NCBI GenBank assembly: GCA_025934335.1 | Contig: JAICYG010000002.1 | Location: 1-42,648 of the forward strand | Length of the DNA: 42,648 nt | Source of the DNA: Thermoleophilia bacterium | GTDB taxonomy: Bacteria; Actinomycetota; Thermoleophilia; Gaiellales; Gaiellaceae | Direction: 5' to 3' | Shown here: one piece after another, positions 1-42,648 of the stretch | Layout: each line of letters starts with the position of its first letter | Position numbering within the stretch: the first letter of the stretch is position 1 | Made by a program: the position numbers and the translations under genes | The notes under the pieces: generated by a model | Told to the model about the DNA's origin: nothing | Databases searched by the model: none | Seen by the model: only the letters and a program-made list of their open reading frames with translations

Positions 1-1
1 C

Positions 2-1219
2 GTCGAGAACGTTCGGCACGTCGACGGCGTCGAGATCCTGCAGGTCTCCGACCGCACGTTCCTGATGCACCTCGGCGGAAAGATCGAGGTCGTGCCGCGC
101 GCGCCGGTGAAGACGCGCGACGACCTCTCGATGGCCTACACGCCGGGTGTCGCGCGCGTCTCGAAGGCGATCGCCGAGGATCCCGCGAAGGTGTGGACGC
201 TGACTGCCAAGCAGCACATGGTGGCCGTCGTCACCGACGGCTCGGCCGTGCTCGGGCTCGGCGACATCGGCCCGCGGGCGGCGATGCCGGTCATGGAGGG
301 CAAGGCGATGCTCTTCAAGGAGTTCGGCGGTGTCGACGCGTTCCCGATCGTCCTCTCGACGCAGGACACCGACGAGATCGTCGCGGCCGTGAAGGCGATC
401 GCGGCCGGGTTCGGCGGCATCAACCTCGAGGACATCGCGGCCCCTCGCTGCTTCGAGATCGAGGAGCGGCTGCAGGCCGACCTCGACATCCCTGTCTTCC
501 ACGACGACCAGCACGGGACGGCGATCTGTGTCCTTGCCGCGCTCCTGAACGCGCTGCGCGTGGTCGGCAAGCGCCTCGAGGACGTAAGCATCGTCACCAC
601 CGGCTGCGGCGCCGCCGGCACCGCCGTCACGAAGATCCTGCTCGCCGCGGGCGCGAGGTTGATCGTCGGCTGCGACGAGCACGGCGCGCTGTATCGCGGC
701 CGCCCCGGCCTCGCCGGGCCGAAGCTCGACTACGCGGAGCTGACGAACCCCGAAAACGTGCAGGGGCCGGCCGACGAGGTGCTCGAGGGCGCCGACGTCT
801 TCATCGGCCTCTCCGTCCCGGGGGCGATCACGCGCGTCGGCGTCGAGCGAATGGCGCGAGACTCGATCGTCTTCGCGCTCGCCAACCCCCGCAGCGAGAT
901 CGACCCGGAGGAGATCGATGACCTCGCTGCCGTGATCGCGACCGGACGGTCCGACTACCCGAACCAGATCAACAACGTGCTCGCGTTTCCCGGCGTGTTC
1001 CGCGGCGCGCTCGACATTCGCGCGCGCACGATCACGCAGGAGATGCAGATCGCTGCGGCCCGGGCGCTTGCGACCGTGATCTCGCCCGACGAGCTCGCCG
1101 CGGACTACGTGATCCCGAGCGTCTTCGACCGTGAGGTCGCGCCGGCGGTCGCACGCGCGGTCGCGGAGGCCGCGATCGCCGAGGGCGTCGCGCGCGCCCA
1201 CCTCGAGACGGCGCTCTGA
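2..1219 (+). CDS. NAD(P)-dependent malic enzyme, 5'-truncated by window edge
   Basis: Oxidative decarboxylation of malate to pyruvate in the cytosol. The reading frame is open from base 2, so the gene starts outside the window; the ATG at 65 is internal. Visible blocks are TDGSAVLGLGDIGP (about nt 236-277), the substrate-binding HDDQHGTA (about nt 501-524), a Rossmann GCGAAG nucleotide-binding loop (about nt 604-621), FALANP (about nt 871-888) and the C-terminal FPGVFRGALDI. The residues encoded before base 65 (ending SDRTFLMHLGGKIEV) resemble the linker after an N-terminal ACT domain found in some actinobacterial malic enzymes, so an ACT-regulated form is likely (inference). It ends 3 bases before the convergent aminotransferase gene, with no room for a separate terminator. 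Confidence 0.93.
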   Translation, partial: VENVRHVDGVEILQVSDRTFLMHLGGKIEVVPRAPVKTRDDLSMAYTPGVARVSKAIAEDPAKVWTLTAKQHMVAVVTDGSAVLGLGDIGPRAAMPVMEGKAMLFKEFGGVDAFPIVLSTQDTDEIVAAVKAIAAGFGGINLEDIAAPRCFEIEERLQADLDIPVFHDDQHGTAICVLAALLNALRVVGKRLEDVSIVTTGCGAAGTAVTKILLAAGARLIVGCDEHGALYRGRPGLAGPKLDYAELTNPENVQGPADEVLEGADVFIGLSVPGAITRVGVERMARDSIVFALANPRSEIDPEEIDDLAAVIATGRSDYPNQINNVLAFPGVFRGALDIRARTITQEMQIAAARALATVISPDELAADYVIPSVFDREVAPAVARAVAEAAIAEGVARAHLETAL

Positions 1220-1222
1220 CGC

Positions 1223-2563
1223 TTACTCGACGAGCTCGTCGACGGCCGCCGCGAAGACCTCGGTGTGGCGGTCGACGTCCGACTCGGTCGTCGCAGGCGA
1301 CATCAGCGCCATGTTGTGGAACGGCGTCAGCAGGACGCCGCGGTTCAGGGCGTAGAGGTGGATCAGCCGGTCGAGCAGGTGGTCGATGCCGGTCGCCGCC
1401 TCGCTCCCGGTGCGCGGCGGATCGGGGCGGAACAGGTACTCGGCGCGGCAGCCGAGCCTCGTCACGTGCCACGGCAGCGATCGGTCGGCGATCACGGAGT
1501 CGACGCCCGATTCGAAGCGCTCGCCGAGTGCGATCATGTGGGCGAACGCGTCGTCCGTCAGCACCTCCGACAGCGTTGCCCGCATCGCGGTGAGCGAGAG
1601 GACGTTCGCGGCCAGCGTGCCGCCGACGCCGCCGATATCCGAGTCGTCGACGGCGATCGACGCGTCGATCCTCGCCGCGACGTCGTCGGTGAAGCCGTAG
1701 GCGGCCGACGCGATGCCGCCTCCGATCGCCTTGCCGACGGTGACCACGTCGGGCTCGAGCGCGTGCGCCGCGGTGTAGCCGCCGGGGCCCGCACACAACG
1801 TGTGCGTCTCGTCGATCACGAGCAGCGTGCCGTGCCCGCGCGTCAGCGCGCGCAGCGCGTCGTGGAAGCCGGCCTCGGGAGGCACGATGCCGACGTTCGT
1901 CAGCGCGGGCTCCGTCAGCACGCACGCGACGTCGCCGTGGGCGAGCTCGCGCTCGAGCGCTTCGAGGTCGTTCCACTCGACGACGCGCGTCGTCTCGTCG
2001 AGCGGTACCGGCGGGCCGAGGTTGCCCTCGCGCGCGACGACGGCGGCGTTCGCGAGCGCCGCGAACGTCTCGTCGACGGTGCCGTGGTAGCACCAGTTGA
2101 AGACGAGCACCTTCGGTCGGCCGGTGACGTGCCGCGCGAGGCGAAGCGCGAAGCGGTTCGCGTCCGTCGCCGTGAGAGCAAACTGCCAGCGCGTCGGGCC
2201 GAAGCGGCGCGTCAGCTCCTCGCCGACCCAGAGCGCGTCCTCGCTCGGCAGCATCAGCGTGATCCCGCGCGCGAGCTGCTCGGAGACGGCGCGCACGACG
2301 GGCTCGGGCGAGTGGCCGGTCATCGCGCCGGTGTCGCCGAGGCACAGGTCGACGTACTCGAGCCCGTCGACGTCGCGGAAGCGGGCGCCCCGCGCCTCGG
2401 CGGCGTAGACGGGGAAGCCGCCTGCCCAGCGGAGCATCCAGTGCATCGGCACGCCCCCGAGCAGCGTGGCGTGCGCGCGCTCGGTCAGCGCGCGCGAGCG
2501 CGGGTGAGTCTCGGCGAAGCGGCGCAGCTCCCGCTCGAGCAGCGCCTGCGCGCGCTCCCTCAC
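1223..2563 (-). CDS. Class III PLP aminotransferase (glutamate-semialdehyde aminomutase-like)
   Basis: 446-residue PLP enzyme of the class III aminotransferase fold. Seen: LCLGDTGAMTGHSP near residue 80, NWCYHGTVDET, the PLP-ring aspartate in VIDETHT (about residue 249) and the Schiff-base lysine in TVGKAIGGGI (about residue 277). The GTG start at 2563 shares GTGA with the stop of the upstream saccharopine-dehydrogenase-like gene, so translation is probably coupled. The frame stays open further upstream but only as antisense-like Arg/Ala/Gly-rich sequence. As the last gene of the polyamine-type operon it probably transaminates an amine or amino acid released by the upstream enzymes. The substrate cannot be read from sequence; a semialdehyde aminomutase role is possible but this is not the heme-pathway hemL context. 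Confidence 0.88.
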   Translation of the reverse strand: MRERAQALLERELRRFAETHPRSRALTERAHATLLGGVPMHWMLRWAGGFPVYAAEARGARFRDVDGLEYVDLCLGDTGAMTGHSPEPVVRAVSEQLARGITLMLPSEDALWVGEELTRRFGPTRWQFALTATDANRFALRLARHVTGRPKVLVFNWCYHGTVDETFAALANAAVVAREGNLGPPVPLDETTRVVEWNDLEALERELAHGDVACVLTEPALTNVGIVPPEAGFHDALRALTRGHGTLLVIDETHTLCAGPGGYTAAHALEPDVVTVGKAIGGGIASAAYGFTDDVAARIDASIAVDDSDIGGVGGTLAANVLSLTAMRATLSEVLTDDAFAHMIALGERFESGVDSVIADRSLPWHVTRLGCRAEYLFRPDPPRTGSEAATGIDHLLDRLIHLYALNRGVLLTPFHNMALMSPATTESDVDRHTEVFAAAVDELVE

Positions 2564-3750
2564 GCGGGGTTGCGCTCGTCGATGCCGTGCGGGGCGCCGT
2601 GCTCGGCCAGCAGGTCGAGGAACGGCACTGCGTCGAACGCTTCGGGGCCGAGCACGCCCTCGTCCGACCAGACGCCCTCGGCGAGCAGCTCGAGCGCGAC
2701 GACCGGGTTGACCGCCGTCTGCCAGACGACCGCCTGCGCGCCGTCGCGTGCCATCGACTCCTCGTTCGAGACCACGTGGTAGAGGTAGCTCGCGCGCGGC
2801 CGGCCGTCCTTCCCCTTCCCCGTCACGTACGTGCCGGCGCAGGTGCGGCCGCGCATGCGGTCGCCAAGCGTCGCCGGGTCGGGCAACGCCGCCGCGAGCA
2901 CGTCGCGCGGCGCCACCTGCACGCCGCGAACCGAGACGGGCTCGGTCGAGTCGAGGTTCAGCTTGTGCAGCGTCTTCAGCACGTCGATGAACTCCTCGCC
3001 GAGGCCGTACTTGAACGTAACGCGGTTGCAGTCGATGAAGCGCGGCACGAGCAGCACCTCCTCGTGCTCCACGTTCACGCACTCGATCGCGCCGATCCCC
3101 TCCGGGAAGTCGAACACCTCGGGCTCCGAGAACGGCTCCGTCGTGTACCAGCCGCGCTCCCGCTCCCAGATCACCGGCGGGTTGAGGCACTCCTCGATCG
3201 TCGTCCAGATCGAGAAGGTGGGCGCGAATGCGTAGCCCTCGACGACGAGGTCAGCGCCGTCGCGCACGCCGATCTCGTCGATCTCCGAGAAGAGGTGGTC
3301 GGCGGCGTAGCGGGCGAACACGTCGGAGAGGCCCGGCTCGACGCCGATGCCGACGAGCGCGAGCTGCCCCCGCTCCCGCCACTCGTCGCCCTGGGCGAAC
3401 TGCAGATCGCCGAGCTTCGTCCCGTCCCGGTCCGAGAGCGTCATCGCCATGTCGAGGTAGGTGCACCCGGCCTCGAGCGCGGCGCCGAAGATGGGCGGGT
3501 TGAAGCGCGGGTCGGCCGCGTTCAGGATCACGTCGCAGCGCTCGGCCCGCGCGAGCTCCGCGATCGCGCCGCCGTCCGACGCGTCGAGTTGCGCGCCGCC
3601 GAAACGGTCGTCGCCGAGCCGCGCGACCAGCGCCTGCGGCCGCGCGGGATCGAGGTCGGCGAAGACCATCCGCTCGAAGAAGCGGCGGCGTGCCGCGATC
3701 GGGGCGACCGCGGAGCCGACGCCGCCCGTGCCGACGACGAGGACCCTCAC
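2560..3750 (-). CDS. Saccharopine dehydrogenase-like NAD(P) oxidoreductase
   Basis: 396 residues. The N-terminus VRVLVVGTGGVGSAV is a Rossmann loop (GxGxxG at residues 8-13), followed by an acidic FADLDP strand end and RCDVILNAADPRFN. The central and C-terminal part matches the saccharopine dehydrogenase / carboxynorspermidine dehydrogenase superfamily (GIGVEPGLSDVFARYAADHL; later YLYHVVSNEESMARDGAQAV). These enzymes make or break a secondary amine between an amino acid and an aldehyde. GTG start at 3750 in a GTGA overlap with the upstream aminotransferase; the stop overlaps the downstream aminotransferase. Sitting between two aminotransferases behind a polyamine transporter, it could act in lysine catabolism or in forming/cleaving a carboxylated polyamine. 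The exact reaction is unknown. Confidence 0.82.
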   Translation of the reverse strand: MRVLVVGTGGVGSAVAPIAARRRFFERMVFADLDPARPQALVARLGDDRFGGAQLDASDGGAIAELARAERCDVILNAADPRFNPPIFGAALEAGCTYLDMAMTLSDRDGTKLGDLQFAQGDEWRERGQLALVGIGVEPGLSDVFARYAADHLFSEIDEIGVRDGADLVVEGYAFAPTFSIWTTIEECLNPPVIWERERGWYTTEPFSEPEVFDFPEGIGAIECVNVEHEEVLLVPRFIDCNRVTFKYGLGEEFIDVLKTLHKLNLDSTEPVSVRGVQVAPRDVLAAALPDPATLGDRMRGRTCAGTYVTGKGKDGRPRASYLYHVVSNEESMARDGAQAVVWQTAVNPVVALELLAEGVWSDEGVLGPEAFDAVPFLDLLAEHGAPHGIDERNPA

Positions 3751-5156
3751 GGAACGCGCTGTCCGGGCGTGCGCGTCGCCGGCTCCGCGCGACGGACGTC
3801 CACGCGCTCCTGCGCCTCGGCGAGCACGTCGCCGAGTGTCCCGGTCAGCTCGTCGATCTCTGCGCGGCCTGCCACGAGCGGCGGCGAGATCTGCACGACG
3901 GGGTCGCCGCGGTCGTCGGCGCGGCAGATCAGGCCGCGCTCGAAGAGCCTCGGCGAGAGGAACCCGCGCAGGAGCGTCTCGCTCTCCGCGTCCGTGAACG
4001 TCTCGCGCGTCTCCCTGTCGCGCACGAGCTCGACCGCGTAGAAGTAGCCCGTCCCGCGCACATCGCCCACGATGTCGAGCTCCTTCAGCTGCTCGAGCGC
4101 GCCGCGGAAGTACGACTCGTTCTCGCGCACGTTCTCGATCACCCGCTCGCGCTTCATGATCTCGATGTTCTTGAGCGCGATCGCGCACATCACCGGATGC
4201 CCGCCGAAGGTCATCCCGTGCGTGTACATCGCCTTCTCGTCCAGGAACGGCTCGAAGACGCGGTCGGTCGCGAGCACGGCGCCGATCGCCGCGTAGGCGG
4301 ACGACAGGCCTTTCGCGGACGTGACCAGGTCGGGCTTGATGTCGTACACCTGCGAGCCGAACCAGTCGCCGAGGCGGCCGAAGCCGGTGATCACCTCGTC
4401 GGCGCAGAGCAGGATCCCGTAGCGGTCGCAGATCTCGCGCACGCCCTGGAAGTAGCCGGCGGGCGGCGTGAACGAGCCGCCCGCATTCTGCACCGGCTCC
4501 ATGATCACCATCGCGACCGTCGACGGCCCCGCGGCGAGGATCGCCTGCTCGAGGTCGTCGAGCAGGAACGCCGTGAAGTCCTCCTCCGCCTCCCCGGGCG
4601 GCCGGTGGTAGCGGTTCGTGTTGCGAACGTGGAGCGTCTCGGGGACGAGCGGCTCGAACGTGTTCTTGAGCGCGGGGATGCCGTTGATCGAGAGCGCCCC
4701 CATCGTGGTGCCGTGATACGCGGTGCGACGCGCAATCGCCTTCCAGCGCCGCTCGCCGCGCACGAGGTGCCACTGCCGTGCGAGCTTCCACGCCGCCTCG
4801 ACCGCCTCCGAGCCGCCCGAGACGAAGAACACCCTGTTCAGGTCGCCCGGAGCCAGCTGCGCGACCTCGTGCGCGAGCTCGATCGCGCGCGGGTGCGCGT
4901 ACGACCAGTTCGTGTAGAAGGGCAGCTCCTTCATCTGCGCGAGCGCCGCCTGCCCGATCTCCTCGCCGTACGAGTAGCCGATCTGGACGGCGAACAGCCC
5001 CGCCAGCCCGTCGAGGTAGCGCTTGCCGTTCGCGTCTTCGAGGTAACAGCCATCGCCGCGCACGATGATCGGCACGTCCGTGCTTCCGTAGGTGCCCATG
5101 CGGGTGAAGTGCAGCCACAGGTGGTCCCGTGCCGCCTGCTGGAGATCGAAGGTCAT
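3747..5156 (-). CDS. Class III aminotransferase, putrescine/omega-amino-acid type
   Basis: 469-residue class III aminotransferase. Seen: HLWLHFTRMGTYG near the start, FVSGGSEAVEAAWKLAR, YHGTTMGALS, CADEVITGFGRLG (PLP aspartate about residue 251) and the catalytic lysine in TSAKGLSSAY (about residue 281). The block pattern is that of the aspartate aminotransferase family proteins that include putrescine-pyruvate and omega-amino-acid-pyruvate transaminases (SpuC-like). The ATG at 5156 overlaps the stop of the permease gene (ATGA), putting transporter and enzyme under coupled translation. Inference: first intracellular step in degradation of an imported diamine or polyamine, making an aminoaldehyde. 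Beta-alanine or taurine transamination is an alternative. Confidence 0.88.
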   Translation of the reverse strand: MTFDLQQAARDHLWLHFTRMGTYGSTDVPIIVRGDGCYLEDANGKRYLDGLAGLFAVQIGYSYGEEIGQAALAQMKELPFYTNWSYAHPRAIELAHEVAQLAPGDLNRVFFVSGGSEAVEAAWKLARQWHLVRGERRWKAIARRTAYHGTTMGALSINGIPALKNTFEPLVPETLHVRNTNRYHRPPGEAEEDFTAFLLDDLEQAILAAGPSTVAMVIMEPVQNAGGSFTPPAGYFQGVREICDRYGILLCADEVITGFGRLGDWFGSQVYDIKPDLVTSAKGLSSAYAAIGAVLATDRVFEPFLDEKAMYTHGMTFGGHPVMCAIALKNIEIMKRERVIENVRENESYFRGALEQLKELDIVGDVRGTGYFYAVELVRDRETRETFTDAESETLLRGFLSPRLFERGLICRADDRGDPVVQISPPLVAGRAEIDELTGTLGDVLAEAQERVDVRRAEPATRTPGQRVP

Positions 5157-5953
5157 GCGAGCACTGCTCCTTTCCGTGCGCGGTAGTTCTGAAAGAGAAT
5201 GTTCGCCAGCATCCCGGTGACGGCGACGACGAAGATCGCCGTTCCGATCACGTTGATCTGCGGCGGAGTCGCCACGCGCGCTGCCCCCCACACGAAGAGC
5301 GGGAACGTCGTCGTCGCGCCGGCGTTGAAGTACGTGATCACGAAGTCGTCGATCGAGAGCGCGAAGGCGAGCAGCCCCGCCGCGAGGATGCCCGGCATGA
5401 TCAGCGGCAGCGTCACGCGCAGGAACGTCACCCATTCGTTGGCGCCGAGGTCCATGGCGGCCTCCTCGAGGTGGCGGTCGAAGCCGACGAGCCGTGCGCG
5501 CACAGTGACGACGACGTAGCTGATGTTGAAGAGGATGTGCGCGATCAGGATCGTCCCGAACCCCTGCGCGATGCGCCAGTTGACGAACAGCGTCAGGAGC
5601 GACGCGCCCATCACGACCTCGGGCGTGGTCATCGGTATGAAGATGAGCATGTTGGTCGTCGCGCTGCCGCGAAAGCGATAGCGAACGAGCGCGAGCGCGA
5701 TCAGCGTGCCGAGCACCGTCGCGATCAGTGACGAGAGGAGCGCGAGCTCGATGCTGACGCGGAGCGCCGGGCCGATGCCCGGGAACGCGAACGGGTTCTC
5801 CCAGTTCTTCCAGGTGAAGCCGGACCACGTGAAGTTGAAGCGGCCCTTCGGGTTGTTGAACGAGAACGCGACGACGACGGCGATCGGCAGGAAGAGATAC
5901 GCGAGCGCGAGCACTGCGTACGCCGTCAGGACATGCCGCCGGACCCACCTCAT
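5153..5953 (-). CDS. potC: Polyamine-type ABC transporter permease, PotC-like
   Basis: 266-residue inner-membrane permease with six predicted hydrophobic segments; the first is TAYAVLALAYLFLPIAVVVA. The EAA loop that docks the ATPase is clear (EEAAMDLGANEWVTFLRVTL, about residues 161-180). FSFNNPKGRFNFTWSGFTWK after the first segment is typical of PotC/PotI. ATG at 5953 overlaps the stop of the PotB-like gene (ATGA); its own stop overlaps the aminotransferase start. It pairs with the permease at 5950-6813 to form the heterodimeric channel. Confidence 0.9.
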   Translation of the reverse strand: MRWVRRHVLTAYAVLALAYLFLPIAVVVAFSFNNPKGRFNFTWSGFTWKNWENPFAFPGIGPALRVSIELALLSSLIATVLGTLIALALVRYRFRGSATTNMLIFIPMTTPEVVMGASLLTLFVNWRIAQGFGTILIAHILFNISYVVVTVRARLVGFDRHLEEAAMDLGANEWVTFLRVTLPLIMPGILAAGLLAFALSIDDFVITYFNAGATTTFPLFVWGAARVATPPQINVIGTAIFVVAVTGMLANILFQNYRARKGAVLA

Positions 5954-6813
5954 ACGTGCGACACCGTCAGCCGCTCGGTGCCGAGGATCCGCGCGAAGAC
6001 GAGGACCAGGACGAGGATCGCCGCCATCAGCACGAACGAGAGCGCCGCCGCCGTCGGGTAGTCGCGCACGGCGAGGAACTCCGACTGGATGACGTTCCCG
6101 ATCATGTACTGGCGCGGCGTGCCGAGCAGCTGCGCGTTGATGAAGTCGCCGGCCGCCGGGATGAACGTGAGAAGCACGCCGGCGAAGACGCCCGGCAGCG
6201 AGAGCGGGAGCGTGACGCGCATGAACGCGCGCGGCTTCGACGCGTACAGGTCCTCGGCCGCCTCGATCAGGCGCTGGTCCACCTGCTCCAGGCTCACGTA
6301 GAGCGGGAGCACCATGAACGGGAGGAAGTTGTAGGTGATGCCCGCGATCACCGCCGCCGACGTGGCGAGCAGGCGCCCGTCGGAGCCGAGGATGCCGACG
6401 TGCTGCAGCGTCTTCACGATCACGCCGTTGTCGGAGAGGATCGTCTGCCACGCCAGCGTGCGGATCAGGTACGTGACGAAGAACGGCGCGATCACCAGCA
6501 GCAGGAAGAGGTTCTTCCAGCGGCCACCGCGGAACGCGATCCAGTACGCGAGCGGGTACGAGACCACGAGCGCGATCGCGGTCGCGATCGCCGCGTACTG
6601 GCCCGAGCGGACGAATTGCGGCTTGTAGAGGCTGATCGCGTCGTGGAAGTTCCCCCACGCCCAACCGAAGTTGAACAGGGGGAACAGCCCCGACGAGAGC
6701 GACATCTTCGCGAGGTACCACATCGGCACCACGAAGAACACGAGCAGCCACGCCATGCCCGGCGCGAGCAGCATGTACGGGATCGCTCCCTTCTGGCGAT
6801 GCAGCAGGCGCAT
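5950..6813 (-). CDS. potB: Polyamine-type ABC transporter permease, PotB-like
   Basis: 287-residue permease with six predicted membrane segments, beginning IPYMLLAPGMAWLLVFFVVP, the usual PotB/PotH first helix. The EAA motif lies near residues 184-205 (EAAEDLYASKPRAFMRVTLP). SLSSGLFPLFNFGWAWGNF follows the first segment. The ATG at 6813 is 11 bases after the stop of the binding-protein gene, the only non-overlapping junction in the transporter block. GGAAAC just upstream is a weak ribosome site. The frame continues upstream only in a wrong frame of the binding-protein gene. Confidence 0.9.
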   Translation of the reverse strand: MRLLHRQKGAIPYMLLAPGMAWLLVFFVVPMWYLAKMSLSSGLFPLFNFGWAWGNFHDAISLYKPQFVRSGQYAAIATAIALVVSYPLAYWIAFRGGRWKNLFLLLVIAPFFVTYLIRTLAWQTILSDNGVIVKTLQHVGILGSDGRLLATSAAVIAGITYNFLPFMVLPLYVSLEQVDQRLIEAAEDLYASKPRAFMRVTLPLSLPGVFAGVLLTFIPAAGDFINAQLLGTPRQYMIGNVIQSEFLAVRDYPTAAALSFVLMAAILVLVLVFARILGTERLTVSHV

Positions 6814-6824
6814 CCGGTTTCCGT

Positions 6825-8005
6825 CTAGCCGGCGATCAGCGCCTGGAAGGCCTTCTTGTACTTCTGGTTGTTCAGCGCCTTCGAGTCGAACTGATGCGTG
6901 TTCGCCAGCATCGCCTTCGTCGGGAAGATGAGCGGGTTCTTCGCGATCGCGGGATCGGACTTCTCGAGCACCTTGTCGGCGCCGACGACCGGGCAGATGT
7001 AGTTGACGTAGTCCTCGACCTCGGCCGCGATCTGCGGGCGGTAGTACCAGTTCATGAGCACCGACGCCGCGTAGGCATTCGCGCCCTTCGGGATCAGCAT
7101 CTGATCGGTCCAGATCATCCCGCCGGTGTCCGGCAGCACCCACTTGAGGCCCGGGTGGTCCGCCTGCAGCTGCACCATGTCGCCCGACCACGCGAGGCAC
7201 GCGTGGATGTCGCCCTTCGCGAGCAGCGGCGCGTAGTCGTTGCCGGTGAACTGCCGGATCTGCCCCGACGACACCGCCTTCTTGAGCGTGTCGATAGCCT
7301 TGTTGAACGTCGCGTCCGTGACGTGCGACGGGTCGTCGCCGTTCATCAGCATCGTTGCGCCGACCGAGTCGGCCATCTCCGTCAGCATCGTCACCTTCCC
7401 CTTCAGCTTCGGGCTCGTGAGGAGCTCCTTCAGGGAGGTGACGTCGCCGCCGACGAGCTTCGGGTCGTAGCCGATGCCGGTCATGCCCGACTGCCACGGC
7501 AGGCTGTAGTCGCGGTTCTCGTCCCAGTTCGGATGGCGCAGCGTCGGCTGCAGGTTCTTGAAGTTCGGGATCGCCGACTTGTCGAGCTTCTCGAGCCAGC
7601 CGAGCTCGATCATGCGGCCGGGCAGGCCGGATGAGTCGGTCAGGACGATGATGTCGCGGCCGATCGACTGACCCTGCGAGAGCGGCCCCTCGATCTTCCC
7701 GAAGAAGCTGTCGTTGTCGTTGATGTCCTCGAGGTACTTCACCTTGACCCCGTAGTGCTTCTGGAACTGGACGAGCGAGGGGTGCGTCTTCGTCTTCTCG
7801 TCCACGTCGATGTAGAGCGGCCAGTTCGAGAACGTGATCGTCTTCGGCAGCGTCTTCGCGCCACCGCCGGTGGTCGTTGCTGCGGTCGTGCCGGCGCCCG
7901 ACTTCGAGCCGCCCCCGCACGCAGCGAGGAGGCCTGGGACGCTGAGGAGCGCGCTGCCCGCGACGGCGCGCCGCAGCAGATCCTGCCGGGTGAACTGGGT
8001 CTCGC

Positions 8006-8009
<4 letters not shown>
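6825..8009 (-). CDS. potD: Polyamine-type ABC transporter substrate-binding lipoprotein, PotD-like
   Basis: 394 residues. The N-terminus has a double arginine (LLRRAVAGSALL) and a lipobox ending LLAAC, so export possibly by Tat followed by lipid anchoring is likely. A Gly/Thr/Ala-rich linker follows, then the mature family 1 polyamine-binding fold (TITFSNWPLYIDVDEK, GRDIIVLTDSSGLPGRMIELGWLEKLD, LPWQSGMTGIGYDPKLV). These segments match the spermidine/putrescine-binding PotD/PotF family rather than the iron- or sulfate-binding relatives. ATG at 8009 overlaps the stop of the ATPase gene (ATGA). It captures the substrate outside the membrane and delivers it to the two permeases downstream. Specificity is inferred from family, not from ligand residues. 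Confidence 0.9.
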
Positions 8010-9066
<1,057 letters not shown>

Positions 9067-9070
<4 letters not shown>

Positions 9071-9573
9071 GCGGCCGCCCCGTTCTCCATGTGCGTCCCC
9101 CACGCGAACACCTGCTTCGCCAGGTCGAGGTAGAGGAACGTCTCGGTGGTCGCGACGCCGGGGGTGGCGCGCGCCCGTGTCGTCAGCTCGAGCAGGTGAC
9201 GCCGGTCGACGCAGACGACCTCGACGAGCACGTCGAAGCTGCCGGCGGTGACGACGACGTAGCTCGCCTCCTCCCACCCCGAGATCGCATCGGCGACCGG
9301 CTCCGGGCTGCCCGTCGTCTTGATCCCGATCATCGCCATCGCCTCGAAGCCGAGGCCGAGCGGGTTCGTGACGCCCGTGACCTGGAGGATCCCGTCCTCC
9401 ACGAGCCGTGCGTAGCGGGCCCTGACCGTTCCCTCGGCGACGCCGATCAGCGCGGCCACACCGCGGAACGACGCCCGTCCGTTCGCCTGCAGCGCCTCGA
9501 TGATCGCGCGGTCGGTCGCATCGAGCGACCGGGGGCGGGTGACCGGGCCACGCGTCGGATCGGGCAGCGGCAC
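9067..9573 (-). CDS. Lrp/AsnC-family transcriptional regulator
   Basis: 168 residues. An N-terminal winged helix-turn-helix (DRAIIEALQANGRASFRGVAA then GVAEGTVRARYARLVEDGIL, about residues 21-63) is followed by a RAM ligand-binding domain with SPEPVADAISGWEEASYVVV and SFDVLVEVVCVD. GTG start at 9573. As first gene of the transporter/aminotransferase operon it is a good candidate for a local amino-acid or amine-responsive switch, probably autoregulated through the repeats at 9593-9639. Whether it activates or represses is not visible. Confidence 0.9.
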
Positions 9574-9651
9574 GCGCGGGTTTCTACACGATCGCTGCGC
9601 ATTTCGTCAACCGACAGGCATGTCCGCTGTGCAAATCGTAAGGATCGCCGG
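9574..9651 (-). promoter_or_regulatory. Promoter and paired operator repeats of the Lrp/transporter operon
   Basis: On the minus strand a -35 TTGACG (plus 9605-9610) precedes a TGTAGA -10 (plus 9583-9588) by 16 bases, 9 bases before the GTG at 9573. Two near-identical direct repeats, ACGAWWTGCRCAGCG, lie at 9593-9607 (between the -10 and the -35, overlapping the -35) and 9625-9639, 32 bases apart, about three helical turns. A dyad GACA-N4-TGTC lies between them (9612-9623). Paired sites on one DNA face suit an Lrp-type oligomer. Binding is an inference. Confidence 0.6.
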
Positions 9652-11040
9652 CTAGCGCTGGCCGAGCCGTATCCCGAGCAGGCGCGGCACCGCGGCGACC
9701 GCCTGCGCCGCGCGCGGCGGCCGGCGTCCGTGCTCCTCCGCCTCCTCGAGGGCCAGGATCGCTGCGCGAATCGCAGCGCCTCCGAGGTGCCGGAAAGGCT
9801 CGCGCGGCACCGTGGCGACGCGGCGGTCGACGAGCGGGAGCCGCGTCCATTCGTCGTCGAGCCCGCGAACGAGCGAGGCGAGCACGCGACCCGCAAGCCA
9901 CGACGGCCCGACGCCGTGCCCCGAGAAGCCGAGTGCGTAGCGGAGCCGCGTGCCCGGCACGGTGCCGATGAACGGCACGTGGTCGGCGGAGACGTCGATC
10001 GGGCCGCCCCACGCGCTCTCGACGCGCGCCTCCGCGAGCGCGGGCAGCAGCCGGCGGAGCCCCTCCTCGGCGCGTGCCGCGGTCGGCGCGTCGTGCGTGA
10101 AGCGCCGGTCGATGCGCGCGCCGCGGCCGATCGGGCCCGAGCCCGAGCCCATCAGCACCCGCCCGTCCTCGGTCGTGCGGAAGTAGTGCAGGAACATCCG
10201 CGAGTCGTAGATCCCCTCGCCGCCCGTCCACCCGATCTCCGCGAGCACGTCGGGGACCGGCTCGGTGAGGACGACGTAGCTTCCGAACACGGTCAGGCGA
10301 CCGCGCACCGGGCGCCATTCGGCGGCAGCAGCGTTCGTCGCGACGACTACGTCACGCGCGTGGACGGTGCGTCCGCCGGCGTCGAGCGTGCCGTCGGGCC
10401 GCAGCCTCGCTCGCGTCCCCTCGTAGAGCTCGACGCCGTCGGCGAGTGCTGCGCGGCGCAGCGCGCGCACGAGCCGCGCCGGGTGCACGGTGGCGCCGTC
10501 GCGGTAGAAGACGCCGCGGCGGAAGCGCGGCGAGATCCCCGGCCGCTCGCGCAGCACCGCCTCGGCCGGATGACCGACGTCGCTTGCGGCCGTCACGTGC
10601 CCGTTGACGACCGCGTCCTGCGAAGGCGTCGCCGAGACCTGCAGCATCCCGCCCTCGCGCAGCCACGCGTCCTCTCCTCGCGCGGCGAGGAACTCGCGGA
10701 TACCCGGAACGATCCGGTCGCCGGCGCGGCAGAGCTCGAGCGCCGCGGTGTCTCCGAACAGCTCGCGCAGCGTCGGCAGGTACGACCAGTAGCCGTGGCA
10801 GAAGCCGCCGTTACGGCCGCTCGGCCCCCAGCCGCAGAACTCCGCCTCGAGCAGCGCGACCCGCAGCGCGTCGTCGCCGGCTCGGAGCGCGAGCGCGGTC
10901 CAGAGGCCGGTGAAGCCGCCGCCGACGATGGCGACGTCGACTTCGAGGTCGGCCGCGAGCGGCGCCGAGCGCTCGCCGTCGTCCGCATCCTCGAGCCACC
11001 AGGCGGGCCGCTCGCCCGGCAGCACGCTCGCGCGGGCCAC
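9652..11040 (-). CDS. FAD-dependent amine/amino-acid oxidase, PuuB-like DAO family
   Basis: 462 residues of the D-amino-acid/glycine oxidase (DAO) fold. The FAD-binding Rossmann loop is VDVAIVGGGFTGLWTALAL (GxGxxG about residues 40-45), then CGWGPSGRNGGFCHGYWSYL, the GRNGG block shared by gamma-glutamylputrescine oxidase and related enzymes, and near the C-terminus FIGTVPGTRLRYALGFSGHGVG. GTG at 11040, two bases after the stop of the EamA gene. Beside a polyamine transporter it probably oxidises an amine such as a gamma-glutamylated or free polyamine (inference). Sarcosine or other secondary amines are alternatives. The Lrp promoter begins just past its stop. Confidence 0.85.
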   Translation of the reverse strand: MARASVLPGERPAWWLEDADDGERSAPLAADLEVDVAIVGGGFTGLWTALALRAGDDALRVALLEAEFCGWGPSGRNGGFCHGYWSYLPTLRELFGDTAALELCRAGDRIVPGIREFLAARGEDAWLREGGMLQVSATPSQDAVVNGHVTAASDVGHPAEAVLRERPGISPRFRRGVFYRDGATVHPARLVRALRRAALADGVELYEGTRARLRPDGTLDAGGRTVHARDVVVATNAAAAEWRPVRGRLTVFGSYVVLTEPVPDVLAEIGWTGGEGIYDSRMFLHYFRTTEDGRVLMGSGSGPIGRGARIDRRFTHDAPTAARAEEGLRRLLPALAEARVESAWGGPIDVSADHVPFIGTVPGTRLRYALGFSGHGVGPSWLAGRVLASLVRGLDDEWTRLPLVDRRVATVPREPFRHLGGAAIRAAILALEEAEEHGRRPPRAAQAVAAVPRLLGIRLGQR

Positions 11041-11042
11041 GG

Positions 11043-11951
11043 CTACACCGCAGCCGTCGCCGGGACGAGCGCCGTCCGCTCGACCGGCTTCGCCGGCAGA
11101 AGCACGACGACGAGGCTCGTCAACGCGACGCCGGTCCATTGCCACCCGGAGAGCGCCTGCCCGAACTTGAAGTAGCCGACGAGGATCGCGCTGACGGGGA
11201 AGGCGAGCTCGGCGAGTGTCGCGGCGACGGCCGGGATGGAGCGCAGGCCGTAGTAGTAGAGGCCGAGCGCGAGGAAGCCCGTGACGAACGCGAGCAACGC
11301 GATCCACAAGGTGTCGTGCCCGGACGCGAACGCGGGAGTGCCGAGCACGAGCAGCGCGACGGCGCTCGCGGGCAGGCCGAATGCGAAGCGGAGCGTCGCG
11401 ACGTGCTCGAAGCGCAAGTCGCGCGCAAGGTAGCGGCCGAGCACGGTGCCGAGCGCCCACAGCGCGGCGGCCCCGAGCGCGTACAGCGTCGGCCGCAGGC
11501 CGTGCACCGACGGGTGGAACGGATGCGGGACGCCGATCAGCCACGCGCCGACGAGCGCCGGGACGAAGAATGCGGCGAAGCGGGCGTGCGGGCGCTCGCC
11601 GAGCACCATCGTGGCCGCGACGACCGCGATCACCGGCTGCACCTTCTGCAGCACGACCGGCGTCACGAAGTCGTGGCCGTCGACGAAGGCCTGCGTGAAG
11701 AGGATCGTCGCGACCGCCGAGGAGCCGGCACCGATCACGAGCGCGGCGAGCACGTGCCGCCAGCCGAGCCGGAGGACGGCCGCCGTCGCACCGGCCAGGA
11801 ACGGCAGCGTCAGCACGACCAGCACGAGGTGCTCGCCGAAGACGATCGTCGCGACCGCCGTCGTCTGCGCAAGCGGCGCGCGGATCCAGGCGTCGAGACC
11901 CCAGAGCGCCGCCGCGACGGCGACGAGCGCGATCCCTGCCGAGCGGCTCAT
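11043..11951 (-). CDS. EamA/DMT-family membrane transporter
   Basis: 302 residues with about ten hydrophobic segments in two tandem halves, typical of EamA drug/metabolite transporters. Half one includes VLVVLTLPFLAGATAAVLRL and TPVVLQKVQPVIAVVAATMVLGERP; half two has FLALGLYYYGLRSIPAVAATLAEL and PVSAILVGYF. Such proteins usually export amino acids or metabolites. ATG at 11951, 23 bases after the BMP lipoprotein stop and 2 bases before the oxidase start, so it belongs to the same transcription unit. Substrate unknown; the context suggests amino acids or amines. Confidence 0.85.
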   Translation of the reverse strand: MSRSAGIALVAVAAALWGLDAWIRAPLAQTTAVATIVFGEHLVLVVLTLPFLAGATAAVLRLGWRHVLAALVIGAGSSAVATILFTQAFVDGHDFVTPVVLQKVQPVIAVVAATMVLGERPHARFAAFFVPALVGAWLIGVPHPFHPSVHGLRPTLYALGAAALWALGTVLGRYLARDLRFEHVATLRFAFGLPASAVALLVLGTPAFASGHDTLWIALLAFVTGFLALGLYYYGLRSIPAVAATLAELAFPVSAILVGYFKFGQALSGWQWTGVALTSLVVVLLPAKPVERTALVPATAAV

Positions 11952-11974
11952 CGACGCAGCGTAATCGCGGCCCG

Positions 11975-13018
11975 CTACTTGACCGTCGTCGGGATGTTCT
12001 TGATCTTGCCCGAGGCGATCTGCTGCTTCACCTGCGCGACCTTCGCCGGGATGCCCTTCGGCGTCTTCGGCGAGAACTTGCCGATGCCGACGCCGTTCAC
12101 GTCGAGGCCGTAGATCGCGTCGGTGCCGCCCTTGAAGTCGCCTTCCTTGGCGTCCTTGATCGCGTCGAAGACCGACGTGTCGACGCGCTTCAGCGCCGAG
12201 GTGAGGATGTAGTCGCCGAGGTAGGACTGGTCGGCGTCGACACCGACACCCCAGACGCTCTTGCCCTTGGCCGCGTCGAGCGCACCGAGGCCGCAGCCGC
12301 CGGCGACCTGGAAGACGACGACGGAGCCCGCGGCGATCTGGTTGAGCGCGACCTCCTTGCAGAGCGCCTGCTTCTCGAAGTCCTGCGAGTAGCCGTTGAG
12401 GGTCTGCACGCCCGGGAACGCCGCCTTCGCGCCGGCCTGGTAGCCGGCGATGTAGCGGTCGACCGGCGGCTGCTTCATGCCGCCGACGGACGAGACGGTG
12501 TTGCCGCCGCGGTCCCTGGCGGCGAGGCCGGCGGCATAGCCGGCGAGATAGCCCGCCTCCTGCTCCTTGAAGAGCAGGCCCTCGACGTTCTTCAGGCCCC
12601 CCTCGTCGGCATTCGACACGTCAACGATCGCGAAATGACTGTTGGGGAAGTTCTTCGCAACCGCCTTCATCGCGTTGATCTCGGTGAAGCCGACGCCGAT
12701 GATCAGGTCGTAGTGCTGCCGCGCGAGCGCGGTCAGGTTCGGGATGTAGTCGGCCGGCGAGGCCGCAGTGACGACGCGCGTCTGCACGCCGAGCTCCTTG
12801 CCCGCCCGCTGCAGGCCGACGTAGGCGAGGTGGTTGAAGCTGCGGTCGTTGAGGCCGCCGGTGTCGGTGGAGAGGCCGACCTTGAAGGTTCCGCCGCCCT
12901 GTGACGTCGTGGTCGCGGTCGTGGTGGTCGTCCCCGAGCCCGACTTGCTCGAGCCGCAGCCGGCGGCGACGGCCGCGATCGCGACGGCGAGCACGGCGAG
13001 CGAGATGAGACGCTTCAC
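11975..13018 (-). CDS. BMP/Med-family substrate-binding lipoprotein (PnrA-like)
   Basis: 347 residues. Signal peptide with lipobox VAAGC near residue 20, then a Ser/Thr-rich linker (contains TTTTTATTTS) and a BMP fold: FKVGLSTDTGGLNDRSFNHL, YDLIIGVGFTEINAMKAVAK, and GVDADQSYLGDYILTSALKR. The GTG start at 13018 has a strong ribosome site (GGGAGG, 4 bases upstream), so unlike many lead genes here its mRNA has a leader. Family members bind nucleosides or related purines for ABC import. No BMP-type ATPase or permease is adjacent; its partner must lie elsewhere, or it serves as a sensor. Confidence 0.9.
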   Translation of the reverse strand: MKRLISLAVLAVAIAAVAAGCGSSKSGSGTTTTTATTTSQGGGTFKVGLSTDTGGLNDRSFNHLAYVGLQRAGKELGVQTRVVTAASPADYIPNLTALARQHYDLIIGVGFTEINAMKAVAKNFPNSHFAIVDVSNADEGGLKNVEGLLFKEQEAGYLAGYAAGLAARDRGGNTVSSVGGMKQPPVDRYIAGYQAGAKAAFPGVQTLNGYSQDFEKQALCKEVALNQIAAGSVVVFQVAGGCGLGALDAAKGKSVWGVGVDADQSYLGDYILTSALKRVDTSVFDAIKDAKEGDFKGGTDAIYGLDVNGVGIGKFSPKTPKGIPAKVAQVKQQIASGKIKNIPTTVK

Positions 13019-13056
13019 GGAACCTCCCGGGGTTTTAGACTGCGGGACGAAAACCT

Positions 13057-13644
13057 ATGGGGGATTGTACTTCCCATGCCGTCGTCGCCGTCGCGATGAG
13101 CGTGCACGAGGGGCGGCTCGCGACGCTCGTGCGGCGTGTCGAGCGGGAGCCGCGCGAGCCGCTCGAGGCGGCGCTCGGACGGGCGGTCGACGTCCCCTCC
13201 CTCGCGCACGTCGAGCAGCTCGAGACGCGCGTGCTGCGCGACGGGACGCTGGCGACGGTCTACCTCGGGCTCGCGCGGCCCGACGTGCTTGCGGGCTCCG
13301 ACCGGCGCCGCGCCGCCACGCGTTCGACGGCCGACAAGCGCGAGCTCGTCGCCGTGGCGCAGGCGCGGCTGCGCGCGAAGCTCTCGTACACGAACCTCGG
13401 CTTCGCGCTCGCGCCGGAGGTGTTCACGATCTCGGAGCTGCGCGACGTGTACCGCGCGGCGCTCGGTCACGATGTGTCTGCCACGAACCTGCAGCGCGTG
13501 CTGCTCCGCCGCGGCGCGCTGGAGCGCGTCGAGGGTCGGCGCGCGCCGGGCCGCACGGGCGGTCGCCCCGCCTCCCTCTTCCGCTTCGCCTCGCAGCACC
13601 TCGAGGTGACGGACGAGTTCGCGGCGCTCAGGCCCCCGCGCTGA
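13057..13644 (+). CDS. NrtR-like Nudix-related transcriptional regulator
   Basis: 195 residues. The C-terminal half carries the winged-helix typical of NrtR-type regulators: YTNLGFALAPEVFTISELRD, then NLQRVLLRRGALE and GRTGGRPASLFRF at the end. The N-terminal half (HAVVAVAMSVHEGRLATLVR then EPLEAALGRAVDVPSLAHVE) looks like a shortened Nudix domain with no recognisable GX5EX7REUXEEXGU box, so catalysis is unlikely; it is shorter than the usual 220-240 residues. It diverges from the BMP gene across 38 bases. Start at ATG 13057 is provisional; ATG 13096 is possible but would cut the first Nudix strand. Its end overlaps the convergent hydrolase by 17 bases. Targets unknown; NAD-related genes are classical for the family. 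Confidence 0.75.
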   Translation: MGDCTSHAVVAVAMSVHEGRLATLVRRVEREPREPLEAALGRAVDVPSLAHVEQLETRVLRDGTLATVYLGLARPDVLAGSDRRRAATRSTADKRELVAVAQARLRAKLSYTNLGFALAPEVFTISELRDVYRAALGHDVSATNLQRVLLRRGALERVEGRRAPGRTGGRPASLFRFASQHLEVTDEFAALRPPR

Positions 13645-14365
13645 CGTCCGCGAGGATCTCGCGCCAGCGGGTGAAGAGGAGCTGATGGGTGTCGTCGACG
13701 AGCCGCAGCTCGGCACGCGGCAGGCGCTCGAGATACGCGTCCGCGATCGGCGGCAGGCAGACGCGGTCGCGCTCTCCCCACCAGAGCGTCACCGGCGCCG
13801 TCACCTCGCCGAGCTCGAACCCCCACGGGCGCCCGAGGTACGCGAGCTCGCGCGCGAGCCAGAGGCCGCCGTGGCGGAAGGACTCGGCCCGGCCGCGCGC
13901 GTACGCCTCGTCCGTGGACGCGTGCCCCGTCGGCGGCGTCGGCTTCCTGCCCCACCGCTCGAGCGAGCGCGTTGCGAGGCGCGGCGAGACGCGGGCGACG
14001 CGCATCACCGCGCGCACGTCACGCGCGAGGTGGCGCGTCAGGTCCGGCGGCGGCATCGAGCCGACGAGCGCGACGCGGGTCACCCGCTCCGGCGCGACGG
14101 CCGCGAGCGCGAGCGCGTGCGGCCCGCCCGCCGACCAGCCGACGACGCCGAACCGCTCGACCGGGAGCGCGGCGGCGAGCTCCTCCCCCCACGCCCGCAG
14201 CGAGGGAAGCCGCCGCGCCGGCCCGCAGCGGTCGACCGCGATCAGGCGCACGCCGAGCCCGGCAGCGATCGAGTCGTCGGGGTGACGCGAGAGCCGCGAG
14301 TCGCCCCCACCGTGCAGGTAGACGACCGGCGCCCCCTGCGGGTCGCCGACGTCGTCGAGGCTCAG
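13628..14365 (-). CDS. Alpha/beta hydrolase, probable CTG start
   Basis: About 245 residues. Oxyanion region VVYLHGGGDSR, nucleophile elbow GWSAGG (Ser about residue 78), acid in WWGERDR (about 200) and histidine in DDTHQLL (about 226) give a full Ser-Asp-His triad. No ATG, GTG or TTG lies where the domain should begin. CTG at 14365 forms a CTGA overlap with the stop of the cupredoxin gene, mirroring the ATGA/GTGA junctions elsewhere, and gives (M)SLDDVGDPQGAP. The alternative is ATG 14425, which adds 20 residues read through the cupredoxin 3' end in another frame. Substrate unknown. Last gene of the SelW-DUF1800-DUF1501 operon. Confidence 0.82.
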   Translation of the reverse strand: MSLDDVGDPQGAPVVYLHGGGDSRLSRHPDDSIAAGLGVRLIAVDRCGPARRLPSLRAWGEELAAALPVERFGVVGWSAGGPHALALAAVAPERVTRVALVGSMPPPDLTRHLARDVRAVMRVARVSPRLATRSLERWGRKPTPPTGHASTDEAYARGRAESFRHGGLWLARELAYLGRPWGFELGEVTAPVTLWWGERDRVCLPPIADAYLERLPRAELRLVDDTHQLLFTRWREILADVSAGA

Positions 14366-14718
14366 CGACGCGACACGATCAGCGTCGCGCGCATCCCCAG
14401 CTGCCGGTGGTTCGCGACGGAGCACCAGAGTGAGTATCGCCCGGGCGGCAGCTTCAGCGACAGCTCGACCCGCTTCCCGGGTGCGACGACGCCGAGACCC
14501 GCGATGTGGCGCGCGCCGCGGCGCTGCAGGCGCAGGTCGTGCGGGTCCTGGCCGAAGTTCGCGAGCTCGATCACCGCCGGCCCCGCCTGCACGTGTAGAC
14601 GCGAGAGCGTGAACGAGTACTCGCGTGCCACCACCTGCATCTGCGCGGGCGCGGGCGCGGGATTCGACGCGTGCACGAGCGGCGCCAGCAGGACTCCGGC
14701 GAGGAGGGCGAGCTTCAC
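14362..14718 (-). CDS. Secreted cupredoxin (type 1 copper) protein
   Basis: 118 residues with a signal peptide (KLALLAGVLLAPLVHA). The mature part has the plastocyanin/cupredoxin copper ligands in the right order: His60 (DPHDLRL), Cys99 (SLWCSV), His104 and Met109 (CSVANHRQLGM, i.e. C-x4-H-x4-M). GTG start at 14718 in a GTGA overlap with the DUF1501 stop. It would carry electrons or copper outside the membrane. Sitting directly behind the exported DUF1800/DUF1501 pair, it may be their redox partner (inference). Confidence 0.82.
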   Translation of the reverse strand: MKLALLAGVLLAPLVHASNPAPAPAQMQVVAREYSFTLSRLHVQAGPAVIELANFGQDPHDLRLQRRGARHIAGLGVVAPGKRVELSLKLPPGRYSLWCSVANHRQLGMRATLIVSRR

Positions 14719-16070
14719 TTGACGAGCGTCGGCCGCGCGAACGACTTCGCGTGCGGGAGGATGCGCTCCGCGTCGAAGGAGAGCCACTGCTCGAGCAGGG
14801 CCGCGTACACGCCGCGGAAGTCGGAGGTCGCCTTCAGGTTGCCGTCCTCGTCGAGGCCGCCGGCGAGGCCGGGGAACTCGCCGACCTGCGTTCCGGCGGC
14901 GTGCGTGCCGATCAGGAAGCCGGTCCCGGCCGCGCCGTGGTCGGTGCCGCCCGACCCGTTCTCCTTCGCGCGGCGGCCGAACTCCGTCCAGACGAGCGTC
15001 AGCACGCGGTCGGCAACACCGCGCGCCTCGAGGTCTCGCTGGAACGCGTACAGCGACGCGGCCGTCGTCTGCAGAGCCGGGCCGAGCGCCGAGACCTGCG
15101 ACGCGTGCGTGTCGTACTCGCCGGTCGCCTCGAGCGCGACGCACCGCAGCGGCAGCCCGGCGGAGATCATCGCGGCGAGCCCCTGCAACCGCTGCGGGAA
15201 CGAGTCGCCCGTCGGATACGGCACCGCCGGTGCGGGAATCTTGTCGCCCGCGAACGGCGCGAGCTGCTTGCGGAGCGTCGCGGCCTGCGCCGTCACGCTC
15301 GCGGCGGTGCGCATCGCCGCATCGTCCCCGCCGACGCGGCCGAGGAGGCCGATCGCGTCGAGCATCCGGTCCTGCACCTCGCCCCACACGCCGGGCGTCC
15401 AGAAGTCGTACTCGCCGGGGCCGTCGATCGCCGCGACCGGCACCTTCGCCGTCGCGAGCGCCGGCTGCAGCGACCCCGTCAGCGAGAGCCCCTGCAGCGG
15501 GTTGTCCTTCGTGCCCGCGACGTCGAGGTAGCGGCCGAGCCAGCCGGTCAGGAGCCGCGTGTCGGTCGCACCCACCTCCCAGAAGTGGCGCGAGGTGAAA
15601 TGCGACTGGTCGGGATGGTCGTAACCCACCGCGGGCAGCACGCTCACCTTGCCCTCGCCGTGGAGCTGCGCGAGCGGCGCGAGCGCCGGGTGCCAGGAGA
15701 GGGACGCGTCCTCGGCGAACGGCGTGCCGCCGCTGACGGCGAGGTTCGGCCGCAGCTTCCGGTAGAGGGGGTCGGCCTGCGGCGAGAGGAGCGTGAGCGC
15801 GTCGGCCCCTCCCTGCAGGAAGACGGTGACGAGGATCGGCTGCTGCGGCGCGCTCGCGGCGGCGGCGATGCCCTCGTCGAAGATCCCGAGCCGGCCCGCG
15901 CCGTACACCGTCAGGGCGAGCCCGATCGAGCGCGCGACGAAGCCGCGGCGCGTGAGCCCGGTACCCGCGGGCATCGGCATGCCCGCCTCGATCGCCGGCA
16001 GGCCCTGCCCCGCGACCGCACGGAAGAGATCCGCGCGCGTGCACTCGTCGCAGACGACGCGACTGCTCAC
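14715..16070 (-). CDS. DUF1501 exported protein (Tat signal)
   Basis: 451 residues. A twin-arginine signal (LTRRGFVARSIGLALTVYGA, RR at 41-42) predicts folded export. The body is DUF1501, a sulfatase/alkaline-phosphatase-like fold: VTVFLQGGADALTLLSP, then LVWTEFGRRAKENGSGGTDH with the conserved EFGR and GTDHG blocks. An N-terminal CDECTRADLFRA extension precedes the signal, as in several actinobacterial members. GTG start at 16070, 67 bases after the DUF1800 stop. DUF1800 and DUF1501 genes are habitually paired in bacteria; their joint function is unknown. Confidence 0.88.
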   Translation of the reverse strand: MSSRVVCDECTRADLFRAVAGQGLPAIEAGMPMPAGTGLTRRGFVARSIGLALTVYGAGRLGIFDEGIAAAASAPQQPILVTVFLQGGADALTLLSPQADPLYRKLRPNLAVSGGTPFAEDASLSWHPALAPLAQLHGEGKVSVLPAVGYDHPDQSHFTSRHFWEVGATDTRLLTGWLGRYLDVAGTKDNPLQGLSLTGSLQPALATAKVPVAAIDGPGEYDFWTPGVWGEVQDRMLDAIGLLGRVGGDDAAMRTAASVTAQAATLRKQLAPFAGDKIPAPAVPYPTGDSFPQRLQGLAAMISAGLPLRCVALEATGEYDTHASQVSALGPALQTTAASLYAFQRDLEARGVADRVLTLVWTEFGRRAKENGSGGTDHGAAGTGFLIGTHAAGTQVGEFPGLAGGLDEDGNLKATSDFRGVYAALLEQWLSFDAERILPHAKSFARPTLVK

Positions 16071-16137
16071 AGAGTCCCGCTCCGGCGCGGGCGGAGCCCG
16101 TGCCTCCGCTCCTTGATGAGCTCCGTCGAGCCTACGC

Positions 16138-17475
16138 TCATGAGGTCTGCAGGTCGGGGGACACGGCGATCAGCTGGCGGAGCGCGTTCTCGACGAGCAC
16201 CGGGTACTGCACCTGCTTCCAGCGCTGCGAGCCCGCCTGGCGCAGCGACTCCTTCGCGAACTGGAGCAGCGCCCGGTTCGTCGCATCGGAGAGCTGCGGG
16301 TTGCGCCAGAACGCGAGCGCGCGCTTCAGCACCGTCTGTGCGTCGGCCGGCGCCTTGCCCTTCGACGGGTCGAGCCGGCGGTCGTTCAGGAGCTGCGCGA
16401 CGCCGATCCATCGCCCGCGGAACGTGGCGGTGTCGAGCCAGCGCGTGTCGTCCCAGCCGGCGACGTTCGGTGGGTAGAAGAGCTGCTGCCCGGCGAGCGA
16501 GCCGATCCAGGCCCACGCGTCGGTGGTGACGCCGGCGCCGATCCGGCGGAGCAGGCCGGCGGTGTGGACGACCGGCGGCTTCGTCATGCGCGGGCCGGTG
16601 TACAGCGCCGGGTGCTTGAGGACGATCTCGAGCACCGGCTTCAGCTCGTGCCCCTGCGTGTATGCCGCCTCGAGCGCGCGTGTCGTCGCCGCGTTCGGCG
16701 GCACCGGGATGAAGTAGCCCCACAGCTTCTGCACGAAGAACGACGGGTGCTTCGGGTTGGAGAGGCACAGCCGGCACGCATCGCGCCACGCATAGCGGCC
16801 CGAACGGTGGAACACCGTCTTCGTCCCCGGGTCGTGCCGCATCGCGTCGAAGTGGAAGTCGTAGTCGCCGCGGCCGCGGCTCCAGCGGCTCGTCCACCCC
16901 GTCAGCGACCGTGCCTGCTCGCGCACGTCGCGCTCGGTGTAGGCGCCGCGGTTCGCGCCGAGCGTGAACAGCTCCATCATCTCGCGCCCGTAGTTCTCGT
17001 TCGGCGCGTCCTTCGTGTTCTCGGTGCCGTTCAGCCAGAGCAGCATCGCCGGGTTCGCCGTCACCGAGAGGAGCAGGCGCTCGAACGACCCGAGCCCGTG
17101 CTTCCGGAAGAGCTCGTTCTGCTGGAGCATCAGCGTCTGGTCGCCGACGCCGGCATTCGACGTCGCGAACCAGTCGTGCCAGACGAGCGCCATCCGCTCG
17201 ACGAGCGGCCGCGACGTGCGCACCATGCGGTCGAGCCACCAGCAGTGGTCGTGGCCCCAGCGATCGGCGGGTGCGAGCGGCCGACCCTTCGAGTCGTGCG
17301 GCCTCGGGCCGACGAGCTTCTCGACGCCGGGGTTGAGGAGCGAATGGACCGCGCCGTCGAGCCCGAGCTTCGCGAGCGCCTTCGCCTCGCCCGGGCGCGG
17401 GCCGAAGCCGGCACGCCAGAGCAGCCGCTCTGCCTGCGGCGCGCCGAACGTGCCCCGGTAGACGGGTGCACCCAC
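16138..17475 (-). CDS. DUF1800 family protein
   Basis: About 445 residues. Diagnostic DUF1800 pieces are RLLWRAGFGPRPGEAKALAK at the N-terminus, MALVWHDWFATSNAGV, LLWLNGTENTKDAPNENYGR and REMMELFTLGANRGAYTERD, then the C-terminal NVAGWDDTRWLDTATFRGRW. Start taken as GTG 17475 (VGAPVYRGTFGAP); the frame is open to 17604 but that part overlaps the GNAT gene. No ribosome site is obvious. Partner of the exported DUF1501 protein downstream. No clear signal peptide is seen from this start. Confidence 0.85.
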   Translation of the reverse strand: MGAPVYRGTFGAPQAERLLWRAGFGPRPGEAKALAKLGLDGAVHSLLNPGVEKLVGPRPHDSKGRPLAPADRWGHDHCWWLDRMVRTSRPLVERMALVWHDWFATSNAGVGDQTLMLQQNELFRKHGLGSFERLLLSVTANPAMLLWLNGTENTKDAPNENYGREMMELFTLGANRGAYTERDVREQARSLTGWTSRWSRGRGDYDFHFDAMRHDPGTKTVFHRSGRYAWRDACRLCLSNPKHPSFFVQKLWGYFIPVPPNAATTRALEAAYTQGHELKPVLEIVLKHPALYTGPRMTKPPVVHTAGLLRRIGAGVTTDAWAWIGSLAGQQLFYPPNVAGWDDTRWLDTATFRGRWIGVAQLLNDRRLDPSKGKAPADAQTVLKRALAFWRNPQLSDATNRALLQFAKESLRQAGSQRWKQVQYPVLVENALRQLIAVSPDLQTS

Positions 17476-17518
17476 GGACGCCGTATCGGCGCGTCCGCGG
17501 GCTGCCGCCCATCCCCCG

Positions 17519-17953
17519 TTAGAGCAGTTTGCGGAGGAGGACGCGGGACTCGCCGCGTCCGTCGTAGTTCTCGTCGACGCGCTCGACCTCGAACCCGAGC
17601 GCACGGTGGAAGGCGACCGAGCGCTCGTTCACCGGCGAGGTGACCGCGCGGACGACGCCGCGCGGAGCGACCGAGGCGAAGAACCGCTCGTACAGCTCCC
17701 GTCCGAGCCCATCGCCGCGCTTCTCCGGCGCGACGCCGACGAAGTGGATGTAGGCCTCGTCGGGGAACGTCTGCGAACGGAACCCGCAGAGAAAGCCCTC
17801 GATGCTCCCGTCCGCCTCGGCCACGAACGAGGTGTCGCGGAAGTGGACGAAGAAGAGCTTCGGGAGCATCGCCGCCATCGACCGCCCGCCCCACCACTCG
17901 TCGATCACGCCGATCACCTCGGCGTAGTCGGCAGGCTCGGCGTGGCGGATCAC
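17519..17953 (-). CDS. GNAT-family N-acetyltransferase
   Basis: 144 residues. Acetyl-CoA-binding motif A is IHFVGVAPEKRGDGLGRELY (R/Q-x-x-G-x-G/A as KRGDGLG), and motif B is NERSVAFHRALGFEVER. GTG start at 17953 in a GTGA overlap with the stop of the upstream SelW-like selenoprotein gene, so the two are probably co-translated. Substrate unknown; small GNATs of this size acetylate amines, peptides or antibiotics. Confidence 0.9.
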   Translation of the reverse strand: MIRHAEPADYAEVIGVIDEWWGGRSMAAMLPKLFFVHFRDTSFVAEADGSIEGFLCGFRSQTFPDEAYIHFVGVAPEKRGDGLGRELYERFFASVAPRGVVRAVTSPVNERSVAFHRALGFEVERVDENYDGRGESRVLLRKLL

Positions 17954-18168
17954 TTCAACGTCGCGAGCACGTCGGCGAGCTCCGGGAACCGCCGCTCGGC
18001 GCGCTTCGAGAAGACGAGCTCGCCGTCGGCGAGCACGTCGAACTGGCTGTTCTCGCCCACGTGCATCTCCGCCTCGTGCCCCAGCCCGTTCAGCTCCGCC
18101 GCGAGACTCGCGGCGCGTCGGTCATAGCCGCTTCAGACCGGGCAATAGAGGATCTCGATACGCGCCAC
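17950..18168 (-). CDS. SelW/Rdx-family selenoprotein with in-frame UGA (Sec)
   Basis: Reading through a TGA at plus 18133-18135 gives a 72-residue protein: VARIEILYCPVU, then SGYDRRAASLAAELNGLGHE, with FDVLADGELVFSKRAERRFP and ELADVLATLK at the end. This is the thioredoxin-like Rdx (SelW/SelT/SelH) layout: a beta strand ending in a CxxU redox motif (Cys9, Sec12), an RA-rich helix, and the FPE-containing C-terminal helix. A hairpin 25 bases past the UGA fits a bacterial SECIS. GTG start at 18168 with a leaderless TACAGT -10; the stop TGA forms GTGA with the GNAT start. Likely a small cytosolic redox protein. If UGA were a stop, neither half would make a domain. No Sec biosynthesis genes lie in the window. 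Confidence 0.8.
18097..18135 (-). promoter_or_regulatory. Putative bacterial SECIS hairpin with its UGA codon
   Basis: On the minus strand the UGA (plus 18135-18133) is followed after 25 bases by a loop GTC closed by a perfect 8-bp stem, CGCCGCGA / TCGCGGCG (plus 18115-18108 and 18104-18097). Bacterial SECIS elements are expected inside the coding region with the apical loop roughly 16-37 bases after UGA and a G at the first loop positions; both hold here. The region is GC-rich, so chance stems occur. Confidence 0.6.
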
Positions 18169-18200
18169 GACTTCGACTGTACCTCCCGTAGGGTGGCCGG
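18169..18200. promoter_or_regulatory. Divergent leaderless promoters, selW-like / epimerase
   Basis: A 32-base gap holds two opposed -10 boxes. On the minus strand TACAGT (plus 18176-18181) ends 7 bases before the selW-like GTG. On the plus strand TAGGGT (18189-18194) ends 6 bases before the epimerase ATG. Both place the start codon at or next to the expected transcription start. Confidence 0.55.
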
Positions 18201-19172
18201 ATGCGCCTCCTCGTTCTCGGCGGCACGCAGTTCCTCGGCCGCCACACGGTCGACGCCGCGCTCGCGCGCGGCCACGACGTGACCACGTTCAACCGCGGGC
18301 GTACGCGCCCGGAGCTGTTCCCCGACGTCGAGAAGCTGCACGGCGACCGCGAGGGCGACCTTGGCGCGCTCGCCGGCCGTTCCTTCGACGCGGTCGTCGA
18401 CACGAGTGGCTACGTCCCGCGCGTCGTTCGCGAGACGACCGACGCGCTCGGCGACGTCGGGCACTACACCTTCGTCTCCTCGATCTCCGTCTACGCAGAT
18501 CTCTCGACGGCGCCGACGGAGAGCTCGGCGGTGCGCGAGCTCGAGGAACCGACGGAGGACTGGCGAGAGGCATACGGCGAGTTGAAGGCCGATTGCGAGG
18601 ACGTGATCCGCGAGCGGTTTCCCGACGCGTTCGTGGTGCGGCCGGGGCTGATCGTCGGCCCCTGGGACCCGACCGGCCGCTTCACGTACTGGCCCGCGCG
18701 GATCGCGGCCGGCGGCCGCGTGCTCGCGCCGGCGCCGCCGGACGCCGACGCCCAGGTGATCGACGCGCGCGACCTCGCCGGCTGGATCGTGCGAGGCGGC
18801 GAGGGCGGCCTCGCCGGGACCTACAACGCCGTCGACCGCCCGGTGACGCGGGCGACGCTACTCGAGACCTGCCGCCGCGTCGCGCGGTCGGACGCCGAGC
18901 TCGCCTGGGTCGACGGCGAGTTCCTGCTCGCGCAGGACGTCGGCGAGTGGATGGAGCTCCCGCTCTGGCTCGCGAGCCCCGAGTACGCCGGGATGCTCTC
19001 GGTCGATCCCTCGCCCGCGTTCGACGCGGGGCTCGAGACACGCCCGCTCGAGGAAACGGTGCACGACACGCTCGCGTGGGTCGAGCGCGGCGAGGCGCCC
19101 GCCGAGACGGACGCCGGGCTCGAGCGCGCGAAGGAGCAGCGGGTGCTTGACGCCTGGTTCTCGAAAGAGTAG
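18201..19172 (+). CDS. NAD-dependent epimerase/dehydratase family protein
   Basis: 323-residue extended short-chain dehydrogenase fold. N-terminal MRLLVLGGTQFLGRHTVDAA gives the GxxGxxG NAD(P) loop; FVSSISVYAD supplies the active-site Ser region and YGELKADCE the YxxxK pair. VVRPGLIVGPWDPTGRFTYW and DARDLAGWIV are typical of the sugar-epimerase/reductase group. The ATG at 18201 sits 6 bases after a TAGGGT -10, implying a leaderless message. Substrate unknown. Its stop codon lies just before the ArsR operator. Confidence 0.88.
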   Translation: MRLLVLGGTQFLGRHTVDAALARGHDVTTFNRGRTRPELFPDVEKLHGDREGDLGALAGRSFDAVVDTSGYVPRVVRETTDALGDVGHYTFVSSISVYADLSTAPTESSAVRELEEPTEDWREAYGELKADCEDVIRERFPDAFVVRPGLIVGPWDPTGRFTYWPARIAAGGRVLAPAPPDADAQVIDARDLAGWIVRGGEGGLAGTYNAVDRPVTRATLLETCRRVARSDAELAWVDGEFLLAQDVGEWMELPLWLASPEYAGMLSVDPSPAFDAGLETRPLEETVHDTLAWVERGEAPAETDAGLERAKEQRVLDAWFSKE

Positions 19173-19193
19173 TTTCGAAAGATCTCTTTCGAA
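19161..19193 (+). promoter_or_regulatory. Operator of the ArsR-like regulator
   Basis: Perfect 9-bp inverted repeat TTCGAAAGA-TC-TCTTTCGAA at 19174-19193, plus a third half site TCGAAAGA at 19161-19168, one helical turn plus (14 bases) from the equivalent base of the palindrome. It overlaps the epimerase stop codon and ends 30 bases before the regulator ATG. ArsR-family proteins bind such dyads as dimers, so autoregulation is likely (inference). It is AT-rich against its surroundings. Confidence 0.6.
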
Positions 19194-19223
19194 GGCTCGC
19201 TCACCGTCTCCGACCCGCGCGCG

Positions 19224-19715
19224 ATGCGGGCGCTCGCGCACCCGACACGGCTCGCGCTGCTCGACCACCTGCACGCGGTCGACCAGGCGACCGCGACCGA
19301 GTGCTCGGAATTCGTCGACGAGAGCCCATCGTCGTGCAGCTACCACCTGCGCGCGCTCGCGAAGTGGGGCTTCGTCGAGGAGGGAGGCGGCGGCGCCGGT
19401 CGCGAGCGGCCGTGGCGCGCGACGGCAACCCGCATCGAGTTCCCGTCCGACGGCCACGAGGCGACCGTGCTCAGAGACGAGCTCGTCGCGCGGCAGCAGC
19501 AGCGCGTGCGCGACTCGCTCCGGAACGAGCACGAGCTCCCGGCCGCATGGCGGCGGGCGGCGCAGACGTCCGCGGCGACGCTCGAGCTGACCGCGCGCGA
19601 GCTGGAGGAGCTCGGCGAGCGATTCGAGTCGCTCCTCGACGAGTTCCGCGGGCGTCAGCACCGGCGCGGCACGCGGCGGGTCGCCGTCTCGTTCGGCGCA
19701 GTCGCAGACAGATGA
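19224..19715 (+). CDS. ArsR-type winged-helix regulator with C-terminal extension
   Basis: 163 residues. Opens MRALAHPTRLALLDHLHAVD, the standard ArsR start, then ECSEFVDESPSSCSYHLRAL as the recognition helix-turn-helix and an R-rich wing (GRERPWRATATR). A C-terminal region of about 80 residues (LVARQQQRVRDSLRNEHE, then LELTARELEELGERFESLLD) is probably helical and may be a dimerisation or ligand part. ATG 19224 is the only standard start; the frame upstream reads back into the operator without another start codon. ATGA overlap with the MFS gene shows the regulator and transporter are one unit. No CxC metal site is seen. Confidence 0.88.
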   Translation: MRALAHPTRLALLDHLHAVDQATATECSEFVDESPSSCSYHLRALAKWGFVEEGGGGAGRERPWRATATRIEFPSDGHEATVLRDELVARQQQRVRDSLRNEHELPAAWRRAAQTSAATLELTARELEELGERFESLLDEFRGRQHRRGTRRVAVSFGAVADR

Positions 19716-20932
19716 GGATGCTGCGCGACCGTCGCCTCGCCGCGCTGCTCGCGGCCGAGGTGGTCTCGTCGACCGGCACCCAGATGACGTGGGTCGCGAT
19801 CCCGTGGTTCGTACTGCGCGCGACCGGGTCGCCGCAGCGGATGACGTGGGTGATCATCGCTGAGGTCCTCCCCGTCGCGCTGCTCGGCTTCTGGGGCGGC
19901 GCGATCGCGGCACGCGTCGGGACGAGGCGCACCATGCTCGTCTGCGACCTCGCACGGGCGCCGCTTTTCGCCTCGATCCCGGCGCTGCACGCGCTCGGGC
20001 TCCTGCCGTTCCCCGCGCTGCTCGCAATCGTCGCAGCGAGCGGTGTCTTCCTGGCGCCGTACTTCTCGGTGCAGCGCTCGGTCGTACCGGAGCTCGTCGG
20101 GGAGGAGCAGACGACCGTCGCGCAGGCGACCGCGCTCTTCCAGGCGGCGAACCGACTGACGATCTTCGTCGGCCCACCGCTCGCGGGCGTGCTGATCTCG
20201 CTGATCGGAGCCTCGCCCGTCCTCTACGTCGATGCTGCGTCGTATCTTCTGTCGTTCCTGCTGCTCGCGCTCTTCGTCCACCCGCCGCAGGTCGAGACGG
20301 AGGAGCGGCCGAGCGTGCTCGCGGGCGTCCGGTTCCTCCTGCGCGACCGCCTCCTGCGCGTCTGGACGCCGGCGTTCACGCTCATCGACGTCTGCTGGAT
20401 GCTGCTGTTCGCATCGCTGCCCGTACTGGTCGTCTCGCACTACCACGCGAACCCGCGCATCCTCGGCTGGCTGTTCGGCGCCCTCGGCGGCGGTGCGCTC
20501 GTCGGCGCCTTCGTCTCGATGTGGACGGTCCGCCGCTTCGACGACCCGCTCGCCCTCGGCACCGTCGCCTTCGCGCTCCAGATCGCGTCGCTCTGGATCC
20601 TGACGGTGCCGGCGCCGTGGCCCGTGCCGTTCGCCGCGATGGCGCTCGCCGGCTTCGCGATGTCGAACGTGAACGCGCCGATCCAGACGCTGACGATGCT
20701 GCGCATGCCGAAGGAGGTGCGAACACAGGGAGTCGCCGCCTTCGGCGTCTTCCAGTGCATCGCCTCGCCGGTGGGCCTGCTGCTCGCCGGCTGGGCGCTC
20801 TCGCGCTACGACCCCCGCTCGGTGCTCGTCGTCGTGCTCGGCGCGAAGACGATCGCCGTCGTCGCGTTCGCGGCGGCCGCAATCGCAGAGCGGTCGTCGC
20901 TCCGCGCTGCGACCGTAGACTCGGCTCTGTGA
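19712..20932 (+). CDS. MFS transporter (macrolide-efflux-like)
   Basis: 406 residues, about twelve hydrophobic segments. RLAALLAAEVVSSTGTQMTW and VPWFVLRATGS-like blocks with WGGAIAARVGTRRTMLVCDL (the MFS motif A loop) place it with the enterobactin/macrolide exporter group (MFS_3). Repeated half-structure: VQRSVVPELVGEEQTTVAQA between helices 4 and 5. ATG 19712 overlaps the regulator stop (ATGA) and its own stop overlaps the SDR start (GTGA). Likely drug or metabolite efflux under control of the ArsR-like protein. Confidence 0.88.
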   Translation: MRMLRDRRLAALLAAEVVSSTGTQMTWVAIPWFVLRATGSPQRMTWVIIAEVLPVALLGFWGGAIAARVGTRRTMLVCDLARAPLFASIPALHALGLLPFPALLAIVAASGVFLAPYFSVQRSVVPELVGEEQTTVAQATALFQAANRLTIFVGPPLAGVLISLIGASPVLYVDAASYLLSFLLLALFVHPPQVETEERPSVLAGVRFLLRDRLLRVWTPAFTLIDVCWMLLFASLPVLVVSHYHANPRILGWLFGALGGGALVGAFVSMWTVRRFDDPLALGTVAFALQIASLWILTVPAPWPVPFAAMALAGFAMSNVNAPIQTLTMLRMPKEVRTQGVAAFGVFQCIASPVGLLLAGWALSRYDPRSVLVVVLGAKTIAVVAFAAAAIAERSSLRAATVDSAL

Positions 20933-21648
20933 AGCGGCTCGAGGGAAGGCACGTCCTCGTCACCGGGGCGGGCAGGGGCATCGGACGCGCGATCGCCGAA
21001 CGGGTCGCCGCGGAGGGTGCACGGCTGACACTGCTCGACCGCGACGCGACCGGCCTGAATGACGTCGTCGCGGGAGCGGCGACGCGCGTCGTCGACATCC
21101 GCGATCGCGACGCCGTCCTCGCGGCGTTCACGGAGCCGCTCGACGCGCTCGTCGCGAATGCGGGCATCGGCGGCGCGAACGACCCCGGCGACGAAGACCG
21201 CTTCGACGAGATCGTCGGCACGAACCTCTACGGCACCTACTGGTGCGCCCGCGCGGCCGAGCCGCTGCTCGCCGACGGCGGCCGCATCGTCGTCACGTCG
21301 TCGATCCTCGCGCGGATCGGCGTCGCCCGCTACACCGGCTACTGCGCGTCGAAGGCGGGGCTGCTCGGGCTGGTGCGCTCGCTCGCGGCCGAGCTCGCGC
21401 CGCGGCGGATCCAGGTGAACGCGGTCTGCCCGGGCTGGGTGAACACGGACATGACGCGGCTGGGGTTGTCGCTGTGGGAGGGCCTGACCGAGGCCGAGGC
21501 GTGGGAGATCGCGAAGCAGGAGGTGCCGCTCGCGCGGATGAGCGAGCCGGAGGAGATCGCCGGCACGGTCGCCTGGCTCCTCTCGGACGACGCGCTCGGC
21601 GTCACCGGGCAGGCGATCGACCACAACAACGGCGCCTTCATGATCTAG
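20929..21648 (+). CDS. Short-chain dehydrogenase/reductase (SDR)
   Basis: 239-residue classical SDR. NAD(P) loop VLVTGAGRGIGRAIAERVAA, the NAG block LVANAGIGG, active-site Ser in VVTSSILARIG, YxxxK in YTGYCASKAG, and the C-terminal GQAIDHNNGAF in place of the usual cofactor-side GQ.i.vdGG. GTG at 20929 in a GTGA overlap with the MFS gene. Third gene of the ArsR-MFS-SDR operon. Substrate unknown; FabG-like reductases are the nearest general class. Confidence 0.9.
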   Translation: MKRLEGRHVLVTGAGRGIGRAIAERVAAEGARLTLLDRDATGLNDVVAGAATRVVDIRDRDAVLAAFTEPLDALVANAGIGGANDPGDEDRFDEIVGTNLYGTYWCARAAEPLLADGGRIVVTSSILARIGVARYTGYCASKAGLLGLVRSLAAELAPRRIQVNAVCPGWVNTDMTRLGLSLWEGLTEAEAWEIAKQEVPLARMSEPEEIAGTVAWLLSDDALGVTGQAIDHNNGAFMI

Positions 21649-21683
21649 ACGCTCCGTCCGACGCGGGTCCTATGGTTCCGCGC

Positions 21684-22421
21684 ATGCTCGAGCGCGACTA
21701 CCTCCGCCGCGGGACCCTGGAGTTCGTCGGGGTCTTCGCCCTCATCTTCGTCGCCGCAGGCGGCGCCGCCTATGCCCGCTCCCCGATCGACCTCGCCTTC
21801 GCGAACGGGCTCGTGATCGCCGTCATGGTCTGTGCCGCAGGCCCGATCTCGGGGGGCCACATCAACCCCGCGGTCACGCTGGGCTTTCTCGTCACGCGCC
21901 GGATCACGGCGGCGCTCGCGGTCGTCTACTTCGTCGCGCAGTTCGGCGGCGCGATCCTCGCGGCGCTGCTCCTCAAGTGGGTGCTGCCGCAGGGCGTCGA
22001 GGACGGCGCGAAGCTCGGCGTCCCCGCGCTCGGCTCCGGCATCGGCTCGGGTCAGGCGGTCGTGATCGAGGCCGTGCTCACGTTCTTCCTCGTCTGGGTC
22101 GTCTTCGCGACGGCCGTCGACCCGCGCGGCACGTTCAAGCAGATCGCCGGGCTCGCGATCGGGTTCGTGATCGCGTTCGACGTCCTGATGGCGTACGGCC
22201 TCACGGGCGGGGCGATGAACCCGGCGCGCGCCTTCGGGCCGCAGCTCGCGGGGAACCACTGGGAGCACGGCTGGATCTGGTACGTCGGCCCGTTCGCAGG
22301 CGGCGTCATCGCGGCGTCGCTGTACGAGCTGCTGTACCTGCGCCCGACGAGGCCGGGGCCCGTCGGCGCGCCCGGGTCGGGCATCGATGAGCCCCGCGTC
22401 GGCGACGCCGCAGCCTCGTAG
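21684..22421 (+). CDS. MIP-family aquaporin/glycerol channel
   Basis: 245 residues, six membrane helices with two half-helix loops: SGGHINPAVTLGF and GGAMNPARAFGP, so both NPA boxes are intact. Start chosen at ATG 21684 because TATGGT (21671-21676) is a good -10 ending 7 bases before it; ATG 21672 inside that box would add MVPR. Channel for water or small neutral solutes across the cytoplasmic membrane. Selectivity-filter residues were not assigned. Own promoter, so separate from the SDR operon. Confidence 0.93.
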   Translation: MLERDYLRRGTLEFVGVFALIFVAAGGAAYARSPIDLAFANGLVIAVMVCAAGPISGGHINPAVTLGFLVTRRITAALAVVYFVAQFGGAILAALLLKWVLPQGVEDGAKLGVPALGSGIGSGQAVVIEAVLTFFLVWVVFATAVDPRGTFKQIAGLAIGFVIAFDVLMAYGLTGGAMNPARAFGPQLAGNHWEHGWIWYVGPFAGGVIAASLYELLYLRPTRPGPVGAPGSGIDEPRVGDAAAS

Positions 22422-22456
22422 GCGCTGCGCCCGGCCTTCCGCTAGGTTCCTCGTCG

Positions 22457-23038
22457 ATGCTCGCGGACGCCCAGTTCGTCGTCGCCGCGCTCGAGACGAG
22501 CCACAAGATCGGCCTCGCCGCCGTCGCGATCGCGTTCATTGCGTTCGCGCTCGTCTCGTCGTTCGTCCTCCCGCGCCGGAGCCCGAACTTCCCGGGGAAG
22601 CACATGGGTCTGTACGTCACGGTGTGCGTCCTCTTCTTCGTCGGAATGCTCGCGGCCGTGCTCGTGCTCGGGAAGGAGCGGTCGGAGGCAAGCGAGTCGC
22701 CGGCGCACACGGCGACGGTGAGCAAGCCGCTGCCGAGCCAGACGACCGCGGCGCCGACCACGACCGAATCAGGAGGCGCCGGTGGTGCGACGAAGGGTGA
22801 CGCGACCGCCGGCAAGGCGGTCTTCGCGAGCGCCGGTTGCAGCGGCTGCCACACGCTGAAGGCGGCGAACGCGAGCGGCAAGGTCGGCCCCGACCTCGAC
22901 CAGCTGAAGCCCGCCGAGGACACGGTCGTCCACCAGGTCGAGAACGGCGGCGGCGCGATGCCTGCCTTCAAGGGGCAGCTGTCGGCGAAGCAGATCCAGG
23001 ACGTCGCCGCGTTCGTCTACGCGTCCACCCACTCCTAG
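22457..23038 (+). CDS. Membrane-anchored c-type cytochrome
   Basis: 193 residues. Two N-terminal membrane segments (KIGLAAVAIAFIAFALVSSF and GLYVTVCVLFFVGMLAAVLV) precede a Thr/Ser-rich linker and a class I cytochrome c domain with heme site CSGCH (Cys128, Cys131, His132) and a distal methionine in GAMPAFKGQ. The heme domain is very similar to that of the lipoprotein cytochrome at 41994-42410. ATG 22457 sits 8 bases after TAGGTT, another leaderless arrangement. Probable electron carrier on the outer face of the cytoplasmic membrane. Confidence 0.92.
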   Translation: MLADAQFVVAALETSHKIGLAAVAIAFIAFALVSSFVLPRRSPNFPGKHMGLYVTVCVLFFVGMLAAVLVLGKERSEASESPAHTATVSKPLPSQTTAAPTTTESGGAGGATKGDATAGKAVFASAGCSGCHTLKAANASGKVGPDLDQLKPAEDTVVHQVENGGGAMPAFKGQLSAKQIQDVAAFVYASTHS

Positions 23039-23052
23039 CGCACGCGGCCCCG

Positions 23053-23084
23053 AAAAGACGAAACCCGCCCGGGGGAGGGGCGGG
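23053..23084 (-). terminator. Intrinsic terminator of tRNA-Ser(GCT)
   Basis: Minus-strand hairpin CCCGCCC / GGGCGGG with a 7-base loop, followed by TTTCGTCTTTT. It lies between the convergent cytochrome gene and the tRNA and terminates the tRNA transcript. Confidence 0.7.
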
Positions 23085-23198
23085 AATCGCCGCAGTTCAC
23101 GTCAGTCCGCCGGACAGTGTCAGGGGGGAGCCGGCACGGGCATCCTCGTCGATCGTCTCGGCTCCGCGCATCAACCAGAAGGGTGATTTGCGCCGGAG

Positions 23199-23289
23199 CG
23201 GAGAAGGAGGGATTCGAACCCTCGAGGCAGGGATTTCCCCACCTAACGCCTTAGCAGGGCGCCGCCTTCAGCCACTCGGCCACTTCTCC
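23199..23289 (-). tRNA. tRNA-Ser (anticodon GCT)
   Basis: 91-base class II tRNA. Acceptor GGAGAAG pairs with CTTCTCC; anticodon loop CTGCTAA closed by GCGCC/GGCGT; long variable arm; T arm GGTTCGAATCC. Discriminator G, no encoded CCA. A TACGAT -10 (plus 23300-23305) lies 10 bases upstream, so it has its own promoter. Reads AGC/AGT. Confidence 0.95.
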
Positions 23290-23322
23290 GGGCGCGCGCA
23301 TCGTACCGCAGTGCCCCGGACG

Positions 23323-23350
23323 CGAAAGCCCGCGCGAAGGCGGGCTTTCG
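23323..23350 (-). terminator. Hairpin terminator between two serine tRNAs
   Basis: Perfect 11-bp stem CGAAAGCCCGC / GCGGGCTTTCG with a 6-base loop, directly past the 3' end of tRNA-Ser(GGA). The stem carries the A-tract/U-tract (AAAGCCC...GGGCTTT), so it can act in both directions. Confidence 0.65.
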
Positions 23351-23356
23351 GCGAGG

Positions 23357-23445
23357 CGGAGGGAGAGGGATTTGAACCCTCGACGCACCTTTCGGCACGT
23401 ACGCGATTTCCAGTCGCGCTCCTTAGACCGCTCGGACACCCCTCC
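23357..23445 (-). tRNA. tRNA-Ser (anticodon GGA)
   Basis: 89-base class II tRNA. Acceptor GGAGGGG pairs with TCCCTCC (one G-T); anticodon loop CTGGAAA closed by CGCGA/TCGCG; variable arm with GTGCCGAAAGGTGC. T arm GGTTCAAATCC, discriminator G, no CCA. TAGGAT -10 (plus 23457-23462) lies 11 bases upstream and overlaps the cupin stop codon. Reads TCC/TCT. Confidence 0.95.
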
Positions 23446-23459
23446 GAGCGGAGGCCATC

Positions 23460-23912
23460 CTAGCCTTCGCCGCTTCGCGTCCCCATCGGCTCGACGGACG
23501 CGTTCGCGGGCACGTGCTGCACGGCGACGGTTCCCTCGACGTAGTGCTGCGCAGCGGGCCACGGCGCGAGCACGAGCACGAGCATCGAGTCCTCGAGCGC
23601 TCGGACCGCGTGTCGCTCGCCCGGATCGAAGGTGACGACGGAGCCGCCACCGCACTCCACCGACTCGCCGCTCGCCTCGACGGACACGCGTCCATGGTGG
23701 ACGTGCACGACCGCCCGCTCCCGGACGTGGTGCTCGCCCATCGCCTCGCCGGCGGCGAGCTCGATCACCACGACGCGGCACTCGGGCGCGCTGAAGAGCA
23801 CGCGCGGGATCTGTCCGTCGCGCCGCGGCACGCGCGGAGCATCCGACCCCGGCTCGCGCGGCGTCTGCTTCTCGGTCGACGGAGGCAGCGAGCTCAGGTC
23901 CCAGCGCTTCAC
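23460..23912 (-). CDS. Cupin-domain protein
   Basis: 150 residues. Single cupin barrel: motif 1 GEAMGEHHVRERAVVHVHHG (H-H and E/H metal-type ligands) and motif 2 VVTFDPGERHAVRALED with the conserved His. N-terminus VKRWDLSSLPPSTEKQTPRE. GTG 23912 is preceded by TAGCCT 8 bases upstream, suggesting a leaderless mRNA. Function unknown: small cupins can be metal-dependent enzymes or ligand sensors. It is wedged between two serine tRNA genes on the same strand, and its 3' end overlaps the promoter of tRNA-Ser(GGA). Confidence 0.82.
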   Translation of the reverse strand: MKRWDLSSLPPSTEKQTPREPGSDAPRVPRRDGQIPRVLFSAPECRVVVIELAAGEAMGEHHVRERAVVHVHHGRVSVEASGESVECGGGSVVTFDPGERHAVRALEDSMLVLVLAPWPAAQHYVEGTVAVQHVPANASVEPMGTRSGEG

Positions 23913-23943
23913 GGCCGGGAAGGCTAACGACTCGCACGCGCAC

Positions 23944-23974
23944 AGGTGTCTGACACCAGTGGTGTCAGACACCT
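23944..23974. repeat. Perfect 31-base palindrome
   Basis: Arms AGGTGTCTGACACCA and TGGTGTCAGACACCT flank a single central G with no mismatch. It lies 9 bases past the 3' end of tRNA-Ser(CGA) and upstream of the cupin promoter. As RNA it would form a very stable hairpin; no U-tract follows on either strand, so it is not a standard terminator. No second copy was seen in the window. Confidence 0.85.
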
Positions 23975-23983
23975 CGGACGATA

Positions 23984-24072
23984 CGGAGGGGGAGGGATTT
24001 GAACCCTCGATCCGCCTTGCGACGGATAACGGTTTTCGAGACCGCCGCATTCGACCGCTCTGCCACCCCTCC
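23984..24072 (-). tRNA. tRNA-Ser (anticodon CGA)
   Basis: 89-base class II tRNA. Acceptor GGAGGGG pairs with CCCCTCC; anticodon loop CTCGAAA closed by GCGGT/ACCGT; variable arm around CCGTCGCAAGGCGG. T arm GGTTCAAATCC, discriminator G, no CCA. TACACT -10 (plus 24083-24088) is 10 bases upstream. Reads TCG. Confidence 0.95.
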
Positions 24073-24096
24073 GAGCGGGCGCAGTGTAGCCGTCGC

Positions 24097-24390
24097 TCAG
24101 TCGTGGATCCGCGCGATCACGTCCTCACGCTTGAGGACGCGGACGCGGTGCGACGAGCGCGCGAGCCGAACCTCGTAGCCGGCGTCACGCGCGAAGAGCA
24201 CCTTGTCGCCCGGCTCCAGGACGGTCACGTCGGCGCCGACCGCAGCGACGATGCCGGTCCGCACGTGCGTCGCCTCGTTGGCCGGAACGATCAGCCCGCT
24301 CGGGAGCTCCGACTCGTCGAGGGGCTCGACGATGAGGTAGTCGTCGAGCGGCTCGAGCGTGACTCCCGCGATCGGATGGCCCTCCAACAC
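24097..24390 (-). CDS. groES: GroES-like co-chaperonin (Cpn10), without groEL partner
   Basis: 97 residues matching the Cpn10 barrel: TLEPLDDYLIVEPLDESELP, the mobile-loop end SGLIVPANEA, GIVAAVGADVTVLEPGDKVL, FARDAGYEVRLA and a C-terminal LKREDVIARI. The cap partner of GroEL. No groEL is adjacent; GTG at 24390 follows TATCGT by 6 bases, so it is its own transcription unit. A divergent promoter to the LigD-polymerase gene overlaps it. The mobile loop is shorter and less typical than in housekeeping GroES, so it may be a second, specialised copy. Confidence 0.85.
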   Translation of the reverse strand: MLEGHPIAGVTLEPLDDYLIVEPLDESELPSGLIVPANEATHVRTGIVAAVGADVTVLEPGDKVLFARDAGYEVRLARSSHRVRVLKREDVIARIHD

Positions 24391-24410
24391 GCCTCCACGA
24401 TACTCCTGCC

Positions 24411-25298
24411 ATCGAAGTCTCGAACCCCGACAAGGTCTACTTCCCGGCGCGCGGGCTGAGCAAGCGCGATCTCGTCGCGTACTACGCGGGCATCGCGGAC
24501 GCCGTCCTCCCCCACCTCCGGCGCCGGCCGTTCCACATGAAGCGGTACCCGAACGGCGTCGACGGCGAGTTCTTCCACCAGAAGCGGGTGCCGGCGAAGC
24601 ATCCCGACTTCGTCGACGAGGTGTTCGTGCGCTTCCCCAGCGGGCACTCGACGGTCTTCGCGATCGTCGACAACGTCGAGGCGCTCGCGTGGGTGGCGAA
24701 TCTCGGCTGCATCGAGTTGCACACGTGGGCGTCTCGCGTGCCGGAGATCGAACGGCCCGACTACCTGTTGATCGACCTCGACCCGACGACCGACGGCCAG
24801 TGGCCGTTCGTTCGCGAGATCGCGCTCGTCGTTCGCGAGGTGATGGACGAGCTCGAGCTACGGTCGTACCCGAAGACGTCCGGCTCGACGGGGCTGCACG
24901 TGCTGGCGCCGATCCGGCCCGAGCTTGCGTTCCCGGAGGTGCGGCGGTTCGCGAAGGCGCTCGCGCAGGAGGTGGAGCGTCGCATCGACGATCAGGCGGT
25001 CGCGACGACGACGTGGCGCGTCGCCGAGCGAGTCGGCGTGTTCGTCGACTACGGGCAGAACGCGCGCGACCGCACGATCGCCTCCGCCTACTCGGTGCGG
25101 CCGACTCCCGACGCGCGCGTCTCGGCGCCGCTCCGCTGGGACGAGGTGCCGGCCGTGGAGGCCGGGTCGTTCACCATCGAGACGATGCCGGCGCGGCTCG
25201 CGACCGCCGGCGACCCGATGCGCGGGATGTGGCGAAACCCGCCCTCCCTCCGCCGCCGCTTCGCGGCGTTGGGGCTCGATTCCCCATCGGATGCATAA
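24411..25298 (+). CDS. ligD: LigD polymerase-domain protein (NHEJ primase-polymerase), non-ATG start
   Basis: About 295 residues, a stand-alone LigD PolDom of the archaeo-eukaryotic primase superfamily used in non-homologous end joining. Seen: NPDKVYFPARGLSKRDLVAY, KRYPNGVDGEFFHQKR, the metal-binding YLLIDLDPTTDG, KTSGSTGLHVLAP and VDYGQNARDRTIASAYSVRP. The domain requires residues upstream of the first ATG (24537), but the open frame from 24363 has no ATG, GTG or TTG before it. ATC at 24411 lies 6 bases after GATACT, so a leaderless message starting on AUC is the best reading; start confidence is low. The ligase partner is at 27762-28784; no ku gene is in the window. Confidence 0.85.
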   Translation: MEVSNPDKVYFPARGLSKRDLVAYYAGIADAVLPHLRRRPFHMKRYPNGVDGEFFHQKRVPAKHPDFVDEVFVRFPSGHSTVFAIVDNVEALAWVANLGCIELHTWASRVPEIERPDYLLIDLDPTTDGQWPFVREIALVVREVMDELELRSYPKTSGSTGLHVLAPIRPELAFPEVRRFAKALAQEVERRIDDQAVATTTWRVAERVGVFVDYGQNARDRTIASAYSVRPTPDARVSAPLRWDEVPAVEAGSFTIETMPARLATAGDPMRGMWRNPPSLRRRFAALGLDSPSDA

Positions 25299-25342
25299 GC
25301 GGTCCTTACATGGTTCTCAAACGGTCCTCGTATCGTGTCCCG

Positions 25343-26599
25343 ATGCGGCGTCTCGTCCTGCTCGGTGCCCTCGTGGCGGCACTGGGCCTCACCGCGGCGG
25401 CCAGCGCGTCGCCGTACGTCCGGTACGGCGTGCAGGACGACGCGTGGCTCGAGTACGGGCCGGGGACGCTCGACGACCGGCTCGACCAGCTCGAGGCGTT
25501 CGGCGTCGACATCGTGCGCGTGAACGTCAGCTGGCGGCTGACCGAGCCGCGGGCCGGCGTGTACGACTGGACGCGCACAGATGCGCTGCTCGACGGGTTG
25601 CGCTCCCGCAGGATCGCGCCGCTCGTCACGCTCTACGGGACACCGCCCTATGCGAACGGCGGCCTGCCGGAGAACTGGGCTCCGCGGTCGACGACGAGCT
25701 TCGCCGCCTTCGCGCGGCGGATCGCTGCGCGCTACCCCTACGTGCGGCTCTGGGCGATCTGGAACGAGCCCAACCAGCGGCGCTGGCTGCGGCCGACGAC
25801 TCCTGCGACCTACGTCAAGAAGCTGCTCAATCCGGCGTACGCGGCCATTCACGCCGTCAGCCCGGGCTCGCAGGTTGCGGGCGGCGTGACGGCGCCCCGC
25901 GGCTCGACGGGCGGCGTCTCCCCCGTCGACTGGATCGCGGGCATGGCGAAGGCACGGGCGCGCCTCGACGCCTATGCGCACAACCCCTACCCGCTGCGCC
26001 GCGGCGAGACGCCGACGAGCGGCGGGTGCGACCACTGCGAGACGATCACCATGGCGACCCTGCCGCGGCTGCTGACGCACGTGCAGAAGGCGTTCGGCAC
26101 GCGCACCCGGATCTGGCTGACCGAGTACGGCTACCAGACAAACCCGCCCGACCGGTACCTCGGCGTCTCCTACTCTGCGCAGGCGCGGTACCTGAGCGAG
26201 GCGTCCCTGCGGAGCTACGAGACACCGCGTGTCGACATGCTCATCCACTACCTCGTGCAGGACGAGCCGGACCCTGCGCGCTGGCAGAGCGGCGTCTACA
26301 CGGCCTCGGGGCTCCCCAAGCCCGCGCTCCAGGCGCTCCGCTTCCCGCTCGCTCAGCAGTCGCGCATCGGGCGCCGCACGACGCTGTGGGGCCAGGTTCG
26401 TCCCGGCGGCACTGCGACGTATCGGCTCCTCCGTTACGACCGGGCGAGCGGGCGCTGGGTGCGTGTGGGCAAGGACCGCCGCACGACCGCGCGTGGTTAC
26501 CTTCGCCGCGTCGTCAACGCCGCTCCCGGCACGCGCTATCGGATCTGGATCCCGGCCGAGCGCACCTACAGCGCGATCGTCACTGTCAAGTCGGCTTGA
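25343..26599 (+). CDS. Secreted glycoside-hydrolase-like protein (clan A TIM barrel)
   Basis: 418 residues with a signal peptide ending about ASASP (residue 24). The TIM-barrel follows: GVDIVRVNVSWRLTEPRAG, LVTLYGTPPYA, then RLWAIWNEPNQRRW with the acid/base Glu142 in NEP, and RIWLTEYGYQ with the nucleophile Glu261. These two glutamates at the ends of strands 4 and 7 are the clan GH-A signature (GH39/GH5-like). A C-terminal beta-rich part of about 85 residues (RRTTLWGQVRPGGTATYRLL) looks like a separate domain. ATG 25343 is 6 bases after TATCGT, so leaderless. Substrate unknown. Its stop codon lies in the first XRE operator. Confidence 0.82.
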   Translation: MRRLVLLGALVAALGLTAAASASPYVRYGVQDDAWLEYGPGTLDDRLDQLEAFGVDIVRVNVSWRLTEPRAGVYDWTRTDALLDGLRSRRIAPLVTLYGTPPYANGGLPENWAPRSTTSFAAFARRIAARYPYVRLWAIWNEPNQRRWLRPTTPATYVKKLLNPAYAAIHAVSPGSQVAGGVTAPRGSTGGVSPVDWIAGMAKARARLDAYAHNPYPLRRGETPTSGGCDHCETITMATLPRLLTHVQKAFGTRTRIWLTEYGYQTNPPDRYLGVSYSAQARYLSEASLRSYETPRVDMLIHYLVQDEPDPARWQSGVYTASGLPKPALQALRFPLAQQSRIGRRTTLWGQVRPGGTATYRLLRYDRASGRWVRVGKDRRTTARGYLRRVVNAAPGTRYRIWIPAERTYSAIVTVKSA

Positions 26600-26632
26600 C
26601 AGCAACCTCCTGTCAAGCTAACTTGACAGGAG
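26583..26632 (+). promoter_or_regulatory. Autoregulated promoter of the XRE regulator: two palindromic operators
   Basis: Two copies of the palindrome CTGTCAAG-N4-CTTGACAG, at 26583-26602 and 26610-26629, 27 bases apart. They sit exactly on a consensus promoter: -35 TTGACA (26596-26601) is in the right arm of the first, and -10 TAACTT (26619-26624) after 17 bases is inside the second. The ATG follows 8 bases after the -10. A repressor bound here would cover both promoter boxes. Confidence 0.75.
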
Positions 26633-26827
26633 ATGCGAAACGACATCCGCGTGCTGCGAGAACGGCGAGCGCTGTCGCAGGGCGAGCTCGCGAAGTCGGT
26701 GGGCGTCTCCCGCCAGACGATCAACTCGATCGAAACCGGGAAGTACGTGCCGTCACTTCCGCTCGCATTGCAGCTCGCGTCGTTCTTCGGCACCGCAGTG
26801 GAGGAGATGTTCCATGCAGATGACTAG
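26633..26827 (+). CDS. Small XRE/Cro-type HTH regulator
   Basis: 64 residues that are almost entirely one HTH_3 domain: RNDIRVLRERRALSQGELAK then SVGVSRQTINSIETGKYVPS as the helix-turn-helix pair and ALQLASFFGTAVEEMF. This compact type is usually paired with a small membrane protein, as here (overlap of 14 bases with the next gene). Very likely represses its own promoter through the two palindromes just upstream. Confidence 0.92.
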   Translation: MRNDIRVLRERRALSQGELAKSVGVSRQTINSIETGKYVPSLPLALQLASFFGTAVEEMFHADD

Positions 26828-27197
26828 GTCGAAGTGGTTCCTGCCCGCGTTCGCGGTGGCGCTCGGGGCGGCGATGTTCGCGGCGGAGCTCGCCGGCGGC
26901 AGCCTTGCCGGCGCACTGGGAACCTTCGGTGTCATGCTCGCCTTCGCGCTCCTCGTCCTCCTCGGCGGGCGCAGCGAGACGGTCCGCGGCCTGCGCGGCG
27001 ACGGGCGCGACGAGCGCTTCCGGCAGCTCGACGTCAACGCCACGGCTTTCGCCGGCCTCGCGGTGATCGTGGCGATCATCGTCGCGTTCCTCGTCGAGGT
27101 GGCGCGCGGCCACGATGGTCAGCCGTACAGCTGGCTCGGCGCCGTCGGCGGTCTCGCCTACATCGCCGCGGTGGTGGTGCTCCGCCTGCGCGGCTGA
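26814..27197 (+). CDS. Small four-helix integral membrane protein
   Basis: 127 residues with four hydrophobic segments: WFLPAFAVALGAAMFAAELA, GALGTFGVMLAFALLVLLGG, AFAGLAVIVAIIVAFLVEVA and LGAVGGLAYIAAVVVLRL. ATG 26814 has GGAGG 9 bases upstream and overlaps the end of the regulator gene, so the two are co-translated. Similar membrane proteins accompany XRE regulators of this size in many genomes (DUF2178-like context); function unknown, possibly a sensor or stress-linked membrane factor. Confidence 0.75.
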   Translation: MQMTRSKWFLPAFAVALGAAMFAAELAGGSLAGALGTFGVMLAFALLVLLGGRSETVRGLRGDGRDERFRQLDVNATAFAGLAVIVAIIVAFLVEVARGHDGQPYSWLGAVGGLAYIAAVVVLRLRG

Positions 27198-27364
27198 GCC
27201 GGCACGGTCCCGGCACGAACCTGTGCGCGATTCGTGATGGTGGCAGCCGTCGTACAGTGCGCGCTACACCCCGGCCACGGGCGACGAGGGCACGGTGGGA
27301 GTGGCCACGGCGGATTCGGAGACTTGCGCGCGCGCAGCGGCTGCTCGAAGCTGCCACCGTGCAG

Positions 27365-27592
27365 ATGCTGTACGGCGGGCCGGTGCGGGTCTACGAGCTC
27401 TCGATGCTCCGGAGCTTCCGCATGCGCGCGGGCCTGTCGCAGCAGGAGCTCGCGGACGCCGTCAGCGCCTCCCGCACCACCGTCTCGAGGCTCGAGCTCG
27501 GGCGCGCCATCCCCTCCGTCACGCTCGCACTCGCCCTCGCGCGGTCACTCGGGGTCACCGTCGAGGAGCTCTTCGCCCCGGACCTGTGCTAG
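27365..27592 (+). CDS. Second small XRE-type HTH regulator
   Basis: About 75 residues. HTH_3 domain: MLRSFRMRAGLSQQELADAV, SASRTTVSRLELGRAIPS, TLALALARSLGVTVEELFAP. Start is uncertain: ATG 27365, GTG 27359 or ATG 27404 all keep the domain. It resembles the XRE gene 700 bases upstream in size and layout (RLELGRAIPS against SIETGKYVPS), so the two may be diverged duplicates. The 167 bases before it hold no gene; I see no CTGTCAAG palindrome there. Confidence 0.8.
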   Translation: MLYGGPVRVYELSMLRSFRMRAGLSQQELADAVSASRTTVSRLELGRAIPSVTLALALARSLGVTVEELFAPDLC

Positions 27593-27761
27593 TACGCCCG
27601 TCCGTAAGTTTGGTCGGTTATCCGGCGAGTGGCTCGTCGTTCGTGGCAAGGACACAGGGCGCCCCGGTAGCCGAAGCTACCGGGGCAACCGAGGACGCGG
27701 CCACGGGCGGCGAGACGCCGCCGGGAACCGGCCTGAACTTGCGGACGGGTGTGCTAGCTGC
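27593..27761. other. Intergenic region with nested hairpins, possible structured RNA
   Basis: 169 bases between convergent genes. A perfect 11-bp stem GCCCCGGTAGC / GCTACCGGGGC with a four-base loop (27661-27686; CGAA on plus, TTCG on minus) is nested inside CGTGGC (27642-27647) / GCCACG (27700-27705), and is followed by GGCGGC-GAGAC-GCCGCC (27706-27722). On the minus strand the UUCG hairpin lies 76 bases past the ligase stop and could be its terminator, though no T-tract follows. No known riboswitch consensus matched convincingly. Confidence 0.35.
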
Positions 27762-28784
27762 TCAGCCGTCGAACAGCTCCTCGACGCCGGCGGCGTCCGG
27801 GTCGCGCGGCGGGCGCAGCTCGCGCCAGGTGCAGTCGCGTGGATCCTTGTCCTCCCGCCACCGCAGGAGCTTCGTGCCGTGGCGGAAGCGGTGACCCTGC
27901 ACCTTGTCGTACCGCACCTCGACGACGAGCTCGGGCCGCACGCCGACCTCTTCCAGCTCGCCTGTCCCCCAGCGGTTCGGCTCCGAGAAGCGTCGGTCGG
28001 ACGCCTCGTCGACGAGCGGCAGCACGCGGCGCGCGACATCCGCCTGCGACCGCGCCGCAACCGCCGCCGAGCCGACGTAGTCGAGCCCGCCGTCGTCCCG
28101 GAACAGCCCGAGCAGGAGCGTCGCGACGGCAGAGCGGTCACCCTTCCAGCGAAAGCCGATGACGACGCAGTCCGCCGACTTGTGCTCCTTCACCTTCGCC
28201 ATCCCGTCGCGCGAGCCCGGCAGGTACGGCGACGCGAGCCGCTTCGCGACGACGCCGTCGAGGCCGAGAGCCTCGAAGCGGTCGAGCCACCCGCGTGCGT
28301 CGTCGAGCGAACGCGTCGCCGGCGAGACGCGAAAGCCCGAGAGCGCCTCCACCCGCGTGCGCCGCTCCTCGAGCGGCTCCTGCCAGACGGCCTTACCGTT
28401 CCACACGAGCACGTCGAAGACGACGTACTCGGCCGGGATCTCGCCCGACAGCCTGCGGATGCGCGACTCGGCGGGATGGAGCCGCATCTGCATCGCGTCG
28501 AAGTCGAGCGCCCCGTCGCGCGCGATCACGATCTCGCCGTCGAGCGCGGAGCGCGGCGGCAACAGCTCCCCGAGAGGGCGCAGCTCCGGGAAGTACCGGA
28601 GCAGCGGCCGCTCCTTGCGCGACCAGAGCGCCAGCTCGCCGCCCGCGTTCTCGAGCACGCCGCGGAAACCGTCCCACTTCGGCTCGTACTGCCAGCCGTC
28701 GTCCTCGGGCAGCTCCCGGACGAGCTCGGCCTCCATCGGCGGGAACGGGACGATGCCGTGGAGGAGGGTCTGTCCGACACCCAC
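27762..28784 (-). CDS. ATP-dependent DNA ligase (LigD ligase-domain type)
   Basis: About 340 residues. Adenylation motif I EPKWDGFRG with the nucleophile Lys36, motif III ALDGEIVI, motif IV GLDGVVAKR and motif V KVKEHKSADCVVIG, then an OB-fold with DYVGSAAVAAR, LVVEVRYDKVQGHRFRH and a C-terminal LLRWREDKDPRDC. It lacks polymerase and phosphoesterase domains. Start chosen at GTG 28784 (AGGA 7 bases upstream); GTG 28811 would add nine residues. Acts in DNA break joining, presumably with the stand-alone polymerase at 24411-25298. Confidence 0.88.
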   Translation of the reverse strand: MGVGQTLLHGIVPFPPMEAELVRELPEDDGWQYEPKWDGFRGVLENAGGELALWSRKERPLLRYFPELRPLGELLPPRSALDGEIVIARDGALDFDAMQMRLHPAESRIRRLSGEIPAEYVVFDVLVWNGKAVWQEPLEERRTRVEALSGFRVSPATRSLDDARGWLDRFEALGLDGVVAKRLASPYLPGSRDGMAKVKEHKSADCVVIGFRWKGDRSAVATLLLGLFRDDGGLDYVGSAAVAARSQADVARRVLPLVDEASDRRFSEPNRWGTGELEEVGVRPELVVEVRYDKVQGHRFRHGTKLLRWREDKDPRDCTWRELRPPRDPDAAGVEELFDG

Positions 28785-28882
28785 TTGACCATCCTGGCAG
28801 ACTTCCCACACTTTCCTGACCGCGAATCCCGCCGAAGCCTTGTCAGAGCAGCGGGAACCGGACGACGAGCGTCGAACGACCC

Positions 28883-29002
28883 ATGCACGTGAACTCTCTC
28901 CCCCAGCGTCGCAACCATCCGAACGTCGGGCTCGTGCTCTGCATCCTCTGGTGCGCCGGCGTCTGGTTGGCAGCGCTGTATTTCACCGGCGTCCTCTCCT
29001 GA
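28883..29002 (+). CDS. Small single-pass membrane protein, hypothetical
   Basis: 39 residues: MHVNSLPQRRNHPNV then GLVLCILWCAGVWLAALYFT and GVLS. A basic N-terminus and one hydrophobic helix are the only features. It fills most of the gap between the divergent ligase gene and the DUF892 gene. No clear ribosome site or -10 at the ideal distance, so it may not be expressed. Confidence 0.4.
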   Translation: MHVNSLPQRRNHPNVGLVLCILWCAGVWLAALYFTGVLS

Positions 29003-29042
29003 CGCCAGGTTTGCCGCCGCCGCGCGGCGGAAGCTTAGAGGC

Positions 29043-29825
29043 ATGCCCGAGCTCGACGGCACCTGGGACGTGCAACGAACCGGTGGTCTGCTACCGCCGC
29101 TCAGCGGCGTCGAGAAGCGGATCGCGGGACGCCGCGGGGAGACGCGAATCCGCGGCGTCGCGGGCGTGCCGTTCGACGTCGTGGGTCTCGAGCTGCGCTA
29201 CCGCGCGCCGTTCGCCGGGTTCGTCGACGTGCTGACGCCGGCCGCCGACGGCTTTCGCGGCCGTGCGACCGCGTTCGGCCGCACGTTCGGGCACTTCGAG
29301 CTGATCGCAAAGCCGGGAGGGACGATGAGCACCGTCAACGAGGAACTGGTCAAGCACATCGACGAGGCGCACGCAATGGAGCAGAACGTGCTCCGGATGC
29401 TCGACGGGATGATCTCGACGACCGACGACGCGGAGATCCTGCGCGAGCTCGAGCACCACAGGGTCGAGACCGAGGGTCACGCAGAGAAGATGAAGGCCCG
29501 CCTCGCCGCGCACGGCGCAACGCCGTCGATGGTGAAGCAGGCGGGCGGCATCCTCGGCGCTCTCGCGAAGATGCCGCTCGACATGGTGCGCGGCGAGAAG
29601 GCAGGCCGAAACGCGCGCGACGGCTACGCGACCGAGCACATGGAGATCGCGAGCTACGAGCTCCTGAAGCGAATCGCACGCCGCGCCGCCGACGAGGAGA
29701 CCGCGGCCGCGTGCGACGAGATCATCGCGCAGGAGCGCGCGTTCGCCGAGACGATCGCCGCGAACTGGGATCGCTTCGCCGAGCTGTCGCTGCGAGAAAG
29801 CGGCGTCGCGGCATCACGGCCGTAG
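29043..29825 (+). CDS. Hypothetical beta domain fused to DUF892 ferritin-like domain
   Basis: 260 residues in one frame. Residues 1-94 (MPELDGTWDVQRTGGLLPPL, later FRGRATAFGRTFGHFELIAK) form a small unrecognised domain, probably beta-rich. From Met95 the sequence is a four-helix YciF-like/DUF892 ferritin-like domain: LVKHIDEAHAMEQNVLRMLD, ILRELEHHRVETEGHAEKMK, GYATEHMEIASYELLKRIAR and EIIAQERAFAETIAANWDRF, with helix glutamates and histidines able to hold a di-metal site. The ATG of Met95 (29325) has its own ribosome site GGGAGG 4 bases upstream, so a separate DUF892 product may also be made. Such proteins are stress-linked; function unknown. Confidence 0.78.
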   Translation: MPELDGTWDVQRTGGLLPPLSGVEKRIAGRRGETRIRGVAGVPFDVVGLELRYRAPFAGFVDVLTPAADGFRGRATAFGRTFGHFELIAKPGGTMSTVNEELVKHIDEAHAMEQNVLRMLDGMISTTDDAEILRELEHHRVETEGHAEKMKARLAAHGATPSMVKQAGGILGALAKMPLDMVRGEKAGRNARDGYATEHMEIASYELLKRIARRAADEETAAACDEIIAQERAFAETIAANWDRFAELSLRESGVAASRP

Positions 29826-29828
29826 GCG

Positions 29829-30149
29829 TCAGTTCAGCCAGGGCGCCAGGAAGCCGGCGATCTCCCGCGAGCTCCGCGGCGACTCGAGCCGCGCGCTGAC
29901 GGACTTCCCCTCGATCACGACCAGCGTCGGCGTGAGCGCGACCCCGAAGCGCTCGAGCAGGTCCGGCCGCTCCTCCTGCGCGACGGAGTAGTAGGCGAAC
30001 GTCTCGTGGTTCTGCCGTCGCTGGAGCACCTGCGCGAGGTAGGCGTCGACGCGACGACACCGGCCGGACACCCGGGAGTGGAAGTACACGAGCCGCGGCT
30101 TCTGGATCAAATCGCGTCCCGATGTTTCCTTCATCTGGCCGGTGTTCAT
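29829..30149 (-). CDS. Thioredoxin-fold protein with degenerate SGRC active site
   Basis: 106 residues. Thioredoxin-like strand-turn-helix PRLVYFHSRVSGRCRRVDAY carries Ser28-Gly-Arg-Cys31 where CxxC is expected, so only the second cysteine survives. A cis-proline loop LTPTLVVIEGK and C-terminal helix SREIAGFLAPWL complete the fold. Without the nucleophilic first cysteine, disulfide exchange is unlikely; a monothiol or non-redox role is possible. ATG 30149; alternative in-frame ATG at residue 6. Convergent with the DUF892 gene (3-base gap) and divergent from fabF. Confidence 0.75.
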   Translation of the reverse strand: MNTGQMKETSGRDLIQKPRLVYFHSRVSGRCRRVDAYLAQVLQRRQNHETFAYYSVAQEERPDLLERFGVALTPTLVVIEGKSVSARLESPRSSREIAGFLAPWLN

Positions 30150-30193
30150 CCCCGATTCGAGGGACGTCGAAACGCGCGGGTAGGGTTCGCGCG

Positions 30194-31423
30194 GTGAGGC
30201 GGGTCGCGATCACGGGCATCGGCGCGGTCACGCCGCTCGGGCTCGACGCCGCGTCGACGTGGCGCGCCGCGCTCGCCGGTGAGAGCGGCATCGGCTGGAT
30301 CAGCACCTTCGAGACCGACGGGCTGCCGGTGCGAATCGCGGGCGAGGTGAAGGGCTTCGATGCGACGCAGGTGGTTTCTGCCAAGGAGGCGCGCAAGCTC
30401 GAGCGGAACGTCCTGCTCGGCGTGGCCGCGGCGCGGGAGGCACTCGCCGACGCCGACCTCGGCGCCCTCGACCCGTCACGCATCGGGATCGTGTTCGGCT
30501 CCGCGATCGGCGGCGTGCCGGGGATCCTCGAGCAGCACGACACGCTGCGCGAGCGCGGGCCGGACCGCGTGTCGCCGAACTTCCTGCCGAACGTGCTCGT
30601 CGACTCGACGTCGGGGCAGCTCGCGATCTCGCTCGGGATCACCGGCCCCAACTACGCCGTCGTCTCTGCCTGTGCGACCGGCTCGCACGCGGTCGGCGAG
30701 GCGGCCGAGATGATCAAGCGGGGCGCCGCCGACGCCGTGCTCGCGGGCGGCACGGAGGCGTGCCTCGTGCCGCTCATCCTCGCCGGGTTCACGGCGATGC
30801 GCGGGCTCGCGGTGGAGGACGAGCACCCACCCCACGCGTCCCGGCCGTTCGACCTGACACGCGCGGGGTTCGTGATGGCCGAGGGCGCCGGCGCACTCCT
30901 GCTCGAGGACTGGGACCGCGCCGAGGCGCGCGGCGCCGATATCTACGCCGAGGTGCTCGGCTACGGCGCCTCGAACGACGCTCACCACATGGCACAGCCC
31001 GAGCCGGAGGCCACCGGGGTTGCGGCGATGATGCGCGGCGCGCTCGCGCGCGCCGGTGTCGAGCCGGAGCGTGTCGGCTACATCAACGCACACGGGACGT
31101 CGACGCCGCTCGGCGACACGGCCGAGACGAAGGCGATCAAGGACGTCTTCGGTGAGCACGCGTACCGGCTCGCCGTCTCCTCGACGAAGTCGATGACCGG
31201 CCACACCTTCGGAGCGGCGGGCGCGATCGAAGCGATCTTCTCCGCGCTCGCGCTCCACGACGGCGTGCTGCCGCCGACGATCAACTACCGCGAGCCGGAC
31301 CCCGACTGCGACCTCGACTACGTGCCGAACGAGTCACGCCGCGCGCAGGTCGACGTCGCGATCTCGAACGCCATGGGCCTCGGCGGCCACAACGGCTGTG
31401 TGCTGCTCGGCCGCGCAGCGTGA
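30194..31423 (+). CDS. fabF: Beta-ketoacyl-ACP synthase II (FabF-like)
   Basis: 409-residue condensing enzyme. Catalytic Cys160 in VVSACATGSHA, His300 in INAHGTSTPLGD, Lys332 in STKSMTGHTFG and His337 make the complete KAS II triad set. N-terminus RRVAITGIGAVTPLGLDAAS is canonical. The GTG at 30194 is 7 bases after TAGGGT (30181-30186), so a leaderless message. It stands alone, without acpP, fabD or fabG next to it, and is followed by a metallo-hydrolase in a GTGA overlap. Elongates acyl-ACP in fatty acid synthesis, or serves a specialised lipid. Confidence 0.93.
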   Translation: MRRVAITGIGAVTPLGLDAASTWRAALAGESGIGWISTFETDGLPVRIAGEVKGFDATQVVSAKEARKLERNVLLGVAAAREALADADLGALDPSRIGIVFGSAIGGVPGILEQHDTLRERGPDRVSPNFLPNVLVDSTSGQLAISLGITGPNYAVVSACATGSHAVGEAAEMIKRGAADAVLAGGTEACLVPLILAGFTAMRGLAVEDEHPPHASRPFDLTRAGFVMAEGAGALLLEDWDRAEARGADIYAEVLGYGASNDAHHMAQPEPEATGVAAMMRGALARAGVEPERVGYINAHGTSTPLGDTAETKAIKDVFGEHAYRLAVSSTKSMTGHTFGAAGAIEAIFSALALHDGVLPPTINYREPDPDCDLDYVPNESRRAQVDVAISNAMGLGGHNGCVLLGRAA

Positions 31424-32082
31424 AGGTCACCCTCGTCCGGCACGCGACGCTCCTGCTCGAGACGAGCGTCGGCCGGATCCTCGTCGATCCGATGCTGCGC
31501 CCCGCCGGCTCGTCGCCGCCGATCGAGAACACGCCGAACCCACGGCCGAACCCGCTCGTCGAGCTTCCGCTCGCCGCCGAAGAGGTCATCGACGGCGTCG
31601 ATCTGTGCATCGTGACGCACCTCCACCGCGACCACTTCGACGACCTCGTCCCGCTCGACGTGCCGATCCTCACGCAGCCCGAGAGCGCGGACGAGCTGCG
31701 TGCCCGCGGCCACACCAACGTCACCACCGAGCATCCTAAGATCGCGATGACGCGCGGCCGCCACGGAAGGGGCGAGATCAGCCGCGCGATGGGAGCGGTC
31801 TCCGGGTGGGTCGTCGACGACGTCTACATCGCCGGCGACACGATCCTCTGCGACGAGGTGCACGAGGCGATCGAGCGGCACGCGCCTCGGGTGAAGATCG
31901 TGAACGGCGGCGGTGCGCGCTTCCTGCAGGGCGAGCCGATCGTGATGACGGCCGCGGAGGTCGCGCAGCTCGCGGGGACGGTCGTCGTCGTCCACCTCGA
32001 GGCGATCAACCACTGCCTCGAGCCGCGCTCCGCGTACAGGGGCGCGATCGTGCCGTCAGACGGCGAAGTGCTCGACCTGTAG
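31420..32082 (+). CDS. Metallo-beta-lactamase-fold hydrolase (UlaG-like)
   Basis: 220 residues. VKVTLVRHATLLLETSVGRI opens the fold, the HxHxDH zinc motif is THLHRDHFDD, and YIAGDTILCDE and VVVVHLEAINH supply later metal ligands. Sequence is of the broad L-ascorbate-lactonase (UlaG)/MBL group. GTG at 31420 in a GTGA overlap with fabF shows cotranscription. Substrate unknown. Its last 27 bases overlap the convergent HAD phosphatase gene. Confidence 0.87.
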   Translation: MKVTLVRHATLLLETSVGRILVDPMLRPAGSSPPIENTPNPRPNPLVELPLAAEEVIDGVDLCIVTHLHRDHFDDLVPLDVPILTQPESADELRARGHTNVTTEHPKIAMTRGRHGRGEISRAMGAVSGWVVDDVYIAGDTILCDEVHEAIERHAPRVKIVNGGGARFLQGEPIVMTAAEVAQLAGTVVVVHLEAINHCLEPRSAYRGAIVPSDGEVLDL

Positions 32083-32706
32083 CTCCCCGATCGAGCCGAG
32101 GACGACGTCCGCGAGCGCCATCGCCTCCTCGTCGGGCGGGAAGTGCGGGTTCGGGACGGCGACGACGCGCATGCCCGCGGCTTTCGCCGACCGGATGCCG
32201 TTGTGGGAGTCCTCGACGGCGCCGCAGCTCGCCGCCTCCACGCCCAGCCGCCGGGCCGCCTCGAGGTAGACGTCGGGCGCCGGCTTCCCGCGCGGCACCT
32301 CCTGAGACGAGACCGCCACGCGGAACACTTCGCCGAGCCCGGACGCGCGCACGACGACCTCGATCAGCTCCGGGTTCGACGACGAGGCGATCCCGAGCGG
32401 CCAGCGGGCCGCGACCCGGCGCACGGCGTCGACGGACCCCGCGATCAGCGGCGGTTCCTCGCCGTAGCGCTCGAGCATCCGCTCGACCACCGCCGCGTTG
32501 ATCTCCTCCGGCGTTCCGGGCACGCGCAGCGTCTCGGCCATGTACGAAGACCACTCGAGCGAGCTCATGCCCATCATGTCGCGCGTCGCCGTCTCCGGGT
32601 AGACGCCGCCGGTCTCCTTCGCGTACGCCTCGCGCACCTCGTCCCAGACCTGCTCCGAGTCGACGATCACCCCGTCGAGATCGAAAACGACGGCCAGGCA
32701 ACTCAC
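32056..32706 (-). CDS. HAD-superfamily phosphatase (beta-phosphoglucomutase-like)
   Basis: 216 residues. Motif I DLDGVIVDSEQ (Asp9, Asp11), a helical cap with DMMGMSSLEWSSYMAE, motif II SSSN, motif III lysine in EVPRGKPAPDVYLEAA and motif IV GAVEDSHNGI. Subfamily IA with a cap, as in phosphoglycolate phosphatase and beta-PGM. GTG at 32706 overlaps the flavin-reductase stop (GTGA). Hydrolyses small phosphorylated metabolites; exact substrate unknown. Confidence 0.9.
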   Translation of the reverse strand: MSCLAVVFDLDGVIVDSEQVWDEVREAYAKETGGVYPETATRDMMGMSSLEWSSYMAETLRVPGTPEEINAAVVERMLERYGEEPPLIAGSVDAVRRVAARWPLGIASSSNPELIEVVVRASGLGEVFRVAVSSQEVPRGKPAPDVYLEAARRLGVEAASCGAVEDSHNGIRSAKAAGMRVVAVPNPHFPPDEEAMALADVVLGSIGELQVEHFAV

Positions 32707-33179
32707 AGGGCGTGGTACTCGCGGTACGCGTAGACGAGCGTCGTCGGCGCGAGGCCTTCCTCGACCGACTCGACGTGCCCCACGAAGAACGTGTGGTCGC
32801 CGGTGACGACCATCTCGACCGTGCGCGCAGTCACCCAGCCCGCCGCGCCGACGATCAGGCGCGGATCGTCGTCCCTCGTCTCGACGCCGTCCCACAGCAC
32901 GAGAGGCGGCACGCCGCTCCGGGCGAACCGCTGCGCGAGCTCCTCCTGCCCGCCCGCGAGCACGGAGATCGCCCACGTGTCTGCGCTCCGCAGCAGCTCG
33001 TGGATCGACGCCGACTGTGCCACCGACATCCCGACGAGCGGGGGCTCGAGCGAGAGCGAGACGAGCGACGAGATCGTCCGGCCGTGCCGGATCCCGTCGA
33101 CCTCCGCGATCACGATCGAAACGCCGGCCGGCCAGCGCCGGAAGAGGGCCCGCTGCTCGTCCCCGCGCTCTGCCGTCAC
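32703..33179 (-). CDS. Flavin reductase-like FMN-binding protein
   Basis: 158 residues of the flavin-reductase-like split barrel: ALFRRWPAGVSIVIAEVDGI, RTISSLVSLSLEPPLVGMSV (flavin-phosphate contact), WAISVLAGGQEELAQRFARS and TVEMVVTGDHTFFVGHVESV. NAD(P)H:FMN reductases of this type feed monooxygenases, but none is nearby. GTG at 33179 follows TAGGCT (plus 33187-33192) by 7 bases, a leaderless start. First gene of a two-gene unit with the HAD phosphatase. Confidence 0.87.
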   Translation of the reverse strand: MTAERGDEQRALFRRWPAGVSIVIAEVDGIRHGRTISSLVSLSLEPPLVGMSVAQSASIHELLRSADTWAISVLAGGQEELAQRFARSGVPPLVLWDGVETRDDDPRLIVGAAGWVTARTVEMVVTGDHTFFVGHVESVEEGLAPTTLVYAYREYHAL

Positions 33180-33202
33180 GGGGGCGAGCCTATCCGGCTT
33201 CG

Positions 33203-34090
33203 TCAGTTCGCCCGGCACTGGCGGTCGCCGAGCTGAGCGATCGCGTCGTTCGCGACCAGGTCGGCGGCCTTGTCGTACGCGCCGGGCGCGAGGCCCTCCC
33301 ACATCACGTCCGGCGTGACGCCCGGGCCCTCGACGGTGGCGCGGTACCTGGCGCCCTTCCCCGCGGGGTGGCCGCCGTGGGGATTGACGCTGTAGCAGAA
33401 GACACCCGTGCCGGTGTGGGTGAGGAAGCTGTTCTCGCGCTTCCAGCCGTTGCCGTACGCGGAGTCGAAGGTGTCGACGTAGATGTTGCGCCCGAACGAG
33501 TCGAGCGGGTTTCCGCCTGACGTCGCCTTGAAACCGTAGACGGGGCTGCCGTCGTAGGTGAAGGTGCCGAAGAGGTGATCCCACTGGTGCCACGCCCAGT
33601 CGGTCGATACCTGAAGCACCGGCAGGTCGCCCGTCCAGTGCGAGAGCCGGAGCTCCCACACCGCCTGCGTGGCCGACGGCGCGAGGCCGTAGTTCGGCAG
33701 CATCCGCTGCCACGACTGCAGCGCCCAGTGAGAGCCGTCCGGCGCCGTGCACGCCGTCACGTACCACGCGAGCTTCGGGCCGGTGTACGCGCCGCAAGCG
33801 TTCTTGAACGTCTTCCAGTAGGTCGTGTGGTACTTGCCCCAGCCGCCGGCGTAGTCGAGCTTGAGAACCAGCTGCGGGCGTGACCGCGTCGGTGCGATCG
33901 CGTTCACCGCTCCCCAGGCCAGCACGTGCTTGGCCGTGCCGTGCACGGTGTACGTGACGAGCGCCTCGCCCTTCGCGTTCACCTCGAGCTTGATGCCCTT
34001 GGCGTTGCGGTCGACGAGCTGCGACGCGCTCGCGCTCGAAGCGAGGACGGCGGCGAGGACGACGGCGAGCAGGTAAGGAAGACGGGACAA
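33203..34090 (-). CDS. Secreted tryptophan-rich protein, hypothetical
   Basis: About 295 residues. A signal peptide LSRLPYLLAVVLAAVLASSA starts at TTG 34090, which has GGAGG 8 bases upstream; ATG 34144 would add an 18-residue hydrophilic stretch before the signal and is less likely. The mature protein has many Trp and Tyr (KYHTTYWKTFKNACGAY, WELRLSHWTGDLPVLQVSTD, WAWHQWDHLFGTFTYDG) and several cysteines that could form disulfides. No family recognised. Probably an exported or cell-surface protein. Confidence 0.7.
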   Translation of the reverse strand: MSRLPYLLAVVLAAVLASSASASQLVDRNAKGIKLEVNAKGEALVTYTVHGTAKHVLAWGAVNAIAPTRSRPQLVLKLDYAGGWGKYHTTYWKTFKNACGAYTGPKLAWYVTACTAPDGSHWALQSWQRMLPNYGLAPSATQAVWELRLSHWTGDLPVLQVSTDWAWHQWDHLFGTFTYDGSPVYGFKATSGGNPLDSFGRNIYVDTFDSAYGNGWKRENSFLTHTGTGVFCYSVNPHGGHPAGKGARYRATVEGPGVTPDVMWEGLAPGAYDKAADLVANDAIAQLGDRQCRAN

Positions 34091-34200
34091 GCGGGAAACC
34101 TCCGAGGCACGCAGTTGACGGTCGACCGCAGTGTCGGCAGCCACCCGGGAGGATTCGTCCCCCGTCCGAGTGAGCGTGGAGGCGTTACGGTTTCGCGCCT

Positions 34201-35241
34201 GTGAGCCGCCGCGAAACGATCGAGCTCGGCGTCACCCTCGCGATCCTGGCGGCCGCCGCCGTCTGTCACTTCGCGCCCGCCGGCCACGTGGTGACCTTCG
34301 TCGTCGCCGCGGTCGCTCTCGCCGCGCTGGCACGCGTAGTCGGCACGGCGACCGACCAGCTCGGGTCGCGCCTCGGCTCCGGCGGCGCCGGCGTCGTGCA
34401 GTCGGCACTCGGGAACCTGCCCGAGCTCTTCATCGCGATCTTCGCGCTCCGCCAGGGCCTGACGGGCGTCGTGCAGGCGGCGCTCGTAGGCTCGATCCTC
34501 GCCAACAGCGTGCTGGTGCTCGGCCTCGCGTTCATCGTCGGCGGGCTCAGGAACGGCCCGCAGCGCTTCGACTCGTCGCGGGCGCGCATGATCTCGACGC
34601 TGACCCTGCTCGCCGCGGCGACGATGGCGCTCCCGTCGCTTGCGCACTCGTTCCACACACCCGCCGAGGCACACGGTCACGCGCTCTCGCTCATCTGCGC
34701 GGGCGTGCTGCTCGCGGTGTTCCTGCTGACGCTGCCGAGCTTCCTCGCCGGCGCCGTCGGCGAGCAGCACGAGCCCGCACGCTGGACCGTCTTGACGACG
34801 GCGGCCGTCCTCGCCGGGGCCGGCACGGGAGCGGCATTCGCGTCGGACTGGTTCGTGAGCGCACTGACACCGGCGATCCAGACGCTGCACATGAGCGAGG
34901 ACTTCGCCGGTCTCGTCGTGGTCGCGATCGCCGGGAACGCCGTCGAGAACGTTGTCGGCGTGCAGCTCGCCGCGCGCAACCGTCCGGACTTCGCGATCTC
35001 CGTGATCGTCAACTCGTCGCTGCAGATCGCACTCGCGCTGACACCGGTACTCGTCTTCATCTCGCTCTTCTTCGGGACGCATCTGACGCTCGTCTTTCCC
35101 ACGCTCCTCGCGCTCGTGCTCGTCATCTCGGCCGTGCTCGGCGCACTCGTCGTGAACGACGGCGAGTCGACGTGGCAGGAAGGGGTCGTTCTGGTCGGCT
35201 TCTACGTCGTGATCGCGGCGAGCTTCTGGTGGGGCACGTAA
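34201..35241 (+). CDS. CaCA-family Ca2+/H+ antiporter-like protein
   Basis: 346 residues with about ten or eleven hydrophobic helices and the two inverted alpha-repeats of cation/Ca exchangers: GNLPELFIAIFALRQG with GSILANSVLVLGLAFIVGG in the first half, and GNAVENVVGVQLAARNRPD with IVNSSLQIALALTPVLVF in the second. Acidic Glu in each repeat (NLPE, AVEN) is the ion site. GTG start at 34201, with TACGGT (34186-34191) 9 bases upstream. Exports Ca2+ or another cation in exchange for protons. Stands alone. Confidence 0.88.
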   Translation: MSRRETIELGVTLAILAAAAVCHFAPAGHVVTFVVAAVALAALARVVGTATDQLGSRLGSGGAGVVQSALGNLPELFIAIFALRQGLTGVVQAALVGSILANSVLVLGLAFIVGGLRNGPQRFDSSRARMISTLTLLAAATMALPSLAHSFHTPAEAHGHALSLICAGVLLAVFLLTLPSFLAGAVGEQHEPARWTVLTTAAVLAGAGTGAAFASDWFVSALTPAIQTLHMSEDFAGLVVVAIAGNAVENVVGVQLAARNRPDFAISVIVNSSLQIALALTPVLVFISLFFGTHLTLVFPTLLALVLVISAVLGALVVNDGESTWQEGVVLVGFYVVIAASFWWGT

Positions 35242-35244
35242 CCG

Positions 35245-35697
35245 CTACGCCGCGATCCTCGCCACGCGTGCCTCCGTCAGCCGTACGAGGTCCTGCGGCG
35301 CCAGCTCGATCTGGAGGCCGCGCCTGCCCGCGCTGACGAGGATCGTCTCCCACTCGAGCGCCGACTCGTCGACCGCCGTCGGCAGGCGCTTCCGCTGGCC
35401 GAGCGGGCTGACACCGCCGACGACGTAGCCCGTCGCCCGCTCCGCCTGTGCTCGCTCGGCGAGCGTCGTTCGCTTGCCGGCGGCGCGGAGGTCGAGCTGT
35501 CGGTCGGCGGGGACGACGAAGACGGTCAGCGTCCCGTCGACCGAGGCGACGAGCGTCTTGAAGAGCTGCCCGGCGGGCCGGCCGAGCGCGGCCGCGACCG
35601 CGAGCGCGTAGTCGCGGTCCGCCACCTCGACACCCTCGTACTCGTGCAGCCGGTACTCGATCCCGGCGCGCTTCGCCGCCTCGACGGCCGGCGTCAT
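35245..35697 (-). CDS. ybaK: YbaK/EbsC-family aminoacyl-tRNA deacylase
   Basis: 150 residues. EYRLHEYEG at the N-terminus, the catalytic lysine in QLFKTLVASVDGTLTVFVVP, and GYVVGGVSPLGQRKRLPTAV match Cys-tRNA(Pro) deacylase YbaK. Hydrolyses mischarged Cys-tRNA(Pro). ATG 35697 in an ATGA overlap with the upstream hypothetical gene; its end is 3 bases from the convergent antiporter stop. Confidence 0.9.
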   Translation of the reverse strand: MTPAVEAAKRAGIEYRLHEYEGVEVADRDYALAVAAALGRPAGQLFKTLVASVDGTLTVFVVPADRQLDLRAAGKRTTLAERAQAERATGYVVGGVSPLGQRKRLPTAVDESALEWETILVSAGRRGLQIELAPQDLVRLTEARVARIAA

Positions 35698-36086
35698 TCC
35701 GCCAGTTCTTCTGCCAGCAGCGCGAGCGAGAACAGCCGCCACGTGAGGTCGACGTCGCCGGCGAGGAAGAGCGCGGCCTCGCGTGCCATCGGTAGCTCCC
35801 GCACGCGCAGGACGAGCGCGTCGACGGCCCGCGCCAGCTGCTCGCGGCGCTCCTCGGTGTAGAGATCGGCGGCGAGCGCCTTGACGGCGCGGTCGTCGAT
35901 CCCGAGCTCCCGGTGCGGGTCGCCGCCCGCAGCGACGAGCAGGAGCGCGCGGCGGCGCGCCGCGTTCACCTCCGCCTCCTCGAGCTCGACCCCCTGGCCC
36001 GCCAGGTAGGCGAGCACCGGCAGCGGGTCGCCCAGCTCGCCGGCCTCGACCTCGACGAGCACCGCCTGGACCGCATCCTCGCTCAT
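35694..36086 (-). CDS. Hypothetical all-helical protein
   Basis: 130 residues, acidic and Leu/Ala/Glu-rich, predicted almost wholly helical: EDAVQAVLVEVEAGELGDPL, ARRRALLLVAAGGDPHRELG, LARAVDALVLRVREL. No family recognised; no signal or membrane segment. ATG 36086 lies 8 bases after TACGTT on the minus strand, a leaderless start. Overlaps and is cotranscribed with ybaK (ATGA). It diverges from xdhC across only 15 bases. Confidence 0.75.
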   Translation of the reverse strand: MSEDAVQAVLVEVEAGELGDPLPVLAYLAGQGVELEEAEVNAARRRALLLVAAGGDPHRELGIDDRAVKALAADLYTEERREQLARAVDALVLRVRELPMAREAALFLAGDVDLTWRLFSLALLAEELAE

Positions 36087-36101
36087 CTACTCTGAACGTA
36101 C
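36087..36101. promoter_or_regulatory. 15-base bidirectional leaderless promoter
   Basis: Between two divergent ATG codons, TACTCT (36088-36093) faces xdhC with 8 bases to its ATG, and TACGTT (plus 36095-36100 as AACGTA) faces the hypothetical gene with 8 bases to its ATG. Any -35 boxes must lie inside the opposite coding sequences. Confidence 0.5.
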
Positions 36102-36977
36102 ATGGACGACGTTCTCGCGAAGGCCGAGGAGTGGCGCGCCCGTGGCGAGGAGGTCGCGCTCGCGACCGTCGTTGCGGCACGCCGCAGCGCACCACGGCCG
36201 CTCGGCTCGAAGCTCGCCGTCACCCGCTCCGGCCTCCTGTTCGGCTCCGTCTCGGGCGGCTGTGTCGAGGCGGACGTCGCGGAGCGGTGCCGGGCGATCC
36301 TCGACGGCGAGCAGCCGACGGTCGTCTCGTACGGGATCGAGGACGAGCAGGCGTGGACCGTCGGGCTGCCGTGCGGCGGCGAGATCGACGTCTTCGTCGA
36401 GCCGTACCAGGGGCCGCCGGACCTGGAGCGCGGCACGAGCTACGTGGTCGTAGCGGGCGAAGAGGCAGGCCGCCGCTGGACGGAGCCCGAGCGCGTCCAG
36501 ACGGCGCTGCGCGAGAACGTCTTCGCCGAGGCGGTCGCCCCGCCGCCGCGGCTCGTCGCCGTCGGCGCGGGCGACATCGCCGAGGCGCTCTGCGCGCTCG
36601 CGAAGCCGCTCGGCTGGCGGACCGTCGTCGTCGACCCGCGCGCGGGGCTCGCGACCCGCGAACGGGTGCCGAGCGCCGACGAGATCGTCGTCGCCTGGCC
36701 CGACGAGATCGAGATCGACCCCGAGACCGCCCTCGTCTCGCTCGTGCACGAGGAGCGAATCGACGTGCCCGCGCTGAAAGCGGGCGTCGAGGGCGGCGCG
36801 TTCTACGTGGGCGCGCTCGGAGCACGGCGTGCGCAGGAGAAGCGGGCAGAGAAGCTCGGCGACCTGGCGGCATCCGTACGTGGCCCGGTGGGGCTCGACC
36901 TGGGCGGGGAGACGCCGGCCGAGATCGCACTCGAGATCGTCGGCGAGATCCTCGCGGCGTACAAGAAAGCGGCCTGA
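36102..36977 (+). CDS. xdhC: XdhC/CoxF-family molybdenum hydroxylase maturation protein
   Basis: 291 residues. The XdhC N-terminal domain (LATVVAARRSAPRPLGSKLA, then LLFGSVSGGCVEADV with Cys54, and VGLPCGGEIDVFVEPY) precedes a C-terminal Rossmann-like domain (RLVAVGAGDIAEALCALAKP, YVGALGARRAQEKRAEKL). The family binds molybdenum cofactor and sulfurates it for insertion into xanthine dehydrogenase or CO dehydrogenase-type enzymes. No such enzyme is in the window. Leaderless ATG at 36102. Confidence 0.9.
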   Translation: MDDVLAKAEEWRARGEEVALATVVAARRSAPRPLGSKLAVTRSGLLFGSVSGGCVEADVAERCRAILDGEQPTVVSYGIEDEQAWTVGLPCGGEIDVFVEPYQGPPDLERGTSYVVVAGEEAGRRWTEPERVQTALRENVFAEAVAPPPRLVAVGAGDIAEALCALAKPLGWRTVVVDPRAGLATRERVPSADEIVVAWPDEIEIDPETALVSLVHEERIDVPALKAGVEGGAFYVGALGARRAQEKRAEKLGDLAASVRGPVGLDLGGETPAEIALEIVGEILAAYKKAA

Positions 36978-36987
36978 AAGAGCCCGC

Positions 36988-38505
36988 TCAGCGGCCGTTG
37001 CCGTTGCCCGCGTAGAGCGGAACGTCGAACCAGAACCGCGTTCCGCGCTCGAGCGGGTCGAAGCCGATGTGGCCCTCGTGCGCCTCGACGATCCGGCGCG
37101 ACACCGCGAGGCCGAGCCCGGTGCCGGGAATGCCGGCCGCAGCGGCACCGCCCCGGTAGAACGGCTCGAACAGCTGCTCTCGATGCTCCGGCGGGATGCC
37201 GTCGCCCTCGTCGGCGACCCACACGCGCGCGACGCCCGCGGACGCGCGGGCGCCTACGGTGATCGTGCCGCCGCCGGGCGAGTACTTGACGGCGTTCGAG
37301 AGGACGTTGCCGACGACCTGCGTGAGCCGCGCGCGGTCGCCCTCGACGCTCAGGGGCTCGTCGGGCAACTGCAGCGCCAGCTCGTGCGCGTCATCGTGGG
37401 CGAGCGTCAGCTCCGCCTGCTCGCGCACGAGCGCGCCGAGATCGAAAGGCTCGCGGCGCAGCGCGAACTGCCCCTCCTCGATCAGCCGCGCATCGAGGAA
37501 GTCGCTCACGAGCCCGGCGAGCCGCGTCGCCTCGGAGTCGACGATCTCGAGGTAGCGCCGGCGCTCAGCTTCCGAGACGTCGCGCTCGAGCAGCAGCCGC
37601 GTGAAGCCGAGCACGCTCGCGAGCGGCGTGCGGACCTCGTGCGAGACCATCGTGATCAGCTCCGACTTGTGCCGCTCGGATTGCTCGAGGCTCTCGGCGC
37701 GCTCGATCAGCTCGCGCCTGCTCGTGGCGAGCGACTGCGTCATCGCGTTGAACGCCCGGGCGAGCGATCCGAACTCGTCGCGGCGGCGCTCGGGAAGCCT
37801 GACGTCGAAGTTGCCGGCCGCGACGGCCGACGCGGCCTCCACCGTCTGCCGCAGCGGCTCCGCGACGAGCCGCGCGAGCCAGATGCCGAGCAGGATCAGG
37901 AGCACGGGCGTGAGGACGAGCGCGACGATGCCCGCGACCGTCGCCTGGTGCGCGAGCCTGCTCGCGTCGGCGCTTCGCTGTGCGGCCTCGACGGCGGCTG
38001 ACTGCGCGACGCCGTCGGTGTGGTCCAGGATCTGCTGAAGCCGCCTCGACCCCTCCGTGTTCGCGTCCGAGGAACGCGCGGCCGCCGGCGAGAGCTGCGC
38101 GATCCTGACGAGCGGGTCGCCGTAATCCGTCACGTACAGGCGGATCTCGAAGCGGAGCGCCTCGGTCCGCTGCTCCTGGTCCTCGCTCGTGGCCGCAGCG
38201 CGCGCGAGCGTCTCGAGCGAAGGCTCCCAGGCCGACTCGGCCCTGCGCCAGCGGGCGATCGAGGCTCGGTCCGGGCTCGCGACGACGCCGCGGATCGCGG
38301 ATCCCAGCTCCGTGATCTTCCCGCGGACGTCGAAGGCGGCCGCGCTCACCCTGGCCGCCCGGACGCTGTCCGCGTTCGCCTCCTTCAGCCGGGTGTTCGC
38401 GGCGAAGAAGAGGCCGAGGGTCGCGCCGATCGCCGCCGCGCCGACGGCTGTGACCGCGATCACGCGGCCGACGACGCTACGCAGCGATAAGCGTCTCGAC
38501 AACAT
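36988..38505 (-). CDS. Membrane sensor histidine kinase (HAMP, HisKA, HATPase_c)
   Basis: 505 residues. Membrane segments at about 12-35 (VGRVIAVTAVGAAAIGATLG) and 189-212 flank an extracytoplasmic helical region resembling a CHASE3/four-helix sensor. HAMP about 210-262; HisKA with phosphorylated His289 in VSHEVRTPLASVLG; HATPase with N box LSNAVKYSPGGG, G1 VADEGDGIP, F box LFEPFYRG and G2 GTGLGLAVSRR. ATG 38505 overlaps the end of the response-regulator gene by 29 bases. Signal unknown. Convergent with xdhC. Confidence 0.94.
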   Translation of the reverse strand: MLSRRLSLRSVVGRVIAVTAVGAAAIGATLGLFFAANTRLKEANADSVRAARVSAAAFDVRGKITELGSAIRGVVASPDRASIARWRRAESAWEPSLETLARAAATSEDQEQRTEALRFEIRLYVTDYGDPLVRIAQLSPAAARSSDANTEGSRRLQQILDHTDGVAQSAAVEAAQRSADASRLAHQATVAGIVALVLTPVLLILLGIWLARLVAEPLRQTVEAASAVAAGNFDVRLPERRRDEFGSLARAFNAMTQSLATSRRELIERAESLEQSERHKSELITMVSHEVRTPLASVLGFTRLLLERDVSEAERRRYLEIVDSEATRLAGLVSDFLDARLIEEGQFALRREPFDLGALVREQAELTLAHDDAHELALQLPDEPLSVEGDRARLTQVVGNVLSNAVKYSPGGGTITVGARASAGVARVWVADEGDGIPPEHREQLFEPFYRGGAAAAGIPGTGLGLAVSRRIVEAHEGHIGFDPLERGTRFWFDVPLYAGNGNGR

Positions 38506-38860
38506 CGGCGAGCTCCTTCGGGTCGAAAGGCTTGCCGACGAAGGCGTTGGCGCCGGCTCCCAGCGCAGCCTGTGCGTCCTGCTGGCTCTGCCAGGCCGAG
38601 ACGACGACGACGGGGATCGGCCGCTCGCGCCGCCGCTCGCGCAGCTCCGTCAGGAACTCGATGCCGCTGCGGCCGGGGAGCATCACGTCGAGGACGATCG
38701 CCTCGGGGTCGAAACGGTCGAGCACCGCGTCCGCCTGGTCGGCGTCCTCCGCCTCGAGGTACTCGTAGCGGTCGCCCAGCACGGCCTTGATCAGCTCTCT
38801 GAGGGGGAGCTCGTCATCGCAGATGAGGATCAGCGGCCGCAGCGCTTGCGCTGCCATCAT
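38477..38860 (-). CDS. Single-domain response regulator (receiver only)
   Basis: 127 residues, one receiver domain: ILICDDELPL (acidic pair 15-16), phospho-acceptor Asp58 in AIVLDVMLPGRSG, VVVVSAWQSQQ with the conserved Ser, and the lysine in AFVGKPFDPKEL. No output domain, so it works by protein contact or as a phosphate relay with the downstream kinase. ATG 38860 shares a base with the upstream stop (TGATG). Located before its kinase, which is the reverse of the commonest order only in that the regulator lacks DNA binding. Confidence 0.93.
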   Translation of the reverse strand: MMAAQALRPLILICDDELPLRELIKAVLGDRYEYLEAEDADQADAVLDRFDPEAIVLDVMLPGRSGIEFLTELRERRRERPIPVVVVSAWQSQQDAQAALGAGANAFVGKPFDPKELADVVETLIAA

Positions 38861-39333
38861 CACCCCGACAACCGGAAGACGAGGATCTCTCGGCGGGGCC
38901 GGAGGCCCCTCGCCGTCACCGTCAACGTGCCGCGCGCATTGTCGTAGAGCCCGGTGCCGCCGATGATCGCGTGTGTGTAGATGAGCCTCGACTTGAGGAG
39001 CCCGGTCGTCTCGATCGTCCCGCGGGGCAGCACGTAGCTTCCCTGGCAGCTCCGCTCCGCCTGGCCGACGGACATGCACACGAGCACGCCGTGGCCGATC
39101 GCGCGATTCTTGTTGCTGCTGCCGTAGAGGGTCAGCCGCGCGATCTCGCCACCGCCGACGGACCGGCCGAACGAGGCAAAGGTGGTCTGCCGGTCGGTGA
39201 GCCGCACAACGGCCGGCCCGGTCGCGCCCGAGGATCGGGCCGCGGTGAGCCCGACGAGGACGAAGGCCCCCACGACGAACGCACCCACGACGACCGCCAA
39301 GACGAGGCGGGGTGCTGCGCGAAGCCCGGGCAC
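38860..39333 (-). CDS. Exported AOC-barrel/dirigent-like protein
   Basis: 157 residues. An N-terminal hydrophobic segment LVLAVVVGAFVVGAFVLVGL acts as signal or anchor. The rest is beta-rich and ends IIGGTGLYDNARGTLTVTAR, a signature of the allene-oxide-cyclase/dirigent barrel, with NRAIGHGVLVCMSVGQAERS before it. GTG 39333 follows TATACT (plus 39341-39346) by 7 bases, the clearest leaderless promoter in the window. First gene of the response regulator-kinase unit, so the exported barrel may be part of the same sensing pathway (inference). Biochemical role unknown. Confidence 0.75.
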   Translation of the reverse strand: MPGLRAAPRLVLAVVVGAFVVGAFVLVGLTAARSSGATGPAVVRLTDRQTTFASFGRSVGGGEIARLTLYGSSNKNRAIGHGVLVCMSVGQAERSCQGSYVLPRGTIETTGLLKSRLIYTHAIIGGTGLYDNARGTLTVTARGLRPRREILVFRLSG

Positions 39334-39478
39334 TCGCCTCAGTATAGGCCGGGTCCCGGCGACGGCCAGTGGGGCGCCCCGAACGTTCGACGGTCGTAAA
39401 ATCGCTGCTCCTCATCACAACGAGCGATTGCCGCCGGCGCACGCCGGCTGCAGGGTCAGGCGGGAGCGCTGCGGCAGA
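39334..39478. promoter_or_regulatory. Divergent intergenic region with two promoters and a 5' hairpin
   Basis: 145 bases. Minus-strand TATACT (39341-39346) serves the AOC-like gene. A plus-strand -10 TAAAAT (39397-39402) would start an RNA near 39409 with about 70 bases of leader, containing the hairpin GCCGGC-GCAC-GCCGGC (near 39434-39449) before the TTG-start gene. No -35 is convincing for the plus promoter. Confidence 0.45.
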
Positions 39479-39715
39479 TTGACGATCCTTCGACTCGACA
39501 ACGGCCTCGCGGCGGAGCTGCTGCTCGCGCACCTGCGGGACAGCACCGACGTCGCGGCGCAGGCGCTCGATGCCGTGACGCTGCGCGTGAGCCTCGTCGG
39601 CTCGTACCGCGCGGAGACGATGGAGCTCGAGCTCCTCCTGCGCGTCCGCGCATGGCAGGAGGCGCTGCGCTCGAAGGGCGTCGACGTCGAGGTCGAGCTG
39701 CTCGACGAGCCGTGA
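39479..39715 (+). CDS. Small hypothetical protein, TTG start
   Basis: 78 residues beginning LTILRLDNGLAAELLLAHLR, then DAVTLRVSLVGSYRAETMEL and WQEALRSKGVDVEVELLDEP. Mixed helix and strand, acidic end, no family recognised. Codon use is ordinary for the window. TTG 39479 is the only start after the upstream promoter that leaves a compact product. Followed at once by the A-tract that belongs to the opposing tRNA terminator. Confidence 0.6.
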   Translation: MTILRLDNGLAAELLLAHLRDSTDVAAQALDAVTLRVSLVGSYRAETMELELLLRVRAWQEALRSKGVDVEVELLDEP

Positions 39716-39720
39716 GCACG

Positions 39721-39762
39721 AAAAAAGAACGGGACGACCCGGGCAGGCAGTCGGGTCATCCC
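39721..39762 (-). terminator. Strong intrinsic terminator of tRNA-Ser(TGA)/serS
   Basis: Minus-strand stem GGGATGACCCG / CGGGTCGTCCC with one mismatch and a loop of about ten bases, followed by GTTCTTTTTT. Ends the serS-side transcript. Confidence 0.85.
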
Positions 39763-39822
39763 GCTCGCGACTGTTGATCAGTCGGCCGCACGATCGCAGC
39801 CGTCGATGAGAGGCCGATGAGG

Positions 39823-39909
39823 CGGCGGGGGTGGGATTCGAACCCACGGAGCCCTCGCGGGCTCAACGACTTTCAAGGCCGCCCTATTCGACCGCTCTAG
39901 CACCCCGCC
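39823..39909 (-). tRNA. tRNA-Ser (anticodon TGA)
   Basis: 87-base class II tRNA. Acceptor GGCGGGG pairs with CCCCGCC; anticodon loop CTTGAAA; variable arm GAGCCCGCGAGGGCTC; T arm GGGTTCGAATCCC; discriminator G, no CCA. It lies 22 bases past the serS stop on the same strand; TTACAA in that gap is a possible -10. Reads TCA (and other TCN). Shares its strand with the enzyme that charges it. Confidence 0.95.
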
Positions 39910-39931
39910 GCAGCGCTCTTGTAACAGACCG

Positions 39932-41167
39932 TCAGTCGCCGGTCGACGCCGGCTCGCCGCCGATCCGGCGCGGAGCCCCGAGCGCGACGAGTGGCCCGGG
40001 CACCGTGACGGAGCCGTCCCCGTCCTGGAAGTTCTCGAGGATCGCGAGCGCCATCCGGTCGACGACGGCGGTGCCGTTCAGCGTGTGCACCGGCTCGAGC
40101 GCCTTGCCGTCGCGGTAGCGGATGCCGAGGCGGCGCGCCTGGAAGTCGGTCGTGTTCGAGATCGACGCCGTCTCGCGGTAGCGGCCCTGGCTTGGGAACC
40201 AGATCTCGACGTCGTACGTCTTCGCCGAAGCCGCCGACATGTCGCCGGCCGGGAGCACCACGACGCGGTACGGAAGCCCGAGGTCGCGTACGAGCTCCTC
40301 CGTGTTCGCAAGCAAACGCTCGTGCTCGTCCCACGACGCCTCGGGCAAGGTCAGCGCGAACTGCTCGACCTTGTTGAACTGGTGCACGCGGATCATCCCG
40401 CGCGTGTCGCGACCGGCCGCGCCCGCCTCGCGCCGGAAGCACGGCGAGAAGGCGACGTAGCGGAGCGGCAGCTCGTCCCTGTCGATGATCTCGCCGGCGT
40501 GCAGGCCGGCGAGTGGGATCTCGGCGGTTCCCGCGAGGAAGAGATCGTCGCCCGCGAGCTCGTACACGTTCTGCTCGTCGGTCGGGAATGCGCCGGTGCC
40601 GACGAGCGCCTCCGCCCGCACGAGCACCGGCGGGAGCACGGTGACGAAACCCTGCGCGGCGAGCCGGTCGAGCGCGTAGCGGTACAGCGCGAGCGCGAGC
40701 CGGGCGGTGTCGCCGATCCAGTAGCCGAAGCGGGCGCCCGACATGCGCGCGGCCCGGTCCATGTCGAACCGGCCGAGCTCGAGATGCTCCTTCGGGTCGG
40801 CCAGCTCGGGAGGCTCGCCGACACGCCTGAGCTCGCGCGCGTCGTCTTCCGTCGCGCCGTCGGGAACGTCGTCTGCCGGGAGGTTCGGGACGCGAAGCGC
40901 CAACCGGTCGCGGTCTCGCTCGGCCCCGGCCAGCGACGCCTCGACTTGCTGGAGCTCCTCCTTCACACCGCGCAGCTCCTCGAGCTGTTCCGGGCTCGGC
41001 TTCCCCCTGAGCTTCGTGCGGGCGCGCAGCTCGTCGACTCGCGGGACGAGCGCGCGCCAGCGCTCGTCGGCGGCGAGCAACTCGTCGAACGCCTCCGCAG
41101 CGCCCTTGCGGGCGAGCGCGGCGCGGTAGCGGTCCGGGTCGGCGCGCGCTGCCTTCAGGTCGATCAC
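39932..41167 (-). CDS. serS: Seryl-tRNA synthetase
   Basis: 411 residues. N-terminal coiled-coil arm for the long variable arm of tRNA-Ser (EQLEELRGVKEELQQVEASL), then the class II catalytic core: LAGTAEIPLAGLHAGEI, motif 2 FSPCFRREAGAAGRDTRGMI, HQFNKVEQFAL, VEIWFPSQGRYRETASISNT and motif 3 TLNGTAVVDRMALAILENFQ. Charges serine onto tRNA-Ser and also onto tRNA-Sec. GTG 41167 in a GTGA overlap with the HAD gene. Confidence 0.96.
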   Translation of the reverse strand: MIDLKAARADPDRYRAALARKGAAEAFDELLAADERWRALVPRVDELRARTKLRGKPSPEQLEELRGVKEELQQVEASLAGAERDRDRLALRVPNLPADDVPDGATEDDARELRRVGEPPELADPKEHLELGRFDMDRAARMSGARFGYWIGDTARLALALYRYALDRLAAQGFVTVLPPVLVRAEALVGTGAFPTDEQNVYELAGDDLFLAGTAEIPLAGLHAGEIIDRDELPLRYVAFSPCFRREAGAAGRDTRGMIRVHQFNKVEQFALTLPEASWDEHERLLANTEELVRDLGLPYRVVVLPAGDMSAASAKTYDVEIWFPSQGRYRETASISNTTDFQARRLGIRYRDGKALEPVHTLNGTAVVDRMALAILENFQDGDGSVTVPGPLVALGAPRRIGGEPASTGD

Positions 41168-41997
41168 GGCTTCGAGTCTAGAAGCGCCTCGAGCACCTGC
41201 GCCACGCCCTCCTCCTCCGCGGGCGGGCAGACCCATCGTGCGACTGCCTTCACGCGCTCGTGCGCATTCGCGACGGCGACGCCGTAGTCGGGCCACTCCA
41301 CGAGCTCGACGTCGTTCTCGCCGTCCCCGAACGCGACCGTCTGCGCCTTCGTGAAGCCGATGTGCTCGGCGAGGAAGTCCATGCCGGCGCCCTTCGTCAC
41401 GCCTTCCTGCGCGAACTCGAGGAAGTGCGGCAGCGACTTCGAGACGTACGCGCGGCCGGCGAGCCGCTCCTTCATCCGCGGCTCGAGCTCGTCGAGCGCA
41501 GCCGGCTCGCCGACGCAGACGAGCTTCGTCGGCGGCGCGGAGAGCCAGTCGAGCAGAGGGCCGACGACGTGGAACTCGATGCGGTTCAGCCGGGCGTAGG
41601 CGCGCGCGGCCTCGGTGTCGCTCGCCACGTACAGCTCGTCGTCGACGTAGACGTTGGGCGAGTAGCCCTCCTCGCCGACGACCGCGACGATCTCGCGGGC
41701 GAGCTCGAGCGGGATCGGCTCGTGCCGCAGCCAGCGTCCCTCCTCGTCGGTCACGACGGCGCCTTGGTACGCGATCAGCGGCGCCGCGACGCCCGCCGGC
41801 TCGAGCGCCTGCCGCACCGACTTGACCATCCGGCCGGTGACGACGATCACCGGCACGCCCGCGTCGTGCGCACGCCGCATCGCGGCGATCGTGCGCGGAT
41901 GCAGCAGGGTGTCCGTCCAGACGAGCGTTCGGTCGAAGTCGCTCGCGACGACGCGGACGTCGCGGGGGAAGCCGTCGGGAAGCCGGAGCGCGCTCAG
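41164..41997 (-). CDS. Cof-type HAD-IIB phosphatase, probable CTG start
   Basis: About 277 residues. Motif I VVASDFDRTLVWTDTLL (Asp20, Asp22), motif II VIVVTGRM, cap region, motif III lysine in GVTKGAGMDFL and motif IV VAFGDGENDVELV. The first ATG (41880) lies after motif I and would give a dead enzyme. The frame has no ATG, GTG or TTG upstream of motif I; CTG 41997 forms CTGA with the stop of the cytochrome gene, matching the overlaps at other junctions. Sugar- or flavin-phosphate phosphatase; substrate unknown. Confidence 0.86.
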   Translation of the reverse strand: MSALRLPDGFPRDVRVVASDFDRTLVWTDTLLHPRTIAAMRRAHDAGVPVIVVTGRMVKSVRQALEPAGVAAPLIAYQGAVVTDEEGRWLRHEPIPLELAREIVAVVGEEGYSPNVYVDDELYVASDTEAARAYARLNRIEFHVVGPLLDWLSAPPTKLVCVGEPAALDELEPRMKERLAGRAYVSKSLPHFLEFAQEGVTKGAGMDFLAEHIGFTKAQTVAFGDGENDVELVEWPDYGVAVANAHERVKAVARWVCPPAEEEGVAQVLEALLDSKP

Positions 41998-42410
41998 CCG
42001 TTCGCGTTGCCGCCGGTCGCCTTGACGACGTAGGCGGTGACGTCGGCGATCTGCTTGTCGGAGAGCTGCCCCTTGAACGACGGCATGGCTCCGGCGCCCT
42101 TCGTCACGCGCTCGACGGCGAGCGAGAGCGGCGGCTTCGCCTGGTCGAGGTTCGGCCCGACGGTTCCGTGCGCGTTCGCATCGGCGAGCGTGTGGCAGCC
42201 GACGCAGCCGGCGCTCGCGAACACCTGCTTTCCCGCCGTCGCGTCGCCGTTCTTGTACTGCGCGGGGACGGTCGCCTTCTGCTCCTTCGGGAGCGTCCCG
42301 GTCACCTTCGTCGGGAGCGGCGAGACGACCTTCTCCCCCGGCTTCGAGGAGGAGCAGCCCGCTGCCGCCACGAGGACGACGGCGAGGACGAGCGGGAGGA
42401 GTCGGCGCAC
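41994..42410 (-). CDS. Lipoprotein c-type cytochrome
   Basis: 138 residues. Lipobox VAAAGC (Cys19) after LLPLVLAVVLV gives a lipid-anchored extracytoplasmic protein. Class I heme domain: NGDATAGKQVFASAGCVGCH (Cys69, Cys72, His73) and distal Met in GAMPSFKGQL. Highly similar in the heme domain to the cytochrome at 22457-23038. GTG 42410 has TATACA 9 bases upstream. Electron transfer partner unknown. Divergent from htpX. Confidence 0.92.
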   Translation of the reverse strand: MRRLLPLVLAVVLVAAAGCSSSKPGEKVVSPLPTKVTGTLPKEQKATVPAQYKNGDATAGKQVFASAGCVGCHTLADANAHGTVGPNLDQAKPPLSLAVERVTKGAGAMPSFKGQLSDKQIADVTAYVVKATGGNANG

Positions 42411-42496
42411 GAGCGCGAGTGTATACAGCCCTCGAGCTGTTGACGGCGGGTTAAGTGCCCGGCTACACGTGCGGCGGCATCCGTACAATTCCTCGC

Positions 42497-42648
42497 ATGA
42501 AGCGCAGGTCATACGGCCGCGACGCCGGCCTGACGATGCGGATGATCCTCACGAGCGGGCTCCTCGGCCTGCTCTACGTGATCTTCGCGATCGTCCTCTT
42601 CAACGTCCTGAACGTCGGCCTCGTCCCGATGCTCGTGATCGTGATCGC
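42497..42648 (+). CDS. htpX: HtpX-like membrane protease, 3'-truncated by window edge
   Basis: Only the first 50 residues are present: MKRRSYGRDAGLTMRMILTS then GLLGLLYVIFAIVLFNVLNV and the start of a second membrane segment. The YGRDxGLT.RM.LT opening is characteristic of actinobacterial HtpX zinc metalloproteases, which degrade misfolded membrane proteins. The HEXXH site lies beyond the window. ATG 42497 is exactly 7 bases after TACAAT (42484-42489), a leaderless arrangement. Confidence 0.75.
   Translation, partial: MKRRSYGRDAGLTMRMILTSGLLGLLYVIFAIVLFNVLNVGLVPMLVIVI

Follow-up and report, generated by a model that had tools for sequence, protein, structure and literature searches.

The question raised by this locus is whether a gene for a Cof-type HAD-IIB hydrolase begins with CUG and, if so, whether this start is a local accident or an inherited feature. 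The near-cognate starts of bacteria are GUG and UUG, with rare AUU as in infC, and bacterial gene finders usually take only ATG, GTG, and TTG; in structural and evolutionary work, CUG is regarded as a start that bacteria avoid. The gene lies in a 42,648-nt stretch of DNA from a Thermoleophilia bacterium (hereafter, the window), for which a preliminary description had proposed that the hydrolase opens at a CTGA junction.

The HAD gene occupies positions 41164..41997 of the minus strand (277 codons counted from CTG, plus the stop) and follows a small cytochrome c gene on the same strand (41994..42410; PF13442, 3.3e-11; PF00034, 3e-9), which probably starts at the GTG at 42410, ahead of a lipoprotein-like signal, the longest ORF reaching 42512. 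The CTG (41997..41995) overlaps the TGA stop of cytochrome c (41996..41994), so that positions 41994-41997 have the NTGA geometry of a 4-nt overlap, with a start codon lying over the upstream stop; the junction emerges from the sequence and frame analysis, and the CTG is kept in relatives. Between an in-frame TAA at 42453 and the HAD stop at 41166..41164, the HAD frame is uninterrupted. From that TAA to the ATG at 41880, its first canonical codon, it contains no ATG, GTG, or TTG, a gap that runs to codon 39 of the CTG-started protein, and CTG is the sole near-cognate option. The ATG (41878..41880, minus strand), which opens the listed ORF 41164..41880, lies past motif I (DFDRT), found at residues 20-24 of the protein counted from CTG, and a start there would therefore remove this motif. 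The preliminary description was thus right about the existence of the junction, about the catalytic DxD that a first-ATG start would cost the enzyme, and about CTG being the only suitable start between the in-frame TAA and motif I.

The TIGR00099 profile matches the CTG-started protein with 163.6 bits (cut-off 137) over residues 16-269 and profile positions 1-256, its position 1 falling on residue 16 and motif I lying inside the match; for Pfam Hydrolase_3 (PF08282; 6.7e-53), profile position 1 corresponds to residue 17. It could still be argued that the CTG encodes a Leu within a longer protein, since in some relatives the HAD frame has a canonical codon much farther upstream, or that translation starts at ATG 41880 without motif I, the choice that finders limited to ATG/GTG/TTG would make. 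However, the upstream frame is a shadow of cytochrome c, with an Arg-rich translation and no start within the window, the LPxxFP stretch between CTG and motif I is kept with synonymous variation in dozens of genomes, and loss of motif I would mean loss of catalytic aspartates conserved in all homologs. We consider both versions of this argument very improbable; very probably, the HAD gene in the window begins at this CUG.

The preliminary description had also counted a second, independent CTG start in the window, which did not survive examination of the candidates at 24456, 14365, and 33206. The bare CTGA string is not rare, and many chance sites close one ORF and open another. The CTG at 24456 was rejected, since it lies ~15 codons inside the conserved N-terminus of LigD, downstream of a shadow ORF; the CTGA at 33206 (minus strand) has a GTG nine codons downstream. 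For the alpha/beta hydrolase with a CTGA at 14365 (minus strand), CTG is not needed, as the frame offers a GTG 20 codons farther up; alignments with relatives begin at residues 2-5 of the protein started there, but the stretch thus added overlaps the upstream gene, and we leave the case undecided. The LigD primase-polymerase has no ATG, GTG, or TTG ahead of its conserved N-terminus and carries ATC at 24411-24413 (plus strand) in place of the ATG of its close relatives L052 and L053, perhaps as a start codon in its own right, perhaps as a damaged one. The window further contains four tRNA-Ser genes (GCT, GGA, CGA, and TGA) at 23198-24073 and 39821-39909 (-), and tRNA-Ser(TGA) is also located near the HAD gene in genomes G041 and G054.

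Across relatives, 80 distinct homologous HAD junctions were read (one search for relatives used an approximate HAD sequence, as a probe only). Within family f1, to which the window belongs, and leaving out genus g11, CTG is present upstream of a conserved LPxxFPRxV motif in 48 of 62 distinct junctions from ~19 genera (kinship ignored), and in 18 of these 48 the whole stretch from the in-frame stop to motif I is free of canonical codons. The distance of CTG to motif I varies from -15 to -22 codons, so that the codon does not stand for a Leu at a set position, and the distance to the upstream stop floats as well; the Leu that LPxxFP does conserve is encoded by CTC or CTT in 58 of 60 cases. In four relatives, the CTG comes 0-2 codons after an in-frame stop, following a TAG directly (L009 and L029) or a TAG/TAA by one or two codons (L040 and L043). 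At this junction, the sister family f2 (L046-L049) has GTGA or ATGA and family f3 mostly GTG, and genus g11 uses ATG, GTG, or TTG. Conserved without a canonical alternative and beyond chance expectation, the HAD CTG is, on this comparison, not a product of chance. The bin that yielded the window (G000) is fragmentary (226 contigs, 2.5 Mb, 70% complete; the window is contig C185) and holds a second HAD copy, 94% identical to the first (L031; contig C40:10113-10934), both of which might suggest a sequencing or assembly error or a decayed gene confined to this bin. Yet the same CTG recurs in dozens of independent assemblies, the catalytic motifs are intact, and the second copy, either a paralog or the HAD of a co-binned relative, has CTG too, in a setting unlike that of the window (~ten bases after TAG). 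The comparative data have already refuted this reading.

CTG is not universal in f1. Neither CTG nor a nearby canonical start is present at 14 of the 62 junctions, which are mostly GTAG in genus g31 (L038, L042, and L179-L185), CTAG in L030, and GTAG in L020, and also include L008, L026, and L191. The CTG is therefore not indispensable at this junction; at these sites, as at the recF of L252 (CTA), either other codons work or some genes are changing. Genomes with neither kind of start (L008, L020, L026, L030, and genus g31) would suit a scheme in which programmed frameshifting or readthrough of the stop joins HAD to cytochrome c in a single polypeptide, so that HAD can do without a start codon and the CTG is a coincidence. 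The frame of cytochrome c relative to HAD, however, is -1 in most relatives, the same after TAG/TAA in L009, L029, L040, and L043, and +1 in L031 and L041; because no single event can serve all three relations, a fixed frameshift fusion is ruled out. The canonical HAD starts of g11, f2, and f3 also speak against a fusion, and frameshifting leaves unexplained a CTG that persists in recF far from the dnaN stop (see below), so that we give the fusion hardly any credence.

The GTAG of most g31 members, the CTAG of L030, and a CTAA at the recF of L252 are also what one would see if ribosomes reinitiated at any codon overlapping or following a stop, CTG being common merely through the C that precedes TGA in 42-53% of genes in the scanned genomes. 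Against such indifference to the start codon, CTG is kept in recF and HAD even where the stop does not overlap; G, the next commonest base before TGA, would give GTG, which does not occur at any of the f1 CTGA-type HAD junctions read; and AUA failed at a comparable Escherichia coli junction (PMC9955659). We regard this alternative as improbable.

The case for a CUG start is stronger in recF than in HAD. The search for RecF gave matches in 98 of 103 f1 genomes, including a few weak ones to other SMC-like proteins. The dnaN-recF junction of genome G030 is a CTGA without a nearby canonical start: recF opens with CTG ATC GTC and has no canonical codon before number 62, past the Walker A motif. Among the 50 recF starts read in f1 (again ignoring kinship), 42 are CTG, 4 GTG, 2 CTT (with an upstream TTG), 1 CTC, and 1 CTA, the last as a CTAA junction in L252. 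Canonical codons are absent between the in-frame stop and codon 24 in 25 of the 42 CTG-start genes. Of the 42 CTGs, 18 share bases with the dnaN stop, and the others lie 4 to ~115 nt downstream of it (190 in one reading); with the stop often well upstream, the recF CTG is independent of overlap. A simple scan detected a Shine-Dalgarno-like motif at 2 of the 50 starts. CTG accounts for 42 of 46 Leu-type codons at the recF start versus 13 of 49 at a nearby Leu column (Fisher p = 7e-11, kinship ignored). In the outgroups read (f2, f3, f4, and other families of the class), no CTG occurs at the aligned recF start, and ATG, GTG, or TTG is found within ~six codons of it, with the nearest upstream one farther away in L288 and L297. 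A RecF tree of 78 sequences recovers f1 as one clade with full support and requires 5 changes between CTG and canonical starts, a number consistent with a single gain on the branch leading to f1, followed by four reversions.

How widely CUG is used was assessed with a home-made codon-score gene caller in ~1.8 Mb from five genomes (four f1 genomes contributing ~1.4 Mb and an f2 control 0.4 Mb). At 4-nt overlaps in the four f1 genomes, the base ahead of TGA is A in 83, C in 58, G in 137, and T in 11 cases. The comparison of CTGA with ATGA and GTGA that the preliminary description had suggested as a check thus gives 58 versus 83 and 137, respectively; for 48 of the 58, though, a canonical start is just a few codons away (often as CTGATG), and of the remaining 10, at least one is an artifact. 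The ten orphans include the HAD genes of G000 and G041 and recF of G030; L201 was rejected as a CTG start, as it lies inside inositol-phosphate synthase. Start-less genes also occur in other junction geometries, and therefore the CTGA count alone proves little and homology decides.

The f2 control genome (G064) has two CTGA junctions with no canonical start nearby. These two orphans, L128:10662-11738 (-) and L137:8887-9537 (+), have a thiohydantoin-desulfurase-like protein and an esterase as products, and CUG starts may, on this evidence, reach beyond f1. Another gene of G030 (L227:14576-16351, plus strand) encodes a secreted-looking protein, whose signal-peptide-like N-terminus starts exactly at the CTG of a CTGA and whose first canonical codon is at 79.

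Within genus g19, mqnE starts at the same codon with CTG in L319, L320, L323, and L324 and with GTG in their close relative L321, and a rimK-like gene has CTG, as CTGA, in 4 of 4 close members read. The proposal that CUG is a regular start in coupled genes of this organism is weakened. CUG starts do recur in this lineage (recF in 42 of 50, mqnE, and the rimK-like gene), but CUG is a minority start, making up ~3% of 4-nt overlaps (2 of 55 in the f2 control), roughly on par with UUG, and is not bound to overlaps. The lack of an alternative start, the conservation of CTG, its floating position, the canonical outgroups, and the interchange with GTG can all be seen in the sequences.

The initiator tRNA and IF3 look ordinary. 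In G054, the initiator tRNA carries the anticodon CAU and the three G-C pairs typical of this molecule; an identical 75-mer occurs in most f1 genomes searched, including g11 with its canonical starts at HAD and recF, and IF3 is present in 38 of 38. Within these two components, no alteration or loss was found in f1, and they gave no sign of a genome-wide change in start decoding through a special initiator tRNA or a missing IF3. A broader version, in which the whole family has relaxed start-codon discrimination and uses CUG, perhaps along with CUA and GUA at stop overlaps, routinely for a set of operon genes including recF, seems to us possible yet doubtful; if true, many f1 genes would be mis-annotated at their 5' ends.

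With a probability of roughly 85%, we favor the reading that the HAD gene is translated from CUG, that this is an inherited family start and not a local accident, that the same holds for recF, and that CUG is a maintained, probably weak start of a few downstream operon genes. Ribosomes that end cytochrome c synthesis at UGA would re-initiate one base back, at CUG, which ordinary fMet-tRNA would read with poor pairing, and the expected outcome is a low HAD-to-cytochrome ratio. The f1 recF would likewise start at CUG after dnaN, also where the genes do not overlap, and CUG initiation would usually be carried out by ribosomes fresh from ending the upstream gene. Selection for low, coupled expression may then keep the codon, a reason for its retention that is reasonable but unproven. 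What we infer goes further than the sequences: that translation does start at CUG, that it is coupled to the upstream gene, and that the codon is retained because expression from it is weak.

Most likely, then, this phosphatase gene and the recF of relatives begin with CUG, a conservation across the family that is more interesting than the finding in the window itself. In the open-access literature, we found CUG starts described neither for recF nor for Thermoleophilia. Finders limited to AUG, GUG, and UUG would miss both starts, and systematic 5' mis-annotation is predicted in this actinobacterial group. Family-wide CUG in the housekeeping gene recF and in a phosphatase gene would demonstrate that this codon can be held in place by selection, and f1 offers a natural system for asking what CUG initiation is good for.

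Among known systems, CUG is a weak start in E. coli, put down to a C-U mismatch at the first position, and is described as a codon that bacteria do not commonly start with (PMC11497404); among ~69,000 reconstructed starts, no more than a handful had switched to CUG, and such switches are very rare in other groups (PMC5622118). Like GUG and UUG, CUG is one base away from AUG and would be read by the initiator tRNA, and near-cognate starts of this kind are often tied to low expression; in family f1, it is kept across the family in recF and HAD. As a Cof-type HAD-IIB phosphatase (TIGR00099/PF08282), the predicted protein matches over its full length, motif I included, and differs from the type in that ~15 additional residues (LPxxFPRxV), which the family conserves, separate the start from motif I. 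In E. coli, genes can be translationally coupled even when no Shine-Dalgarno sequence is present (PMC9955659). The HAD junction shares its geometry with coupled ATGA/GTGA overlaps, f2 having GTGA or ATGA at this very place; it departs from them in that the start is CTG, which in recF persists even without overlap.
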